DNA of 64,000 bases. It comes from Pseudomonas extremaustralis (GTDB taxonomy: Bacteria; Pseudomonadota; Gammaproteobacteria; Pseudomonadales; Pseudomonadaceae). The DNA lies in NCBI RefSeq assembly GCF_900102035.1, contig NZ_LT629689.1:3146001-3210000 (forward strand), given 5' to 3'. This document shows, one piece after another, positions 1-64,000 of this stretch. The translations under genes were made by a program, and so were the position numbers. Numbering within the stretch: position 1 is the first letter of the stretch; every line of letters begins with the position of its first letter. The notes under the pieces were generated by a model that had not been told where the DNA came from, did not search any database, and was given only the letters and a program-made list of their open reading frames with translations.

Positions 1-97
1 GCAGGGCCATGCGCCCGCTCTGATGGCGCGACGGGCGCAGCCATGCCAGGGGGCTCAGAACCACCACAAGGATTGACACCACTATCCAGACCGTCAT
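1..97 (-). CDS. Small membrane-anchored protein, 3' end cut by window edge
   Basis: Only the first 32 codons are inside the window. The ATG at 97 (minus strand) has a GGGAG ribosome binding site just upstream (complement of about 106-111). The visible N-terminus is one hydrophobic helix (residues 3-20, rich in V, I and L) followed by a basic stretch with R and H. That is the pattern of a single-pass inner-membrane protein with a cytoplasmic tail. It is divergent from the uspA-like gene at 204. I do not recognise the family from so short a piece, and the remainder lies outside the window. Confidence 0.6.
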   Translation of the reverse strand, partial: MTVWIVVSILVVVLSPLAWLRPSRHQSGRMAL

Positions 98-203
98 ATG
101 TGTACTCCCGATTTTCTAGATGAGCGGATTTGACTTGATGCAAAACCTTCCGCTTGGAAAGCAGCCATACTGAATCTATTGCAGTCCCCTGGAGGTACGC
201 CCC

Positions 204-650
204 ATGTCATACGAACATATTCTGGTCGCCGTAGACCTGACCGAAGAGTGCGATCCAGTGATCAAACGCGCCCGCGCCGTCGCCATCGCTTGCGGGGCAA
301 AACTGTCACTGGTGCATATCGTAGAGCCGATGGCCATGGCCTTTGGCGGCGACGTGCCTATGGACCTTTCCCAATTGCAGCAACAACAGTTCGACCAGGC
401 CAAGGAACGGGTTGAACGCTTGACGCTTAAATACCCCGAAGTGACCAAGGAAAACGCCCACCTCACCTACGGCCAACCGCGCCAGGAAATCCATCAAATC
501 GCCAAGGAACACCACTGCGACCTGATCGTGGTCGGCAGCCATGGTCGCCACGGCCTCGCGCTGCTGCTCGGTTCTACCGCCAATGATGTACTGCACGGTG
601 CGCCATGCGATGTGCTGGCCGTAAAACTGATCAAAGACACCAGCAAGTAA
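204..650 (+). CDS. uspA: Universal stress protein, UspA family
   Basis: 148 residues, the usual size for a single-domain Usp. It begins with the typical strand 'HILVAVDLTEE' and ends with the glycine-rich loop 'GSHGRHGLALLLGST' and 'APCDVLAV'. In ATP-binding Usps the loop is G-2x-G-9x-G-S/T. Here only eight residues lie between the second and third glycines, so ATP binding is uncertain. The start has a strong GGAGG site at about 190-194. It is a monocistronic gene with its own terminator right after the stop. Usp proteins are cytoplasmic dimers made under growth arrest or stress. The family call is secure; the exact role is not. Confidence 0.9.
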   Translation: MSYEHILVAVDLTEECDPVIKRARAVAIACGAKLSLVHIVEPMAMAFGGDVPMDLSQLQQQQFDQAKERVERLTLKYPEVTKENAHLTYGQPRQEIHQIAKEHHCDLIVVGSHGRHGLALLLGSTANDVLHGAPCDVLAVKLIKDTSK

Positions 651-660
651 TACCGATACG

Positions 661-698
661 AAAAGCCCGGCGCTCACTTACGTGAACGCCGGGCTTTT
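661..698. terminator. Rho-independent terminator between uspA-like gene and uup
   Basis: A GC-rich stem, AAAGCCCGGCG paired with CGCCGGGCTTT, around a loop of about 12 bases. It is flanked by an A-run on the left and a T-run on the right, so it can act for both converging genes. Confidence 0.9.
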
Positions 699-715
699 TA
701 TTGCATGGGGATCAA

Positions 716-2635
716 TCAGGCATCCAGCTCGGCCCAACGCTCCACCAACGCTTCCAGCTCCTGGTTCAGCGTTTCCAGGGAAGCGATGACGGCGGCGGTT
801 TCCGCCGCCGGGCGCAGATAGAACCCCGCGTCAGCCATTTGCGCTTCGACCGCAGCGATCTGCTGCTCCTTGGCGTCGATCTCACCCGGCAAGGCTTCCA
901 GCTCACGCTGCAGCTTGTAGCTGAGCTTCTTCTTGGCAGCCGGGGCCGCTTCAGGGGCCGGTGCAGGGGCGGCGGCAGGCGTCACCACTGCCGACGTGAG
1001 GTCGGCCTTGCCGGACTTGCTCTCGGTCACGCCCAGCAGACGCGGCGAACCGCCCTGGCGCAGCCAGTCCTGGTAACCGCCGACGTATTCACGCACCTTG
1101 CCTTCACCTTCGAAGACCAGGGTGCTGGTGACCACGTTGTCGAGGAATGCCCGGTCGTGGCTGACCATCAGCACAGTGCCGTTGAAGGTCAGCAGGACCT
1201 CTTCCAGCAGCTCGAGGGTTTCCACGTCGAGGTCGTTGGTCGGTTCGTCGAGTACCAGCAGGTTCGCGGGTTTGCTGAACAGTTTGGCCAGCAGCAGCCG
1301 CGCGCGCTCGCCGCCGGACAAGGCTTTCACCGGCGTACGTGCACGCTGCGGGCTGAACAGGAAATCGCCCAGGTAGCTGAGTACGTGGCGGCTCTGGCCG
1401 TCGATGTCGATAAAGTCGCGACCTTCGGCGACGTTGTCGATCACGGTTTTTTCCAGGTCCAACTGGTGGCGCAACTGGTCGAAGTAGGCCACGTCGATGC
1501 GCGTGCCCTCTTCCACCGTGCCGCTGGTCGGCTTCAGGCCGCTGAGCATCAACTTGAGCAAGGTGGTCTTGCCGGTGCCGTTGGCGCCCAGCAGGCCGAT
1601 ACGGTCGCCGCGCTGCAGGACCATCGAGAAGTCCTTGATCAGGAACGGGCCGTCTGGGTGATGGAAGCTGACGTTTTCCAGCACCATCACTTGCTTGCCG
1701 GACTTGTCGGCGGTATCCAGCTGGATATTGGCCTTGCCGGTCCGCTCACGACGCTCGCTGCGCTCGACGCGCAGGGCCTTGAGGGCGCGCACGCGGCCTT
1801 CGTTACGGGTGCGGCGGGCCTTGATGCCCTGGCGGATCCAGACTTCTTCCTGGGCCAGTTTCTTGTCGAACAGCGCGTTGGCGGTCTCTTCGGCGGCCAG
1901 TGCGGCCTCTTTGTGCACCAGGAAGCTGGCGTAGTCGCCGTTCCAGTCGATCAGGCCGCCACGGTCCAGTTCGAGAATGCGCGTGGCCAGGTTCTGCAGG
2001 AAAGACCGGTCGTGGGTGATGAACAGCACGGCGCCCTGGAAATCCTTGAGGGCTTCTTCGAGCCAGGCGATGGCACCGATGTCCAGGTGGTTGGTCGGTT
2101 CGTCGAGCAGCAGCAGATCCGGCTCGGACACCAGTGCCTGGGCCAGCAGCACGCGACGACGCCAGCCGCCGGACAATTCGGCGAGGGTTTTATCGGCCGG
2201 CAACTGCAGGCGGCTCAAGGTGCTGTCCACCAGTTGCTGCAAGCGCCAGCCGTCACGGGCTTCGAGGTCTTGCTGGACGTGCATCAGCTTGTCCAGGTCT
2301 TCCTCGGTGACGCAGTTCTGCGCCAGGTGATGGTATTGCGCCAGCAACTCACCGACACCGTCCAGGCCTTCCGCGACCACGTCGAACACTGTCCGTCCGT
2401 CGGCCACCGGCAATTCCTGCGGCAATTCGCCGATCTTGAGGCCCGGAGCGCGCCAGACAGAGCCGTCATCGGGCTTCTGGTCGCCTTTCACCAGCTTCAT
2501 CATGCTGGATTTACCGGTGCCGTTGCGGCCGATGATGCACACCCGCTCACCACGGGCGATCTGCCAGGACACCTTGTCCAACAACGGCATAGCGCCGAAA
2601 GCAAGGGACACATCGCTGAATTTGAGCAGGGTCAT
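716..2635 (-). CDS. uup: ABC-F family ATPase Uup
   Basis: 639 residues from an ATG at 2635. The open frame extends further upstream, but the ABC domain begins directly at 'MTLLKFSDVS', which fixes the start. There are two ABC cassettes in one chain and no membrane domain. Walker A motifs are at about 36-43 (GRNGTGKS) and 350-357 (GANGTGKT). Signature motifs are LSGGWRRR (about 154) and LSGGERAR, with an LDEPTN box in each half. A P-loop linker joins them, and after an Ala/Pro-rich stretch comes the C-terminal coiled coil ('KKKLSYKLQRELEALP') that marks Uup. ABC-F proteins act at the ribosome; Uup is linked to ribosome function and to lowered precise transposon excision. It is convergent with the uspA-like gene. 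Confidence 0.93.
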   Translation of the reverse strand: MTLLKFSDVSLAFGAMPLLDKVSWQIARGERVCIIGRNGTGKSSMMKLVKGDQKPDDGSVWRAPGLKIGELPQELPVADGRTVFDVVAEGLDGVGELLAQYHHLAQNCVTEEDLDKLMHVQQDLEARDGWRLQQLVDSTLSRLQLPADKTLAELSGGWRRRVLLAQALVSEPDLLLLDEPTNHLDIGAIAWLEEALKDFQGAVLFITHDRSFLQNLATRILELDRGGLIDWNGDYASFLVHKEAALAAEETANALFDKKLAQEEVWIRQGIKARRTRNEGRVRALKALRVERSERRERTGKANIQLDTADKSGKQVMVLENVSFHHPDGPFLIKDFSMVLQRGDRIGLLGANGTGKTTLLKLMLSGLKPTSGTVEEGTRIDVAYFDQLRHQLDLEKTVIDNVAEGRDFIDIDGQSRHVLSYLGDFLFSPQRARTPVKALSGGERARLLLAKLFSKPANLLVLDEPTNDLDVETLELLEEVLLTFNGTVLMVSHDRAFLDNVVTSTLVFEGEGKVREYVGGYQDWLRQGGSPRLLGVTESKSGKADLTSAVVTPAAAPAPAPEAAPAAKKKLSYKLQRELEALPGEIDAKEQQIAAVEAQMADAGFYLRPAAETAAVIASLETLNQELEALVERWAELDA

Positions 2636-2848
2636 ACGCTTCTCCAAAAACTGGGCGCGCATTCTACCTGACTTGAGGGTGGGATGCGGCCAGCATTTTC
2701 GCTGTCGAGACGTTCTGTAGGACATTTCCGGCGAACTTCAATGAACCGCCCAGCAAAGCTTTCGCGGGCCGCTGGCAAAAGGCTAAGCTAGTGGTAATCA
2801 GTGTCGGCGGTGCCGGTGCTAGTCGTGATTTCTTTGCACGGACGTCTC

Positions 2849-4777
2849 ATGCGCAGTCGCCTTTTCAACTTTTTATCTTGTCTGCTTCTTTCTGCCACCG
2901 CCGCTCAATCGGCCCTGGCCGTGGACATCACTACTCAACGTCAATATTACGATGAAGCCAAACGCGCCCTGGCCAGGGGCGATACCGGCCCTTACATGCA
3001 ATACAGCCAGGCCCTGGCCGATTACCCGCTGACGCCTTATCTGGCTTACGACGAACTGACCGCCCGCCTGAAGAGCGCCAGCAACGAGGAAATCGAACAG
3101 TTCCTCGCCAAAAACGGCGACCTGCCCCAAGCCAACTGGATGAAGCTGCGTTGGTTGCGCTGGCTGGCCGACCGTGGCGACTGGCAGACCTTTGAAAAGT
3201 ATTACGACCCCAAGCTCAATTTCGTCGAACTCGATTGCCTGCATAGCCAATTCCAGCTGACCCACAACCTCAAGGCCGAAGGCTACAAGACCACCGAAAA
3301 ACTCTGGCTGACCGGTAAATCCCAACCGGCGGCCTGTGATGCCACGTTCGCGCAGTGGGCCGCGGATGGCCAACTCACCGAACAGAGAATCTGGGACCGC
3401 GCCAAGCTCGCCGCCGAAGCCCGCAACTACGCGCTGGCCAACAGCCTGGTGAAAACCCTGCCGACCCTCGGCGCCCAAGGCCGCCTGATGGTGGACGTAG
3501 CGCAAAAGCCCGAGATGCTCAGCGACCCGTCGCGCTTCCTGCCGGCCACCGAGGCGATGTCTGACGCCGTGGGCCTGGGCCTTCGCCGCCTGGCACGCCA
3601 GGACCCCGACAAGGCAATGGCCATGCTCGACGGCTATGCCAGCAGCATGCACTTCTCCCGTGACGAAAAAGTCGCGATTGCCCGTGAGATCGGTCTGACC
3701 CTGGCCAAGCGCTTCGACCCACGCGCCCTTGAGGTGATGACCAAGTACGACCCCGAGTTGCGCGACAACACCGTTTCCGAATGGCGCCTGCGCCTGCTGT
3801 TGCGCCTGGCTCGCTGGGAAGATGCCTACCAACTTACGCGCAAACTCCCGCAGGACCTGGCCACTACCAACCGCTGGCGTTACTGGCAGGCCCGTAGCCT
3901 GGAACTGGCCGAGCCGGCAAATCCGCAAGCCCTGGTGCTGTACAAGAACCTGTCGCGGGAGCGGGATTTCTATGGATTCCTCGCCGCTGACCGTTCCAAA
4001 GCGCCATACCAGTTGGTGAACAAACCGCTGTTGATGAGCCAGGCGCTGATCAACAAAGTGCGCAATACCCCTGGCGTGCGCCGTGCCCTGGAGTTTTATG
4101 CACGGGGCCAGGTGGTGGATGGCCGCCGCGAGTGGTACCACGTGAGCCGTCACTTCAACCGCGACGAAATGGTCGCCCAGGCCCGGTTGGCCTATGACAT
4201 GAAGTGGTACTTCCCGGCGATCCGCACCATCAGCCAGGCCCAGTACTGGGATGACCTGGACATCCGCTTCCCGATGGCCCATCGCGACACCCTGGTGCGC
4301 GAAGCCAAGGTCCGCGGCCTGCATTCGAGCTGGGTGTTCGCCATCACCCGCCAGGAAAGCGCATTCATGGACGACGCGCGCTCCGGCGTCGGCGCCAGCG
4401 GCCTGATGCAACTGATGCCCGGCACCGCCAAGGACACCGCGCGCAAATTCAGCATCCCCCTGGCTTCCCCGACCCAGGTGCTCGACCCGGACAAAAACAT
4501 CCAGCTCGGCGCCGCCTATCTGAGTCAAGTGCATAGCCAGTTCAACGGCAACCGCGTGCTCGCTTCCGCCGCCTACAACGCCGGCCCCGGCCGCGTACGC
4601 CAATGGTTGCGCGGTGCCGACCACCTGAGTTTCGACGTATGGGTGGAGAGCATCCCGTTCGACGAAACCCGCCAATACGTGCAGAACGTGCTGTCTTATT
4701 CGGTGATCTACGGGCAGAAGCTCAATTCGCCGCAGCCGTTGGTGGATTGGCATGAGCGGTATTTCGATGATCAATAA
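2849..4777 (+). CDS. slt: Soluble lytic murein transglycosylase (Slt70 type)
   Basis: 642 residues. I chose the ATG at 2849 because it opens a clean signal peptide ('MRSRLFNFLSCLLLSATAA', cleavage near 'SALA-VD'); an upstream in-frame start would put a charged stretch before it. The N-terminal two thirds are helix-rich superhelical repeats. The C-terminal part is the SLT lysozyme-like domain with 'ITRQESAF' (catalytic Glu about 503), 'GASGLMQLMPGTA' and 'AAYNAGPGRV'. It cleaves MurNAc-GlcNAc bonds in periplasmic peptidoglycan, forming 1,6-anhydro ends. It is divergent from uup and followed by a strong terminator. Confidence 0.94.
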   Translation: MRSRLFNFLSCLLLSATAAQSALAVDITTQRQYYDEAKRALARGDTGPYMQYSQALADYPLTPYLAYDELTARLKSASNEEIEQFLAKNGDLPQANWMKLRWLRWLADRGDWQTFEKYYDPKLNFVELDCLHSQFQLTHNLKAEGYKTTEKLWLTGKSQPAACDATFAQWAADGQLTEQRIWDRAKLAAEARNYALANSLVKTLPTLGAQGRLMVDVAQKPEMLSDPSRFLPATEAMSDAVGLGLRRLARQDPDKAMAMLDGYASSMHFSRDEKVAIAREIGLTLAKRFDPRALEVMTKYDPELRDNTVSEWRLRLLLRLARWEDAYQLTRKLPQDLATTNRWRYWQARSLELAEPANPQALVLYKNLSRERDFYGFLAADRSKAPYQLVNKPLLMSQALINKVRNTPGVRRALEFYARGQVVDGRREWYHVSRHFNRDEMVAQARLAYDMKWYFPAIRTISQAQYWDDLDIRFPMAHRDTLVREAKVRGLHSSWVFAITRQESAFMDDARSGVGASGLMQLMPGTAKDTARKFSIPLASPTQVLDPDKNIQLGAAYLSQVHSQFNGNRVLASAAYNAGPGRVRQWLRGADHLSFDVWVESIPFDETRQYVQNVLSYSVIYGQKLNSPQPLVDWHERYFDDQ

Positions 4778-4794
4778 AGCCTGACGCACACACG

Positions 4795-4830
4795 AAAATG
4801 CCCGCATCGAAGGATGCGGGCATTTTTTAT
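4795..4830. terminator. Rho-independent terminator after slt
   Basis: Perfect stem ATGCCCGCATC / GATGCGGGCAT with a GAAG-type loop, preceded by AAAA and followed by TTTTTT. It lies between the converging slt and ABC exporter genes and can serve both. Confidence 0.93.
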
Positions 4831-4841
4831 ACGCGGCGATT

Positions 4842-6617
4842 TCAGTGCCCTACCTGTTCCTCCACGCCATCACTGAACTGCAACGCCGCCAACCGCGCGT
4901 ACAGCGGGTTGCTGGCGATCAACTGCTGATGCGTGCCCACCGCCACCAGCTTGCCCTGGTCCATCACCGCAATGCGGTCGGCGTTCTTCACCGTTGCCAG
5001 GCGATGGGCGATGACCAGCGTGGTGCGGCCGTGCATCAACTGCGGCAGCGCCTGTTGGATCAGGTGTTCACTCTGGGCATCGAGGGCGCTGGTGGCCTCG
5101 TCCAGCAGTAGGATCGGTGCGTCCACCAGGAGCGCACGAGCGATGGCCAGGCGCTGTCGTTGGCCACCGGAGAGGCCCATGCCAGCGTCGCCGAGATGGG
5201 TCTGGTAGCCGTTGGGCATTTGCAGGATGAAGTCGTGAGCATGGGCGATGCGGGCGGCGGCTTCGACCTGTTCGTGGGTGGCGCTCGGGTTGCCGTAGCG
5301 AATGTTCTCTTCGACACTGCCGAAGAACAGCGCCGGGCTCTGGGACACCAGGGCGAAATGCCGGCGCAGATCGAGGGGATCGAGTTCGGTCAGCGGGTGT
5401 CCTTCAAGCAGGATGCGGCCTTGCTGGGGGTCGTAGAAGCGCAGCAACAGGTCGAAAATCGTCGACTTGCCCGCCCCGGACGGCCCCACCAACGCCAGGG
5501 TTTCGCCAGGGTTGATGGTCAGGCTCAAACCGTCGATGGCGTAACTGTCTGGCCGTGAGGGGTAGGAAAAGCGCAAGTCTTGCAGCTCCATGCGGCCGCT
5601 GACGCGCTCGGGCAACGTCACGGCGCCCGTGGTCGGTGCATGGATTTCGTTGCTCGACTGCAACAATTCGCCGATCCGTTCCGCCGCGCCGGCAGCGCGT
5701 TGCAGTTCGCCGAGCACTTCGCTCAGGGTGCCGACGGCGCTGCCGACGATCAGGCTGTAGAACACGAACGCGGCCAGTTCGCCGCCGGAGATGCGCCCAC
5801 TGATCACGTCCATGCCGCCGACCCACAGCATCACTGCCACAGCGCCGAGCACCAGCATGATCACCAAGGTAATCAGCCAGGCGCGCTGGGCGATACGTTT
5901 GCGTGCGGTGCTAAACGCTTCCTCCACGGTCACGGCGAAGCGTTGTTCGTCCTGCACCTGATGGTTGTAGGCCTGCACGGTCTTGATCTGGCCGAGGGTC
6001 TCGGACACGTAGCTGCCGACATCGGCGATACGGTCCTGGCTCAGTCGCGACAGGCTGCGTACACGCCGGCCGAAGATCAGGATCGGCGCCAGCACCAGCG
6101 GCAGCGCGATCACCACGATGCTGGTGAGCTTGGGGTTGGTGATGAACAGCAGCACGATACCGCCAATGACCATCAGCGCATTGCGCAGGAATAGCGACAG
6201 CGACGAGCCGATCACCGATTGCAACAAGGTGGTGTCGGTGGTCAACCGTGACTGGATTTCCGAGCTGCGATTATTTTCATAGAAGCCGGGATGCAGGTAG
6301 ATCAGGTGATTGAACACCTGCCGACGGATATCGGCCACCACCCGCTCGCCGATCCACGACACCAGGTAAAAGCGCGCAAACGTGCCCACCGCCAGGCCCA
6401 GCACCAGCACCATGAACAGGCCGATGGACTGGTTGAGCAGATGGGGTGACTGGGTCATGAAGCCCTGGTCCACCAGCAGGCGAATGCCCTGCCCCATGGA
6501 CAAGGTGATGCCGGCGGTAACGATCAGCGCCAACAGGGCGCCCAGCGCCTGCCAGCGGTAGGGCGCGATAAAGCGGCTGGCCAGGCGAATGGCGCGGCGT
6601 TGTCGGACTGAGAACAT
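4842..6617 (-). CDS. ABC exporter, fused membrane and ATPase domains (MsbA-like)
   Basis: About 591 residues from the ATG at 6617; in-frame ATGs lie upstream (6626, 6680) and the ribosome site is weak, so the start is provisional. Residues 1-310 form six membrane helices of the ABC exporter type, with intracellular loop 'ENNRSSEIQSRLTTD'. The C-terminal half is one ATPase cassette: Walker A GPSGAGKS, Q-loop 'LVSQSPALF', signature LSGGQRQR and LLLDEATSALD. This architecture is that of homodimeric lipid or drug exporters in the MsbA/LmrA group. The essential MsbA usually sits beside lpxK, which is not here, so I leave the substrate open. Confidence 0.88.
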   Translation of the reverse strand: MFSVRQRRAIRLASRFIAPYRWQALGALLALIVTAGITLSMGQGIRLLVDQGFMTQSPHLLNQSIGLFMVLVLGLAVGTFARFYLVSWIGERVVADIRRQVFNHLIYLHPGFYENNRSSEIQSRLTTDTTLLQSVIGSSLSLFLRNALMVIGGIVLLFITNPKLTSIVVIALPLVLAPILIFGRRVRSLSRLSQDRIADVGSYVSETLGQIKTVQAYNHQVQDEQRFAVTVEEAFSTARKRIAQRAWLITLVIMLVLGAVAVMLWVGGMDVISGRISGGELAAFVFYSLIVGSAVGTLSEVLGELQRAAGAAERIGELLQSSNEIHAPTTGAVTLPERVSGRMELQDLRFSYPSRPDSYAIDGLSLTINPGETLALVGPSGAGKSTIFDLLLRFYDPQQGRILLEGHPLTELDPLDLRRHFALVSQSPALFFGSVEENIRYGNPSATHEQVEAAARIAHAHDFILQMPNGYQTHLGDAGMGLSGGQRQRLAIARALLVDAPILLLDEATSALDAQSEHLIQQALPQLMHGRTTLVIAHRLATVKNADRIAVMDQGKLVAVGTHQQLIASNPLYARLAALQFSDGVEEQVGH

Positions 6618-6871
6618 GGAGGGCATCACCAGAAAGAAGAGAGAGGTACCGGTCTTCTTACATTGGGGGAACTTGGGCAAATAACAATGAGTCAGGTTAA
6701 TTATGCCCGCCGATGCCGGCCCCTAGAGGCTATCGTTCTAACGCCCGACTGGAAATTGCTGTGGGTTTCTGGTGGACTGAGGGCTCGAACCATTGATCGT
6801 GCAAGGAGTTGTAACAGCGCGGTCACGCGGGGGTTCTAGAGTAGGTACACACCCTGATGAGGAGACAGGCC

Positions 6872-7045
6872 ATGACCTTGCAAAATAGCAGCAATGCCAA
6901 GATTGAAGTGATTCGCCAACCGCAGCCGTTGCCTTGCTCATACATCGATGCAAACGGCTGCGAAGTGCAGATTACCGAAGAGATGATCCAGCAGGCGTGC
7001 AGCGAGCTGGAACAGCGACTGGTCAAGCCTGCGCAGCAAGGCTGA
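6872..7045 (+). CDS. Small conserved protein, PA1571 type
   Basis: 57 residues. An ATG at 6857 is also in frame, but the GGAG at 6861-6864 is placed correctly only for the ATG at 6872. The protein is soluble, with a central 'CSYIDANGCEVQITEEMIQQACSEL' pattern (longest continuous run here split by eye into a strand and an acidic helix). I recognise it as the small Pseudomonas family named after PA1571, whose function is unknown. It stands alone between an ABC exporter and pdxB, with its own terminator 20 bases downstream. Confidence 0.75.
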   Translation: MTLQNSSNAKIEVIRQPQPLPCSYIDANGCEVQITEEMIQQACSELEQRLVKPAQQG

Positions 7046-7064
7046 AGCGCCCAAGCTCTTTCAG

Positions 7065-7090
7065 AACCGGCCCCGATGGCCGGTTTTTTT
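7065..7090 (+). terminator. Rho-independent terminator after the PA1571-type gene
   Basis: Stem AACCGGCC / GGCCGGTT with loop CCGAT, followed by a run of seven T. Confidence 0.9.
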
Positions 7091-7178
7091 CTGTAGAAGC
7101 TGACTGCCAGCGATGACGCGGTTCACCAGAATGAACGCGGCGACTGAAGTTTTTTCACCGGCCAGCCGGCGCCTACAG
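7091..7178. repeat. Decayed REPIN-like palindrome touching the pdxB stop
   Basis: The left arm begins CTGTAGAAGCTGACTGCC and the right arm ends GGCCAGCCGGCGCCTACAG, roughly inverted copies with several mismatches. Inside is a smaller inverted repeat, CGCGGTTCA and TGAACGCG. The layout is that of a REP doublet of the GTAGGAGCxxGCTTGC class that has accumulated changes. The right arm overlaps the pdxB stop codon (7173-7175). Confidence 0.55.
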
Positions 7179-8315
7179 TAATTCGGCGCCCAGGGCTGAG
7201 ACGAGTGCCGATATCGCCGCGGACTCTCCATTGACGCGCACTTTCAAGCCATCGATCTCACGGCGCTCCGGGTAATGCTTGCGCAGCAGGTCGAACGCCT
7301 TGCGTTGCTCTTGCACGGTTCCCACGAGGCTGCGGCGGAAATCCGCATCATCCCGGCGCGGGTCGTATACGCTGCGGCATAACGTCGCCAGCGCCCAGGC
7401 GGGGTCGGTCGAGGCATTCAAGTGCACTTCGGCGAGCCACGGCGGCGGCAGCAAGTCGCTCAGTCGAATGCTCGGCTCCTGCCCCAGATATGCACAGAAC
7501 GCCTGGTAGATCTGCGCCGTGCCGCGCTGTTTGCCGTCCAGGCTGTAACCGGCGATATGCGGCGTGGCCAGCACGCACAGGTCGGCCAGGTCGACATCCA
7601 CTTCCGGCTCGCCTTCCCACACGTCCAGCACGGCTTGCAGGTCTTCGCGCGCCAGCAACACGTCGCGCAGGGCCGCATTATCGACCACCGGGCCGCGACT
7701 GGCGTTGATCAGCCAGGTGCCGGGCTTGAGGCGGTTGAGGCGCTCGCGGTCGAACAGGTGCCAGGTCGAACCGTTGCCGGACTTGGTCAACGGCGTATGC
7801 AAGCTGATCACATCGCATTGCTCGATGATCTGCGCCAGGCTGACGTAATCGCCGCCTTCGGCGCTCTGCCGCGGCGGGTCGCACACCAGCACGTTCCAGC
7901 CCAGGCCCTTGAGCACCTTGACCAGCCGGCCGCCCACTTCACCGGCGCCGACCACGCCGTAGGTGCGCGCACCGAGGTCGGCGCCTTCGATTTCGGCCAG
8001 GGTCTGCAGGCTGCCCAGTACGTAGTCCACCACGCCCCGTGCATTGCAGCCGGGGGCGCTGGACCACTGGATGCCGGCCTGTTTGAAGTAGTCCAGGTCC
8101 AGGTGATCGGTGCCGATGGTGCAGGTACCGACAAAGCGCACCTTCGTCCCTGTGAGCAGCGCACGGTTGACGTTGGTGACTGAGCGCACCAGCAGCACAT
8201 CGGCCTGCTCGACCGTAGCGCGGTCGATGGAACGGCCGGGCACCCGGCGAATTTCGCCAAATCCTTGGAAGAATGCATCGAGCAGCGGGATATTTTCGTC
8301 GGCAACAATCAGCAT
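7173..8315 (-). CDS. pdxB: Erythronate-4-phosphate dehydrogenase
   Basis: 380 residues, the family length. The ATG at 8315 is set by AGGAG six bases upstream and by '[13 protein letters not shown]', the usual N-terminus. It has an NAD-binding Rossmann fold with GAGEVGGRL, followed by '[10 protein letters not shown]', 'WEGEPEVD' and 'ATPHIAGYS', which carry the catalytic Arg, Glu and His of D-2-hydroxyacid dehydrogenases. The C-terminal PdxB dimerisation domain separates it from other members of the superfamily. It oxidises 4-phosphoerythronate in the DXP-independent pyridoxal phosphate pathway. It is divergent from the MATE pump gene. Confidence 0.95.
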
Positions 8316-8455
8316 GGCAGGCTCCTTTGGCGGACCCGCAGTGTACAGGGATCGTGGTGCACGCTTACAAATCGCTAACACAGGTTTTTTCCTGACCGTT
8401 ATGTCAAGGCGTAGAATCCGTCGTCCTTGCGTTTCGCTCTACTGGATATCTGTAC

Positions 8456-9838
8456 GTGATCACTGCCACCGCCGCCCTCACCCGCCCCGCACGCGTCCGC
8501 CGTGAAGTGCGCAACCTGATGACCCTCGCCCTGCCGATCATGATCGGCCAACTGGCAACCACGGCGATGAGCTTCGTCGATGCGGTGATGGCCGGGCGTG
8601 TCAGCCCTCAGGACCTGGCGGCGGTGGGCCTGGGCAATTCGATCTGGATTCCGGTGTACCTGCTGATGACCGGCACCTTGCTGGCCACCACGCCGAAAGT
8701 CGCCCAGCGCTACGGTGCAGGCGACTACCGCGAGATCGGCCCGTTGGTGCGCCAGTCCTTGTGGCTGGCAGTGGTGGTCGGCATCGCCGGGGCATTGCTG
8801 CTGCTTTGCGCCGAACCGATCCTGCATGCCATGAACGTCGAGCCCGCCCTGATCGAACCGTCCATGGGCTACCTGCATGGCATTGCCGCCGGCATGCCGG
8901 CCGTCGCGCTGTATTACGTGCTGCGCTGTTTCAGCGATGGCCTGGGCCGCACGCGGCCGAGCATGGTGATGGGCCTGTGCGGGCTGGCGCTGAATATTCC
9001 ATTGAACTACATCTTCATCTACGGCCACCTGGGCGTGCCGGCCATGGGCGGCGTGGGCTGCGGCTGGGCCACGGCCATCGCGATGTGGGTGATGATGCTC
9101 GGCCTGGTCGGCTGGACCCGCTGGGGCCCGGCGTATCAGAGCAGCGAACTGTTCAAGCGTTTCGACTGGCCGCAGTGGTCGGTGATCAAGCGCATATTGG
9201 GGATTGGCCTGCCGATCGGCATCGCGATCTTTGCCGAGTCGAGCATCTTTGCCGTGATCGCGCTGCTGCTCGGCGGTTTGGGCGCCATGGTGGTGTCCGG
9301 CCATCAGATCGCGCTGAACGTCAGTTCCCTGGTGTTCATGATCCCCTACTCCCTGAGCACAGCCGTCACCGTGCGCGTCGGCCAGGCCCTGGGCCGTGGC
9401 GAGCCGCGTGAGGCACGCTTCGCCGCCGGGGTCGGCATGGGCACGGCGCTGGCGTATGCCTGCCTGTCCTGCAGCCTGATGCTGGTGTTTCGCGAGCAGA
9501 TTGCGGCGATCTACACCTCGGACCCGATCGTTATCCACCTGGCGTCGACGTTGATTGTGTTCTCCGCGCTGTTCCAGTTTTCCGATTCGATCCAAGTCAC
9601 CGCCGCCGGTGCGTTGCGCGGCTATCAGGACACCCGGGTCACCATGGTGCTGACACTGTTCGCCTATTGGGGCGTGGGGTTGCCGGTGGGTTATGCCCTG
9701 GGGTTGACCGACTGGCTCGGCGAACCCAGCGGCCCGAGCGGGTTGTGGCAAGGGCTGATCGTGGGCCTGAGCTGTGCGGCGGGGATGTTGCTGGTGCGCC
9801 TGGCGCGCAGTGCACGCCGACGCATTCGCCAACGGTAG
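8456..9838 (+). CDS. MATE family multidrug efflux protein (NorM/PmpM type)
   Basis: 460 residues with about 12 predicted membrane helices in two similar bundles of six, as in MATE exporters. Typical sequences are 'LALPIMIGQLATTAMSFVD' and 'VSGHQIALNVSSL'. The frame opens with GTG at 8456; no stronger ATG start precedes the first helix. NorM-type pumps export cationic drugs and dyes in exchange for H+ or Na+. The gene is divergent from pdxB and converges on tusA with a gap of only five bases. Confidence 0.9.
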   Translation: MITATAALTRPARVRREVRNLMTLALPIMIGQLATTAMSFVDAVMAGRVSPQDLAAVGLGNSIWIPVYLLMTGTLLATTPKVAQRYGAGDYREIGPLVRQSLWLAVVVGIAGALLLLCAEPILHAMNVEPALIEPSMGYLHGIAAGMPAVALYYVLRCFSDGLGRTRPSMVMGLCGLALNIPLNYIFIYGHLGVPAMGGVGCGWATAIAMWVMMLGLVGWTRWGPAYQSSELFKRFDWPQWSVIKRILGIGLPIGIAIFAESSIFAVIALLLGGLGAMVVSGHQIALNVSSLVFMIPYSLSTAVTVRVGQALGRGEPREARFAAGVGMGTALAYACLSCSLMLVFREQIAAIYTSDPIVIHLASTLIVFSALFQFSDSIQVTAAGALRGYQDTRVTMVLTLFAYWGVGLPVGYALGLTDWLGEPSGPSGLWQGLIVGLSCAAGMLLVRLARSARRRIRQR

Positions 9839-9843
9839 GAGCG

Positions 9844-10095
9844 TCAGTCGGCTTTTTTGCGGATCCAGTACAGATAAGTGCCGGCCTGCTCCTGCTGCCC
9901 CACCAGTTCGTGGTCCAGGAAAACGCAGAACTTGGGGATATCGCGGCGCGTCGACGGGTCGGTCGCGATGACCTTGAGCAAGCCGCCAGGCGGCAGGTCG
10001 CGGATGTGCTGGTGCAGCATCATTACCGGCTCCGGGCAGTTGAGGCCCGTGGCGTCAAGGGTGCCGTCGACGGCGGTGTCGGTCATATCGCTCAT
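9844..10095 (-). CDS. tusA: Sulfur carrier protein TusA
   Basis: 83 residues, one SirA/TusA domain. The 'LNCPEPVM' motif supplies the persulfide-carrying Cys20, and the C-terminal 'YLYWIRKK' strand is typical. AGGAG six bases upstream fixes the ATG at 10095. TusA passes sulfur from cysteine desulfurase toward tRNA 2-thiouridine and other sulfur transfer steps. It is 27 bases downstream of rlmM on the same strand, so the two are probably co-transcribed. A second, different TusA-like protein is encoded at 63493-63732. Confidence 0.9.
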
Positions 10096-10122
10096 TGATT
10101 ACTCCTGAAGCAGACGCGCAGT

Positions 10123-11199
10123 TTAACGGGCCTTGGTTTTCTTCACATCCACCAGCCGACGCAGGTGGCAGGTCACTTCTTCACGGTCGTGGTACAGCTG
10201 CTTGCAACCGATTTCCACCCGGATCCCACGTGCCTTGAAGCCTTCCTCGATACGCTCGAGTAAGCGCTTGACCTCGGCGTAACGCTGTTTCATCGGCAAC
10301 TTCAGGTTCACCACCGCTTCACGGCAATAGCCCTCGCCGATCCAGGTTTCCAACAGCGCGGCATTGCGCGCCGGTTTCTCGACGATGTCGCACACCATCC
10401 AGTCCACCGGCTGCTTGGGCACGAAGGTGAAGCCGTCGGCCATCAGGTGTTGCACCAGGCCGGTGTCCATCAGGCTTTCGGCCATGGGGCCGTTGTCGAT
10501 GGCGGTCACCAGCATGCCCCGGTTGACCAGTTGCCAGGTCCAGCCGCCGGGAGCGGCGCCCAGGTCGACGCCGGTCATGTCGCCGTGCAGGCGCTCGTCC
10601 CACTGGTCGCGGGGGATGAAGTGGTGCCAGGCCTCTTCCAGCTTCAGGGTCGAGCGGCTGGGCGCGTCGCGGGGGAATTTCAGGCGCGGGATGCCCATCG
10701 GCCACATCGCCGAGTTATTCGACTCGGCCAGGCCCATGAACACTTCACGACCGCTCTTGAAGGTCAGCAGAAGGCGTGGCTTGCTCGGGTCATCCACCAG
10801 CTTGCCGGCGTTGATCAGGGCTTTGCGCAGGTGCACTTCGAATTTCTTGCAGAAGTTCGACAGTTCCTTGCCGTCGTTGGTGTCGACCATTTCCAGCCAC
10901 AGGCTGCCGCACACCGGGAAGCCTTGCAGGTGATTGAGGATCACGCTGATGCGGTCGGTTTCCGGCAGGTCGATGAACACCCCGCGCGCCCACTGCCTTG
11001 GGAAGATCAGCTCGGCAAAACGCTGGCCGTGCATCAGGCGCTGGGCGCCGTCTTCCTCGGTGCAGACAAATTCGGCGCAGGCGCTGCCGGTCTTGGCCTT
11101 GGCGTAGCCGGAAACGTTCAGGCGCGCGGCGTGTTCCGCGATCTCGGAACAGACTTCGCCTTCAAAACCCGGGCGGCAGTGCATAAAAAGGGTGTTCAT
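10123..11199 (-). CDS. rlmM: 23S rRNA (cytidine 2498-2'-O)-methyltransferase
   Basis: 358 residues from an ATG at 11199 with AGGAG five bases before it. The N-terminus 'MNTLFMHCRPGFEGEV' opens a THUMP-like domain. The C-terminal Rossmann methyltransferase has the SAM motif 'GVDLGAAPGGWTWQL', an acidic catalytic-region 'VDWMVCDIVEKP' and 'VVNLKLPMKQR'. RlmM adds the 2'-O-methyl at C2498 in the peptidyl transferase region of 23S rRNA before 50S assembly is complete. It sits upstream of tusA in the same direction. Confidence 0.94.
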   Translation of the reverse strand: MNTLFMHCRPGFEGEVCSEIAEHAARLNVSGYAKAKTGSACAEFVCTEEDGAQRLMHGQRFAELIFPRQWARGVFIDLPETDRISVILNHLQGFPVCGSLWLEMVDTNDGKELSNFCKKFEVHLRKALINAGKLVDDPSKPRLLLTFKSGREVFMGLAESNNSAMWPMGIPRLKFPRDAPSRSTLKLEEAWHHFIPRDQWDERLHGDMTGVDLGAAPGGWTWQLVNRGMLVTAIDNGPMAESLMDTGLVQHLMADGFTFVPKQPVDWMVCDIVEKPARNAALLETWIGEGYCREAVVNLKLPMKQRYAEVKRLLERIEEGFKARGIRVEIGCKQLYHDREEVTCHLRRLVDVKKTKAR

Positions 11200-11395
11200 C
11201 GATTCTCCTGGCGACGCAACGGACTTGCGGTATCGCAATGTCTGTCATGAAAACGCGCGCATGATAGCTGACTTCGGAACCTTGGATCTGTCCATAGAGT
11301 CCAGTAATTAGCCAGCTACTGAAAACAGCGCTAGTTTGTTAGTTCTGTTCGTCCCGTCAGGTCCGTAGCCGTGCGGACCATAAGGAGTCATGTCA

Positions 11396-14137
<2,742 letters not shown>

Positions 14138-14152
14138 GCGACGCTGTAAATC

Positions 14153-14247
14153 AAATGTGGGAGGGGGCTTGCTCCCGATGGCGGTGGATCAGGTACAAAC
14201 ATTCAACCTGACCCATCGCCATCGGGAGCAAGCCCCCTCCCACATTT
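14153..14247. repeat. REPIN, GGGAGGGGGCTTGCTCCCGAT class
   Basis: Two inverted copies of a REP unit: AATGTGGGAGGGGGCTTGCT... at the left and its complement ending CCCCCTCCCACATTT at the right, with about 45 bases between them. Each arm forms its own hairpin (GGGAGcaAGCccCCTCCC type), and the pair can form a long cruciform or terminator-like structure. The same class recurs at 28812-28904 and, as a single unit, at 19788-19812. Confidence 0.88.
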
Positions 14248-14258
14248 TTGACCGAAGA

Positions 14259-15197
14259 TCAGCCGAAGAGCCACTTCCACAACAGCACCAGCACCACCAC
14301 TGCCAGCACCGGCCGTGCAACGCGGTAGGCCTTGGGATGCTTGCGCTTCCACTGTTTGACCACACTGCTGATCTTGTCGCTGAACGACTTGCTCCAGGCG
14401 TAGGCCTGGTTGATGCCGCCGACGCGTTCGTCATCCAGGTTCTGCGGCGCGGTGGCGCGACCCAGTTGCGCGCTGACCCAACGGTTGATGCGGGTCATCA
14501 GCGGACTGCTCAGCGGACGCTCGATGTCGCAGAACAGGATCACCCGGGTCGTGTCTGTCTCGTTCTTCACCCAGTGCACGTAGGTTTCGTCGAACATCAC
14601 GTCTTCACCGTCGTGCCAGGCGTATTCCTGGCCATCGACGAAGATGCGGCAGGCGTCGGAGTTCGGCGTGGACAGGCCCAAGTGATAACGCAGGGAGCCG
14701 GCAAACGGGTCACGGTGCGGGTTGAGGTGGCTGCCGCCCGGCAACAGCGCGAACATCGCGCCCTTGACGTTGGGAATGCTGCTCACCAGCTCTACGGTCC
14801 TGGGGCACAGCGCCGCGGCCGACGGCAGCGGTTTGTCGTACCACTTGAGGTAGAAACGCTTCCAGCCCTTCTTGAAGAACGAACCGAAGCCGGCGTCGTT
14901 GTTCTTCTCGGCGGCGCGGATGTAACCCTCGTCGAACAGGTGCATGGCCTCTTCGCGGATCACTTCCCAGTTGTCCTTGAGCACATCCAGTTCCGGGAAC
15001 TTGCTGCGGTCCAGGTACGGCTTGGAAGGCACGGCGGAAAACAGGTACATCAAGGCGTTATACGGGGCGAACAACGCCGAATGGTTGACGAACTGGCGCA
15101 ACATCGGCAAACGGGCCTTGCCGCGCAGATGCACGTACAGCGTGCTGCCGATAAACACCAGCAACACCGACAGCTTGGCGGCCAAAGAAAAGGTCAT
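14259..15197 (-). CDS. Aspartyl/asparaginyl beta-hydroxylase family dioxygenase, LpxO-like
   Basis: 312 residues; ATG at 15197 with AGGAG seven bases upstream. It has an N-terminal membrane helix (about 4-22) and a C-terminal helix ('VARPVLAVVVLVLLWKWLF'). The middle is the Asp/Asn hydroxylase fold with the iron ligand motif 'LNPHRDP' (H-x-D), a later His in 'DETYVHWV' and a 2-oxoglutarate-binding Arg ('TTRVILFCDIERP'). This matches LpxO, the inner-membrane enzyme that hydroxylates the secondary acyl chain of lipid A, found in one or two copies in pseudomonads. The family is clear; the lipid A substrate is by analogy. Confidence 0.85.
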   Translation of the reverse strand: MTFSLAAKLSVLLVFIGSTLYVHLRGKARLPMLRQFVNHSALFAPYNALMYLFSAVPSKPYLDRSKFPELDVLKDNWEVIREEAMHLFDEGYIRAAEKNNDAGFGSFFKKGWKRFYLKWYDKPLPSAAALCPRTVELVSSIPNVKGAMFALLPGGSHLNPHRDPFAGSLRYHLGLSTPNSDACRIFVDGQEYAWHDGEDVMFDETYVHWVKNETDTTRVILFCDIERPLSSPLMTRINRWVSAQLGRATAPQNLDDERVGGINQAYAWSKSFSDKISSVVKQWKRKHPKAYRVARPVLAVVVLVLLWKWLFG

Positions 15198-15340
15198 GCA
15201 GCAACTCCTGGAAATAAGCGCCCGGCCAACAGACTCCCTGCAACGGGAGACCGGACGTAGCAGCCGGGCATGATAAACAGTTGGGCCATTATGCAGAAGG
15301 CCCCGGCTGACCGGCTGACACAAATCAACCCCTGTGGCGC

Positions 15341-16315
15341 TCAGGCCTGGTTTTCCTGATCGGTAAACAGATCGCTGAACAGCATGCTAGACAGGTAGCG
15401 TTCACCGGAGTCCGGTAGGATCACGACGATGGTCTTGCCCTGCATTTCCGGCTTCTCGGCCAGGCGTACGGCGACTGCCATCGCTGCCCCGCAGGAAATC
15501 CCGCACAAAATCCCCTCTTCCTGCATCAAGCGCCGGGCCATGGCCTTGGATTCCTCGTCGGTCACCAGTTCCACGCGGTCGACCATCGACAGGTCGAGGT
15601 TCTTCGGCACGAAACCGGCACCGATGCCCTGGATCTTGTGCGGGCTGGGCTTGATCTCTTCACCGGCCAGGGCCTGGGTAATCACCGGCGACGCCATTGG
15701 CTCGACGGCCACCGACAGAATCGGTTTGCCCGCGGTGTTCTTGATATAGCGCGACACCCCGGTAATGGTGCCGCCGGTGCCGACGCCCGCCACCAGCACG
15801 TCCACGGCGCCATCGGTGTCGTTCCAGATTTCCGGACCGGTGGTTTTTTCGTGGATCGCCGGGTTGGCCGGGTTTTCGAACTGCGCGGGCATGAAATAGC
15901 TGGCCGGGTCGCTGGCGAGGATTTCAGCGGCCTTGTCGATTGCGCCTTTCATGCCTTTGGCCGGTTCGGTCAGCACCAGCTCGGCACCGAGGGCCTTGAG
16001 CACCTTGCGCCGTTCGATACTCATGGACGCCGGCATCGTCAGCAGCAGTTTGTAGCCACGGGCAGCGGCGACAAACGCCAGGCCGATACCGGTATTGCCC
16101 GACGTCGGTTCGACAATGGTCATGCCAGGCTTTAGTTTGCCGGTGCTTTCCGCGTCCCAGATCATGTTTGCGCCGATGCGGCACTTCACCGAATAGCCGG
16201 GGTTACGCCCCTCGATCTTGGCCAGAATGGTCACGCCACGCGGGGCAACGCGGTTGATCTGAACCAGTGGCGTGTTTCCGATGGAGTGCGCGTTGTCTGC
16301 AAAGATGCGGCTCAT
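15341..16315 (-). CDS. cysK: Cysteine synthase A (O-acetylserine sulfhydrylase)
   Basis: 324 residues. The PLP lysine is Lys44 in '[12 protein letters not shown]', the substrate loop is '[11 protein letters not shown]', the phosphate-binding loop is '[10 protein letters not shown]', and 'GISCGAA' contacts the pyridine ring. '[12 protein letters not shown]' is of the CysK rather than the CysM type. It makes cysteine from O-acetylserine and sulfide in the cytoplasm. AGGA precedes the ATG by six bases. It is transcribed alone, divergent from the DUF748 gene. Confidence 0.95.
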
Positions 16316-16441
16316 GGCGGGTCCTATTGGTCAATTTTCAGGAAGGCCCCAAGGGTATGCCTCGTGTTGCAACGCGTCCAGTCAGAGGAACGTTGCATGC
16401 CTCAGCGCAGTCCACCGCCTACCTGCATGGAGAACTGCCCG

Positions 16442-17518
16442 ATGAAACGTCGCTACAGCTGGCCGCTATGGACCGTCGCCGGACTGGTGGTGGTGCTGGT
16501 CGCCCTCGACCTCGCCCTGCCCTACCTGGTGCGCAACTACCTGAATGACAAGCTCGCCGACATGGGCGACTACCGTGGCCAGGTCACCGACGTGGACCTG
16601 GCCCTGTGGCGCGGCGCCTACCGGATCAATGGCCTGCAGATCGTCAAGGTCGATGGCAAGGTGCCCGTACCGTTCGTCAAGGCGCCGCTGATAGACCTGG
16701 CGGTGAGCTGGCATTCATTGTGGTACGACCATGGGGTGGTAGCCCGGGTGCGCTTTATCAACCCCGAGGTCAACTTCGTCGACGGCGGCGCCGACCAGCA
16801 GGCGTCCCAGACCGGTAAGGGCACCGACTGGCGCGCGCAACTGGGAAAACTTTTGCCGATCACCCTGGATGAAGTGCGCATCGAAGACGGCAAGGTCGCC
16901 TTTCATAACTTCAGCTCCAAACCGCCGGTGAACATCACGGCCACCTCGGTCAACGCCAGCTTCTATAACCTGACCAACGTGGAGGACGTCAAAGGCAAGC
17001 GCGACGCCCGCTTCGACGGCAAAGCCCTGCTGCAAGGCCAGGCACCGCTGGAAGCCAGCGCCACCTTTGACCCGTTGAGCGATTTCGAAAACTTCGAGTT
17101 CCGCTTCCGCGCCAAGGATTTGCAACTCAAGCGCATGAATGACTTCGCGTCGGCCTACGGCAAATTCGATTTCAAGGCCGGCACCGGCGATGTGGTGATC
17201 GAAGCCCGGGCGGAAAACGGCCAATTGCACGGCTACATCAAGCCACTGCTGCGGGATGTGGAAGTCTTCGACTGGCAGCAGGACGTGGAAAACAAGGACA
17301 AGAACATCTTTCGCTCGATCTGGGAGGCCGTGGTCGGTGCCAGCGAGACCGTGCTGAAAAACCAGTCCAAGAACCAGTTCGCCACCCGCGTCGAACTCAG
17401 CGGCAGCGTGCATCAGCAAAATGTCAGCGCGTTCTCCGCCTTTTTGGCGATTTTGCGCAACGGTTTCATCCAGGCCTTCAACGCCCGCTACGAACAACCC
17501 AAGCCCAGCGCCGGCTGA
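16442..17518 (+). CDS. DUF748 (AsmA-like) membrane-anchored periplasmic protein
   Basis: 358 residues from the ATG at 16442, with GGAG nine bases upstream. There is one N-terminal signal-anchor ('WTVAGLVVVLVALDLALPYLV'-like, residues 9-28), then a long beta-rich periplasmic part with 'VDLALWRGAYRINGLQI', typical of DUF748. The family belongs to the wider AsmA/TamB/YhdP group of bridge-like proteins thought to act in the envelope, possibly in phospholipid transport. Most DUF748 proteins are much longer, so this is a short member. It is flanked by cysK (divergent) and a REPIN, with no operon partner. Confidence 0.8.
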   Translation: MKRRYSWPLWTVAGLVVVLVALDLALPYLVRNYLNDKLADMGDYRGQVTDVDLALWRGAYRINGLQIVKVDGKVPVPFVKAPLIDLAVSWHSLWYDHGVVARVRFINPEVNFVDGGADQQASQTGKGTDWRAQLGKLLPITLDEVRIEDGKVAFHNFSSKPPVNITATSVNASFYNLTNVEDVKGKRDARFDGKALLQGQAPLEASATFDPLSDFENFEFRFRAKDLQLKRMNDFASAYGKFDFKAGTGDVVIEARAENGQLHGYIKPLLRDVEVFDWQQDVENKDKNIFRSIWEAVVGASETVLKNQSKNQFATRVELSGSVHQQNVSAFSAFLAILRNGFIQAFNARYEQPKPSAG

Positions 17519-17535
17519 TCCCACCCAGCAACAAT

Positions 17536-17633
17536 GTAGGAGCGAGCTTGCTCGCGAAAGACGTCAACGATAACGCGCACATCCAGACTCTACGCGGCGT
17601 CCTCACGTTTTTCGCGAGCAAGCTCGCTCCTAC
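17536..17633. repeat. REPIN, GTAGGAGCGAGCTTGCTCGCGAA class
   Basis: Perfect inverted arms GTAGGAGCGAGCTTGCTCGC.. and ..GCGAGCAAGCTCGCTCCTAC, with about 50 bases between. The inner sequence ACGTCAACGAT after the left arm is also found in the copy at 42953-43050, which shows a common origin. Confidence 0.9.
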
Positions 17634-17731
17634 GCTGACTGGCCATTCAGAGACTGAATAGCCCGTCTGCGTTCACAGTCGCCGGGGCTGCGCGGTATAG
17701 TCCCGGCATTGATGAATTCGAGGAATGACCG

Positions 17732-18577
17732 ATGAAGTTCGAAGGCACCCAGGCCTACGTTGCCACCGATGACCTGAAACTGGCCGTCAACGCCGCCATC
17801 ACGTTGGAGCGTCCGCTGCTGGTCAAGGGTGAACCCGGCACCGGCAAGACCATGCTCGCCGAGCAACTGGCCGAATCCTTTGGCGCCAAGCTGATCACCT
17901 GGCACATCAAGTCCACCACCAAGGCGCATCAGGGCCTGTATGAGTACGACGCGGTCAGCCGCCTGCGTGACTCGCAACTGGGCGTCGACAAAGTGCACGA
18001 CGTGCGCAACTACCTGAAGAAAGGCAAGCTCTGGGAAGCATTCGAGTCCGAGGAGCGGGTGATCCTGCTGATCGATGAAATCGACAAGGCCGACATCGAG
18101 TTCCCCAACGACTTGCTGCAAGAACTCGACAAGATGGAGTTCTACGTCTACGAAATCGACGAGACCATCAAGGCCAAGAAACGCCCGATCATCATCATCA
18201 CCTCCAACAACGAAAAAGAGCTGCCGGACGCGTTCCTGCGCCGCTGCTTCTTCCACTACATAGCCTTCCCCGACCGCACCACCCTGCAAAAAATCGTCGA
18301 CGTGCACTACCCCGACATCAAGAAAGACCTGGTCAGCGAAGCGCTGGACGTGTTTTTCGACGTGCGCAAAGTGCCGGGCCTGAAGAAAAAACCTTCCACC
18401 TCCGAACTGGTGGACTGGCTCAAGCTGCTGATGGCCGACAACATCGGCGAAGCGGTGCTGCGCGAACGCGATCCCACCAAGGCCATCCCGCCCCTGGCCG
18501 GTGCCTTGGTCAAGAACGAGCAAGACGTGCAGCTACTGGAACGTCTGGCATTCATGAGCCGTCGCGGTAATCGATAA
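17732..18577 (+). CDS. MoxR-family AAA+ ATPase
   Basis: 281 residues. Walker A is GEPGTGKT (33-40), Walker B 'VILLIDEIDKAD', sensor 1 'IIIITSNNEKELPDAF' and the arginine finger region 'LRRCFFHYI'. MoxR ATPases are chaperone-like and usually work with a von Willebrand A (VWA) protein encoded next door. Here the stop overlaps the start of the VWA gene by one base (TAATG), so translation is coupled. GAGGA lies upstream of the ATG. The client of this particular pair is not known to me. Confidence 0.9.
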   Translation: MKFEGTQAYVATDDLKLAVNAAITLERPLLVKGEPGTGKTMLAEQLAESFGAKLITWHIKSTTKAHQGLYEYDAVSRLRDSQLGVDKVHDVRNYLKKGKLWEAFESEERVILLIDEIDKADIEFPNDLLQELDKMEFYVYEIDETIKAKKRPIIIITSNNEKELPDAFLRRCFFHYIAFPDRTTLQKIVDVHYPDIKKDLVSEALDVFFDVRKVPGLKKKPSTSELVDWLKLLMADNIGEAVLRERDPTKAIPPLAGALVKNEQDVQLLERLAFMSRRGNR

Positions 18578-19755
18578 TGTTGCTCAACCTGTTCAATGAA
18601 ATGCGCGCCGCCAAGGTGCCGGTGTCGGTGCGCGAGCTGCTTGACCTGATCAACGCCCTGAAACAGCGCGTGACCTTCGCCGACATGGACGAGTTCTACT
18701 ACTTGGCCCGGGCGATCCTGGTCAAGGACGAGCGGCATTTCGACAAGTTCGACCGTGCCTTCAGCGCCTATTTCAACGGCCTGGAAAAGCTCGACGACCA
18801 CTTGCAGGCGCTGATCCCCGAAGACTGGCTGCGCAAGGAGTTCGAGCGTTCGCTGACGGATGAAGAGCGCGCGCAGATCCAGTCCCTCGGCGGCCTCGAC
18901 AAACTCATCGAGGAGTTCAAGAAACGCCTGGAAGAACAAAAGGAACGCCACGCCGGCGGCAATAAGTGGATCGGCACCGGCGGCACCAGCCCGTTCGGTT
19001 CCGGCGGCTACAACCCGGAAGGCATTCGCGTCGGCGATGCCGGCAAGCGCCAGGGCAAGGCGGTCAAGGTCTGGGACCAGCGCGAGTACAAGAACCTCGA
19101 CGACCAGGTGGAGCTGGGCACGCGCAACATCAAGGTGGCCCTGCGTCGCCTGCGCAAGTTCGCGCGCCAGGGCGCGGCCGAAGAGCTGGACATTGACGGC
19201 ACCATCGACCACACCGCCCGCGATGCCGGGCTGCTGAACATCCAGATGCGCCCGGAGCGGCGCAACACCATCAAGCTGCTGTTGCTGTTCGACATCGGCG
19301 GCTCGATGGACGCCCATGTGAAGATCTGCGAAGAACTGTTCTCGGCGTGCAAGACCGAGTTCAAGCACCTGGAGTACTTCTACTTCCACAACTTCGTGTA
19401 CGAGTCGGTGTGGAAGAACAACCAGCGCCGCACGTCGGAGCGCACCGCCACCCAGGACCTGCTGCACAAGTACGGAGCCGACTACAAAGTGATCTTTATC
19501 GGTGATGCGTCGATGGCGCCGTATGAGATCACCCAGGCCGGCGGCAGCGTCGAGCACTGGAACGAGGAGCCGGGGTATGTGTGGATGCAGCGCTTCATGG
19601 CCAAGTACAAGAAGCTGATCTGGATAAACCCGTATCCCAAGGACACCTGGGGCTATACCGCCTCGACCGGGATCGTGCGGGAGTTGGTCGAGGACCAGAT
19701 GTATCCGCTGACCTTGCGCGGGCTGGAAGAAGGCATGCGCTTTCTCTCCAAATAA
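18577..19755 (+). CDS. VWA domain protein, CoxE-like, partner of MoxR ATPase
   Basis: 392 residues. The N-terminal half is helical and charged. Around 130-150 there is a glycine-rich linker ('GTGGTSPFGSGGYNPEG'). The C-terminal half is a VWA domain with the metal-binding DxGxS motif in 'LLFDIGGSMDAH'. No signal peptide or membrane helix is visible, so it is cytoplasmic. Because it is translationally coupled to the MoxR ATPase before it, the two probably form one complex that uses ATP to remodel or insert a cofactor into a target protein. Confidence 0.88.
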   Translation: MLLNLFNEMRAAKVPVSVRELLDLINALKQRVTFADMDEFYYLARAILVKDERHFDKFDRAFSAYFNGLEKLDDHLQALIPEDWLRKEFERSLTDEERAQIQSLGGLDKLIEEFKKRLEEQKERHAGGNKWIGTGGTSPFGSGGYNPEGIRVGDAGKRQGKAVKVWDQREYKNLDDQVELGTRNIKVALRRLRKFARQGAAEELDIDGTIDHTARDAGLLNIQMRPERRNTIKLLLLFDIGGSMDAHVKICEELFSACKTEFKHLEYFYFHNFVYESVWKNNQRRTSERTATQDLLHKYGADYKVIFIGDASMAPYEITQAGGSVEHWNEEPGYVWMQRFMAKYKKLIWINPYPKDTWGYTASTGIVRELVEDQMYPLTLRGLEEGMRFLSK

Positions 19756-19787
19756 CCCGCCCTCTCCTACTCAACACAACCTCCACA

Positions 19788-19812
19788 TGTGGGAGCAAGC
19801 CCCCTCCCACAG
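19788..19812. repeat. Single REP unit
   Basis: ATGTGGGAGCAAGCCCCCTCCCACA is one arm of the REPIN class seen at 14153 and 28812, without its partner. It lies between the converging VWA gene and pxpC. Confidence 0.75.
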
Positions 19813-19831
19813 TTCTGGTCCACAGTGTTCT

Positions 19832-20746
19832 TTAGCCTGTGGTAAACCGCTGCAAAAACGCCACATGCTGGCGATGCGCCGTTTCCTGCACCATCGGCGC
19901 CAGGCGCACCGTTTCCCCCGGCAAACACTGCGCCAGCCGCGCCAGCGCCAAGGGCGTGAGCGCACCCAGACGCGGGTAGCCGCCAATGGTCTGCCGGTCA
20001 TTGAGCAACACAATCGGCTGCCCATCCGGCGGCACCTGGATCGCCCCCAGGGGGATGCCTTCGGAAATCAGCGATGGCCCCTGGTACTCGAGCGGCGTGC
20101 CCAGCAAACGCATGCCCATGCGGTCGGCGCGGCTGTCGAGGGTCCATTCGGTGTTGAAGGCATCGAACAGGCTCTGGCCGCTGAACCGGCCGATCTGCGC
20201 ACCGACGATCACATCCAGTGGCGCTTTGGCCGGTAGCGCGGTGGTGCTCAACACCTTCATCGCCCCGCCGGTACCGGAATAGCCCAACCACCCGCCTTCA
20301 GCCAAGGGCTTGCCGAAGCCATCCAGCCCGCCCAGTTCCTCACGCACCACCGTCGCACAACTGCCCAGCACGTCTGGCGCATCGAATCCGCCCGGCGCCG
20401 CCAGGTAAGCGCGCGCGCCGCTGAACGGTTGGGTAAAGCGCAAACGCTGGCCCTTTTGCAGGATAAAACCGCGACCGGGGCGGATGGCGCGCTCATCGAT
20501 ATACGCGCCCAGGTCCGCGCCCGCCAACGCCAGCAGGCAATACTCCTCGGCGCGCAGGGTAAACCCGCCCAGGGTGATTTCCACCACCGGCGCGTCCAGC
20601 GCATTACCCAGCAGCCAGTTGGCCCAGGACATCGACACCCAATCCAACGCCCCGCCCTGGGTCACGCCCAGGTGGCGCACGCCAAAGCGGCCGGCGTCCT
20701 GCAACAGGCACAGCGGGGTGCTGGCCTCGATCGTCAAACGGCTCAT
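19832..20746 (-). CDS. pxpC: 5-oxoprolinase subunit C, biotin-dependent carboxyltransferase fold
   Basis: 304 residues with the AHS2 domain: 'LLQDAGRFGVRHLGVTQGG', 'ANWLLGN' and 'GYPRLGALTPLAL'. Together with PxpA and PxpB it forms the bacterial ATP-dependent enzyme that opens 5-oxoproline (pyroglutamate) to glutamate. Its start overlaps the pxpB stop by four bases (ATGA), so the three subunits are read from one message in the order A, B, C. It is cytoplasmic. Confidence 0.93.
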   Translation of the reverse strand: MSRLTIEASTPLCLLQDAGRFGVRHLGVTQGGALDWVSMSWANWLLGNALDAPVVEITLGGFTLRAEEYCLLALAGADLGAYIDERAIRPGRGFILQKGQRLRFTQPFSGARAYLAAPGGFDAPDVLGSCATVVREELGGLDGFGKPLAEGGWLGYSGTGGAMKVLSTTALPAKAPLDVIVGAQIGRFSGQSLFDAFNTEWTLDSRADRMGMRLLGTPLEYQGPSLISEGIPLGAIQVPPDGQPIVLLNDRQTIGGYPRLGALTPLALARLAQCLPGETVRLAPMVQETAHRQHVAFLQRFTTG

Positions 20747-21447
20747 GCCTGCGCCTCCAACGGCGTGTCATCGCCTCCCAGGCGGATGAATTCGGCGTGA
20801 CCCACGGGGTCGAAGCGCACCGTATCGCCCGGTTGCATCAGGCTGTAACCGTCGCGGTCGCGGTCGAACAGTTTGGCCGGGGTGCGGCCGATCAGGTTCC
20901 AGCCACCCGGCGACACCGTCGGGTACGCCGCGGTTTGCCGTTCGGCAATGCCGACGCTGCCGGCGGCCACGCGTTTGCGCGGGGTGTTGAGGCGCGGCGT
21001 GGCGAGGCGTTCATCCACCAGCCCCATAAAGGCAAAACCGGGAGCGAAACCGAGGGCGAACACCTGGTATTCGTGGGCGCTGTGGCGGCGGATCACCTCG
21101 TCGACGGACAAGCCGCTGCGCTGGCTGAGCACGGCCAATTCAGGGCCGACGCTCAGGTCGTACCACACCGGCAGCACATGGCACTGGCCGCTGCCCTGGG
21201 CCTGGGGTTGCAGATCGGTCAGGGCCTGGCCGATCAATTCCCGCGCTTGCGCCGGGTTCAACACGGTGAGGTCGTAATGCACCATCAGCGTGGTATAGGA
21301 CGGCACCAGGTCCACCAGCGCCGGACCGAACCCACTGCGCAGACGTTGGGTGGCGGCCAGCATCCACGGCATATTGGCTTCGGCGATCACCTCGAACAGA
21401 CGCACCATCAGGCAGTCGATGGCTACCACTTCGATGCGTGGTTTCAT
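20743..21447 (-). CDS. pxpB: 5-oxoprolinase subunit B
   Basis: 234 residues from the ATG at 21447, which overlaps the pxpA stop (ATGA). The AHS1/KipI-type domain shows '[13 protein letters not shown]', '[18 protein letters not shown]', '[18 protein letters not shown]' and '[10 protein letters not shown]'. In other bacteria this protein was named KipI, a kinase inhibitor, but in this three-gene setting it is the 5-oxoprolinase subunit. Confidence 0.93.
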
Positions 21448-22184
21448 GCGGGCTTCAAGGCCTCGCGGATGCGTTGCACCGCCGCCACCGAGCTGGCGTT
21501 GTCGCCGTGCACGCACAGGGTTTTAGCCTGCAAGACCAGCGGGCTGCCATCGCTGGCGGTCAGGGGTTCGCCACGGTAAATCGTCAGCGCTTGCTGGATG
21601 ATGGTCTCGGCATCGTGATGTACGGCGCCGGGCAACTGGCGCGACATCAGGTGCCCCTTGTTGTCGTAGCCACGGTCGGCGAAGGCCTCGAACCACAGGA
21701 TCACGCCATACTCATCGCCCAGGGCCTTGGCCGCGCTGTTGTCACGGGTGGCCATCAGCATCAACGGCAGGTCGCCATACGCCGCGACGGCCTGGATCAC
21801 GGCGCGCAGTTGCGCGGGGTTGGCCATCATGTCGTTGTACATCGCACCGTGGGGCTTGACGTAACTGACCCGCCCGCCTTGCGCACGGCAGATCCCGTCG
21901 AGGGCACCGATCTGGTAGTGCAACAGGTCCTGGATTTCCTCGGGCGTGTAGGCCATGGAGCGGCGACCGAAGCCTTGCAGGTCCTGGTACGCCGGGTGCG
22001 CGCCCACTTGCACACCGTGCTTGAGCGCCAGGCCGACGGTCTTGCGCATGGTGCTCGGGTCGCCGGCATGGAAACCGCAGGCCACATTGGCGCAATCGAT
22101 GAACGGCATGACCTCGGCGTCCAGACCCATGGTCCAGTTGCCAAAGCCCTCGCCAATGTCACAGTTCAGTAGCAGGCGGCTCAC
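21444..22184 (-). CDS. pxpA: 5-oxoprolinase subunit A, LamB/YcsF family
   Basis: 246 residues. The start is GTG at 22184, supported by AGGAG and by the family N-terminus '[14 protein letters not shown]'. Further motifs are '[11 protein letters not shown]', '[15 protein letters not shown]' and '[10 protein letters not shown]', which line a metal-like polysaccharide-deacetylase-type active site. It is the first gene of the pxpABC operon for recycling 5-oxoproline, a by-product of spontaneous glutamine and glutamate cyclisation. Confidence 0.93.
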
Positions 22185-22281
22185 GGTGGTTGCTCCTGTA
22201 GGCTCTGTTTTTTTGTAGTGTGGGATTTTTTACGCAGCACGCGCAACTTGTCCTGACACTTGGGGCCGGAGAACGAAGCAT

Positions 22282-22303
22282 TGGCGCAAGCCCGCGCCTA
22301 CAG
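22282..22303. repeat. Possible single REP relic
   Basis: GGCGCAAGCCCGCGCCTACA resembles the outer arm of a GTAGGAGC-type REP, with no clear partner. It lies in the 134-base gap between pxpA and the DUF2937 gene. Confidence 0.35.
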
Positions 22304-22318
22304 GGGAGCGATGGGTCT

Positions 22319-22861
22319 TCAGAGGCCCTTGAGGTCACGCTCTTCGATCGGCCGGCTCTGGCGCAGGCGCTTGCCGCCGAGCACCACCCAGTCGATCAGC
22401 CGGAACAGGCACTCCAGGCCGAACGACAGCAGCATCGCCCCGCCCAGGCCCCAGCCCATGGCTTCGGGGGTCAGCAGGATCTGGTAGCTATAGCCGTTCC
22501 AGGTCTCCAGGCGGATATCCGGGTCGGCTGCCACCGCCACTTGCAGGGCGCGGATGTACCAGGGGCCTTGCATCGCCTGGAATTGCTTGTCCAGCGCCAG
22601 TTGGCGATCGAGCATCGCCCCCAGGCTCTTGGCATCGCTCTGGAACACCGGGTCGTCGCTGGCGCGGTAGTGGGCCACCAAGGCCTGCAAGTCGCCGTTG
22701 AAAAACTGCTGGGCAGTGGATTCGAACCCGCGCAGGCCGGTCTGGGCCTCGATCAGGTGAGCTTCGACGCGCTTGGCGTAATCGTTGATGAACCCCGGTA
22801 CTTGCACACCGACCAACAGGCCAATGGCAAACAGCACCAACCGCAGATAACTGAGCAACAT
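22319..22861 (-). CDS. DUF2937 family inner-membrane protein
   Basis: 180 residues from the ATG at 22861 with AAGGAT upstream. There is an N-terminal membrane helix (about 5-22) and a second near 'GWGLGGAMLLSFGLECLF'. Between them is a helical, charged periplasmic domain. This layout and 'QVPGFINDYAKRVEAHL' fit DUF2937, whose function is unknown. It starts 12 bases after the amidotransferase gene on the same strand, so the two are likely one operon. Confidence 0.75.
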   Translation of the reverse strand: MLLSYLRLVLFAIGLLVGVQVPGFINDYAKRVEAHLIEAQTGLRGFESTAQQFFNGDLQALVAHYRASDDPVFQSDAKSLGAMLDRQLALDKQFQAMQGPWYIRALQVAVAADPDIRLETWNGYSYQILLTPEAMGWGLGGAMLLSFGLECLFRLIDWVVLGGKRLRQSRPIEERDLKGL

Positions 22862-22872
22862 GGTCGATATCC

Positions 22873-23649
22873 TTACTCGGTAACGCCCTGGCTGACGCAT
22901 TCTCCGCGTCGCCACAGGCTCCATTGGCCCGGTTCGTAGCGGGTCCAGTTTTCGTTGTCGGTCAACGGTTCGGTGGCAATCACCGTCACCACATCGTTGG
23001 GGGTGGTTTCGGCCTGGAAATCGACGATCACGTCGACATCTTTCAGCCGCGCCGGGCCAAACGGTGCGCGACGGGTGATCTGCGCCAATTTGGTCGAGCA
23101 GTAGCAGAACAGCCAGTCACCATCGCTGAGCAGGCAGTTGAACACACCTTTGCTGCGGTATTCGGCGCAAGCGGCGATCAGGTCCGGCAGCATCCGTTCG
23201 ATCTCCACCGGCTCGGGGAAGGCTTCGCGCACACGGTTGAGCAGGTCGCAGAACGCCGCCTCGCTGTCGGTATCGCCGACCGGGCGGTAGAAGGTGGCGC
23301 GGGGAGCGAAGTCGGCCAACTGGCCATTGTGGGCGAAACACCAGTTGCGCCCCCACAGTTCACGCACGAACGGGTGGGTATTGGACAGGCACACCTTGCC
23401 GACGTTGGCCTGGCGGATATGACCGATCACCACTTCACTTTTGATGGGATAACGCTGCACCAGCAGCGCGACTTCCGATTCGCTGCTGGCGGCCGGGTCC
23501 TGGAACAGACGCAGGCCACGGCCTTCGTAGAAGGCGATGCCCCAACCGTCGCGGTGGGGGCCGGTACGCCCACCGCGCTGCATCAGCCCGGTAAAGCTGA
23601 ACACGATATCGGTGGGGACGTTGGCACTCATGCCCAATAATTCACACAT
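22873..23649 (-). CDS. Class II glutamine amidotransferase (YafJ-like)
   Basis: 258 residues. Cys2 becomes the N-terminal nucleophile after Met removal ('[10 protein letters not shown]'). '[11 protein letters not shown]', 'GHIRQANVG', '[11 protein letters not shown]' and 'FAHNGQL' are the glutaminase motifs of Ntn hydrolases. No synthase domain follows, so this is a free-standing amidotransferase like E. coli YafJ. The acceptor is unknown. It is upstream of the DUF2937 gene in the same direction. Confidence 0.88.
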
Positions 23650-23679
23650 GCCAGGGCTCTCGATGCAGGGCAGTCAACG

Positions 23680-24135
23680 TTAAAGGCGCGGTTCGACCCG
23701 CATACCGCTGACCGGTGCCGGACGACGAAACGGCTCGTCGTCATCTTCCGGCTCGGCGGCCAAGGCCGCATCGGCCGCGGCCTTACGCTCGCGGCGGGCG
23801 TTGGCGGCGCGCTCGATGGGCCAGCGGATCAGCACAAACACCAGGTACACGCCAAACGCGATCATGGTGTACATGAACAAATCGGAAATCGCCCGCCAGG
23901 CGTTATTGCCGACCTTGAGCACCAGGTCCAGCGCCGTGATGGCCACGGCCGGCGCGAACTGGGTCTTGACCGGGTCGACAATGGTCGGGCTCAACAGCAG
24001 CACCGCCATCAACAATTGCAGCGGCTCGCGCAGCCAGCGCCAGATCCAGCGGGTCATGCGCCACCACACCAACAGGCAGCCCAAAGCGGCGAAGGCGTAA
24101 AGGCCCCAAGCGGTCAGATAGTCGTTCTCGGTCAT
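23680..24135 (-). CDS. Small inner-membrane protein with charged tail
   Basis: About 151 residues. The ATG at 24135 gives 'MTENDYLTAWGLYAF'; an in-frame ATG at 24144 is possible and neither has a good ribosome site. Three membrane helices are visible (about 8-26, 40-55 and 85-105), followed by a basic stretch 'RRERKAAADA' and an acidic/proline tail. This protein is common in Pseudomonas and is sometimes labelled an MFS transporter, but it is far too short for that. I do not assign a function. It lies 31 bases downstream of no other gene on its strand and upstream of the amidotransferase. Confidence 0.72.
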   Translation of the reverse strand: MTENDYLTAWGLYAFAALGCLLVWWRMTRWIWRWLREPLQLLMAVLLLSPTIVDPVKTQFAPAVAITALDLVLKVGNNAWRAISDLFMYTMIAFGVYLVFVLIRWPIERAANARRERKAAADAALAAEPEDDDEPFRRPAPVSGMRVEPRL

Positions 24136-24234
24136 GGTGTCCATGGCAAGGTAGGCAAACAGGCCGCTATGATAACGGCTTTTACGTGTCGCGGCTGCAA
24201 TGCCTGCCACCATCCGCCAGACAGAGAGTGATCC

Positions 24235-26301
24235 ATGCCGCCATCGACCCCCATCACTGCCGCTCCGATCGCCCGCCAGGCCCCAGGCCCAGACCCTTAT
24301 GCCTGGCTGCAAGAGCGTGACAGCGCCGAAGTGCTCGATTACCTCAAGGCCGAAAACGCCTGGCAGGAAGCCCAGCTCGCCGACCAGGCCGCACTGCGCG
24401 AAACCCTGTTCGAGGAGATCAAAGGCCGCATCCTCGAGACTGACCTGTCGCTGCCCTACCCTTGGGGCCCCTATCTGTATTACACGCGCACCACCGCCGG
24501 CGACGAGTACGCCCGCCACTACCGCTGCCGCCGCCCGGCCGATGACAGCCACCAGGTGGATGAAAGCAGTGAAGAACTGTTGCTCGACCCGAACGAGCTG
24601 GCCAACGGCGGCTTCTTTTCCCTCGGCACGTTCAGCATCAGCCCCGACCACCAGCGCCTGGCCTACAGCCTGGACACCAGTGGCGAAGAGATCTACACCC
24701 TGTACGTGAAGGAATTGGCCACCGACAAGGTCAGCGAACTGGCGTTCGACAACTGCGACGGCAGCATGACCTGGGCCAATGACAGCCTGACCCTGTTCTT
24801 CGGCGAACTGGACGACACCCACCGTCCGCACAAGCTGTATCGCTATCGCCTGGACGGCACTGCCGCGCAGGAAGTGTTCCATGAGACCGACGGACGTTTC
24901 TTCCTGCATTGCTACCGTTCAAGCTCCGAGCATCAGTTGCTGCTGGCCCTGGGCAGCAAGACCACCAGCGAAATCTGGGCGCTGGACGCCAACCAGCCGC
25001 ACCTGGATTTCACCTGCCTGGCGCCACGGGTCGAAGACCATGAATACGATGTCGACCACGGCAAGCTTAACGACGAGTGGACCTGGTTCATCCGCAGCAA
25101 CCGCGACGGCATCAACTACGCGCTGTTCGTCGCCGCAGACACCGGCCATGTGCCGACCGAAGCCGACTGGCAGAACCTGATCCCCCACAGCGATACGGTG
25201 ATGCTCGACGGCGTCAGCCTGAATGCCAGCGCCATGACCTTGAGCCTGCGCATCGGCGGCCTGCCGGTGATCGAAGTGCACCCCCAAGGCGTGCCGGCCT
25301 ATCGCGTGGAATTGCCTGACGCCGCCTACAGCCTCTATGTACAGAACAGCCTGGAATTCTCCAGCGACAAGATCCGCCTGCGCTACGAAGCGCTGAACCG
25401 TCCGGCCCAGGTCCGCCAATTGGAACTGGCCAGCGGCGCACAGCAGGTGCTCAAGGAAACCCCGGTACTCGGTGTATTCAACGCCGACGACTACATCAGC
25501 CAACGCCTGTGGGCCACTTCCGTCGACGGCACCCAAGTGCCGATCAGCCTGGTGGTCAAACGCGACCAGCTCGGCAAACCGACGCCGCTGTACCTGTATG
25601 GCTACGGCGCCTATGGCCAGAGCCTCGACCCGTGGTTCTCCCACGCGCGCCTGAGCCTGCTGGACCGGGGCGTGGCCTTCGCCATTGCCCACGTGCGCGG
25701 CGGCGGCGAACTGGGCGAGGCCTGGTACCGCAACGGCAAGCAGGCACACAAGCAAAACACCTTCAGCGACTTTATCGCCTGTGCCGAACACCTGATCGCC
25801 CAGGGCCTGACCACCGCCAAGCAACTGGCCATCAGCGGCGGCAGCGCCGGCGGCCTGCTGATCGGCGCGGTGCTCAACCAGCGCCCGGAACTGTTCCAGG
25901 CGGCGATTGCCGAAGTGCCGTTCGTCGATGTGCTCAACACCATGCTCGATCCCGACCTGCCGCTGACCGTCACCGAGTACGACGAATGGGGCAACCCTGA
26001 AGAACCCGAGGTGTATGAACGCATCAAGGCCTATGCGCCGTACGAAAACGTCAGCGCCCAGGCCTACCCGGCCACGCTGGTGATCGCCGGCTACAACGAC
26101 AGCCGTGTGCAGTACTGGGAAGCGGCCAAGTGGGTGGCCAAGTTGCGAGCGACCAAGACGGACGACAACCTGCTGCTGCTCAAGACCGAACTGGGTGCCG
26201 GCCACGGCGGGATGAGCGGTCGTTACCAGGGCATTCGTGACGTAGCGCTCGAATATGCCTTTGTGTTCAAGGTGCTGGGGCTAGCCCCACAATCGCTCTA
26301 A
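24235..26301 (+). CDS. ptrB: Oligopeptidase B (S9 prolyl oligopeptidase family)
   Basis: 688 residues, close to the E. coli PtrB length. The N-terminal part is the seven-bladed propeller. The C-terminal alpha/beta hydrolase has the nucleophile elbow 'GGSAGGLL' (Ser537), the acid in 'GYNDSRVQYWE' (Asp622) and the base in 'GAGHGGMSGR' (His657). 'HVRGGGELGEAWY' is also characteristic. Oligopeptidase B cuts short peptides after Arg and Lys in the cytoplasm or periplasm; no signal peptide is seen. The stop overlaps the convergent small gene at 26298 by four bases. Confidence 0.93.
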   Translation: MPPSTPITAAPIARQAPGPDPYAWLQERDSAEVLDYLKAENAWQEAQLADQAALRETLFEEIKGRILETDLSLPYPWGPYLYYTRTTAGDEYARHYRCRRPADDSHQVDESSEELLLDPNELANGGFFSLGTFSISPDHQRLAYSLDTSGEEIYTLYVKELATDKVSELAFDNCDGSMTWANDSLTLFFGELDDTHRPHKLYRYRLDGTAAQEVFHETDGRFFLHCYRSSSEHQLLLALGSKTTSEIWALDANQPHLDFTCLAPRVEDHEYDVDHGKLNDEWTWFIRSNRDGINYALFVAADTGHVPTEADWQNLIPHSDTVMLDGVSLNASAMTLSLRIGGLPVIEVHPQGVPAYRVELPDAAYSLYVQNSLEFSSDKIRLRYEALNRPAQVRQLELASGAQQVLKETPVLGVFNADDYISQRLWATSVDGTQVPISLVVKRDQLGKPTPLYLYGYGAYGQSLDPWFSHARLSLLDRGVAFAIAHVRGGGELGEAWYRNGKQAHKQNTFSDFIACAEHLIAQGLTTAKQLAISGGSAGGLLIGAVLNQRPELFQAAIAEVPFVDVLNTMLDPDLPLTVTEYDEWGNPEEPEVYERIKAYAPYENVSAQAYPATLVIAGYNDSRVQYWEAAKWVAKLRATKTDDNLLLLKTELGAGHGGMSGRYQGIRDVALEYAFVFKVLGLAPQSL

Positions 26302-26576
26302 CCGCCGGGGGTTTTCGGCTTGCTGTCGCTCGGCAGCAGGCCGGGCACGTTCTGGTCCTTCGGTGGCGTCGGCAACACGATGGGCACCAGGGGCGGCGAG
26401 CCGTTTGTCTTGGGCACGGCCGGTGGGCTGACTTGCGGGTAGAGCGTCGGGGTGGGCGTCCCCGGCGCACCGGGGGTGGGCGCGGGGGCGACGGGGACGG
26501 TTTGCAACTCCTGAGCCTGCGCCGCACCCAATGCGAGCGCGCCGAGCACAATGACCGTTAGAATGCTGCACTTCAT
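26298..26576 (-). CDS. Small proline-rich secreted protein
   Basis: 92 residues from the ATG at 26576, with GGAG six bases upstream. A signal peptide ('MKCSILTVIVLGALALG', cleavage after 'AAQA') is followed by a low-complexity tail: 'APAPTPGAPGTPTPTLYP' and several PP pairs, ending in 'KPKTPGG'. Nothing in it suggests an enzyme. It looks like an exported, unstructured periplasmic protein. It converges on ptrB with a four-base overlap and is divergent from the spermidine synthase-like gene. I do not recognise a family. Confidence 0.7.
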   Translation of the reverse strand: MKCSILTVIVLGALALGAAQAQELQTVPVAPAPTPGAPGTPTPTLYPQVSPPAVPKTNGSPPLVPIVLPTPPKDQNVPGLLPSDSKPKTPGG

Positions 26577-26654
26577 CGATGGCTCCATGGCCTGACCGGA
26601 ATGTCGTAAGGCTACTCCCAACCGCGCAAGAATGCCCTTCCCAATGAGATCTCC

Positions 26655-27341
26655 ATGAAACGTTTCGTTCTGCTGGACACCACCCCGATCCCCGACAACG
26701 GCGGTGCCTTGTGCCTGTTCGAATACGGTGAAGATTTTGTCATCAAGATCCAGGGCGGTGACGGCGGCCAGTTGATGAACACGCGCATGCACGGCTCCGA
26801 AGACGCGCTGGCGGAAATTCCCTGCCGCAAAGTCGCCGGTCGTCCGGGTTCGCGGGTGTTGATCGGCGGCCTGGGCATGGGCTTCACCCTGGCCTCGGCG
26901 CTCAAGCATTTGGGCAAGACCGCCGAAGTGGTGGTGGCCGAACTGGTGCCCGGCGTCGTGGACTGGAACCGCGGGCCGCTCGGCGAAAAATCCGGCCGTC
27001 CGCTGTTGGACCCGCGCACGGTGATCCGCATGGAAGACGTGGCCAAGGTGCTGCAAGCCGAGCCCCAGGGCTTTGACGCGATCATGCTCGACGTCGACAA
27101 CGGCCCCGAAGGCCTCACGCAAAAGGCCAACAGTTGGCTGTACTCCGCCGGCGGCCTGGCCGCCTGCGCCAAGGCCCTGCGGCCCAAGGGCGTGCTGGCG
27201 GTGTGGTCGGCCAGCGCCGACAAGCTGTTCAGCGACAAGCTGCGCAAGGCCGGTTTCAAGGCCGAAGAAGTGCAGGTGTTCGCCCATGGCAACAAGGGCA
27301 CGCGGCACACCATCTGGATTGCAGAAAAGCTCAAGGGCTAA
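26655..27341 (+). CDS. Spermidine synthase-like / SAM-fold protein
   Basis: 228 residues. It has a Rossmann fold with a glycine loop 'VLIGGLGMGFTLASAL', an acidic strand 'VVVAELVPGVVDWN', and 'FDAIMLDVDNGPEGL', the pattern of the spermidine synthase/methyltransferase clan. It lacks the N-terminal beta domain of true SpeE and is shorter, so polyamine synthesis is not implied. No partner genes suggest a substrate. The start at 26655 follows a short GAGAT site. Confidence 0.8.
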   Translation: MKRFVLLDTTPIPDNGGALCLFEYGEDFVIKIQGGDGGQLMNTRMHGSEDALAEIPCRKVAGRPGSRVLIGGLGMGFTLASALKHLGKTAEVVVAELVPGVVDWNRGPLGEKSGRPLLDPRTVIRMEDVAKVLQAEPQGFDAIMLDVDNGPEGLTQKANSWLYSAGGLAACAKALRPKGVLAVWSASADKLFSDKLRKAGFKAEEVQVFAHGNKGTRHTIWIAEKLKG

Positions 27342-27399
27342 TTGCGCCATGATTGGCTAGAATCAACCTACCCGTGACCACCCAAAGACAGGAGCCATG

Positions 27400-27774
27400 A
27401 TGAGCTCGACCAACCCGCCCTCCCACACCGCCAAGCTCGACCGCATCCTCGCCGATGCCCAGCGCGACCGGGAAATGGGCTACCGCGACAAAGCCCTGAA
27501 AATGTACCCCCACGTGTGCGGCCGCTGCGCCCGTGAATTCGCCGGCAAGCGCCTGAGCGAACTGACCGTGCACCACCGCAACCACAACCATGACGACAAC
27601 CCCCAGGACGGCTCCAACTGGGAGCTCTTGTGCCTGTACTGCCACGACAACGAACACTCGCGCTACACCGACCAGCAGTACTTCGGCGAAGGCTCCACCA
27701 GCAGCCCGACCATCGCCAAGGCCACGCACAATCCGTTTGCGGCGTTGGCGGGGCTGATGAAGAAAGACGACTGA
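27400..27774 (+). CDS. yajD: HNH nuclease family protein YajD
   Basis: 124 residues (125 if the ATG at 27397 is used; AGGAG is two bases from that one and five from 27400). The HNH fold is held by two CxxC pairs, 'CGRC' and 'CLYC', around 'LTVHHRNHNHDDNP', with the final 'HDNEHSRY'. The family is conserved in gamma-proteobacteria with unknown biological role; it is chromosomal and not tied to a restriction or phage locus here. Confidence 0.88.
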   Translation: MSSTNPPSHTAKLDRILADAQRDREMGYRDKALKMYPHVCGRCAREFAGKRLSELTVHHRNHNHDDNPQDGSNWELLCLYCHDNEHSRYTDQQYFGEGSTSSPTIAKATHNPFAALAGLMKKDD

Positions 27775-27790
27775 CACCGGGTCGTGAGGG

Positions 27791-27826
27791 GGCCTGCGGT
27801 GAAGAAGCGGCTTGTTGTGGCAGGCC
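27791..27826. repeat. Inverted repeat between yajD and the SPOUT methyltransferase gene
   Basis: GGCCTGC and GCAGGCC flank about 22 bases. There is no T-run, so this is not a standard terminator. It could be a REP relic or a structure in the leader of the next gene. Confidence 0.35.
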
Positions 27827-27897
27827 GCTCCTCCACAGGCACATTGTTTCGGCCATTGCCCGTATAATCGCGGTTTTTCGCCAAGGCACCCTTCCCC

Positions 27898-28365
27898 GTG
27901 GGCAATAAACGCTACAGCTGCATCGGTCTGTATAACCCCAAATCCCCCGAAAACGTCGGTTCGGTCATGCGCGCCGCCGGTTGCTACGGCGTGGCCTCGG
28001 TGTTCTACACCGGCGTGCGTTACGAGCGCGCCCGGGATTTCATCACCGACACCAAGAAGGTCCATCACGACATTCCGCTGATCGGTATCGACGACCTGAA
28101 GAAAATCCTGCCCCTGGGCTGCATCCCGGTCGCCGTGGAGTTGGTCGAAGGCGCCCGCCCGCTGCCCGAATACACTCACCCCGATCGCGCGCTGTACATC
28201 TTCGGCCCTGAAGACGGCTCGCTGGATAAAGACATCCGCGACTGGTGCGAAGACGTGGTGTACATCCCGACGACCGGCTGCATGAACCTCGCCGCCACCG
28301 TCAACGTGGTGCTCTACGACCGCATGGCCAAAGGCAACAACACCCGTTCGGGCCCCAAATACTGA
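27898..28365 (+). CDS. SPOUT/TrmH-family RNA methyltransferase
   Basis: 155 residues, beginning with GTG at 27898. No ATG precedes the conserved start 'YSCIGLYNPKSPENVGSVMRAAGC', and the nearest AAGG is rather far (about 11 bases), so translation may be modest. SPOUT motifs are 'ENVGSVMRAA', 'LYIFGPEDGSL' and 'IPTTGCMNLAATVNVVLYDR', which form the trefoil-knot SAM site. These proteins 2'-O-methylate tRNA or rRNA. The specific target is not evident. A TATAAT hexamer at about 27863-27868 could be its -10 element. Confidence 0.86.
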   Translation: MGNKRYSCIGLYNPKSPENVGSVMRAAGCYGVASVFYTGVRYERARDFITDTKKVHHDIPLIGIDDLKKILPLGCIPVAVELVEGARPLPEYTHPDRALYIFGPEDGSLDKDIRDWCEDVVYIPTTGCMNLAATVNVVLYDRMAKGNNTRSGPKY

Positions 28366-28432
28366 TTGTTCGGGAACATCCCGCGCCCGCGAGCAGTCAG
28401 CTGCATACATTTGCCCTTGTTGGAGACGGATC

Positions 28433-28783
28433 ATGAGCGACAGCAAAACCTTGCGACCTATCATCGAACACGCGCCCTTTCACCCCCAGCCCACGCAGAA
28501 CGTGCATGGCTGGGAACGCATCGCCTCGGTAGCCGGCGGTGCGATGATGGTGGGCAAAGGCTTGCGCCGTGGCGGGATTTTCGGGCTGATCCAGGTGGCG
28601 ATCGGCGGGGTGGCCCTGACGCGCGGTTTCACCGGGCACAGCAGGCTCAAGGACGCGCTGGAACAGGGTCGCCAGGACCTGAACAACGTGCGGACCCGGA
28701 TCGAGCGCGCCGGTGCCGAGTTGAAGAACCTGAAGACGAAAGCGCAAGTGACGGCCGACGAGACCACGAAAACCACTGGATGA
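28433..28783 (+). CDS. Small membrane protein with YgaP-like (DUF2892) segment
   Basis: 116 residues; GGAG is seven bases before the ATG. Two short hydrophobic stretches ('ERIASVAGGAMMVGKGL' and 'GIFGLIQVAIGGVALTRGF') match the DUF2892 two-helix membrane module. The C-terminal third is a charged amphipathic helix ('LEQGRQDLNNVRTRIERAG') likely to form a coiled coil. The function is unknown. It stands alone, followed by a REPIN. Confidence 0.72.
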   Translation: MSDSKTLRPIIEHAPFHPQPTQNVHGWERIASVAGGAMMVGKGLRRGGIFGLIQVAIGGVALTRGFTGHSRLKDALEQGRQDLNNVRTRIERAGAELKNLKTKAQVTADETTKTTG

Positions 28784-28811
28784 ACCAAGTCTTCTGTCTG
28801 TTCTCGATACC

Positions 28812-28904
28812 AATGTGGGAGGGGGCTTGCTCCCGATAGCAGGGTGTCAGTCACTGGATTGGTGACTGGCCCACCGCTATCGGGAGCAAGCCCCCTCCCA
28901 CATT
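28812..28904. repeat. REPIN, GGGAGGGGGCTTGCTCCCGAT class
   Basis: Left arm AATGTGGGAGGGGGCTTGCT.. and right arm ..AAGCCCCCTCCCACATT are perfect inverted copies, with GATAGC / GCTATC extending the symmetry inward. The spacer also holds CAGTCACTgga / ggtgACTGGCCCAC symmetry. It separates the converging DUF2892 and protease-like genes. Confidence 0.9.
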
Positions 28905-28914
28905 CTGTCCTGCC

Positions 28915-30135
28915 TCAGTGCAACAGCTTGGAGTCCAGCACCACCGACGACTCGCCGATGATGCTTTCGGCCAGTTGCACGAACTCCGCGGTGGTGATGC
29001 TGTTGGCGCGCATCACCGCTTGCGCGAGGTCATCCAGGGAGCGCTTGTTGTGGGTCTTCACGCGGATCTCGCGGTCCAGCTCCTGCAACACCACCACCGC
29101 CCGTGACACCGTCGCACCGCTGACGTGCTCGCCGCGCAGGCTGGTCACGTCCTTGCCTTCACGGGTCAATCGCGCCTGGATCGCCTGATACCGCTCATCG
29201 GTAATGCCGCCGGCACGGCGCAGCAGTTCGATGGCGTAATACTCCCCCAGCCCCTCGCTGATCCAGTCACTGGTGTCGTGGTCGTTGAAACGACCGATCG
29301 CCTGCACCACTTCACGGAGCAGCGGGCTGCTGCCGTTTTCGCCGACCAGCGGCGTGCGGCTGTTGAGGTAGATCGAGTCGCGCGCCGAAAACGCGCCACG
29401 GCGCATCGGGTCGCTGGCACCAACCACCAGCAGTTTGGCCGGATGACGCGGGAACGCGGCCTCCACTTGAGGCCAGACGAAAGTCAGCAAGGTCAGCACA
29501 TCCATGCGCCGCATGGCCTGGCCCTTGGGCGACGCGACGGTCACTTCGGTCTCGCCCAGGCGTACACGGCGGCTGCCGAGGTTGCCGGCGAGCATCCAGC
29601 CGGTGGGCCGGTCGAACAGGCGCGAGACGTTGTCGATGCGAAAGCTGTGCTTGCCGATGCGCGGCCAGGCGGTTTCGACGCTTTTCCAGCCCGCCGGCAG
29701 CTCGAACACCAGGCGCGAGACCAATTCGGTGCCGTCCTGCTGGTCGAGCCGTGCGGTCGGTACCAGGTCTTCACCGCGAAACAGCGCCCAGCTCGGCGTC
29801 ATCCGCGTTTCATAAATGCCCGGTTTGCGCGCATGGGTAAGGCGTACCCGGTAGGTCAGGCTGGCCTTGCTGGCCCCCGGCTGCCACAAACCCCGGTGGT
29901 CGGTGACGTGCCATTGGCCATCGGCCTTGAAATCGCTGTAGTCGCCGTTATGACCCAGGTCGAAGTTCAGGCTGCGTACCGCCGAGCCCTGGGACAGGCT
30001 CACACGCACCTCGGCCTGATCGCTCTGGGGTAACAGCTTGACGTGATAATCCAGGTCGACCTTCTTCGCGCACCACGCAGGCATGCTCAACGCCAGCAAC
30101 GCGAAGGCTGCCGCCAGCTTGGGTTCCAGCCTCAT
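28915..30135 (-). CDS. Secreted gluzincin-like protein lacking the HExxH motif
   Basis: 406 residues from the ATG at 30135 (AAGGAG five bases upstream). It has a signal peptide 'KLAAAFALLALSMPAWC'. The N-terminal half is beta-rich. The C-terminal half resembles M61/M1-type peptidases, with an 'SEGLGEYYAIELLRR' segment like the third-ligand helix. At the place where HExxH should be, the sequence is 'LLREVVQAIGRF': the Glu is kept but both zinc His are replaced. It is therefore probably a non-catalytic relative in the periplasm or at the surface. It starts 13 bases after ycgN on the same strand. Confidence 0.72.
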   Translation of the reverse strand: MRLEPKLAAAFALLALSMPAWCAKKVDLDYHVKLLPQSDQAEVRVSLSQGSAVRSLNFDLGHNGDYSDFKADGQWHVTDHRGLWQPGASKASLTYRVRLTHARKPGIYETRMTPSWALFRGEDLVPTARLDQQDGTELVSRLVFELPAGWKSVETAWPRIGKHSFRIDNVSRLFDRPTGWMLAGNLGSRRVRLGETEVTVASPKGQAMRRMDVLTLLTFVWPQVEAAFPRHPAKLLVVGASDPMRRGAFSARDSIYLNSRTPLVGENGSSPLLREVVQAIGRFNDHDTSDWISEGLGEYYAIELLRRAGGITDERYQAIQARLTREGKDVTSLRGEHVSGATVSRAVVVLQELDREIRVKTHNKRSLDDLAQAVMRANSITTAEFVQLAESIIGESSVVLDSKLLH

Positions 30136-30148
30136 ACACACTCCTTGT

Positions 30149-30598
30149 TCAGCCTGCGCGGAAGATCAGGTAATCCTCCCAGTCTTCTTCGGGCACGCTG
30201 CCTTCGCTGAGCATGCGCCCGGACTGGGAAATACGTTCGTGGTGCACGGCGTCGCGGTCGCCGCAGACCAGATGGTGCCACAGCGGCAAATCCTTGCGTT
30301 CACTGACCAAGCGGTAGCCGCAGGTGGGTGGCAGCCATTTGAACTGGTCGGCATGCCCCGGGGTGAGCTGGATGCAGTCGGGGACCGAGGCGCGGCGGTT
30401 GGGGTAGTCGGTGCACTGGCAGGTTTTCAGGTCGAGCAGTTTGCAGGCGATGCGCGTGTAATAGACGCTGTTGTCGTCCTCGTCCTCGAGTTTTTGCAGG
30501 CAGCACAGGCCGCAGCCGTCGCACAACGACTCCCACTCCTCCTGGTCGAGCTGTTCAAGGGTTTTGCGTATCCAGAAAGGTTCGACTTTGGCGGCCAT
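30149..30598 (-). CDS. YcgN-family cysteine cluster protein
   Basis: 149 residues, the family length. Conserved cysteines occur as 'CDGCGLCC', 'CQCTDYPNR', 'CIQLTPG' and 'PPTCGYR', suggesting a bound metal or Fe-S cluster (UPF0153/YkgJ type). It has no signal peptide. The biological role is unknown. It is the upstream gene of a likely two-gene unit with the protease-like protein. Confidence 0.88.
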
Positions 30599-30751
30599 GG
30601 CTCTACATCGGTATCGGTGGGTGAAAAGGCCGCCAGTCTAGTGCCCAAGGCCACTGCGGCCAAGCGCTTACGACTGGCGGTGTTACAAGACTTGTCAGTC
30701 TAGCGGGGGCGCAGTAGCTTTGAGCGCCGAATTGACGATCAGGAACTGCCC

Positions 30752-31345
30752 ATGAGCACCTCCCCCCGCGTTGCCGATTACCCGATCAACCCCCAGTTCA
30801 CCGCACGCTGGTCGCCTCGCGCCTTCACCGGCGAGAGCATCCCGCAGGAAACCCTGCTGAGCTTTTTCGAAGCCGCGCGCTGGGCGCCATCAGCCTACAA
30901 CTCGCAACCCTGGCGTTTTCTCTACGCGCGCCGCGATACGCCGGACTGGGAACGTTTCCTGGGGCTGTTGAACGAATTCAACCGCGGTTGGGCGCAGCAC
31001 GCATCGGCCCTGGTGATCGTTGCCTCGAAAACCGACTTCACCGCGCCTGGCGCCACCGAGGAAACCCCGGCACTGTGGCACACCTTCGACACCGGTTCGG
31101 CCTGGGGCCACCTGGCGTTGCAGGCCAGCCTCAGCGGTTGGTACACCCATGGCATGGCCGGTTTCGATCAGGAACTGACCCGCAAGGAGCTGAAAATTCC
31201 GGACGGCTATGCCCTGCACGCGGCCATCGCGGTGGGCAAGCTGGGGGATAAATCGAGCTTGCCGGAATACCTGCAAGCCCGTGAAACACCGAGCCCGCGC
31301 AAACCGTTGAGCGAGCTGGTGTCCGAAGGCGACTTCAGCCTCTGA
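30752..31345 (+). CDS. Nitroreductase family flavoprotein
   Basis: 197 residues. The FMN-binding signatures are 'RWSPRAFTGESIPQE' near the N-terminus and 'RWAPSAYNSQPWRFLYAR'. 'GSAWGHLALQASLSGWYTHGMAGF' is the middle helix. The protein would reduce nitro or quinone substrates with NAD(P)H in the cytoplasm. AGGA lies upstream of the ATG. No neighbour suggests a specific substrate. Confidence 0.88.
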   Translation: MSTSPRVADYPINPQFTARWSPRAFTGESIPQETLLSFFEAARWAPSAYNSQPWRFLYARRDTPDWERFLGLLNEFNRGWAQHASALVIVASKTDFTAPGATEETPALWHTFDTGSAWGHLALQASLSGWYTHGMAGFDQELTRKELKIPDGYALHAAIAVGKLGDKSSLPEYLQARETPSPRKPLSELVSEGDFSL

Positions 31346-31357
31346 GCCTAAGGCTCC

Positions 31358-31440
31358 GTAGGAGCGCGCTTGCCCGCGATGGCGGTGTATCAGTCGATGC
31401 AGCCGGCACCGCTAGAACGCCATCGCAGGCAAGCGCGCGC
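31358..31440. repeat. REPIN-like element, GTAGGAGCGCGCTTGCCCGCGATGGCG class
   Basis: Left arm GTAGGAGCGCGCTTGCCCGC.. and right arm CGCCATCGCAGGCAAGCGCGC are inverted copies with a few mismatches. It lies between the converging nitroreductase and dehydrogenase genes. Confidence 0.75.
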
Positions 31441-31454
31441 CGGCTGTTTTCGTC

Positions 31455-32387
31455 TCAGTAACCGCGCTCGAAATCCACTTCGCCACGCAACGCTTGCTTG
31501 GCCTGATACGCCCGCACGTTCTGCACGAACAGCTCCACCATCATCGATGGCGAAGTCGGCGCGGAGCTGTGCCCGGTCAACAACAGGCCCCAGGCGGTCC
31601 AGAACGGATGACGCTGCGGCAGCGGCTCCTGGCGGCACACGTCGATCACCGCACCGGCCAGGTGCCCTTCTTTCAAGGCTTCGACCAGGTCGGCATCGAC
31701 CACGGCCACGCCGCGTCCGACGTTGATAAACAACCCGGTCGGCTTGAATTGCTTGAACAGCGCCGCATCGTACAGGTCATGGGTATTGGGCGTGTTGGGC
31801 AGCAGGTTGATCACGTAGTCCGCTTCGCCCACCAACCGGCCCAATTGGTCGATACCGGCCACTTCGATGAACGGCGCCTGTTCCCGCGCGGTGCTGGCGA
31901 TGCCGTAGAGCTTGACGCCAAAGGGCACGAGGAACTCCGCCACACGCTGGCCGATATCGCCGCAGCCGACGATTAACGCGGTGCGCCCCGCCAGGCTCTG
32001 GCCCATGCGGTTGTCCCACTTGCGCTCGACCTGGCTGACCAGCCGCGCCAGCACTTCGCGCTCATGGCCCAGCATGTAGGTGAGGACGAACTCGGCCATG
32101 ACCTGGCCAAAGATGCCGACCGCGCGGGTCAGGCGATAGTTGCGCGGCAGGCCTTCGGCCAGCAGCGGCGTGATGCCGGCCCAGGTCGATTGCAGCCATT
32201 GCGGACGATGGCCCTGGCGCAGCAGGGTCGCCAGCAGGTCCGGTTGGCCCAGCCACACCGGGCAATCGGCGGCCAGGCGCGACAGCTCGGCCGAGTCGCC
32301 GCTGGTCAGCACCTCAAGGTCCGGGGCCGCTTCACCCAACAGTCGGGCGTAGAGAGGATGATCCTGTTCAGCAATCAGAACACGCAT
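31455..32387 (-). CDS. D-2-hydroxyacid dehydrogenase (glyoxylate/hydroxypyruvate reductase type)
   Basis: 310 residues. The NAD(P) loop is 'LIVGCGDIGQRVAEF'; the catalytic residues are in 'NVGRGVAVVDADLV' (Arg), 'VCRQEPLP' (Glu) and 'GHSSAPT' (in the position of the usual His region). The GhrA-type length and 'STWAGI' segment favour glyoxylate/hydroxypyruvate reduction. It lies 107 bases after ycgL on the same strand. Confidence 0.87.
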   Translation of the reverse strand: MRVLIAEQDHPLYARLLGEAAPDLEVLTSGDSAELSRLAADCPVWLGQPDLLATLLRQGHRPQWLQSTWAGITPLLAEGLPRNYRLTRAVGIFGQVMAEFVLTYMLGHEREVLARLVSQVERKWDNRMGQSLAGRTALIVGCGDIGQRVAEFLVPFGVKLYGIASTAREQAPFIEVAGIDQLGRLVGEADYVINLLPNTPNTHDLYDAALFKQFKPTGLFINVGRGVAVVDADLVEALKEGHLAGAVIDVCRQEPLPQRHPFWTAWGLLLTGHSSAPTSPSMMVELFVQNVRAYQAKQALRGEVDFERGY

Positions 32388-32494
32388 GCTTCAAACCTTT
32401 CAAAAACAGTGCAGACGGCCGCCCACATCCTTGCGGCCAGCGCCCGATAATACGATTCCATGGATGAATGTGCCCTGAACAGGGCATCGACCGA

Positions 32495-32788
32495 TCACAT
32501 CGGGTCGTTGCGGCGCAGCAGCTCTTCGGGCAAGTGTTCGATGTACTCGTCCTCGGCCGGTGGCATTTGCAGGTGGTAGCCCTGCTTTTCGAGGTTTTCC
32601 AGCACCACCGCGATGTCTTCGCGCGACAGCTTGCGCTCCGGCGTGAGCACCATGTCAAACGCGTGATGGGCCTTGCCGAAGGCTTGCATCAAGGGTTCCG
32701 GCACACGCTCCAGGGCATCGCTTTTCAGCACATACAGGTACATTTCGTTGCGTTTCGAACTGCGATAGATGGAGCAGATACGTTTCAA
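32495..32788 (-). CDS. YcgL domain protein
   Basis: 97 residues, the size of the family. It begins '[20 protein letters not shown]' and holds '[20 protein letters not shown]'. Its structure in E. coli is a small alpha/beta fold of unknown function. Its start overlaps the rnd stop by four bases (ATGA), a linkage kept across gamma-proteobacteria, so it probably works with or is dosed to RNase D. Confidence 0.9.
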
Positions 32789-33918
32789 GGCTGTTCTCCG
32801 GCAGTGGCCAGGCTGTCGAGCAGCGCCTGGCCCATCAACTCGCGGCGCCAGCCACGCAGCGAGTCTGGCAATTGGTAAGGCCCATCGGGGTAGCCACTTT
32901 TGACCAGGGCTTCGAGGGTTTTCTTGCGCAGCATCAGTTCGGGCGCCATGTCGAGGCGCTCGGCGAACGTCTGGCCAAGGGTGCGCAGTTGCTTGATCAG
33001 CGCGGCGGCATCCACCGGCAGCGGTTCAGCCACGGCGGGCGGCCATTGGTCCATGGGCAGGCTGGCGGCACGCTTGATCAGGTCCAGCAGGAACTGGCCA
33101 TCCTGACGCACGGTGCGCGGGTGCATGTCTTCGATCTTGCCCAGGGCGGCGAGGTTATCCGGCTGGGATTTGGCCAGGGGCCACAGCGAGTGTTCGCGCA
33201 CAATGCGGTTGCGCGGCAGGTCGCGGGCGCGGGCTTGTTGCTCGCGCCAGGCGCACAGCTCACGCAGCACGGCGAGCTGGGCACGGGACAGTTTCCACGC
33301 CAGCTTGGCGTCGCGGTACACCTCGTACGGGTCGACTTCACGGCGCAGGTTGGCCACCAGTTCCGCACCGTCTTCCAGGACCCAGGCGTATTTATCCTCC
33401 GACAGCCGCGGGCGCAGGCGGATGTAGACCTCGGCCAAATGCACGGCATCTTCGGCGGCGTAGCTGATTTGCGTCTCGGACAAGGGCCGCTGCAGCCAGT
33501 CGGAGCGGGTCTCGCCCTTGGGCAACTCGATATCCAGCACGGCTTGCACCAGCCGCGAGTAGCCCATGGAGAACCCGAGGTTCAGGTAGGCGGCCGCCAG
33601 TTGGGTGTCGAACAACGGCACTGGCAGGCTACCGGTCAGGCGCAGCAACACCTCAAGGTCTTCGCTGCAAGCGTGCACCACCTTGATCACCGCCGGGTTT
33701 TCCAACAAGGCGGCCAGGGGTTGCCAGTTGTCGATGGTCAGGGGGTCGATCAGGTAAGCGCGAACGCCATCACCGATCTGGATCAGCCCGGCGATGGGAT
33801 AAAAGGTGTCGACCCGCATGAATTCGGTGTCGAGGGCGACGAATGGCAACTGCTGCCATTCGGCGCAATGCTGGCCGAGGCTATCGTTGTCGCAGATCCA
33901 GTGAATATCGATGGCCAC
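32785..33918 (-). CDS. rnd: Ribonuclease D
   Basis: 377 residues starting with GTG at 33918; GGGAG lies seven bases upstream and '[11 protein letters not shown]' follows. The exonuclease has the DEDD motif '[15 protein letters not shown]', then '[12 protein letters not shown]' and '[13 protein letters not shown]'. Two HRDC-type helical domains follow at the C-terminus. RNase D trims the 3' ends of tRNA precursors and other stable RNAs. It is translationally coupled to ycgL. Confidence 0.94.
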
Positions 33919-34040
33919 ACGGCTCTCCCTTGAAGAATGGCGCGCAGTATATATCGCGAAAGGGACTTGCGAGCATCCGCAGTGCACAGGCAGTCATGAA
34001 AACTCAGACAGAAGATGAAGAATAGTCCGACAAGCGGGAG

Positions 34041-34640
34041 TCATCCTCTCTTACATAGAACGTAGACCCGCCACTGGCTGGAACCCGGCATGAACTCCTG
34101 ATAGCTCAGGACCTTGAAACCGGCCTGGCGAAACTCCGCTTCCACAGGGGTACGCGACGGCACCGACACGATCACCGTGTCGCGGCTGACGCGGTGAAAC
34201 TCGCGCAGCAACGCCAGGCGCCCTTCGCTGCTGGGCACATGACGAAACAATTCCAGGCAGAAAATGCAATCCACCGCATTGGCCGACAAGCCAATGGAAA
34301 ACGCCGAACCCTGAAACGTCTTGACCCGTTTGAGCAAGGACGCCGGGTGGTGGGTCAGTGCGTGGTCGAGCATGGCCTGGGAATTGTCCGAGGCCAGGAT
34401 CACCCGATTGACGTGCTCGGCCAGCACCGGCCAGAAACGCCCCGAGCCGCAGGCCAGATCCAGCACGAGCCCCGGTTCGCCGGCGACTTTGAGCGCCTGG
34501 CGCACCAACCACTCGTCGCGCCACGAGGCCAGTCGCCGGCGCAGGCCGGGCGGACGCGTGTCACCGCAGACCCTGGCGTGTTCCCGGCCACACTGCTCGG
34601 CGTATTCAATCTCGATGGAAGAAAGGGGTGGTGACGACAT
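34041..34640 (-). CDS. Class I SAM-dependent methyltransferase
   Basis: 199 residues from the ATG at 34640 (a GTG directly before is also in frame). Motif I is 'LVLDLACGSGRFWPVL', motif II 'VILASDNSQAML', and 'DCIFCLELFRHVPSS' is the motif IV region. The substrate is unknown. It is monocistronic between rnd and the glutamine synthetase-like gene. Confidence 0.85.
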   Translation of the reverse strand: MSSPPLSSIEIEYAEQCGREHARVCGDTRPPGLRRRLASWRDEWLVRQALKVAGEPGLVLDLACGSGRFWPVLAEHVNRVILASDNSQAMLDHALTHHPASLLKRVKTFQGSAFSIGLSANAVDCIFCLELFRHVPSSEGRLALLREFHRVSRDTVIVSVPSRTPVEAEFRQAGFKVLSYQEFMPGSSQWRVYVLCKRG

Positions 34641-34741
34641 CACGGGCTCATGTGAGTTAAACGGTAATGAACGACTTCGATTCGCAGCTTAACCAGCGCT
34701 ACGTGAAAAAAAGGTCGAAGCCGCCACTGCCGTCAATCGGC

Positions 34742-36112
34742 TCACGCCTGATGCAAATACCAGCGCCAATCCTGCTCTCCCACCTCGCCCATGAACTGCC
34801 GGTATTCCGCCCGTTTCACCGCCAGGTAGACGCCAAGGAACTCACTGCCAAAGGCTTCCCGCGCCCAGCTTGAGGTTTCCAGCGCACGCAGGGTGGTGAG
34901 CCAATCGGTGGGCAACAGCGCATTGGCCTGGGCGTAGCCGTTGCCTTCCACCGGGGCGCCGGGGTCGCGTTGTTCGCGGATGCCACGGTGGATGCCGGCG
35001 AGGATCGCCGCAGCGGCCAGGTAAGGGTTGGCGTCGGCGCCGCAAATGCGGTGTTCGATATGCCGGGAATGGGCCGGACCACCAGGCACGCGCAGGCTGA
35101 CGGTGCGGTTGTCGACGCCCCAGGTGGCGGCCAGCGGCGCGTAGCTGTTGGTCTGGAACCGTCGGTAGGAGTTGGCGTTGGGGCAGAACATCAGCAGCGA
35201 ATCGAGCAAGGTGTCGAGCATGCCGCCCACCGCCTGGCGCAGCAGCGGCGTGCCGTCGGCGGCGTCGCTGGCGAACAGGTTGTGGCCCTCGGCATCCGCC
35301 AGGCTCACGTGCATGTGCATGCCGGTGCCTGCCAGGTCGTCGAACGGTTTGGCCATGAAGCAGGCGGTCATCCCGTGTTTGTGCGCCACGCCTTTGACCA
35401 GGCGTTTGTAGCGCACCGCTTCGTCCATCGCCTGTAGGGCGTCGGTGCGATGTTCCAGGGTGATCTCCACCTGGCCCGGAGCGTATTCGGAAATCGCCGT
35501 GCGCGCCGGGATGCCTTGCAGTGTGCAGGCGCTGTACAAATCTGCCAGGAACGGTTCGATCTGCTCCAGTTCGCGCAGGCCATAGACCTGGGTCGAACGC
35601 GGGCGACCACCGTCCACATCCCGCGCCGGTTGCGGGCGGCCATTGGCGTCGGGTTTCTGGTCGAGCAGGTAGAACTCCAGTTCCGCCGCCATCACCGGGT
35701 AATAACCGTCGGCCTTGAGCCCCTCGATCACCTTGGCCAGCACATGCCGGGGGTCGGCTACCGTGGCGGGCAGGCCTTCGGTGGGGTGCATGCTGACTTG
35801 CACTGCGGCAGTCGGGATCAGGCGCCAGGGCATGGGTTGCAGGCTGCCGCTGATGGGGTAGGCGCGGCAGTCGATATCGCCCACCTCCCACACCAAGCCG
35901 GAATTTTCCACGTCGTCGCCATCGATGGTCAGGCCGAGGATGGTGCTGGGCAACGGCCGCCCGCTTTCATACACCGCCAACAGTTCGTCGCGGTGCAGCA
36001 ACTTGCCGCGCGGCACGCCGTTGTTGTCGAGGATAAACAGCTCGAACATTTCGATGTGCGGGTGCTGTTCAAGAAAGGTGTGGGCTTCGTGCAGGCTGGC
36101 AAAAACACTCAT
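34742..36112 (-). CDS. Glutamine synthetase-like ligase (gamma-glutamylpolyamine synthetase type)
   Basis: 456 residues from the ATG at 36112; an ATG at 36124 is also in frame. It has the glutamine synthetase fold with 'MAAELEFYLLDQKP', 'SEYAPGQVEITLEHR', 'HKHGMTACFMAKPF', 'GTGMHMHVSL', and 'RICGADANPYLAAAAILAG'. There is no adenylylation 'NLYDLP' tail. In pseudomonads such proteins (PauA/PuuA/SpuB group) couple glutamate to polyamines or related amines at the start of their breakdown. No other polyamine genes are adjacent, so the amine is not fixed by context. Confidence 0.85.
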   Translation of the reverse strand: MSVFASLHEAHTFLEQHPHIEMFELFILDNNGVPRGKLLHRDELLAVYESGRPLPSTILGLTIDGDDVENSGLVWEVGDIDCRAYPISGSLQPMPWRLIPTAAVQVSMHPTEGLPATVADPRHVLAKVIEGLKADGYYPVMAAELEFYLLDQKPDANGRPQPARDVDGGRPRSTQVYGLRELEQIEPFLADLYSACTLQGIPARTAISEYAPGQVEITLEHRTDALQAMDEAVRYKRLVKGVAHKHGMTACFMAKPFDDLAGTGMHMHVSLADAEGHNLFASDAADGTPLLRQAVGGMLDTLLDSLLMFCPNANSYRRFQTNSYAPLAATWGVDNRTVSLRVPGGPAHSRHIEHRICGADANPYLAAAAILAGIHRGIREQRDPGAPVEGNGYAQANALLPTDWLTTLRALETSSWAREAFGSEFLGVYLAVKRAEYRQFMGEVGEQDWRWYLHQA

Positions 36113-36467
36113 GGGCGTTCTCATACGTTTGCGTCAGGCAGGCGCGCAGGCGCCGCCGGGCAGATGCGCGCAGGTGCGCGTCATCCATGGGATAGATCAA
36201 CGTAGGAGAGAGGAATCTGGCGGGCGCGCGTGTCGGCAGTGGAACAAGGCCCAGAAGGCCAGCGCGGACGGCAGTGTCGCGGCGTGAGTGTCGGGAAGGC
36301 CGTCCATACGCAAATCACAATGAGGAAGATGGGTGCAGCGTCACACGCCTGGACAGGCGGTTCAATTCACCGATGACGGAGTAGGGTTGCAGCGCGACTA
36401 AACATTCCTCGCACCAGGCCACAGCCGTCTACGCTGTTGTCACACCAATAAGATAGAGGGACAGGAC
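36113..36467. other. 355-base stretch without a gene
   Basis: This is the divergent region between the glutamine synthetase-like gene and the Cache protein gene, so it should hold both promoters. I see no open frame with a ribosome site longer than about 20 codons, no strong hairpin and no REP. The left part has several GCGCGC runs. Confidence 0.6.
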
Positions 36468-37307
36468 ATGAAGGGACTGCTGCGCATCACCTGGCTGTTG
36501 CTGTTGGGTTTGAGCCAGGTTCACGCCGCGACGGCTCAGGAGGAGGATGCCCAGGCCGCCAAGGCGCTGCTGGAAAAAGCCCTGGCCTACTACCAGAGCA
36601 ACGGCGATAAAGCGTTGGCCGCATTCAGCCGCCAGGGCGAGTTTGTCGACAAGGACCGCTATGTGTTCGTGATGGATACCCAGGGCGTACTGCTGGCCAG
36701 CGGCGGGCCCTCCTCCGCGTTGATCGGTCGCGACGTGTCCGAAGTGCTGGGGCCGGATTTGCGCCAGTCATTCAAGAACGCGCTCCAGGTGCCGGAAGGC
36801 CAGGGCATCCAGCAGGCCGATTACCGTTGGCAGAACTGGAACGACGGCAAGGTCGAACGCAAGCATGTGTTTTATCAGCGCGTGGGCGAGCGCATCCTGG
36901 CGGTCGGTTATTACCTGCCACGGGCGTCCCCGGAACAGGCGCGCGCCCTGCGCGACAAGGCCGCGAAGGTCCTGCTCGCGGATGAAGCCGGCACACTCAA
37001 GGCAATCAATTCATTGCAGGGCGGCTTCCTGCAGGATGATCTCTATGTGTTTGTGGTGGACCTCAATACCGGGCGCTATGTGGCCCATGGCACCAACCTG
37101 CGTTTGATCAACACCGACTTCAGCAAGGTCAAGGACCCCGACGGCAAGCCGGTGGGGGCGCCGATCCTCAAGTTGATGGCCGAGCAGGACCAGGGCGAAT
37201 ACCAGTACCGCTGGAAAAACCCGGTGACAGGCAAGGTCGAGAACAAGCACGCCTACTTGCGCAAAACCGGGCATTTCATGGTGGCGGTGGGTTACTACAG
37301 CCCTTGA
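36468..37307 (+). CDS. Periplasmic protein with two tandem single-Cache domains
   Basis: 279 residues with AGGGACAGGA upstream. A signal peptide ('LLRITWLLLLGLSQVHA') is followed by two similar halves. Each has 'LLxKALAYYQSNGDKALAAF'-type helix, 'DRYVFVMDTQGVLLASGG' or 'DLYVFVVDLNTGRYVAHG', and a closing 'KVERKHVFYQRVGERILAVGYY' or 'KVENKHAYLRKTGHFMVAVGYY' strand. These are sCache_2 domains, which normally sense small ligands in chemoreceptors and kinases. Here there is no transmembrane or signalling part, so it may be a free binding protein. It ends two bases before the convergent MFS gene. Confidence 0.85.
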   Translation: MKGLLRITWLLLLGLSQVHAATAQEEDAQAAKALLEKALAYYQSNGDKALAAFSRQGEFVDKDRYVFVMDTQGVLLASGGPSSALIGRDVSEVLGPDLRQSFKNALQVPEGQGIQQADYRWQNWNDGKVERKHVFYQRVGERILAVGYYLPRASPEQARALRDKAAKVLLADEAGTLKAINSLQGGFLQDDLYVFVVDLNTGRYVAHGTNLRLINTDFSKVKDPDGKPVGAPILKLMAEQDQGEYQYRWKNPVTGKVENKHAYLRKTGHFMVAVGYYSP

Positions 37308-37309
37308 GG

Positions 37310-38827
37310 CTACCCGGCCTTGTCTTCGCGACCGCGCAGCATCCGGTTGGGCATCGCGAGCGCCGCCGCCAGCCCCAATAGCGACACGGCGGCGCTGACC
37401 ATCAGCAAATGCCGGAACGTCAGCGCCAGCTCCCCGCGCAGCGCCTCCTGCGCCGGGCCTGGAGCGGCGTTGAGGCCATCGAGCAAGACGTTGCCGGAAC
37501 TGCCCTCCGCCACCAACGCACCGCTGGCCAAGTGGGCGAAGCTGGAATCCTGCAACAGCGCCAGCAACAACGCCGACATGCACGCCACGCCCACCGCGCC
37601 GCCGAGGGAACGGAACAGGTTGGTGGTGCTGGTGGCGACGCCGATGTCCCGTTGCTCCACCGAGTTCTGCGCGCCCACCAGGGACGTGGGGAACTGCATG
37701 CCGCCAGCGATCCCGCACAGCAGCATGAACACCGCGGTCAGCCCCAACGCCTGGGGTGCGCTGAAGGCCATGCCGAGAATCGCCAAGGGACTCAGCAGCG
37801 CGCCACCGAGAATCATCGGTTTATAACGCCCGGTCACCGAGGTCAGGCGCCCGGCGCAATAGGCGCCCATCGGCAACCCCATCGCCAAGGGCAACAGGTG
37901 CAAGGCGGCGCTATCGGCACCGGCGCCGGTCACCGTCTGAAAGCGCAGGGGCATGAGCACCGTCAGGGAAATCGCCTGGAAGCTGGTGAAAAAAATCGTG
38001 CACCAGCACAGCACTGCGTTGCGGTTGGCGAACAGGTGCATCGGCAGCAAGGGCTCGCGCGCGCGGCGTTCGTGCCAGACAAACAGGCTCAAGGCCACCA
38101 GCGCACAGGCCAACAACCCCAGTACGCGATCCTCATGCCAAGAGTGGCCCTGGCCGATTTCGGTGATGCTCAACAGCAAGGCGGTCAGCCCGATGATCAT
38201 CAGCACGGTGCCGAGGTAATCGATGATCGGCTTGCGCTGCGGCAACGGCAGCCCCACCAGCGAGCGATGGGCCACGTACCAGGCGCCGGCGCCCAACGGC
38301 AGGTTGATCAAAAACACCCAGCGCCACGACAGGTACTCGGTCATGTAGCCACCCAGCACCGGCCCGGCCACGCTGGCCACCGCGTACATGCTGCTGAAAT
38401 AACCCTGGTAGCGCCCGCGCTCACGGGGCGGGATGATGTCGCCGATGATCGCCTGGCTCACCGAAATCATGCCGCCGGCGCCGATGCCCTGCAGCACCCG
38501 CGCCAGCACCAGTTGCTCCATGCTTTGCGCCATGCCGCAGAACAGCGAGGCCAGGGTGAACAGGCCCATGCCGATCAACATCATCGGCCGCCGCCCGTAC
38601 AGGTCGCCGAGCTTGCCGTAGATCGGCACGGCCACGGTCATGGCCACCATGTAGCCGGAGATCACCCAGGCCAACAGGTTGACGTCGTGGAAGCGCGCGG
38701 AAATGGCCGGCATGGACACGGCGACAATGGTCTGGTCCAGGGCCCCGAGGAAAATCGCCATCATCAATGAGACAAGGACGCTGCGCACGGCGGGAATGGG
38801 CAGTGCGGGCTGATTGAGCTGAGTCAC
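37310..38827 (-). CDS. MFS drug/H+ antiporter, DHA2 (EmrB/QacA) family
   Basis: 505 residues. The start is GTG at 38827 with AAGG seven bases upstream. About 14 membrane helices are predicted. Motif A is 'YGKLGDLYGRRPMML', motif C-like 'GGYMTEYLSWRWVFLINLP' follows, and helix 1 has 'FLGALDQTIVAVSMPAI' with the Asp typical of DHA2 pumps. No EmrA-type adaptor is next to it, so it likely works alone in the inner membrane. It is next to pobA, on the same strand and 66 bases downstream, so read-through is possible. Confidence 0.88.
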   Translation of the reverse strand: MTQLNQPALPIPAVRSVLVSLMMAIFLGALDQTIVAVSMPAISARFHDVNLLAWVISGYMVAMTVAVPIYGKLGDLYGRRPMMLIGMGLFTLASLFCGMAQSMEQLVLARVLQGIGAGGMISVSQAIIGDIIPPRERGRYQGYFSSMYAVASVAGPVLGGYMTEYLSWRWVFLINLPLGAGAWYVAHRSLVGLPLPQRKPIIDYLGTVLMIIGLTALLLSITEIGQGHSWHEDRVLGLLACALVALSLFVWHERRAREPLLPMHLFANRNAVLCWCTIFFTSFQAISLTVLMPLRFQTVTGAGADSAALHLLPLAMGLPMGAYCAGRLTSVTGRYKPMILGGALLSPLAILGMAFSAPQALGLTAVFMLLCGIAGGMQFPTSLVGAQNSVEQRDIGVATSTTNLFRSLGGAVGVACMSALLLALLQDSSFAHLASGALVAEGSSGNVLLDGLNAAPGPAQEALRGELALTFRHLLMVSAAVSLLGLAAALAMPNRMLRGREDKAG

Positions 38828-38893
38828 GGCAGAACCTTCAAGCAAGGCCCGTGGGACGAGGTGGCCCACGGGAATGCTGGCTACGATAGCAGG

Positions 38894-41145
<2,252 letters not shown>

Positions 41146-41274
41146 GCGCACTGAAACGACCGGTATGGGGAACTGGCACAGACCTCTGAGCGGATCTACA
41201 GGGTGCTGTTGAAAGCATAGGTGAGCCAGGGCAAGTTGCCATTATCGGGCGACATTCAACCCGTTGATACAGGG

Positions 41275-42180
41275 TCAGAGACCGATGTCCCACACCGGTT
41301 CTTCCGGGAACCTCTGCACCAGGAAATCCAACAGGCTGCGCAACGCCGAGGGCATGTGCTTGCGCGAGGCGTAGACCGCGTAGATGTTCATGTGCCGGGG
41401 CTCGGCGTCGGGCAACAGGCGCACCAGTTCACCCCGGCGGATGTAGTCCCCGGCCTGGTAACTGGGCAGCATCGCCACGCCGGCGCCGGCCAGTGTCACG
41501 CGCAACAACGTGCTGGCCTCATTGGCGGTGATGTTGCCGTGCACCGGCACCGAGATGTGCTCGCCGCCTTCTTCGAAATGCCACAGGCTTTTGCCGAAAT
41601 AGGCGTGGGTCAGGCAGTTGTGCCGGGCCAGGTCTTCGACTTTGCGCGGGGCCGGATGGGCCAGCAGGTAAGCCGGCGTGGCACACACCACCGAACGACA
41701 GACGGTCAGGCGCCTTGCGATCAGGTTAGGGTCCAGGTCGTTGCTGGTGCGGATCGCCAGGTCGATGCGCTCGTCCACCAGGTTCACCGTGCGGTCGAGC
41801 ACCTGCAGGTCAACCGTGACCAGCGGGTAGCGCGTGACGTACTCGGCGATGGCCTGGGCCAATTGCGCCTGGGCGAACGAGGTGCTCACACTCAAGCGCA
41901 GCAGCCCGCGGGGCGCGTCATCCGGCTCGCTGACGGCGGCCTGCATGTCGCCGCACAATTCGAGCAATTGTCGGCAACGCGGCAGGGTTTCCGCACCGGC
42001 CGCCGTGAGACTGAGTTTGCGCGTGGTGCGATGCAGCAGGCGCGCGCCGATCCAGTCCTCCAGCTCAGCCAGGTAGCGCGACACCACCGGGCGCGACAGG
42101 TCCAGATGGTCGGCCGCCGCAGACTGGCTACCCAGGTCCACCACGGTGACAAACACGCGCATTGCTTGAAGACGATCCAT
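41275..42180 (-). CDS. LysR-family transcriptional regulator
   Basis: 301 residues with an N-terminal winged helix ('MRVFVTVVDLGSQSAAADHL', recognition helix 'SRPVVSRYLAELE') and the two-lobed LysR effector domain. It belongs to the CrgA/AaeR-like group that often regulates an adjacent redox gene. It is divergent from the NAD(P)-binding reductase gene at 42325, with 144 bases between, so that gene is its likely target. Confidence 0.88.
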   Translation of the reverse strand: MDRLQAMRVFVTVVDLGSQSAAADHLDLSRPVVSRYLAELEDWIGARLLHRTTRKLSLTAAGAETLPRCRQLLELCGDMQAAVSEPDDAPRGLLRLSVSTSFAQAQLAQAIAEYVTRYPLVTVDLQVLDRTVNLVDERIDLAIRTSNDLDPNLIARRLTVCRSVVCATPAYLLAHPAPRKVEDLARHNCLTHAYFGKSLWHFEEGGEHISVPVHGNITANEASTLLRVTLAGAGVAMLPSYQAGDYIRRGELVRLLPDAEPRHMNIYAVYASRKHMPSALRSLLDFLVQRFPEEPVWDIGL

Positions 42181-42324
42181 GATTTGCCCGATTTCAGAAA
42201 CAAACTATGTCCCAGCATCGCATTTTTAGTTGCGTTTGGTGCAACTAAGCTCTGTTCGCCAACGCCGCCAAGGGCGAAATGAAATGGTGAAGCGTTTCAA
42301 ACCCCAACCGTACCGGAGAACGTC

Positions 42325-42939
42325 ATGAGCAAGATCGCAATCATTGGAGCCACCGGCCGTGCCGGCAGCCAATTGCTGGAAGAAGCACTGCGTCGTGGGC
42401 ATAGCGTCATTGCCATCGCACGCCATACCGACACGCTGGCCGCGCGTCCTGGCGTGACCGTGAAACAAGTCGATGCGCTGGACGCCGCGGCCCTGCAGCA
42501 AGCCGTCAGCGGCAGCGACGTGGTGATCAGCGCGGCGCACTTCGCCACCCTGCCCGCCGCGTCGGTGATCGACCCAGTGAAAAAGGCCGGGGTGAAACGC
42601 CTGCTGGTGGTGGGCGGCGCCGGTTCGCTGCTGCTGCCGGGCGGCGGGCGGGTGATCGACAGCGAGGGCTTCCCGGCGGAGTACAAAGCCGAAGCCAGCG
42701 CAGGGGCGGCGTTTCTCGACGTGCTGCGTGAGGAGAAGACCCTGGATTGGAGCTTCCTGTCGCCGTCGGCGGAGTTCGTGGAAGACAAGCGCACCGGCAC
42801 CTTCCGTCTGGGCCAGGATGACTTGCTGGTGAGCAGCGAAGGCCGCAGTTGGATCAGCTTTGCCGACTTCGCCATCGCCCTGATCGATGAAGTGGAAACG
42901 CCGAAGCATTCGCGCCAACGCTTCACCGTCGGCTACTGA
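42325..42939 (+). CDS. NAD(P)-binding atypical SDR oxidoreductase
   Basis: 204 residues. The N-terminal 'KIAIIGATGRAGSQLLEEAL' is the GxxGxxG NADP loop of atypical short-chain dehydrogenases (YhfK/YwnB group). 'GVKRLLVVGGAGSLLLPG' is the central conserved strand. It lacks the classic YxxxK, as is usual for this group. Its role is likely in redox stress or detoxification. It is divergent from a LysR gene. Confidence 0.86.
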   Translation: MSKIAIIGATGRAGSQLLEEALRRGHSVIAIARHTDTLAARPGVTVKQVDALDAAALQQAVSGSDVVISAAHFATLPAASVIDPVKKAGVKRLLVVGGAGSLLLPGGGRVIDSEGFPAEYKAEASAGAAFLDVLREEKTLDWSFLSPSAEFVEDKRTGTFRLGQDDLLVSSEGRSWISFADFAIALIDEVETPKHSRQRFTVGY

Positions 42940-42952
42940 CACAACGCCCTGT

Positions 42953-43050
42953 GCAGGAGCGAGCTTGCTCGCGAAAAACGTCAACGATCACTCGGGGTAT
43001 CTGATACCCCGCAGCGTTCTCGGGTTTTTCCCGAGCGAGTTCGCTCCTAT
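42953..43050. repeat. REPIN, AGGAGCGAGCTTGCTCGCGAA class
   Basis: Left arm CAGGAGCGAGCTTGCTCGCG followed by AAAAACGTCAACGAT; right arm TTTTTCCCGAGCGAGTTCGC is a mutated inverted copy. Inside is a perfect small palindrome, CGGGGTATctgATACCCCG. The ACGTCAACGAT segment is shared with the copy at 17536. Confidence 0.85.
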
Positions 43051-43922
43051 AAGGGCTGTGCGGCCTGATCGACCAGCCAGTTCATCAACGCTTCCAGCCC
43101 CGCTGACGGCTGCGTCCCCGGCGGATACACCAGAAAATAGCCCATCCCCGTCGGCACCCGCAGTTCGAACGGCGTCGCCAGGCGCCCGGCCTTCAAATCC
43201 TCGCCAATCAACGCGCTGTCGCCAATCGCCACTCCGGAACCCTGGGACGCCACGGTCATGGCCAAATCCAGCGTTTCAAAATGATGCCCCTGGCTCAAAT
43301 TGTTCACGCGGGTATTCGCCGCCGTCAGCCACAACGCCCAATCCCGCTCGTCCCGCGTGGGGTGCAGCAGCACCTGTCGCTGCAGATCCGCTGGCGTATG
43401 CAGGCCGTCGAGCAGTGCCGGGGCGCAGACCGGAGTGAGTTGTTCGTCAAACAAGTGCCGTGCCTCGGCCGATTGCTCGGCGATGGGCGCATAGATCACC
43501 GCCGCATCGAATTGCTCGCGGCGAAAGTCCACGGTGTAGGCCACGGTGGTGGTGAGCTCCACCGGCACGTCCGGGCGTTCCCGTTGCCACTGCATCAGGC
43601 GCGGCAGCAGCCAGCGCATCACGCAGGTGGAGGCCTTGAGTTGCAAGGTCGCGCGGCGGCTGCCGATGTGCTCCACCGCTTCGCCGATCAAGCCGAAGAC
43701 CTGTTGCACCCGCAGCGACCATTCACGCCCCTCTTCGGTCAGGCTCAAGCCCCGCGCCTGACGCTGGAACAGGGCATAACCGAGGTGGCTTTCCAGCCCG
43801 GCGATCTGGCGACTCACCGCGCCCTGGGTGATGTGCAGCTGCTCGGCGGCGCGGGTGAAGTTGCAGCATTGGGCCGTGACCCAGAAGGTGTGCAGCGCAG
43901 GCAACGGCGGGAGGCGTTTCAT
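43047..43922 (-). CDS. LysR-family regulator, GcvA-like, of the AruI-like operon
   Basis: 291 residues from the ATG at 43922. 'LPPLPALHTFWVTAQCCNFTRAAEQL' and 'TQGAVSRQIAGLE' form the helix-turn-helix of the GcvA/TrpI-like branch. The effector domain has 'FDAAVIYAP' and 'GSGVAIGDSALIGEDL'. It is divergent from the ThDP decarboxylase gene at 44034 (111 bases between), so it is the probable activator of that two-gene operon. Confidence 0.88.
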   Translation of the reverse strand: MKRLPPLPALHTFWVTAQCCNFTRAAEQLHITQGAVSRQIAGLESHLGYALFQRQARGLSLTEEGREWSLRVQQVFGLIGEAVEHIGSRRATLQLKASTCVMRWLLPRLMQWQRERPDVPVELTTTVAYTVDFRREQFDAAVIYAPIAEQSAEARHLFDEQLTPVCAPALLDGLHTPADLQRQVLLHPTRDERDWALWLTAANTRVNNLSQGHHFETLDLAMTVASQGSGVAIGDSALIGEDLKAGRLATPFELRVPTGMGYFLVYPPGTQPSAGLEALMNWLVDQAAQPL

Positions 43923-44017
43923 AGGGGCTGAGCCATGACGTGGAGACATGGCTAGTATGACTTTTTATCGTTTGTTGCCGCTACGGGCCTGCCGTTCCAA
44001 TACCGCTCCGAATCCAT

Positions 44018-44025
44018 AACAAGAG
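44018..44025 (+). promoter_or_regulatory. Hfq/Crc-like motif overlapping the ribosome site of the ThDP decarboxylase gene
   Basis: AACAAGAG matches AANAANAA except for the last base and covers the weak ribosome site, eight bases before the ATG. It is a candidate for catabolite repression. Confidence 0.3.
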
Positions 44026-44033
44026 CGACCCCT

Positions 44034-45659
44034 ATGGCGACCTGCGGCGAAGTGTTGGTCAACCTCCTGGAAGGCTACGGCGTGGACCAGGTGTTCGGCA
44101 TCCCCGGCGTGCACACCGTGGAGCTGTACCGTGGCCTGGCCCGTTCCAGCATCCGTCACGTCACCCCGCGCCACGAACAGGGCGCCGGTTTCATGGCCGA
44201 CGGTTACGCGCGCACCAGCGGCAAGCCCGGCGTATGTTTCATCATCACCGGCCCCGGCATGACCAATATCACCACGGCCATGGGCCAGGCCTACGCCGAC
44301 TCGATCCCGATGCTGGTGATTTCCAGCGTGCAATCGCGCAGCCAATTGGGCGGCGGGCGCGGCAAGTTGCACGAGTTGCCGAACCAGAGCGCGCTGATCG
44401 CCGGAGTGGCGGCGTTTTCCCACACCCTGATGTCGGCGGCGGAACTGCCTGGCGTGCTGGCGCGGGCCTTTGCGTTGTTCCACGCCGGTCGACCGCGCCC
44501 GGTGCACATCGAGATCCCGCTGGATGTGCTGGTGGAAAACGCCGATGCGTTGCTGGGCAGTGCACCGGTCAGCGTGGCCCGTGCCGGAGCAGCACCGTCG
44601 GCGGTCAAGCAGATGAGCCAGTTGCTTGCCGCGGCCAAGCGCCCGTTGATCCTGGCCGGTGGCGGCGCGATTGACGCTGCGCCCGAACTGACGCACCTGG
44701 CCGAAACCCTTGGCGCACCGGTGGCCCTGACCATCAACGCCAAGGGCATGCTGCCCGCCGCGCATCCATTGTTGATCGGCTCGACCCAAACCCTGGTCGC
44801 CACCCGCGCGCTGGTGGCCGAAGCCGATGTGGTGCTGGCCATCGGCACCGAGCTGGCGGAGACCGACTACGACGTGACCTTCGCCGGCGGCTTCGAGATC
44901 CCCGGCGCGCTGCTGCGCATCGACATCGACCCGGACCAGACCGTGCGCAACTACCCGCCGCGCGTGGCGCTGGTGGCCGACGCGCAGATCGCCGCTGCCG
45001 CCCTGTTGGACGCGCTGAACGGCCAGCCATTGCCAGCTCGCAGCAGCACCTGGGGCGCTGGACGCGTGGCCCGTCTGTGGGCCGAACTGACTCCCACCTG
45101 GGACACCGCGACCCGCGCGCAAACCCTGCTGCTCCACGCCGTGCTGGAGGCCCTGCCCGACGCCGTAATGGTGGGAGATTCGACCCAGCCGGTGTACAGC
45201 GGCAACCTGACCCTGAACCTCGACCACCCGCGCCGCTGGTTCAACGCCTCCACCGGCTACGGCACCTTGGGCTACGCCCTGCCCGCGGCCATCGGCGCCT
45301 GGCTGGGGCGTGGCGATGGGCAACCGGTGGTGTGCCTGATCGGCGACGGCGGGCTGCAATTCACCCTGCCAGAACTGGCCAGCGCGGTGGAAGCACGCAC
45401 GCCGATCATCGTGCTGCTGTGGAATAACCAGGGCTATGAAGAGATCAAGAAATACATGCTCAACCGCGCCATCGAACCGGTTGGCGTGGACATCTATACG
45501 CCGGACTTTATCGCGGTGGCCAAGGCCCTCGGCGCGGCGGCAGAAAGCGTCCACAACGTCGAACATTTACGCACCGCATTGCGCGTCGCCGCTGATCGCC
45601 AGGGGCCGACGCTGATTGAAATCGACCAGGGGCTTTGGATGAAGGAGGTAGCGCGATGA
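44034..45659 (+). CDS. ThDP-dependent 2-oxoacid decarboxylase, 5-guanidino-2-oxopentanoate decarboxylase (AruI) type
   Basis: 541 residues with the three domains of the acetolactate synthase/decarboxylase superfamily. The ThDP-activating Glu is in 'TPRHEQGAGFMADGYAR' (Glu48), and the cofactor site is 'LIGDGGLQFTLPELASAV' through 'LLWNNQGYEEIKK'. It has no FAD-type features of biosynthetic acetolactate synthase and no small subunit nearby. The sequence fits AruI, which decarboxylates 2-ketoarginine in the arginine transaminase pathway. The transaminase AruH is not adjacent. The stop overlaps the aldehyde dehydrogenase start by four bases. Benzoylformate decarboxylase is the main alternative. 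Confidence 0.78.
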   Translation: MATCGEVLVNLLEGYGVDQVFGIPGVHTVELYRGLARSSIRHVTPRHEQGAGFMADGYARTSGKPGVCFIITGPGMTNITTAMGQAYADSIPMLVISSVQSRSQLGGGRGKLHELPNQSALIAGVAAFSHTLMSAAELPGVLARAFALFHAGRPRPVHIEIPLDVLVENADALLGSAPVSVARAGAAPSAVKQMSQLLAAAKRPLILAGGGAIDAAPELTHLAETLGAPVALTINAKGMLPAAHPLLIGSTQTLVATRALVAEADVVLAIGTELAETDYDVTFAGGFEIPGALLRIDIDPDQTVRNYPPRVALVADAQIAAAALLDALNGQPLPARSSTWGAGRVARLWAELTPTWDTATRAQTLLLHAVLEALPDAVMVGDSTQPVYSGNLTLNLDHPRRWFNASTGYGTLGYALPAAIGAWLGRGDGQPVVCLIGDGGLQFTLPELASAVEARTPIIVLLWNNQGYEEIKKYMLNRAIEPVGVDIYTPDFIAVAKALGAAAESVHNVEHLRTALRVAADRQGPTLIEIDQGLWMKEVAR

Positions 45660-47098
45660 GTGCAGTATTGAACGGTGTGTATATCAACGGTACATGGCGT
45701 GCCGGCCACGACGTGTTGGAAGTGATCAACCCGGCGACCGAGGCGAGCCTGGCCCACGTCAGCGTCGGCGATGGGAACGCCGTGAGCGACGCGGTCGATG
45801 CGGCCAGCGTGGCGTTTGTCGACTGGTCCAAAAGCACCGGCCATGAGCGTGCCGCGCTGCTGCGCAAGGTCGCGCAAGGTGTGGGGGCGCAACGCGAGCA
45901 GTTGATGCAGTTGCAGTCCCGCAACAACGGTAAGCCGCTGTTCGAAGCGGGCATCGATGTGGACGACGTGATCGCCACCTTCGACTACTACGCCGGCCTC
46001 GCCGAGCAGTTGGACGCCGACCAGGACCGCGCGGTGGCGCTGCCCAGCGACGACTTCAGCGCACGCCTGCGCCGCGAGCCGTGCGGTGTGGTGGGGTTGA
46101 TCGTGCCGTGGAATTTCCCCATGGTGACCACGGCCTGGAAACTCGCCCCGGCCCTCGCCGCCGGTTGCTGCGTGGTGCTCAAACCCTCGGAAGTCACGCC
46201 GCTGGCGGAGTTGCAACTGGCCCGAATCATCGCCGACGCCGGCTTTCCCGCTGGCGTATTCAACCTGGTCTGCGGCACGGGCCTGGCTGTCGGTGCGCCG
46301 TTGGCCGCCGACCGCAGAGTGGCGAAGATTTCCTTCACCGGCAGCAACGCCGTCGGTGTGCAGGTGATGCAGCGCGCCGCCGAAACCATCAAAGGCGTGA
46401 GCCTGGAATTGGGCGGCAAATCCTCGCTGTTGGTGCTGGCCGATGCCGACCTCGACCTCGCCGTGGAACTGGCGTGCGGCGGCGGTTTTTTCAATGCCGG
46501 GCAGATGTGTTCCGCCACCAGTCGGGTGCTGGTGGCCGACAGCCTGGCGGATGATTTCCTGCAGCGTTTGCAAGCGCGAGCTGAAGGGATTCGCGTCGCG
46601 GACCCGTTTGCCGAGGACGTGGAAATGGGCGCGCTGATCAACCGCACGCAGTATCAGCGGGTGCTGGGGCATATCCAACGCGGCATCGAAGCTGGCGCGC
46701 GATTGTTGTGTGGCGGTGAACGTCCGGCGGATCTGGCGAAGGGCTATTTCATTCGCCCGACCGTATTCACCGACGTGCCGTTGGACAGCGCATTGTGGAA
46801 TGAAGAAATCTTCGGCCCGGTGCTGTGTGTACGACGCTTCGCCACCGAAGACGAAGCTATCGCCCTGGCCAACGACAGCGATTTCGGCCTGGTGGCCAGT
46901 GTGGTCAGCACCAACACCGCCAGCGCCGAACGGGTAGCCAATGGGTTGCAGGCAGGCATGGTGTGGATCAACGCGCCGCAGGTGATCTTCCCGCAGACGG
47001 CATGGGGCGGTTACAAGCAGAGCAGCATCGGCCGCGAGTTGGGACCGTGGGGGTTAGCGGCGTTTCAGGAGCTCAAGCATGTGATCCGGGCTAACTGA
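45656..47098 (+). CDS. NAD-dependent aldehyde dehydrogenase, coupled to the AruI-like decarboxylase
   Basis: 480 residues; the ATG at 45656 overlaps the upstream stop (ATGA). The ALDH motifs are 'IVPWNFPMVTTAWKLAPAL', 'KPSEVTPLAELQ', 'FTGSNAVGVQVM', the general-base Glu in 'SLELGGKSSLLV', and catalytic Cys285 in 'NAGQMCSATSR'. It should oxidise the aldehyde made by the decarboxylase before it; for AruI that is 4-guanidinobutyraldehyde to 4-guanidinobutyrate. Both would act in the cytoplasm. Confidence 0.9.
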   Translation: MSAVLNGVYINGTWRAGHDVLEVINPATEASLAHVSVGDGNAVSDAVDAASVAFVDWSKSTGHERAALLRKVAQGVGAQREQLMQLQSRNNGKPLFEAGIDVDDVIATFDYYAGLAEQLDADQDRAVALPSDDFSARLRREPCGVVGLIVPWNFPMVTTAWKLAPALAAGCCVVLKPSEVTPLAELQLARIIADAGFPAGVFNLVCGTGLAVGAPLAADRRVAKISFTGSNAVGVQVMQRAAETIKGVSLELGGKSSLLVLADADLDLAVELACGGGFFNAGQMCSATSRVLVADSLADDFLQRLQARAEGIRVADPFAEDVEMGALINRTQYQRVLGHIQRGIEAGARLLCGGERPADLAKGYFIRPTVFTDVPLDSALWNEEIFGPVLCVRRFATEDEAIALANDSDFGLVASVVSTNTASAERVANGLQAGMVWINAPQVIFPQTAWGGYKQSSIGRELGPWGLAAFQELKHVIRAN

Positions 47099-47274
47099 TC
47101 ACTGTGCCCAGGGGGCTGCAGGCTAATGGTGAACAGCGCGCGCCACAGAGCGCCTGTATGCCACAGCCCCCACCTTCGACATCCGCAATTTTTCAATAGC
47201 CCCTGCGACTTTCTCATTTGCCCCCCTCCCCCGTGCATGGCCTGATTCGCCCTTGACTATTCAAGGCCCGTCCC

Positions 47275-48462
47275 ATGGAAAACATTCGCGCAAAACCCAC
47301 CACCGCCCTCTGGCTGATGATCAGTGTCGTGCTGGTCGCCCTTAACCTGCGTCCATCGATGGCCGCCGTAGGCCCGCTGTTGTCATCGATTCGCGCCGAT
47401 GTACCGCTGAGTTTCAGCAGCGCCGCATTGCTGACCATGTTGCCGGTCATGGCCATGGGCCTGGCGATGTTCTTCGGCATGGGCCTGGCCAAGCGCATTG
47501 GCGAGCATCGCAGCATTGTGCTGTCGCTGCTGGTGATTGGCCTGGCGACACTGTCGCGGTTGGTGCTCGACTCGGCGCTGGAACTGATCGTCAGCGCCAT
47601 CGCGGCGGGCATGGGGATTGCGATGATCCAGGCGCTGATGCCGGCGCTGATCAAATCGCGGTTCAGCGACAACGTTTCGCTGTTCATGGGCCTGTACGTC
47701 ACCGCCATCATGGGCGGGGCAGCGTTAGCGGCGTCGTTCGCGCCGTTCGTGCAACTGCACACCGGCAGTTGGCGCATCGGGCTGGCAATCTGGACGGCGC
47801 TGGCATTGCTGGCCCTGGTGTTCTGGTGGGCCCAACGCTCGGCATTGCCGCCATTGCCCCAGGCCGACCCCGGCCCTCAGGAGGCGTTTTTCGGCAACCG
47901 TCGTGCCTGGTTGCTGGCGGTCTTTTTCGGCCTCGGTACCGCGTCCTACACCTGTGTGCTGGCGTGGCTGGCGCCGTACTACGTGGAGCAAGGCTGGAGT
48001 GAACAGAATGCCGGTCTGCTGCTGGGTTTCCTCACGGCGATGGAAGTGGTGTCCGGCCTGATCACCCCCGCCATCGCCAACCGCCGCCGGGATAAACGCG
48101 GCGTGGTCGCGGTGTTGCTGGTGCTGATCATCCTCGGGTTCTGCGGCCTGATCCTCAGCCCCCAACACCTGAGTTTGCTGTGGCCATGCCTGCTCGGCCT
48201 GGGCATCGGCGGCCTGTTTCCCATGAGCTTGATCCTGTCCCTCGACCATCTGGACAACCCGCGTCGCGCCGGTGGCCTCACGGCGTTCGTGCAGGGCATC
48301 GGTTACCTGATCGCCGGCCTGTCGCCGCTGATCGCCGGGATGATCCGCGACCGGCTGGGCAGCTTTGAATGGGCCTGGTGGTCGTTGACTGCCGTGATCG
48401 TGGTGATGCTACTGATCGTCACGCGCTTCGACCCACGGCATTACGCGCGGCATATCCGCTGA
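47275..48462 (+). CDS. MFS transporter, CynX/NimT family
   Basis: 395 residues with about 12 membrane helices. The N-terminus 'LVALNLRPSMAAVGPLLSSI' is the signature of the CynX/NimT branch (cyanate, 2-nitroimidazole and related exporters or importers). 'GLGIGGLFPMSLILSLDHLDNP' is the helix 10 region. It is 177 bases after the aldehyde dehydrogenase on the same strand, and could serve that pathway, but the link is only by position. Confidence 0.85.
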   Translation: MENIRAKPTTALWLMISVVLVALNLRPSMAAVGPLLSSIRADVPLSFSSAALLTMLPVMAMGLAMFFGMGLAKRIGEHRSIVLSLLVIGLATLSRLVLDSALELIVSAIAAGMGIAMIQALMPALIKSRFSDNVSLFMGLYVTAIMGGAALAASFAPFVQLHTGSWRIGLAIWTALALLALVFWWAQRSALPPLPQADPGPQEAFFGNRRAWLLAVFFGLGTASYTCVLAWLAPYYVEQGWSEQNAGLLLGFLTAMEVVSGLITPAIANRRRDKRGVVAVLLVLIILGFCGLILSPQHLSLLWPCLLGLGIGGLFPMSLILSLDHLDNPRRAGGLTAFVQGIGYLIAGLSPLIAGMIRDRLGSFEWAWWSLTAVIVVMLLIVTRFDPRHYARHIR

Positions 48463-48600
48463 CGTCGTGTTGCAAACAGTATTTGTCCCATGCAAAAAAA
48501 TAGAAACGCCCTACAGAGCTTTCTATTGGCACGTACGTTCCGTTAAGCTTTTGCGCTGCCTTGTGCTGAGTTCGGTGCAACGGGTTTACGGACGGAACCG

Positions 48601-49535
48601 ATGTTAAACAGCAACTTGCTCAGAAAACTCGATATGCAGGACTTGATGGTGTTTATCGCCGTCTACGACCAGAGCAGCGTGACCGAGGTGTCAGAAACGC
48701 TGTTCGTCAGCCAGTCCACCGTGAGCTACAGCCTGAAGAAACTGCGCACCAGTTTCGAGGATGAGCTGTTTATCAACACGCGGGCCGGTATGCGTCCTAC
48801 GTACAAGGCCAGCACCATGTACGGCCATGTTCAGAAGATTCTGGAAAGCATCAACCTGTGCCACGCCGGTGGCCAGGTTTTTGACCCGACGCAAAAGGCC
48901 GTGACCTTCAATGTCTGCGCGCCGGAATACTTCGAACAGTTGATCCTGCCGCGCCTGTTGAAGAACTTCGACCGCGCCGACCTGCCGGTGATCGTCAATG
49001 TGCAGAAGCTGGAAACCGACATCCCCGCCGATGACCTGCGCGAAGGCCGCCTCGACTTGGTGATCTGCTTCGGTCCGAACTTCCACCGCGCCCATAAAGA
49101 CTTCAAGACCCAGATGCTGCTGGAGGACGACCTGGTGTGCGTCTTCGATAAACGCTCGGCCCCCGGGAGCCGGCGTTCAGCCTGCAAGCCTTCGCCGAAC
49201 GGCGCCATGTGTTTCCCACGCCGTGGACGTCCGACACCAACATGATCGACGGCTGGCTCGCGCGCCAGGCCCACAAGCGCCAAGTGGTCGCCCGGGCCAA
49301 TAGCTACAGCGCGGCCTTGAAGATGATCACCGGCACCGACTTCATCATCACCCTGCCGCGTCGCGTGCAAAAACTGCTGGCGCCGGCAGCGCTGTTCGGC
49401 TGCTGCGAGGCGCCCAACGGGTTGCCGGGGTTCACTCTGGATATGCAGTGGAATGAAACCAGTGAACAGGACAGCGCCAATATCTGGTTTCGCGAGCAGG
49501 TGGTGAAGGTGTGTGCGGATCAGGGTCTGTTGTAA
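48601..49535 (+). pseudogene. LysR-family regulator interrupted by a frameshift
   Basis: The first frame (48601-49245) gives a normal LysR N-terminus: 'DMQDLMVFIAVYDQSSVTEV', recognition helix 'SQSTVSYSLKKL', and the start of the effector domain up to 'VCVFDKRSAP'. It then runs into nonsense and stops. The natural continuation ('EPAFSLQAFAERRHVFPTP' through '..VVKVCADQGLL') is in another frame and ends at 49535. One base missing from the C-run at 49160-49164 explains the break; restoring it would give a protein of about 311 residues. It is either a true mutation or a sequencing error. Confidence 0.85.
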
Positions 49536-49538
49536 GCG

Positions 49539-49901
49539 TCAGCCAATGACGACTTTGCTGTAGGAATCACGGTCCATGTCTACCACCTGGACACTCAGTT
49601 GAACCTGCAGGTCCGCCGGCCAGTCCCCCAGGTCCTGCAACGCGGCCAACAGGCTGTCCGACAACTGCTTCTTGACCTGCGCGGAGCGCCCACTGAGCAG
49701 CGACAACTTCACCGCGATAAAGCCGCGCGGGCTCAGAGAAGTGCCCACCTGAAAACGCTCGAGCTTGATTGCCCGGCTTTTGATATCGAGCTCGGAGCCG
49801 AACTGCCCGGACACCATCAGCACGTTGTTGAGCCGCAACAGGATTTTCTCGACGGCCAGGCCAGTCAGGTTGGCGGTGTATTCCAGGTGCAGGTGCGGCA
49901 T
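49539..49901 (-). CDS. 5-carboxymethyl-2-hydroxymuconate Delta-isomerase family protein
   Basis: 120 residues from the ATG at 49901 with GGAG six bases upstream. The N-terminal 'MPHLHLEYTANL' gives the catalytic Pro after Met removal, as in HpaF/HpcD of the tautomerase superfamily. 'LSLLSGRSAQVKKQLSDSLL' is the conserved helix. HpaF works in homoprotocatechuate breakdown, but no other hpa genes are here, so the substrate may differ. It is 55 bases downstream of a LysR gene on the same strand. Confidence 0.83.
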   Translation of the reverse strand: MPHLHLEYTANLTGLAVEKILLRLNNVLMVSGQFGSELDIKSRAIKLERFQVGTSLSPRGFIAVKLSLLSGRSAQVKKQLSDSLLAALQDLGDWPADLQVQLSVQVVDMDRDSYSKVVIG

Positions 49902-49956
49902 GGAGGGCTCCGAGTCATTCGTAGGAAGGTTCGTAGATATAACACGGTTAAAGGCA

Positions 49957-50880
49957 TCAGGCCTTTTTCGCCAGGCCGCGGTCACTCATGAAGGCTTCCA
50001 GCCGCGAACGCACCCAGCGCTCAGCCGGATCGGTGTCCACATGGCTGAGCCAGACCATGGACAAATCCAGGGTCGGCGTCTCGAACGGAAACGGCTCGCA
50101 GAACAGATTGCCCGACTGCGCCATGGCCTCGGCGGCGTAGTCCGGCACGCTGGCGATCAAATCCGTGCCCGCCAGCAGGGCCGGCAACGCGCTGTATTGC
50201 GGCACCGATAGCACCACGTGGCGCTTGCGACCGACTTCCGCCAGCCATTCATCGGCGAACCCGGACACGTTGGCGGTGTGGGACACCAGCACATGGGGGC
50301 GTGCGCAAAACTCATCGAGGGTCAACGGCCGGTCCGAAGCATCGGCGCGCACCAGGAGCGGGCGGATATGGCGCAGCAGCTTGCGCTTGGCATTCGCCGG
50401 CAGGCCGCGGGTCTGGGTGATGCCGACGGTGATATCGCCGGAAGCCAGCAAGTCGGGAATGCGCCAGTAATCCACATGCTGCACCACGAACACCACCATC
50501 GGCGCTTCCTGGCGCAAGGCGCGCAGCAGCGGCGGCAGCAGGCCGAACTCGACGTCATCGGACAGGCCGATGCGAAAAGTCATGGTGCTGACGGAGGGGT
50601 CGAAATCATGGGTCAGGCTCAAGGCCGACGACAGCGAATCCAGCGCCGGCGACAAATGCTGGATGATCTCCTCGGCTCGCGCAGTGGGCTCCATGCGGTG
50701 GCCGACGCGAATGAACAGAGGGTCGTTGAACAGGGTACGCAGTCGGTTGAGCGCCGAACTGATGGTCGGTTGGCCGAGAAACAGTTTCTCCGCTACCCGC
50801 GTCACATTGCGCTCCAGCATCAGCGCCTCGAACACCACCATCAGATTGATGTCGGCCTTGCGTAACTCATTGCGATTCAT
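49957..50880 (-). CDS. LysR-family regulator, NodD/LeuO-like
   Basis: 307 residues from the ATG at 50880, with GGGGGAGG five bases upstream. 'LRKADINLMVVFEALMLERNVTRVAEKLFL' and 'GQPTISSALNRLRTLFNDPLF' are of the NodD/LeuO/SyrM branch. The effector domain has 'IGLSDDVEFGLLPPLL'. It lies upstream of the CHMI-type isomerase gene, so it may control itself and that gene. Confidence 0.88.
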   Translation of the reverse strand: MNRNELRKADINLMVVFEALMLERNVTRVAEKLFLGQPTISSALNRLRTLFNDPLFIRVGHRMEPTARAEEIIQHLSPALDSLSSALSLTHDFDPSVSTMTFRIGLSDDVEFGLLPPLLRALRQEAPMVVFVVQHVDYWRIPDLLASGDITVGITQTRGLPANAKRKLLRHIRPLLVRADASDRPLTLDEFCARPHVLVSHTANVSGFADEWLAEVGRKRHVVLSVPQYSALPALLAGTDLIASVPDYAAEAMAQSGNLFCEPFPFETPTLDLSMVWLSHVDTDPAERWVRSRLEAFMSDRGLAKKA

Positions 50881-51007
50881 CGGCGCCTCCCCCTTTCCCA
50901 CAACAGGCCGCAGTGTAGAAAGCCCGGAGGGCCGCGTCTATGCGCACACTGTTCATCTGGCGGGTTTGGGACTATAAACAGCGCTCAAAGGTCACAGGAA
51001 CACCACC

Positions 51008-51184
51008 GTGCTGGTCATTCTCGTCCTGGTCATCCTCCTGGCCGGGTTTTGTCTATGGGTCATCCGCTTCATCGCCCACCCCACCGTCCGCACCTTGTTG
51101 CGGGTGTTCGTCGGCCTGTGCCTGGCGGCGGTGGTGGCCTATCTGATGCTGGCGGCGGGGTTTCCAACGTCATTACTGGTGTAG
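51008..51184 (+). CDS. 58-residue membrane protein
   Basis: A GTG at 51008 follows CAGGA by eight bases. The translation has two membrane helices, 'LVILVLVILLAGFCLWVI' and 'LRVFVGLCLAAVVAYLML', joined by a short basic loop 'RFIAHPTVRT', and ends 'FPTSLLV'. Codon use and hydrophobicity pattern look like those of a real gene. Overlapping frames on the same strand are less convincing. I do not recognise the family. Confidence 0.6.
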   Translation: MLVILVLVILLAGFCLWVIRFIAHPTVRTLLRVFVGLCLAAVVAYLMLAAGFPTSLLV

Positions 51185-51220
51185 CCCCGCTCGCACAATG
51201 GGCCTGGCCGGCCCTGATCG

Positions 51221-51367
51221 TCACGGTTTGAGCGGACGTTCCTGATCCCGCTCGGAAAGCTCCGTACCGTCGTCCGGGTGCTTCCAGGTCTGGGGTTTTT
51301 CTTCCTCATGGGGTTGCCGGGGTTGTTCTCGCTCCGGTGCTTCGTGCTGCTTGTGTTCGTTACCCAT
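51221..51367 (-). CDS. 48-residue hydrophilic protein
   Basis: The ATG at 51367 has GGGAGG five bases upstream, a strong site. The protein is almost entirely charged or polar ('MGNEHKQHEAPEREQP', 'EEEKPQTWKHPDDGTELSE'), with no hydrophobic core, so it is probably disordered. Its 3' end converges on the 58-residue membrane protein. The function is unknown. Confidence 0.62.
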   Translation of the reverse strand: MGNEHKQHEAPEREQPRQPHEEEKPQTWKHPDDGTELSERDQERPLKP

Positions 51368-51540
51368 AGCCACCTCCCATCCGTAAGTGTTGGTTACACC
51401 TGAGAGCATAGAACAGGACACGTCATGTGGACGTGCCCTGTCGATTAATAACCTGAACGCATCAATAAATCTGAATTATTCACTTATCATTTCTAAATGT
51501 GTCAGCCACTATCTAAAGTCTTAAGCGAAACAAGCATTTT

Positions 51541-51548
51541 AAAAAGAA
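51541..51548 (+). promoter_or_regulatory. Hfq/Crc-type motif upstream of the MHS carrier
   Basis: AAAAAGAA is an exact AANAANAA match, four bases before the GGAG ribosome site (51553-51556) of the gene at 51567. It lies in an unusually AT-rich leader (about 51440-51560). Confidence 0.5.
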
Positions 51549-51566
51549 CGCTGGAGACACAAAACC

Positions 51567-52874
51567 ATGACTAACCCTTCCCGGCCCGACTCTGCCCGTT
51601 CGAAAGTGGGTGCGGTTTTCCGCGTTACTTCGGGCAACTTCCTTGAGCAGTTCGACTTCTTCCTGTTCGGTTTCTACGCCACCTATATCGCTGCCGCGTT
51701 CTTCCCCGCCGCTAATGAGTTTGCGTCATTAATGATGACCTTCGCCGTGTTCGGCGCAGGCTTCCTGATGCGGCCATTGGGGGCGGTGATTCTGGGCGCC
51801 TACATCGATGACGTCGGTCGACGCAAAGGGTTGATCGTGACCCTGTCGATCATGGCCAGCGGCACGCTGCTGATCGTGCTTGTGCCGGGTTATCACACCA
51901 TTGGCCTGTGGGCACCGTTGCTGGTGTTGCTGGGCCGCCTGCTGCAAGGCTTCTCGGCCGGCGCCGAGCTGGGCGGGGTGTCGGTATACCTGTCGGAAAT
52001 GGCCACCCCCGGCCGCAAGGGTTTCTACACCAGCTGGCAATCGGGTAGCCAACAGATCTCCATCGTGGTCGCCGCCGCACTGGGTTATGGCCTGAACGTG
52101 TGGATGGAACCGGCGGTGGTTGCCGATTGGGGCTGGCGTATTCCGTTCGCCATCGGTTGCGTCATCATTCCGTTTATCTTTCTGCTGCGGCGCAACCTGC
52201 AGGAAACCGAAGAGTTCGCCAACCGCACACACCGCCCGACCATGCGTGAAGTGCTGGCAACCCTGGCGAAGAACTGGACCGTGGTGATCGGCGGCATGCT
52301 GATGGTGGCCATGACCACCACGGCGTTCTACCTGATCACCGTGTATGCACCGACCTTCGGCAAGACCGTGCTGCAACTGAGCACCTCCGATGCGCTGCTG
52401 GTGACCTTGCTGGTGGCCGTGTCGAACTTTGTCTGGCTGCCGATCGGCGGCAGCCTGAGCGACCGCTTCGGTCGCAAACGGGTGCTGGTCGCCATGACCG
52501 TGCTGACCATTCTCACGGCGTACCCAGCGCTGTCCTACGTGGTAAATGCCCCCAGCTTTGCCCGTATGCTGGAAACCCTGCTGTGGTTCTCCTTCCTCTA
52601 CGGTATGTACAACGGCGCCATGATCCCGGCCCTCACCGAAATCATGCCGATGGAAGTGCGCGTGGCAGGTTTCTCCCTGGCCTACAGCCTGGCGACCGCG
52701 ATCTTCGGTGGATTTACTCCGGCGATCTCCACTTGGTTCATTCACATCACCGACGACAAGGCCTCGCCGGCCTACTGGATGATGTTCGCCGCGACGTGCG
52801 CCTTGTGCTCGACCCTGGCGCTCTATCACCGGGTCAACACCCGTGGTCAGGTGATGCAGGGCGCGTCGTCATGA
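51567..52874 (+). CDS. MFS carrier, metabolite:H+ symporter (MHS) family, tricarboxylate type
   Basis: 435 residues with 12 membrane helices. The N-terminal '[23 protein letters not shown]', '[25 protein letters not shown]' in outline and '[19 protein letters not shown]' are those of citrate, tricarballylate or related H+ symporters of the MHS family. Its stop overlaps the start of the ModA-like gene by four bases, so the two are co-translated. The partner argues for trans-aconitate or a related tricarboxylate as the substrate. GGAG lies ten bases upstream of the ATG. Confidence 0.87.
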
Positions 52875-53629
52875 AAGCACTGTTGAACACCCTGACGGCC
52901 CTGACCCTCGGCGCTCTAGCGCTGACGGCCCAGGCCGAAGCGCTCAAGGTGATGACCTCCGGCGGTTTCACCGCTGCCTATAAGTTGCTGGGCCCGCAAT
53001 ACGCCCGGCAAAGCGGAGACACCCTCGAGACGCTTCTCGGTCCGTCCATGGGCAAGGCGCCGGAAGCGATTCCCAACCGCCTGGCCCGTGGCGAACAGGC
53101 CGATGTGGTGATCATGGTCGGTTACGCCCTGGACGAACTGATTAAGCAGGGCAAGGTCGACCCCGCTTCCCGGGTGGAACTGGCCGACTCGCGCATCGGC
53201 CTGGTGGTCAGGCAAGGCGCGCCAAAACCCGCGATCGGAACCGATGCCGAACTCAAGGCCGTGCTGAGCCAGGCCAAGTCGATCGCGTATTCGGACAGCG
53301 CCAGCGGCGTGTATGTCGAAAAAGAGTTGTTCAAGAAACTCGGCATGCCGGCCAAAGGCAGCATGATCGAACGCCTGCCGGTGGCCGAACAGGTTGCCAA
53401 GGGCGACTACGAGGTAGGTTTGCAGCAGGTCGCGGAGTTGTTGCCGGTGCCGGGTGTGACGTATGTCGGCAAGCTCCCGGAAGATGTGCAATCAGTGACG
53501 CGCTTTGCCGCGGGTATTCCGGTCAATGCCGAACACCCGACCCAGGCCAGGGCGTTGCTGCACTACCTGGCGTCGCCCGAAGCCCAGCCGGTGGTGCAAT
53601 CCACCGGCCTGGACTCGGTGTCACGCTGA
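52871..53629 (+). CDS. Periplasmic ModA-like protein, probable aconitate isomerase
   Basis: 252 residues. A signal peptide ('[20 protein letters not shown]') leads to a two-lobed solute-binding fold of the ModA/SBP_11 type: '[18 protein letters not shown]', '[20 protein letters not shown]', '[17 protein letters not shown]' and '[13 protein letters not shown]'. No ABC permease or ATPase is nearby; instead it is coupled to an MHS carrier. Aconitate isomerase of Pseudomonas sp. WU-0701 is, to my knowledge, a periplasmic protein of this same ModA-related family, which fits this context. I infer that it converts trans- to cis-aconitate. A molybdate or other binding protein is the alternative. Confidence 0.7.
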
Positions 53630-54556
53630 CCGAAACGGCGTCTCCCGCACCAACCGCTCCAACTCCAGCGCCGCCGGCGGCAATGTCCGCCCGCGGCGCT
53701 TGATCAAGCCCACGTTGCGCATCACCTGCGGTTCTACCAACGGCACACTCACCAGAATCGGGTGATCGTCCGCCGGCATCGCAATCGACGGCACCATCGC
53801 CACGCCCAGCCCCGCCTCCACCAGCCCGATCATCGTGGTCACGTGATGGGTCTCGCAGATACTCGGCTTTTTCACCCGCACTCCGCGCAGGGCCTGGTCC
53901 AGCAGGAAGCGGTTGCCGGAGGTCTTGTCCACCGAGATGTAGTCATGCTCATAGGCTTCGGCCCAGGGCACGCTGACGCGCCCGGCCAACGGGTGGTCAC
54001 GCCGACAAGCCAGCACATAGCGCTCCTGCAACAGCAGCTCGAACTCCACCTCATCGGCCAGGCTGCCGCTGAAACTCACGCCGAAATCCGCCTCGCCACT
54101 CTCCACCGCGTTGCACACCTCGCCGGCGCTGGCGTCCAGCACCCGAATGCGAATCTTCGGATACAGCTTGTGGAATTCGGAAATCACGTGGGGCATGAAG
54201 TAGTACGCAGTGGAGGGCACGCAGGCGATGGTCACATTGCCCATGCGCGTGGAGGCGACGTTGCTGATACCCATCAGGGCGATATCAAGGTCGTCGAGAA
54301 TACGCTCGACCTGCGGAAGAAAAGCACGGCCGACCATGGTCAGGCTGACGCGCCGCGTGGTGCGCTCGAAGAGTTTGACGTCGAGGGCGGACTCCAGTTT
54401 TTCGATGCGACGACTAAGGGCCGGTTGCGAGATGCGGATGGCTTCGGCCGCGCCGCTGAAACTGCCCTTGTCTACCACCGCGCGGAAGGCTTGAAGGTCG
54501 TTGAGGTCAAAGTTGATGATCACGGAGGTGGCCAGTGTGGTCGAGGTGGAGAGCAT
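53621..54556 (-). CDS. LysR-family regulator beside the MHS carrier/ModA-like operon
   Basis: About 311 residues from an ATG at 54556; a GTG at 54523 would give 300 residues and is equally possible, as neither has a good ribosome site. 'FDLNDLQAFRAVVDKGSFSGAAEAI' and 'SQPALSRRIEKLESAL' form the DNA-binding domain. The effector domain has 'ACVPSTAYYFMPHVISEFH' and 'GLVEAGLGVAMVPSIAMP'. Its 3' end overlaps that of the ModA-like gene by nine bases on the opposite strand. It is the likely regulator of that operon. Confidence 0.85.
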   Translation of the reverse strand: MLSTSTTLATSVIINFDLNDLQAFRAVVDKGSFSGAAEAIRISQPALSRRIEKLESALDVKLFERTTRRVSLTMVGRAFLPQVERILDDLDIALMGISNVASTRMGNVTIACVPSTAYYFMPHVISEFHKLYPKIRIRVLDASAGEVCNAVESGEADFGVSFSGSLADEVEFELLLQERYVLACRRDHPLAGRVSVPWAEAYEHDYISVDKTSGNRFLLDQALRGVRVKKPSICETHHVTTMIGLVEAGLGVAMVPSIAMPADDHPILVSVPLVEPQVMRNVGLIKRRGRTLPPAALELERLVRETPFRSA

Positions 54557-54796
54557 TATCGTCGGGGAGAGAACAGGGCGCCATGCGCGCTGCAACGGCG
54601 GTTCGACTCTCGCAGAAACGTGGCGCAAAACTTCGCAGTATCCCTCAACGGCACGCGCGGCGAACCTGTCATGAATGACAGTACCGTCGGTCATCCACTG
54701 CATTGACGGGGTGCGCCTTCGCGACTTTCATTATGGATACCACCACCGACGACGCATCGGCGGCGGCGACACATAAGGGTTTCGAGGATACGAGCG

Positions 54797-55009
54797 ATGA
54801 GCGACAGACAAAACGGCACAGTCAAATGGTTTAACGGTGAAAAAGGCTACGGCTTCATTACCCCGGAGAACGGGCCCGACCTGTTCGTGCACTTCAGGGC
54901 CATCGAAGGCAGTGGGTACAAGACTTTGGAGGAGGGACAGAAAGTCTCTTTTGAAGCCGTACAAGGGCAAAAAGGTATGCAGGCAGACAAAGTCCGACTG
55001 ATAGGCTGA
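54797..55009 (+). CDS. Cold-shock domain protein, CspA family
   Basis: 70 residues, one OB-fold cold-shock domain. RNP1 is 'KGYGFI' and RNP2 'LFVHF', preceded by 'GTVKWFN'. These bind single-stranded RNA and DNA and melt RNA structure. GAGGA lies eight bases before the ATG. The leader contains a GACGACGCATCGGCGGCGGC-like GC-rich stretch that could fold. A related but shortened protein follows at 55079. Confidence 0.93.
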
Positions 55010-55078
55010 AAAACCTTCGAATGACCGGTTCCCCCCTGGTCACGACGCCACTTATTGCACTGAAAAAGGAGAACGGCC

Positions 55079-55288
55079 ATGCCCAGTAAAACTCCACAGA
55101 CTGCAATCTCCACCCGCAGCGGAACCGCCACCTACGACGCGCAAGATATTTTCTTTCGCAGCACCACCGCCCTCGGCGGTCAGGCCCTGCGTGAGGGTCA
55201 AACGGTCACCTACGAACTGGTCAGGGGCCCGGGAGGCGAGTGGCAAGCAATCAACATTGAAATCGTGGAGGCCTCGACACTGAATTAG
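55079..55288 (+). CDS. Shortened cold-shock-domain-like protein
   Basis: 69 residues with a strong AAGGAG site. After a Ser/Thr-rich start, 'SGTATYDAQDIFFRSTTALGG' followed by 'LREGQTVTYELVRGPGGEWQAINIEIV' lines up with the second half of a cold-shock domain (compare '[11 protein letters not shown]' and '[14 protein letters not shown]' in the gene before). The 'KGYGFI' RNP1 strand is missing, so nucleic-acid binding would be changed or lost. It lies 69 bases after the csp gene on the same strand. The alignment is by eye. Confidence 0.7.
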   Translation: MPSKTPQTAISTRSGTATYDAQDIFFRSTTALGGQALREGQTVTYELVRGPGGEWQAINIEIVEASTLN

Positions 55289-55334
55289 CCTCCGTCCGCG
55301 TGCCGCAACCCCATCGTTGGCGGCACGCCTTTCA

Positions 55335-56960
55335 CTACAGTTGAAAACGCGCCACCGCGTCATTGAGCGCGACCGCCAACTGCGCCAGTTCATGGCTCGA
55401 ACCATTGATCTGCCCGGCGCCGGAAGACGATTGCGCCGACAGGTCGCGAATATTGACGATATTGCGATCGACTTCCTTGGCCACCTGGGCCTGCTCCTCT
55501 GCCGCGCTGGCGATGACCAGGTTTCGCTGGTGAATCTGGTCGATGGAGTCGGTGATCTGGCTCAACGCCCCGCCCGCGCCTTCAGCCAACGCCAACGTAT
55601 CGGTGGCGCGCTGGGTACTGGACTGCATCGAAGTCAGCGCCTGGTCGGACCCCGAGCGCATCGCCGTCACCATCTGGTCGATTTCCAGGGTCGATTGCTG
55701 GGTGCGATGGGCCAGTGCGCGCACTTCGTCGGCCACCACCGCAAAACCACGCCCGGACTCCCCGGCTCGCGCAGCTTCGATGGCGGCATTGAGGGCCAAC
55801 AGGTTGGTCTGCTCGGCGATGGAGCGAATCACGTCGAGAACCTTGCCGATATCCCGCGATTGCTCGGCGAGATGCTGTACCAGGGTCGCGGTTTCACCGA
55901 TGTTGGAACTCAAGGCTTGAATGGCACTGACCGTTTCGCCCACGCGATGCTGGCCTTCGCGCGCAGTCTCATTGGACAGCCGCGTGGACTCGGAAGTCGA
56001 CACCGCATTGCGCGCCACTTCATCCGCCGCCGAAGTCATCTCATTGACCGCCGTGGCGGCCTGCTCGATTTCAGCGGTCTGTTTTTGCAGGCTGCGGCTG
56101 CTTTGATCGGTAATGCCGTTCAGGTCGGTGGCGGACGACGCCATCTGCCCCGCCGACTGGCGAATCAACTGCAAGGTACTGCGCAGGTTGCCTTGCATGG
56201 TCTGGAGGGCGACGAACAGGCGAGTCACTTCGTCGTCGCCGGTGATCTCTACCGTTTGGGTCAAGTCACCTTGAGCGACGTTCTCTGCGGCCCTTACCGC
56301 ATGACTCAGCGGCCCGACGATACTGCGCGTCAACAACCACGCCAGCACCACGGTACTCAAGCCCGCCACGATCACAAAGCCAAACACCATGGTGCGCGAG
56401 CGGCTGTACTGCGACTCGGCCGTCTGGCCCTGCTGGTTGATCTGGGCGTTGTAGTAGTCGGCCAACGCATTGAGCTGAGCACCGGAGCCATCGACCACGG
56501 TTTTCATGTCCACCAGCAACAACTTGTTAAGCTCAGCGCCCTGCTGCTTGTCGGCAAGGATGAACGACTGAGCCAACCCCTGCTGGTACTGGCGCAGCGA
56601 AACCTGGAACTGGTCGTAGAGCGTGCGCACCTCAGGGGTATCGATCACCGCATCGAGGTCGGCCAACCTTTTCGTCAGGTCCTGGCTGCGGGTGTCCATC
56701 TGGCTGCGGTATTGCGGGATGCTTGCGGGGTTCGGGTCCAGCGCCATACGCAAAGAGATCGTACGAATGCGCAGCATAATCTCGCGAATATCCGCCACCA
56801 GCCGCATCTTCGGCACCAACCCACTTTCAACCTGCACCGCACTGGCGCGGATACTGGCCATGTTCGACAGCGCGAAAAAACCCAACAGGGCCACGAGCAA
56901 AGCAATCAAGGCAAAACCCAGACCCGCACGGCGGGCGATGGACAGGCTGCGAAGGGACAT
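55335..56960 (-). CDS. Methyl-accepting chemotaxis protein
   Basis: 541 residues from the ATG at 56960. Membrane helix 1 is about 12-34; a helical-bundle sensor (4HB type) of about 160 residues follows; helix 2 is '[21 protein letters not shown]'. Then come a HAMP domain ('[22 protein letters not shown]') and the signalling hairpin with the invariant tip '[21 protein letters not shown]' region. The ligand cannot be read from the sequence. It signals to CheA/CheW at the cell pole. It converges on the short cold-shock-like gene. Confidence 0.94.
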
Positions 56961-57203
56961 GTTTGGGGCGCTCTCCAATAAGGGATACGACATCGTATGA
57001 GAGCATTTCGGCTTGTGGAGGCAGGACTTTAGCGACGTTCAGGAAAGTGCTGTGGGAGATTTCCACCGAACTGGAAACAAGTGGAATCTTCGCCCCTTCT
57101 TTTTTGCGCTTCATGACGAAACGGAGTGCGCATGAGCGTCCAAGGCACACAAGGACGCAGGCTTATGAAGCAAAGCGCTTCCCGACAGACTCAGACAGAA
57201 ACG

Positions 57204-57241
57204 AAAAAGCCCCGTAGCTTATTCAGCTACGGGGCTTTTTC
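57204..57241 (-). terminator. Rho-independent terminator after tRNA-Ser
   Basis: Perfect stem AAAAAGCCCCGTAGCT / AGCTACGGGGCTTTTT around TATTC. It lies eight bases past the 3' end of the tRNA gene and would end the purC-side transcript. Confidence 0.93.
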
Positions 57242-57248
57242 TATGTAA

Positions 57249-57338
57249 TGGCGGAGAGATAGGGATTCGAACCCTAGGTACCGGTGAAGGTACAACGGAT
57301 TTCGAATCCGTCCCATTCGGCCACTCTGGCATCTCTCC
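57249..57338 (-). tRNA. tRNA-Ser (CGA anticodon)
   Basis: 90 bases on the minus strand, starting GGAGAGATG and ending with encoded CCA. The acceptor stem GGAGAGA / TCTCTCC pairs fully. The anticodon arm is ACGGA-TTCGAAA-TCCGT, giving anticodon CGA, which reads UCG. A long variable arm (TACCTTCACCGGTA) marks it as class II. The T arm has GGTTCGAATCC. It lies 83 bases after purC and could be processed from the same transcript. Confidence 0.97.
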
Positions 57339-57421
57339 AACGGCGCGCATCATAACAGCCTGTTTCGCGGATGCAAAGCACCGAAGCGATTTTTTTCCGT
57401 GCTATCAGATGCTTGCGTCGA

Positions 57422-58135
57422 TTACAGCGGTACGCCGAGGCGCTTGGCGACTTCTTCGTAGGCTTCGATCACGTCACCGAGGCCTTGGCGGAAGCGGTCT
57501 TTGTCCATCTTCTTCTTGGTGTCTTTGTCCCACAGGCGGCAGCCGTCGGGGCTGAACTCATCGCCCAGGACGATGGTGCCGTCGTGGAACACGCCGAATT
57601 CCAGCTTGAAGTCCACCAGCAGCAGGCCTGCGTCGTCGAACAGCTTGCTCAGCACGTCGTTGACCTTGAGGGACAATTCCTTCATGCGCGCCAGTTGCTC
57701 AGCGGTGCCCCAGCCGAATGCCACCACGTGGGATTCGTTGATGAACGGGTCGCCCTTGGCGTCGTCCTTCAGGAACAGCTCGAACGTGTAAGGGTTGAGC
57801 TTGAGGCCCTCTTCCACGCCCAGGCGTTTGACCAGGCTGCCGGCGGCGTAGTTACGCACCACGCACTCGACCGGGATCATGTCCAGTTTCTTGACCAGGC
57901 ACTCGTTGTCGCTCAGCAGTTTGTCGAATTGGGTCGGAATGCCGGACGCTTCGAGTTTCTGCATGATGAAGGCGTTGAACTTGTTGTTCACCATGCCCTT
58001 GCGATCAAGTTGTTCGATGCGCTTGCCGTCGAACGCCGAAGTGTCGTTGCGAAACAGCAGGATCAGGCGGTTGGCGTCGTCGGTCTTGTACACCGACTTG
58101 GCTTTGCCGCGGTAGAGTTCTTCACGTTTTTCCAT
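57422..58135 (-). CDS. purC: Phosphoribosylaminoimidazole-succinocarboxamide synthase
   Basis: 237 residues, the bacterial family length. '[19 protein letters not shown]' is the ATP-binding start, followed by '[12 protein letters not shown]', '[16 protein letters not shown]', '[10 protein letters not shown]' and '[14 protein letters not shown]'. It ligates aspartate to CAIR in purine synthesis. GGAG lies six bases before the ATG. It is the last protein gene of the dapA-bamC-MBL-purC run. Confidence 0.97.
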
Positions 58136-58162
58136 GATGGGCTCCGCTTTGAGTGAGGTGGG

Positions 58163-58921
58163 CTAGGCGATGTGTCGCCAGTCGAGCCCTGAATCTTGAT
58201 CGGCCAGTTGCAGCCAGTCCGGGTCGCACCCAAGGGTATCGACAAAACATTGCCGGGCCAGCTGCGGCAGGTTGTTCTTGCTGCTCAGATGGGCCAGGAC
58301 CAGATGTTGCAGGTCTTGCCAGCCCAACTCATACACCAGGTACGCCGCCTGGTGGTTGTTCAAATGTCCCAGTTCGCCACCTACCCGCTGCTTGAGAAAG
58401 TAGGGGTAATGACCGCGAGCCAGCATGTCTCGGCAGTGGTTGGACTCGATCATCAAGGCATCGAGGTCCCGGTAACCGTCCAGCACCTTGGCGCAATAGG
58501 AGCCCAGGTCGGTAAGTACGCCGAAGCGGCGCTCTCCGTCACTGAATACATATTGCGTGGGTTCCTGAGCGTCATGCGCTACCGCGATCACATCGATGCT
58601 CAACGCACCGATCTGCAGTTGCTCACCACCGGCCAGGAAACCTGCGGGTTCAATGGGTTTGCGCATCCCGCGCAAGGTGCCGCGACTGAGGTACACCGGG
58701 AGATTGTAGCGCCGAGACAGCAAACCCACGCCATGCACATGGTCGGCATGTTCGTGGGTCACCAGAATCGCGCTCAGCTGCGAAGGGTGAACCCCCAGAC
58801 GCAGCAGGCGTCGCTCGGTTTCCCGTAACGAGAAACCACAATCCACCAGCACATACGTGTCGTCATGGGCGACCAGCGTACCGTTCCCTTGGCTACCGCT
58901 GCCGAGAACGGCAAAACGCAC
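58163..58921 (-). CDS. MBL-fold metallo-hydrolase (YycJ-like)
   Basis: 252 residues starting with GTG at 58921. The metal motif is 'LVTHEHADHVHG', with further ligands in 'VAHDAQEP' and 'ESNHCRDML'. The N-terminal 'FAVLGSGSQGNGTLV' is that of the YycJ/WalJ group, nucleases or hydrolases with links to DNA repair and cell wall control. It begins four bases after the bamC stop, so it is in the same operon. Confidence 0.88.
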   Translation of the reverse strand: MRFAVLGSGSQGNGTLVAHDDTYVLVDCGFSLRETERRLLRLGVHPSQLSAILVTHEHADHVHGVGLLSRRYNLPVYLSRGTLRGMRKPIEPAGFLAGGEQLQIGALSIDVIAVAHDAQEPTQYVFSDGERRFGVLTDLGSYCAKVLDGYRDLDALMIESNHCRDMLARGHYPYFLKQRVGGELGHLNNHQAAYLVYELGWQDLQHLVLAHLSSKNNLPQLARQCFVDTLGCDPDWLQLADQDSGLDWRHIA

Positions 58922-58925
58922 CGGA

Positions 58926-60041
58926 TCAGCCCAGGTTGTCTTGAATCACGCCCAACACTTTGCGCGCTGTTTCAGCCGGCGCAACGGTATTGATGTTCTT
59001 CTCGACGGTGACTTGCACGCTTTCGCCAACCTTGCTCAAACGAACCTGATAACGCTCGGCGCGAGTCTCGATTTCTTCCTTGGTCGGCTTGCTGCCGAAC
59101 AATTTGCCGAAGAAACCTGGCTCTTCATCTTTACGTTCGGCCTTTTCCGCCACGTTGATGTAGTAGAGGCCCAGGCTGCGGTTGATGTCTTCAACACGCC
59201 AAGGGCCCTGCTCCAACGCGCGACCTACGCTGGCCCAGGCACGGTCCAGGTCTTCGCCAAGGTTCAGCACCACGTTGCCGCTGCCATCTTCGGTGAGGCT
59301 GACGCGGCTCGGGGTGTCGTAATCACGCGCGGCGAGCAGGGAAACGGAACCGCCCTTCTCGGAAATACGGCTCATGCTGGCCAGCATCTCGTCGACCAGT
59401 GCCGAGTCGACGCCGGTGTTGACCGAGCGATTGGTGAAGTCGACGTTGGCGGTACTGCCGGCAGGACGCTCGGCGCTGACGACGTAGACTTCACTGGTGT
59501 TGCGTTGCACGCCAGGCTCGATGCGCACACGCACGCGGGCCTCGCTGTCGGCGGCGACACCGCCGGCCTGCAGGCGCTTGGCCATGGTTGCGGACAGTTC
59601 ACTGCCCTGCTGCCATGCCGTGGTGAACTCACCCGTCTGTGGACGCTGTTCGTCGATACGGAAACCGTTGTCCTGGAAGAACTGCACAGCTACCGGCCAG
59701 ACTTCGGCAGGAGGACGCTGAGCCACGATCCAGCGTGAGTCACCGCTCTTCTGCAGACTGTAGTCGCTGGCCTCCGCCACGGCCGAGATCGGCTGAGGAC
59801 GTGGCACTACGTACTCACCCCTGGTGGTGTCGTCGGCAACGTTACGTGGAATCGGCAGCAATGGGTCAAGGCGCTTGGCGACGTTGACGTCCGGCGGCAG
59901 TTGCATCGGTTTGGTTGCTTGTGCTTCCAGGTAATCGCTGCCGCGGTCACGGAAGTAGCCTTCCGGGCCCCAGATCCAACCGCAGCCACTGGTGCTGGAG
60001 ATAATCAAGGCAAGTGCGGAAAGTCCGGCCAATCGCTTCAT
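58926..60041 (-). CDS. bamC: Outer membrane assembly lipoprotein BamC
   Basis: 371 residues from the ATG at 60041 (GAGGAAG upstream). A lipoprotein signal ends in 'SSTSGC' with Cys20 as the lipidated residue. An unstructured N-terminal segment ('LPPDVNVAKRLDPLLPIP') is followed by two helix-grip domains. BamC belongs to the BAM complex that folds beta-barrels into the outer membrane. Its place next to dapA is conserved in gamma-proteobacteria (as nlpB). It starts 17 bases after dapA. Confidence 0.94.
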   Translation of the reverse strand: MKRLAGLSALALIISSTSGCGWIWGPEGYFRDRGSDYLEAQATKPMQLPPDVNVAKRLDPLLPIPRNVADDTTRGEYVVPRPQPISAVAEASDYSLQKSGDSRWIVAQRPPAEVWPVAVQFFQDNGFRIDEQRPQTGEFTTAWQQGSELSATMAKRLQAGGVAADSEARVRVRIEPGVQRNTSEVYVVSAERPAGSTANVDFTNRSVNTGVDSALVDEMLASMSRISEKGGSVSLLAARDYDTPSRVSLTEDGSGNVVLNLGEDLDRAWASVGRALEQGPWRVEDINRSLGLYYINVAEKAERKDEEPGFFGKLFGSKPTKEEIETRAERYQVRLSKVGESVQVTVEKNINTVAPAETARKVLGVIQDNLG

Positions 60042-60058
60042 GCGTAGTGCTTCCTCAA

Positions 60059-60937
60059 TTAAACCAGGACGCCGGACTGGCGCAGGGCCTGTCGCAGCGG
60101 TTCGTGACAGGCTTCGCTGAGACGGGTGAGCGGCAGACGGATACCGTCCGGAATCATGCCCATCTCGAACAGCGCCCATTTCACGGGAATAGGGTTGGAT
60201 TCGATAAACAGTGTCTTGTTGAGCGGCATCAGCTTCTCGTGGATCGCACGGGCGGTCACGGCATCGCCGGCAAGGGCGGCGGCGCACATGTCGCTCATGG
60301 CACGCGGGGCCACGTTGGCGGTCACGGAAATATTGCCCTTGCCGCCCAACAGGATCAGCTCGACAGCGGTGGCGTCGTCACCGGAATACACCAGGAAGTC
60401 GCTGCTCACGCCGGCCAGGATGTCCTTGGCGCGCTGCAGGTCGCCAGTGGCCTCCTTGATACCGATGATGTTCGGTACGGTGGACAGGCGAATTACGGTC
60501 TCGGCCTTCATGTCGCACGCGGTGCGACCCGGAACGTTGTAGAGGATCTGCGGGATATCGACGGCTTCGGCAATGGTGCGGAAGTGCTGGTACAGACCTT
60601 CCTGCGTCGGCTTGTTGTAGTACGGGGTCACCAGCAGGCACGCGTCGGCGCCGGCTTTCTTGGCGTTCTTGGTCAATTCGATCGCTTCACGCGTCGAGTT
60701 GGCGCCCGTACCGGCGATCACGGCGATACGACCGGCGACACGCTTGACCACGAATTCGATCACCTGGATGTGTTCTTCCACATCGAGGGTGGCCGATTCA
60801 CCTGTGGTGCCGACCGCCACAATGGCGTTGGTGCCTTCTTGCAGGTGGAAGTCCACCAGTTTGCCAAGGCTGTCCCAGTCGAGATGACCTTGTGCATCCA
60901 TGGGTGTGACCAGTGCCACCATACTGCCCGCAATCAT
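60059..60937 (-). CDS. dapA: 4-hydroxy-tetrahydrodipicolinate synthase
   Basis: 292 residues, the E. coli length, from the ATG at 60937 with AGGAG seven bases upstream. The catalytic residues fall at the E. coli positions: Tyr133 in 'ILYNVPGRTACDM' and the Schiff-base Lys161 in 'IIGIKEATGDL'. 'AVGTTGESATL' binds pyruvate. It joins pyruvate and aspartate semialdehyde in the lysine and diaminopimelate pathway. It heads the dapA-bamC-MBL-purC operon and is divergent from the gcvR-like gene. Confidence 0.97.
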   Translation of the reverse strand: MIAGSMVALVTPMDAQGHLDWDSLGKLVDFHLQEGTNAIVAVGTTGESATLDVEEHIQVIEFVVKRVAGRIAVIAGTGANSTREAIELTKNAKKAGADACLLVTPYYNKPTQEGLYQHFRTIAEAVDIPQILYNVPGRTACDMKAETVIRLSTVPNIIGIKEATGDLQRAKDILAGVSSDFLVYSGDDATAVELILLGGKGNISVTANVAPRAMSDMCAAALAGDAVTARAIHEKLMPLNKTLFIESNPIPVKWALFEMGMIPDGIRLPLTRLSEACHEPLRQALRQSGVLV

Positions 60938-61210
60938 GCAACCGCTCCTGCCGGAAAAAGAGAGCCGTAATGGTACTGGCGCCAAGATGCTTGCACAAGC
61001 GAAGTACCGCCTGAGGATGCGTTCTGGAGCAACTAAACGACGGGCAATGCCATCATTGGGCCAAAGCGCCGTGGAGAGCACGCTAAAATCCGGCCGTTCG
61101 CGCAATGAAACCGCCACCTCCTATCCCTTGGCGACGCTTTTCGCTACCCTTCAACCTTTGATCGATACAGCCCTGAGCGTATCGACCGCTCATCGTTTTA
61201 GGAAGGCTGC

Positions 61211-61771
61211 ATGTCCACCCCCACAGTTCGCGAACAATTCCTTGTTATCAGTGCCCTCGGCGCCAACCCCATGGAGCTGACCAACGTCCTGTGCCGCGCC
61301 AGCCATGAAAACCGCTGCGCCGTCGTGACCTCGCGCCTGACCCGCCATGGCGAGTGCAGTGCGCTGGTGCTGCAGATTTCCGGCACCTGGGATGCCCTGG
61401 CGCGCCTGGAGACCGGCCTGCCAGGCCTGGCCAAGAAGCACGATTTCACCGTCAATGTGGTACGCAGCGCTGCGTTGGAGAATCGTCCCCAGGCCCTGCC
61501 TTACGTAGCGTATGTCAGCTCGGCGTATCGCTCGGACATCGTCAATGAGCTGTGCCAGTTCTTCATCGACCACAACGTCGAGCTGGAGAACCTGACCTGC
61601 GACACCTACCAGGCACCGCAAACCGGCGGCACCATGCTCAATGCCACGTTCACCGTAACCTTGCCGGCCGGCGTGCAGATCAGTTGGTTGCGCGACCAGT
61701 TCCTGGACTTTGCCGATGCCCTGAACCTCGACGCACTGATCGAGCCATGGCGCCCACAGAACCCAATGTAA
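61211..61771 (+). CDS. gcvR: Glycine cleavage system repressor-like ACT protein
   Basis: 186 residues made of two ACT domains: 'QFLVISALGANPMELTNVLC' in the first and 'PYVAYVSSAYRSDIVNELCQFF' in the second. There is no DNA-binding domain. GcvR in E. coli binds GcvA and senses glycine. Here it is divergent from dapA and ten bases upstream of bcp, as in other gamma-proteobacteria. Its true partner in Pseudomonas is less certain. Confidence 0.88.
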   Translation: MSTPTVREQFLVISALGANPMELTNVLCRASHENRCAVVTSRLTRHGECSALVLQISGTWDALARLETGLPGLAKKHDFTVNVVRSAALENRPQALPYVAYVSSAYRSDIVNELCQFFIDHNVELENLTCDTYQAPQTGGTMLNATFTVTLPAGVQISWLRDQFLDFADALNLDALIEPWRPQNPM

Positions 61772-61781
61772 GGAAGCCCCC

Positions 61782-62255
61782 ATGGCAGTTGTCATCGACA
61801 AACCCGTAGCTGATTTCGAAGCCCAGGCCACCAGCGGCCAGACCTTCAACCTCGCCGCGCTCAAGGGCAAGCAAGTGGTGATCTACTTCTACCCGAAGGA
61901 CAGCACCCCAGGTTGCACCACCGAAGGCCAGGGCTTCCGTGACCAGTACGCGGCGTTCAAGACGGCCAATACCGAAGTGTTCGGCGTGTCGCGCGACAGC
62001 GTGAAGTCCCACGAGAACTTCAAGGGCAAGCAGGAGTTCCCGTTCGAGCTGATCAGCGACAAGGATGAAGCGGTTTGCCAGCTGTTTGACGTGATCAAGC
62101 TGAAGAAACTGTACGGCAAGGAATACCTGGGTGTGGATCGCAGCACGTTCCTGATCGACAAGGATGGCGTGCTGCGCCAGGAATGGCGCGGTGTGAAAGT
62201 ACCAGGGCATGTGGATGCCGTGCTGGCGGCGGCGCAGGCGTTGAACCAGGCCTGA
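61782..62255 (+). CDS. bcp: Thiol peroxidase of the Bcp/PrxQ family
   Basis: 157 residues. The thioredoxin-fold peroxidase has the peroxidatic Cys45 in 'YPKDSTPGCTTEGQGFRD'. The usual second Cys five residues on is replaced by Gln50; the only other Cys I see is in 'DEAVCQLFD' (about 99). It reduces hydroperoxides in the cytoplasm, with recycling by thioredoxin or glutaredoxin. It is in one operon with the gcvR-like gene. Confidence 0.92.
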   Translation: MAVVIDKPVADFEAQATSGQTFNLAALKGKQVVIYFYPKDSTPGCTTEGQGFRDQYAAFKTANTEVFGVSRDSVKSHENFKGKQEFPFELISDKDEAVCQLFDVIKLKKLYGKEYLGVDRSTFLIDKDGVLRQEWRGVKVPGHVDAVLAAAQALNQA

Positions 62256-62282
62256 AACCCATCAATTTGTCGAAAAAGCTTT

Positions 62283-62379
62283 TGTGGCGAGCGAGCTTGC
62301 CGGCGCTGGAGGGCGAAGCACTCCTGGATTTAAAGGACTGCTTCACAGCCCGGCGGCGGCAAGCACCCTCGCCACAGTT
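62283..62379. repeat. Decayed REPIN-like inverted repeat
   Basis: TTGTGGCGAGCGAGCTTGCCGG at the left and CGGCAAGCACCCTCGCCACAG at the right are inverted copies of a GTGGCGAGCGxGCTTGCC REP class with mismatches. It lies between the converging bcp and AI-2E family genes. Confidence 0.7.
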
Positions 62380-62390
62380 CACCTGGACCG

Positions 62391-63461
62391 CTACAACAAA
62401 GGCGCCACCACCGGCTCTTTTCGCGGCCACGCATCCAGCACCGCCTTGAACAGCGTCGCCAGGGGAATCGCAAAGAACACGCCCCAGAACCCCCACAACC
62501 CACCAAACAACAACACGGCGCAGATGATCGCCACCGGGTGCAGGTTGACCGCCTCCGAGAACAACAAGGGCACCAACACGTTGCCATCCAGGGTCTGGAT
62601 GATGCCGTACACCGCCATCAGGTAGATGAACTGGTCACTCCATCCCCACTGGAACAAGGCGATCAAGGTCACCGGCACGGTGACCACCACAGCGCCGACA
62701 TATGGCACCACCACGGAAATACCTACCAGCAATGCCAACAGAGCCGCGTAGTTCAGGTCCAGGGCTATAAAAGCAATGTAGGTCACGCCGCCGCAGATAA
62801 TGATCTCGATAACCTTGCCGCGGATGTAGTTGGCGATCTGCCGATTCATCTCCTCAGCCACCCGCGTGATCAGCGCCCGCTCGCGCGGCAGATAGCCACG
62901 CACCCAGCGTCCGATCATCGCGCTGTCCTTGAGGAAGAAAAACACCAGGATCGGCACCAGTACCAGGTAGATCATGATGTTGACCAACAGCGGCAGGCTG
63001 GACAGGGAAAAGGTCAACGCCCATTGCCCGAACTTTCCGATTTCACCGCGAGCTACTTCAATGGCTTGCAGCACCTGCTCGTCCGACACCAGATGCGGAT
63101 AGCGCTCCGGCAACAGCAGCAACAGCGATTGCCACTTGGCGAGCATGCCCGGCAACTCGTTGAACAGGGTGATCAGTTGATGCCACAACAGTGGCAATAC
63201 CACCACGATAAACACCACCAGCAGCCCCATGAACAAGGCGAATACCAGCCCCACCGCGACCGCACCCGGCAAGCGCAAACGTTCCAGGGTAGTGACCAGG
63301 CCTTGCATCAGGTAAGCCAGTACCATCCCCGTCAAGACCGGTGCCAGCATCCCGCCCAAGGTGAGCACAGCCGTAAAGGCCAGAAACAGCAGGACCGCCA
63401 GCACTACCGCTTCTTCATCGGAAAAGTAGCGCTGAATCCAGTCTCGTAACACTTTGAACAT
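62391..63461 (-). CDS. AI-2E family (PerM-like) membrane transporter
   Basis: 356 residues from the ATG at 63461 (GAGG seven bases upstream; a TTG just before is in frame). There are about eight membrane helices, and a central soluble loop 'YPHLVSDEQVLQAIEVARGEIG' between helices. 'LVPILVFFFLKDSAMI' and 'GGLWGFWGVFFAIPLATLFK' are family signatures. Members export various small molecules; the AI-2 name comes from TqsA and need not apply here. It starts 31 bases after... no gene on its strand but follows the TusA-like gene, so they may be co-transcribed. Confidence 0.87.
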   Translation of the reverse strand: MFKVLRDWIQRYFSDEEAVVLAVLLFLAFTAVLTLGGMLAPVLTGMVLAYLMQGLVTTLERLRLPGAVAVGLVFALFMGLLVVFIVVVLPLLWHQLITLFNELPGMLAKWQSLLLLLPERYPHLVSDEQVLQAIEVARGEIGKFGQWALTFSLSSLPLLVNIMIYLVLVPILVFFFLKDSAMIGRWVRGYLPRERALITRVAEEMNRQIANYIRGKVIEIIICGGVTYIAFIALDLNYAALLALLVGISVVVPYVGAVVVTVPVTLIALFQWGWSDQFIYLMAVYGIIQTLDGNVLVPLLFSEAVNLHPVAIICAVLLFGGLWGFWGVFFAIPLATLFKAVLDAWPRKEPVVAPLL

Positions 63462-63492
63462 CAATCAACCTCGGAAGGGTAGGGCGAACGGT

Positions 63493-63732
63493 TCAGGCCT
63501 TGCGCAACCAGTAACGATAAACACCGGCGACGTCTTCTTCATGCAACAGGGTATGACCGGCCAGCTTGGCGAACGTGCGGAAATCACGCTGGGAACCTGC
63601 GTCGGTGGCAATCACCTTGAGCACGGCGCCGCTGGCCAATCGATTGAGTTCCAGCTTGGCCTTGAGCAAGGGCAACGGGCAATTGAGGCCGCTGGCATCG
63701 AGTTCGGCATCAAAGGCTACAGCGTCGGTCAT
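63493..63732 (-). CDS. TusA/SirA-like sulfurtransferase
   Basis: 79 residues from the ATG at 63732 (GGAG seven bases upstream). 'LNCPLPLLKAK' gives the sulfur-carrying Cys18, and the C-terminus 'VYRYWLRK' resembles the TusA at 9844. By position it corresponds to P. aeruginosa PA1006, which is linked to molybdenum cofactor and nitrate respiration; I recall this from memory. It lies 31 bases upstream of the AI-2E family gene on the same strand. Confidence 0.88.
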   Translation of the reverse strand: MTDAVAFDAELDASGLNCPLPLLKAKLELNRLASGAVLKVIATDAGSQRDFRTFAKLAGHTLLHEEDVAGVYRYWLRKA

Positions 63733-63827
63733 GGTTTTACTCCGCAAACGCGTTCGGGCTGCTTAGAATATCTGGTCCGAAGCTCAGTGTCCGGCTACAG
63801 TAAGCTCTTTGTCGAAAGGCTCTGTGC

Positions 63828-64000
63828 ATGACTTTTTTGCGCCCTACCCTGCTGACGCTGGCTTGCCTGCTGGCCTCCCCAGGCTTCGCCGACGACCTGC
63901 CGTCACTAGGTGACGCCAGTTCTGCCATTGTCTCGCCCCAACAGGAATACCAATTGGGCCGGGCATGGCTGGCCTACCTGCGAGGCCAGGTCTCGCAGCT
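63828..64000 (+). CDS. M48 family metalloprotease/chaperone (BepA-like), 3' part outside window
   Basis: Only about 57 codons are present. A signal peptide ('LRPTLLTLACLLASPGFA') is followed by 'LPSLGDASSAIVSPQQEYQLG', which is the usual start of the periplasmic M48 proteases BepA/YfgC that check outer membrane protein assembly. The HExxH site would lie further on, outside the window. AAGG is eight bases before the ATG at 63828. It is divergent from the TusA-like gene. Confidence 0.8.
   Translation, partial: MTFLRPTLLTLACLLASPGFADDLPSLGDASSAIVSPQQEYQLGRAWLAYLRGQVSQ

Follow-up and report, generated by a model that had tools for sequence, protein, structure and literature searches.

Pseudomonas sp. 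WU-0701 has an aconitate isomerase (Ais) that is reportedly periplasmic, about 262 amino acids long, and related to molybdate-binding proteins. It comes from the same genus as the DNA analyzed here, and our comparison is with that description. Interconverting trans- and cis-aconitate, like the 4-oxalomesaconate step, shifts a proton on an unsaturated tricarboxylate, and the 4-oxalomesaconate tautomerases GalD and LigU belong to the PrpF superfamily. WU-0701 grows on trans-aconitate through aconitate isomerase (PMC8871043), and its enzyme has a kcat/Km of 800 per s per mM versus 0.65 for TbrA (PMC13188880); the word "periplasm" appears in neither of these papers. The tarRAB genes of Bacillus velezensis FZB42 encode a LysR regulator, an MFS importer, and a PrpF-superfamily isomerase for trans-aconitate (PMC11495376). 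The tcuRABC system of Salmonella resembles the locus described below in its carrier subfamily, its regulatory gene, and its end product, cis-aconitate (PMC2606687, PMC10790481), and tcu genes of A. baylyi have been noted earlier (PMC2606687).

The window, a stretch of 64,000 nucleotides (C1:3146001-3210000), lies in a Pseudomonas extremaustralis genome that consists of one contig of 6.67 Mb. It contains a gene pair that, judged from sequence, is probably a utilization module for trans-aconitate, an acid produced by plants, made up of a periplasmic aconitate isomerase and an importer. The first gene (51567-52874, + strand) encodes a TcuC-type MFS carrier of the MHS family with 435 amino acids. 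It scored 751.3 bits against the TcuC model NF011656 (cut-off 445), which bears out the tricarboxylate type assigned to it in an earlier sequence-only reading, and it is the only gene in the whole genome over that cut-off. TcuC has been described as a substrate:proton symporter for the uptake of tricarballylate (PMC10468695), and a tricarboxylate carrier would also fit citrate or tricarballylate. No match to TIGR02484 (CitB/TcuB) was found in the genome, by a search whose power was weakly tested (one match, below cut-off, in 14 control genomes); the carrier is therefore probably not for tricarballylate, and tricarballylate use was set aside as unlikely on this genome-wide result. We propose that the carrier imports cis-aconitate and probably other tricarboxylates too. 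The locus thus differs from tcuRABC in having no TcuB match in its genome and in the addition of a ModA-fold protein.

That protein, of 252 amino acids, is encoded by the second gene (52871-53629, + strand). The carrier stop and the start of the small gene share an ATGA at 52871-52874, read directly from the + strand and confirming the overlap described previously, which suggests translational coupling of the two genes. A LysR-type regulator gene runs convergently on the - strand (53621-54523, 300 amino acids from the GTG at 54523), and its stop at 53621 places it in a 9-base overlap with the end of the ModA-fold gene. Its product carries HTH_1 and LysR_substrate domains (Pfam), and the nearest NCBIfam model is PsrA at 400 bits, under the cut-off of 540. 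The LysR gene had been recognized before; an ATG start at 54556 is possible, but because the LysR match begins at open reading frame residue 56-63 in 58 of 77 relatives (earlier in 18, with 1 fragment), the GTG at 54523 is likelier. The LysR protein is the proposed regulator of the pair.

Fourteen proteins encoded between 45.6 and 60.3 kb were searched with Pfam, the other open reading frames there being overlapping or short. No ABC permease or ATPase domain was found among them, as the sequence-only reading had maintained, and neither modB nor modC adjoins the ModA-fold gene. The ten further proteins in this region are an aldehyde dehydrogenase, a second MFS carrier, a LysR gene in two halves, and a CHMI-type isomerase, along with a cold-shock protein, a chemotaxis receptor, a SAICAR synthetase, a metallo-hydrolase, and a lipoprotein.

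Like tarRAB, the window locus combines a LysR gene, an MFS importer, and a (candidate) aconitate isomerase. TarA, however, belongs to the PrpF superfamily and acts after import in the model of that paper, whereas the window candidate shows a ModA fold together with a signal-peptide pattern; the LysR gene is divergent in tarRAB and convergent here. No PrpF-superfamily isomerase is encoded at the window locus, and the only PF04303 gene of the genome (C1:69602) follows acnD in a 2-methylcitrate arrangement; a dedicated isomerase of the tar type was therefore not found. A Shewanella PrpF has aconitate isomerase activity (PMC5690661), and the PrpF of this genome could therefore be a backup. A Pantoea and a Serratia isolate that use trans-aconitate are reported to be without TarA homologues (PMC11495376); Pantoea plasmids occur among the matches to the 252-residue protein, and these relatives would fit TarA-less use of trans-aconitate. 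The window locus probably represents an enzyme of known type whose genes are arranged differently from tarRAB.

The 252-residue protein was classed as SBP_bac_11 (129 bits, cut-off 25), and its predicted model has a ModA-like, type 2 binding-protein fold, in agreement with the fold assigned from the sequence. A predicted signal peptide of 22 amino acids (52871-52936, + strand), with the cut before EALK, was placed by eye and from the similar start of relatives. Fold, size, and signal-peptide pattern are shared with ModA, but the protein scored far below the cut-off of the ModA model TIGR01256 (22.3 versus 62.5 bits), has no ABC partners, and does not keep the E. coli molybdate ligands; the sole true modA of the genome lies elsewhere (261 bits). 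Identity as ModA or another molybdate protein was rejected on the score, the true modA, and the ligands. A single-sequence search of solved structures gave nothing at E 0.001 and six weak matches at E 0.28 and worse, and a profile search ranked ModA chains first. The molybdate ligands of E. coli ModA (1amf S12, S39, A125, V152, and Y170) align to G32, K62, S145, R168, and Q186 in a hand-read HMM alignment. The genome's own ModA also lacks Tyr170, having alanine in its place, so this position is a weak argument.

A second set of positions links the exported proteins to a sister branch that is described below. S30, S59, R70, E75, D78, S107, and S141, and likewise S145, Q185, Q186, E189, T210, and F212 (window numbering), are common to 13 exported and 10 sister-branch rows, with at most one exception per position in each branch, and are not shared by the genome's ModA. 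A plausible active site is a cleft in which the invariant Arg (R70), serines, and Q-Q-x-x-E close on a tri-anion, and we propose that the 252-residue protein is a periplasmic aconitate isomerase.

The best 80 of 172 matches to the ModA-fold protein are all from Pseudomonas. The carrier lies directly upstream in 78 of these 80 loci and a full convergent LysR gene is present in 76, so the gene arrangement is not due to chance; at L067 and L068, the ModA-fold gene is present and neither carrier nor LysR gene adjoins it. With a limit of E 1e-20, relatives were found in 110 of 199 genomes drawn from the genus. Upstream of the carrier, a candidate LysR-type operator, ATTAAT-N11-ATCAAT, is located at 51444-51466, 123 bases before the carrier ATG. 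The form ATTGAT-N11-ATCAAT occurs in 60 of 79 carrier upstream regions (those of the window and of 78 Pseudomonas loci), with the ATTAAT variant in the window, and 65 of the 79 have the box once ATTAAT and a spacing of 10-12 are allowed. Rates in shuffled sequence were 0 and 0.0005, with the 79 upstream sequences themselves being related. Outside the Pseudomonas set, the box is present at 3 of 15 loci (L097, L157, and L165) and missing at 12. A first operator guess, AATAAATCTGAATTATT, was dropped, since among these 79 regions only that of the window contains it.

A tree of 85 rows groups the window with 20 others in a clade (support 100/99) that spans Pseudomonas, Burkholderia, Enterobacteria, and Acinetobacter venetianus. 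Of the clade's 21 rows, 18 stand beside TcuC and three do not (L067, L153, and L155); L153 and L155 have no TcuC within 5 kb. ModA, L199, and others form long branches whose placing is unsure, and L151 and L187 are wrongly labeled "other" in the tree owing to the choice of start. TcuC identity rests on NCBIfam for the window, L097, and L100 and on tblastn for a draw of genomes across the phylum, in which 47 of 398 genomes gave a match at 74 places; 60 neighborhoods were read, after the window, three near copies, and the ten weakest had been set aside. A further 118 plasmid records gave a match, of which 22 were opened (2 of them without a gene table). Relatives adjoin an MFS gene in Burkholderia pyrrocinia (followed by dctA, not LysR), Cronobacter, Klebsiella aerogenes (with the carrier annotated in three pieces), K. 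pneumoniae (on a 5.4-Mb record labeled as a plasmid), Salmonella Milwaukee, and Acinetobacter venetianus. The Salmonella copy has no DNA-level match in any E. coli record. In Acinetobacter baumannii (L100), a 40% relative that falls outside the window's clade has the carrier on one side and a LysR gene on the other, with tcuA and tcuB coming next. Elsewhere, the relative adjoins a TTT receptor (L176 and L178) or has one 3 kb away, with TcuA/TcuB at 4-5 kb (L181). These four contexts indicate C6 tricarboxylates as the substrate class. No informative neighbors were present, among the genes sought, for bradyrhizobial and other branches.

A solute-binding fold could also mean that the protein performs no chemistry, binding a tricarboxylate in the periplasm and handing it to the carrier as in TRAP or TTT systems, and a 41% relative on a Pseudomonas plasmid (L102) does adjoin an ABC permease and ATPase; some family members such as this one may simply bind. 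We regard a binding helper at the window locus as unlikely. To our knowledge, MFS carriers do not use binding proteins; L067 and L068 have no adjoining carrier to be helped, L176 and L178 adjoin a TTT receptor that would already do the helper's job, and inspection by eye shows no signal peptide in the sister branch.

The trans-aconitate reading was upheld in part: the carrier subfamily, the ModA fold without ModA identity, the signal-peptide pattern, the lack of an ABC partner and of any TcuB match in the genome, the deep conservation of the pair, and the relatives near tricarballylate genes or TTT receptors all agree with it, and export, activity, substrate, direction, and regulation are at the level of proposal. 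The ModA-fold protein would be exported by its signal peptide, and the cleft of a ModA-type binding protein would carry out an allylic 1,3-shift, moving one proton along the propene chain and turning trans-aconitate into cis-aconitate in the periplasm. The TcuC-type carrier would then bring in cis-aconitate with protons, pulling an equilibrium that favors trans, and a housekeeping aconitase would complete the use of cis-aconitate. The convergent LysR protein probably senses an aconitate and may act at the ATTRAT-N11-ATCAAT box. Aconitase is inhibited by trans-aconitate (PMC11495376), so isomerization before import could avoid poisoning of the enzyme. Because relatives carry annotations as substrate-binding or molybdate proteins, the use of trans-aconitate may go unnoticed.

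The surprise in these results is the sister branch. Its members have 29-41% identity, no signal peptide by eye, and an SSMATR-type start motif. They were found in gallate operons of Burkholderia multivorans (L110), Caballeronia (L115 and L117), and a member of the Comamonadaceae (L116) and in protocatechuate 4,5-cleavage operons of Acidovorax (L113), Diaphorobacter (L114), and Arthrobacter keyseri (L105). LigK and gallate dioxygenase were confirmed by NCBIfam; LigJ, an Amidohydro_2 protein that no NCBIfam model matched, was named from its place in the operon. Because a signal-peptide rule gave false positives (for example, L151 and L160), the branches were sorted by motif instead. SSMAT[R/K] occurs in 11 members among the 60 phylum-draw neighborhoods, 10 of which also have FQQxxEL. 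LigJ lies within 5 kb of 9 of these 11 members versus 0 of the 49 others, and in the two exceptions (L152 and L170), it is located elsewhere on the same contig. Ten other members of the draw adjoin TcuC, and none has LigJ within 5 kb. PrpF is present in 5 of the 11 genomes with a sister-branch member, in all 5 next to acnD.

Placement beside the 4-oxalomesaconate hydratase LigJ points to an isomerase of unsaturated tricarboxylates, and the gene context predicts that the sister branch is a non-PrpF 4-oxalomesaconate isomerase, although gene neighborhoods alone do not prove an activity. The proton shift proposed for it is of the same type as that of GalD and LigU, which have a different fold; the sister branch, and not PrpF, stands beside LigJ in 60 of 86 neighborhoods. 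On balance, we favor, with some reserve, the view that this binding-protein fold constitutes a family of tricarboxylate isomerases with an exported aconitate branch (TcuC/TTT) and a cytoplasmic 4-oxalomesaconate branch that replaces GalD/LigU. Both reactions are also found in the PrpF superfamily, and on this view two unrelated folds would have converged on one substrate pair.

The same contexts raise the question of whether the window protein isomerizes some other unsaturated tricarboxylate, such as methylaconitate or an oxalomesaconate-like acid, before import by TcuC. The sister branch beside LigJ would agree with this, as would a 44% member in Neorhizobium (L101) that lies 3-4 kb from galB and ligK, but LigJ was within 5 kb of none of the 10 TcuC loci in the phylum draw, and in A. 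baumannii the gene is accompanied by tcuA and tcuB, which yield cis-aconitate (PMC2606687); we consider a different substrate quite improbable. That the module instead makes trans-aconitate and keeps it outside the cell for defense or chelation is very improbable: the cis/trans equilibrium favors trans (PMC8871043) and WU-0701 and other Pseudomonas are reported producers (PMC13188880), but TcuC is described as an uptake symporter (PMC10468695) and the A. baumannii relative sits with catabolic tcu genes. Periplasmic isomerization of trans-aconitate followed by uptake is the reading that we retain for the window pair.

For the sister branch, Pseudarthrobacter offers a possible counterpart in the literature. 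Its pcaT, annotated as "ABC-type molybdate transport system," is listed with the pathway genes, which form one transcription unit, and the tautomerase in other clusters is ligU/fldA (PMC8431788). By name and operon place, pcaT appears to correspond to the sister branch; if the assignment is true, pcaT would be the missing isomerase. No printed assignment of the sister branch as a 4-oxalomesaconate isomerase was found in the excerpts of the oxalomesaconate literature that were searched.

The association was also approached from LigJ, which was found at 96 places in 92 of 150 genomes of one family, where the closest named copies are those of Acidovorax and Diaphorobacter. Eighty-six places were read, leaving out ten that were mostly weak, short, or second copies. 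An SSMATR-type gene was present in 60 of the 86 neighborhoods, PrpF in 6, both in 0, and neither in 20. All 60 SSMATR-type genes are on the strand of LigJ, 50 of them within 170 bases, and the motif is visible in 53; the other seven lie at contig ends, contain frame breaks, or are variants, and L294 (46%) is the weakest of them. Follow-up covered 80 of the 92 LigJ genomes, with 26 of those 80 examined further. The sister branch occurs in 73 of the 80 (beside LigJ in 54), 6 others have PrpF beside LigJ, and 1 has neither. Nineteen of the 20 "neither" cases have a relative elsewhere that is 57-71% identical to the copy from Acidovorax (in one case divided between two contigs); the exception, G943, has no sister-branch relative. 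The sister branch probably fills a step in the bacterial breakdown of lignin- and tannin-derived acids. If confirmed, that step would gain an enzyme in 73 of 80 LigJ genomes of one family, and the binding-protein fold would gain an enzyme family. Among the six PrpF cases, four have no sister-branch relative and two have weak ones only (best 45% and 32%). Of the 80 LigJ genomes, 36 carry PF04303 at any position, and only the same six have it beside LigJ.

The sister branch of the 252-residue ModA-fold protein family, named SSMATR for its N-terminal motif and judged by eye to lack a signal peptide, has members beside the gene for LigJ (4-oxalomesaconate hydratase) among L105, L110, and L113–L117, among L150–L187 (loci from the phylum draw), and among L215–L294 (LigJ neighborhoods). 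SSMATR-branch proteins carry a substrate-binding-protein annotation; we predict that they are 4-oxalomesaconate isomerases. PrpF, from a superfamily of another fold that contains known tautomerases and isomerases, and the SSMATR branch were found together in 0 of 86 LigJ neighborhoods. An SSMATK-type member at L170 is distant from the LigJ gene of the same genome, and its neighbors, named by eye, are a trpD2-like gene and a sirohaem-synthesis-like gene.

On a Neorhizobium plasmid (L101:1484–6702), a 44% relative, the start of which resembles a signal peptide, is adjoined by a divergent MFS gene, with galB and ligK 3–4 kb away; its substrate may be an oxalomesaconate-like acid. A shorter branch of approximately 227 amino acids (L189–L196, all in family f205) has the N terminus LSTLGLMGAM or LSTLALKGA, and most of its members have no N-terminal signal by the sequence rule applied.

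Other relatives sit near different transporters. A tripartite tricarboxylate (TTT) receptor lies beside the relative or 3 kb off at L176, L178, and L181, where the LysR gene has 45%–48% identity to that of the window and the TTT system seems to replace the carrier. On a Pseudomonas plasmid (L102:5905–8381), a 41% relative that keeps the Q-Q-x-x-E residues conserved in both branches precedes genes for an ABC permease and an ATPase, with a methyltransferase further along; this member may be a genuine binding protein, or the family may have a third role.

Plasmids of Enterobacteria bear the carrier-isomerase-LysR module (L098, L112, and further Cronobacter and Salmonella plasmid records), and Cronobacter accounts for 29 of the 118 plasmid records with a match to the window's small protein.

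Within the window, one LysR-type gene (48601–49535) is divided between two overlapping frames, the first (48601–49245) encoding the HTH together with the beginning of the substrate domain and the second (49209–49535) the remainder of that domain, which may reflect a frameshift in the gene or a sequence error. A BsrA-like LysR gene adjoins the gene for a 5-carboxymethyl-2-hydroxymuconate isomerase (CHMI) domain protein (49539–49985, minus strand; 56 bits versus 26.5).
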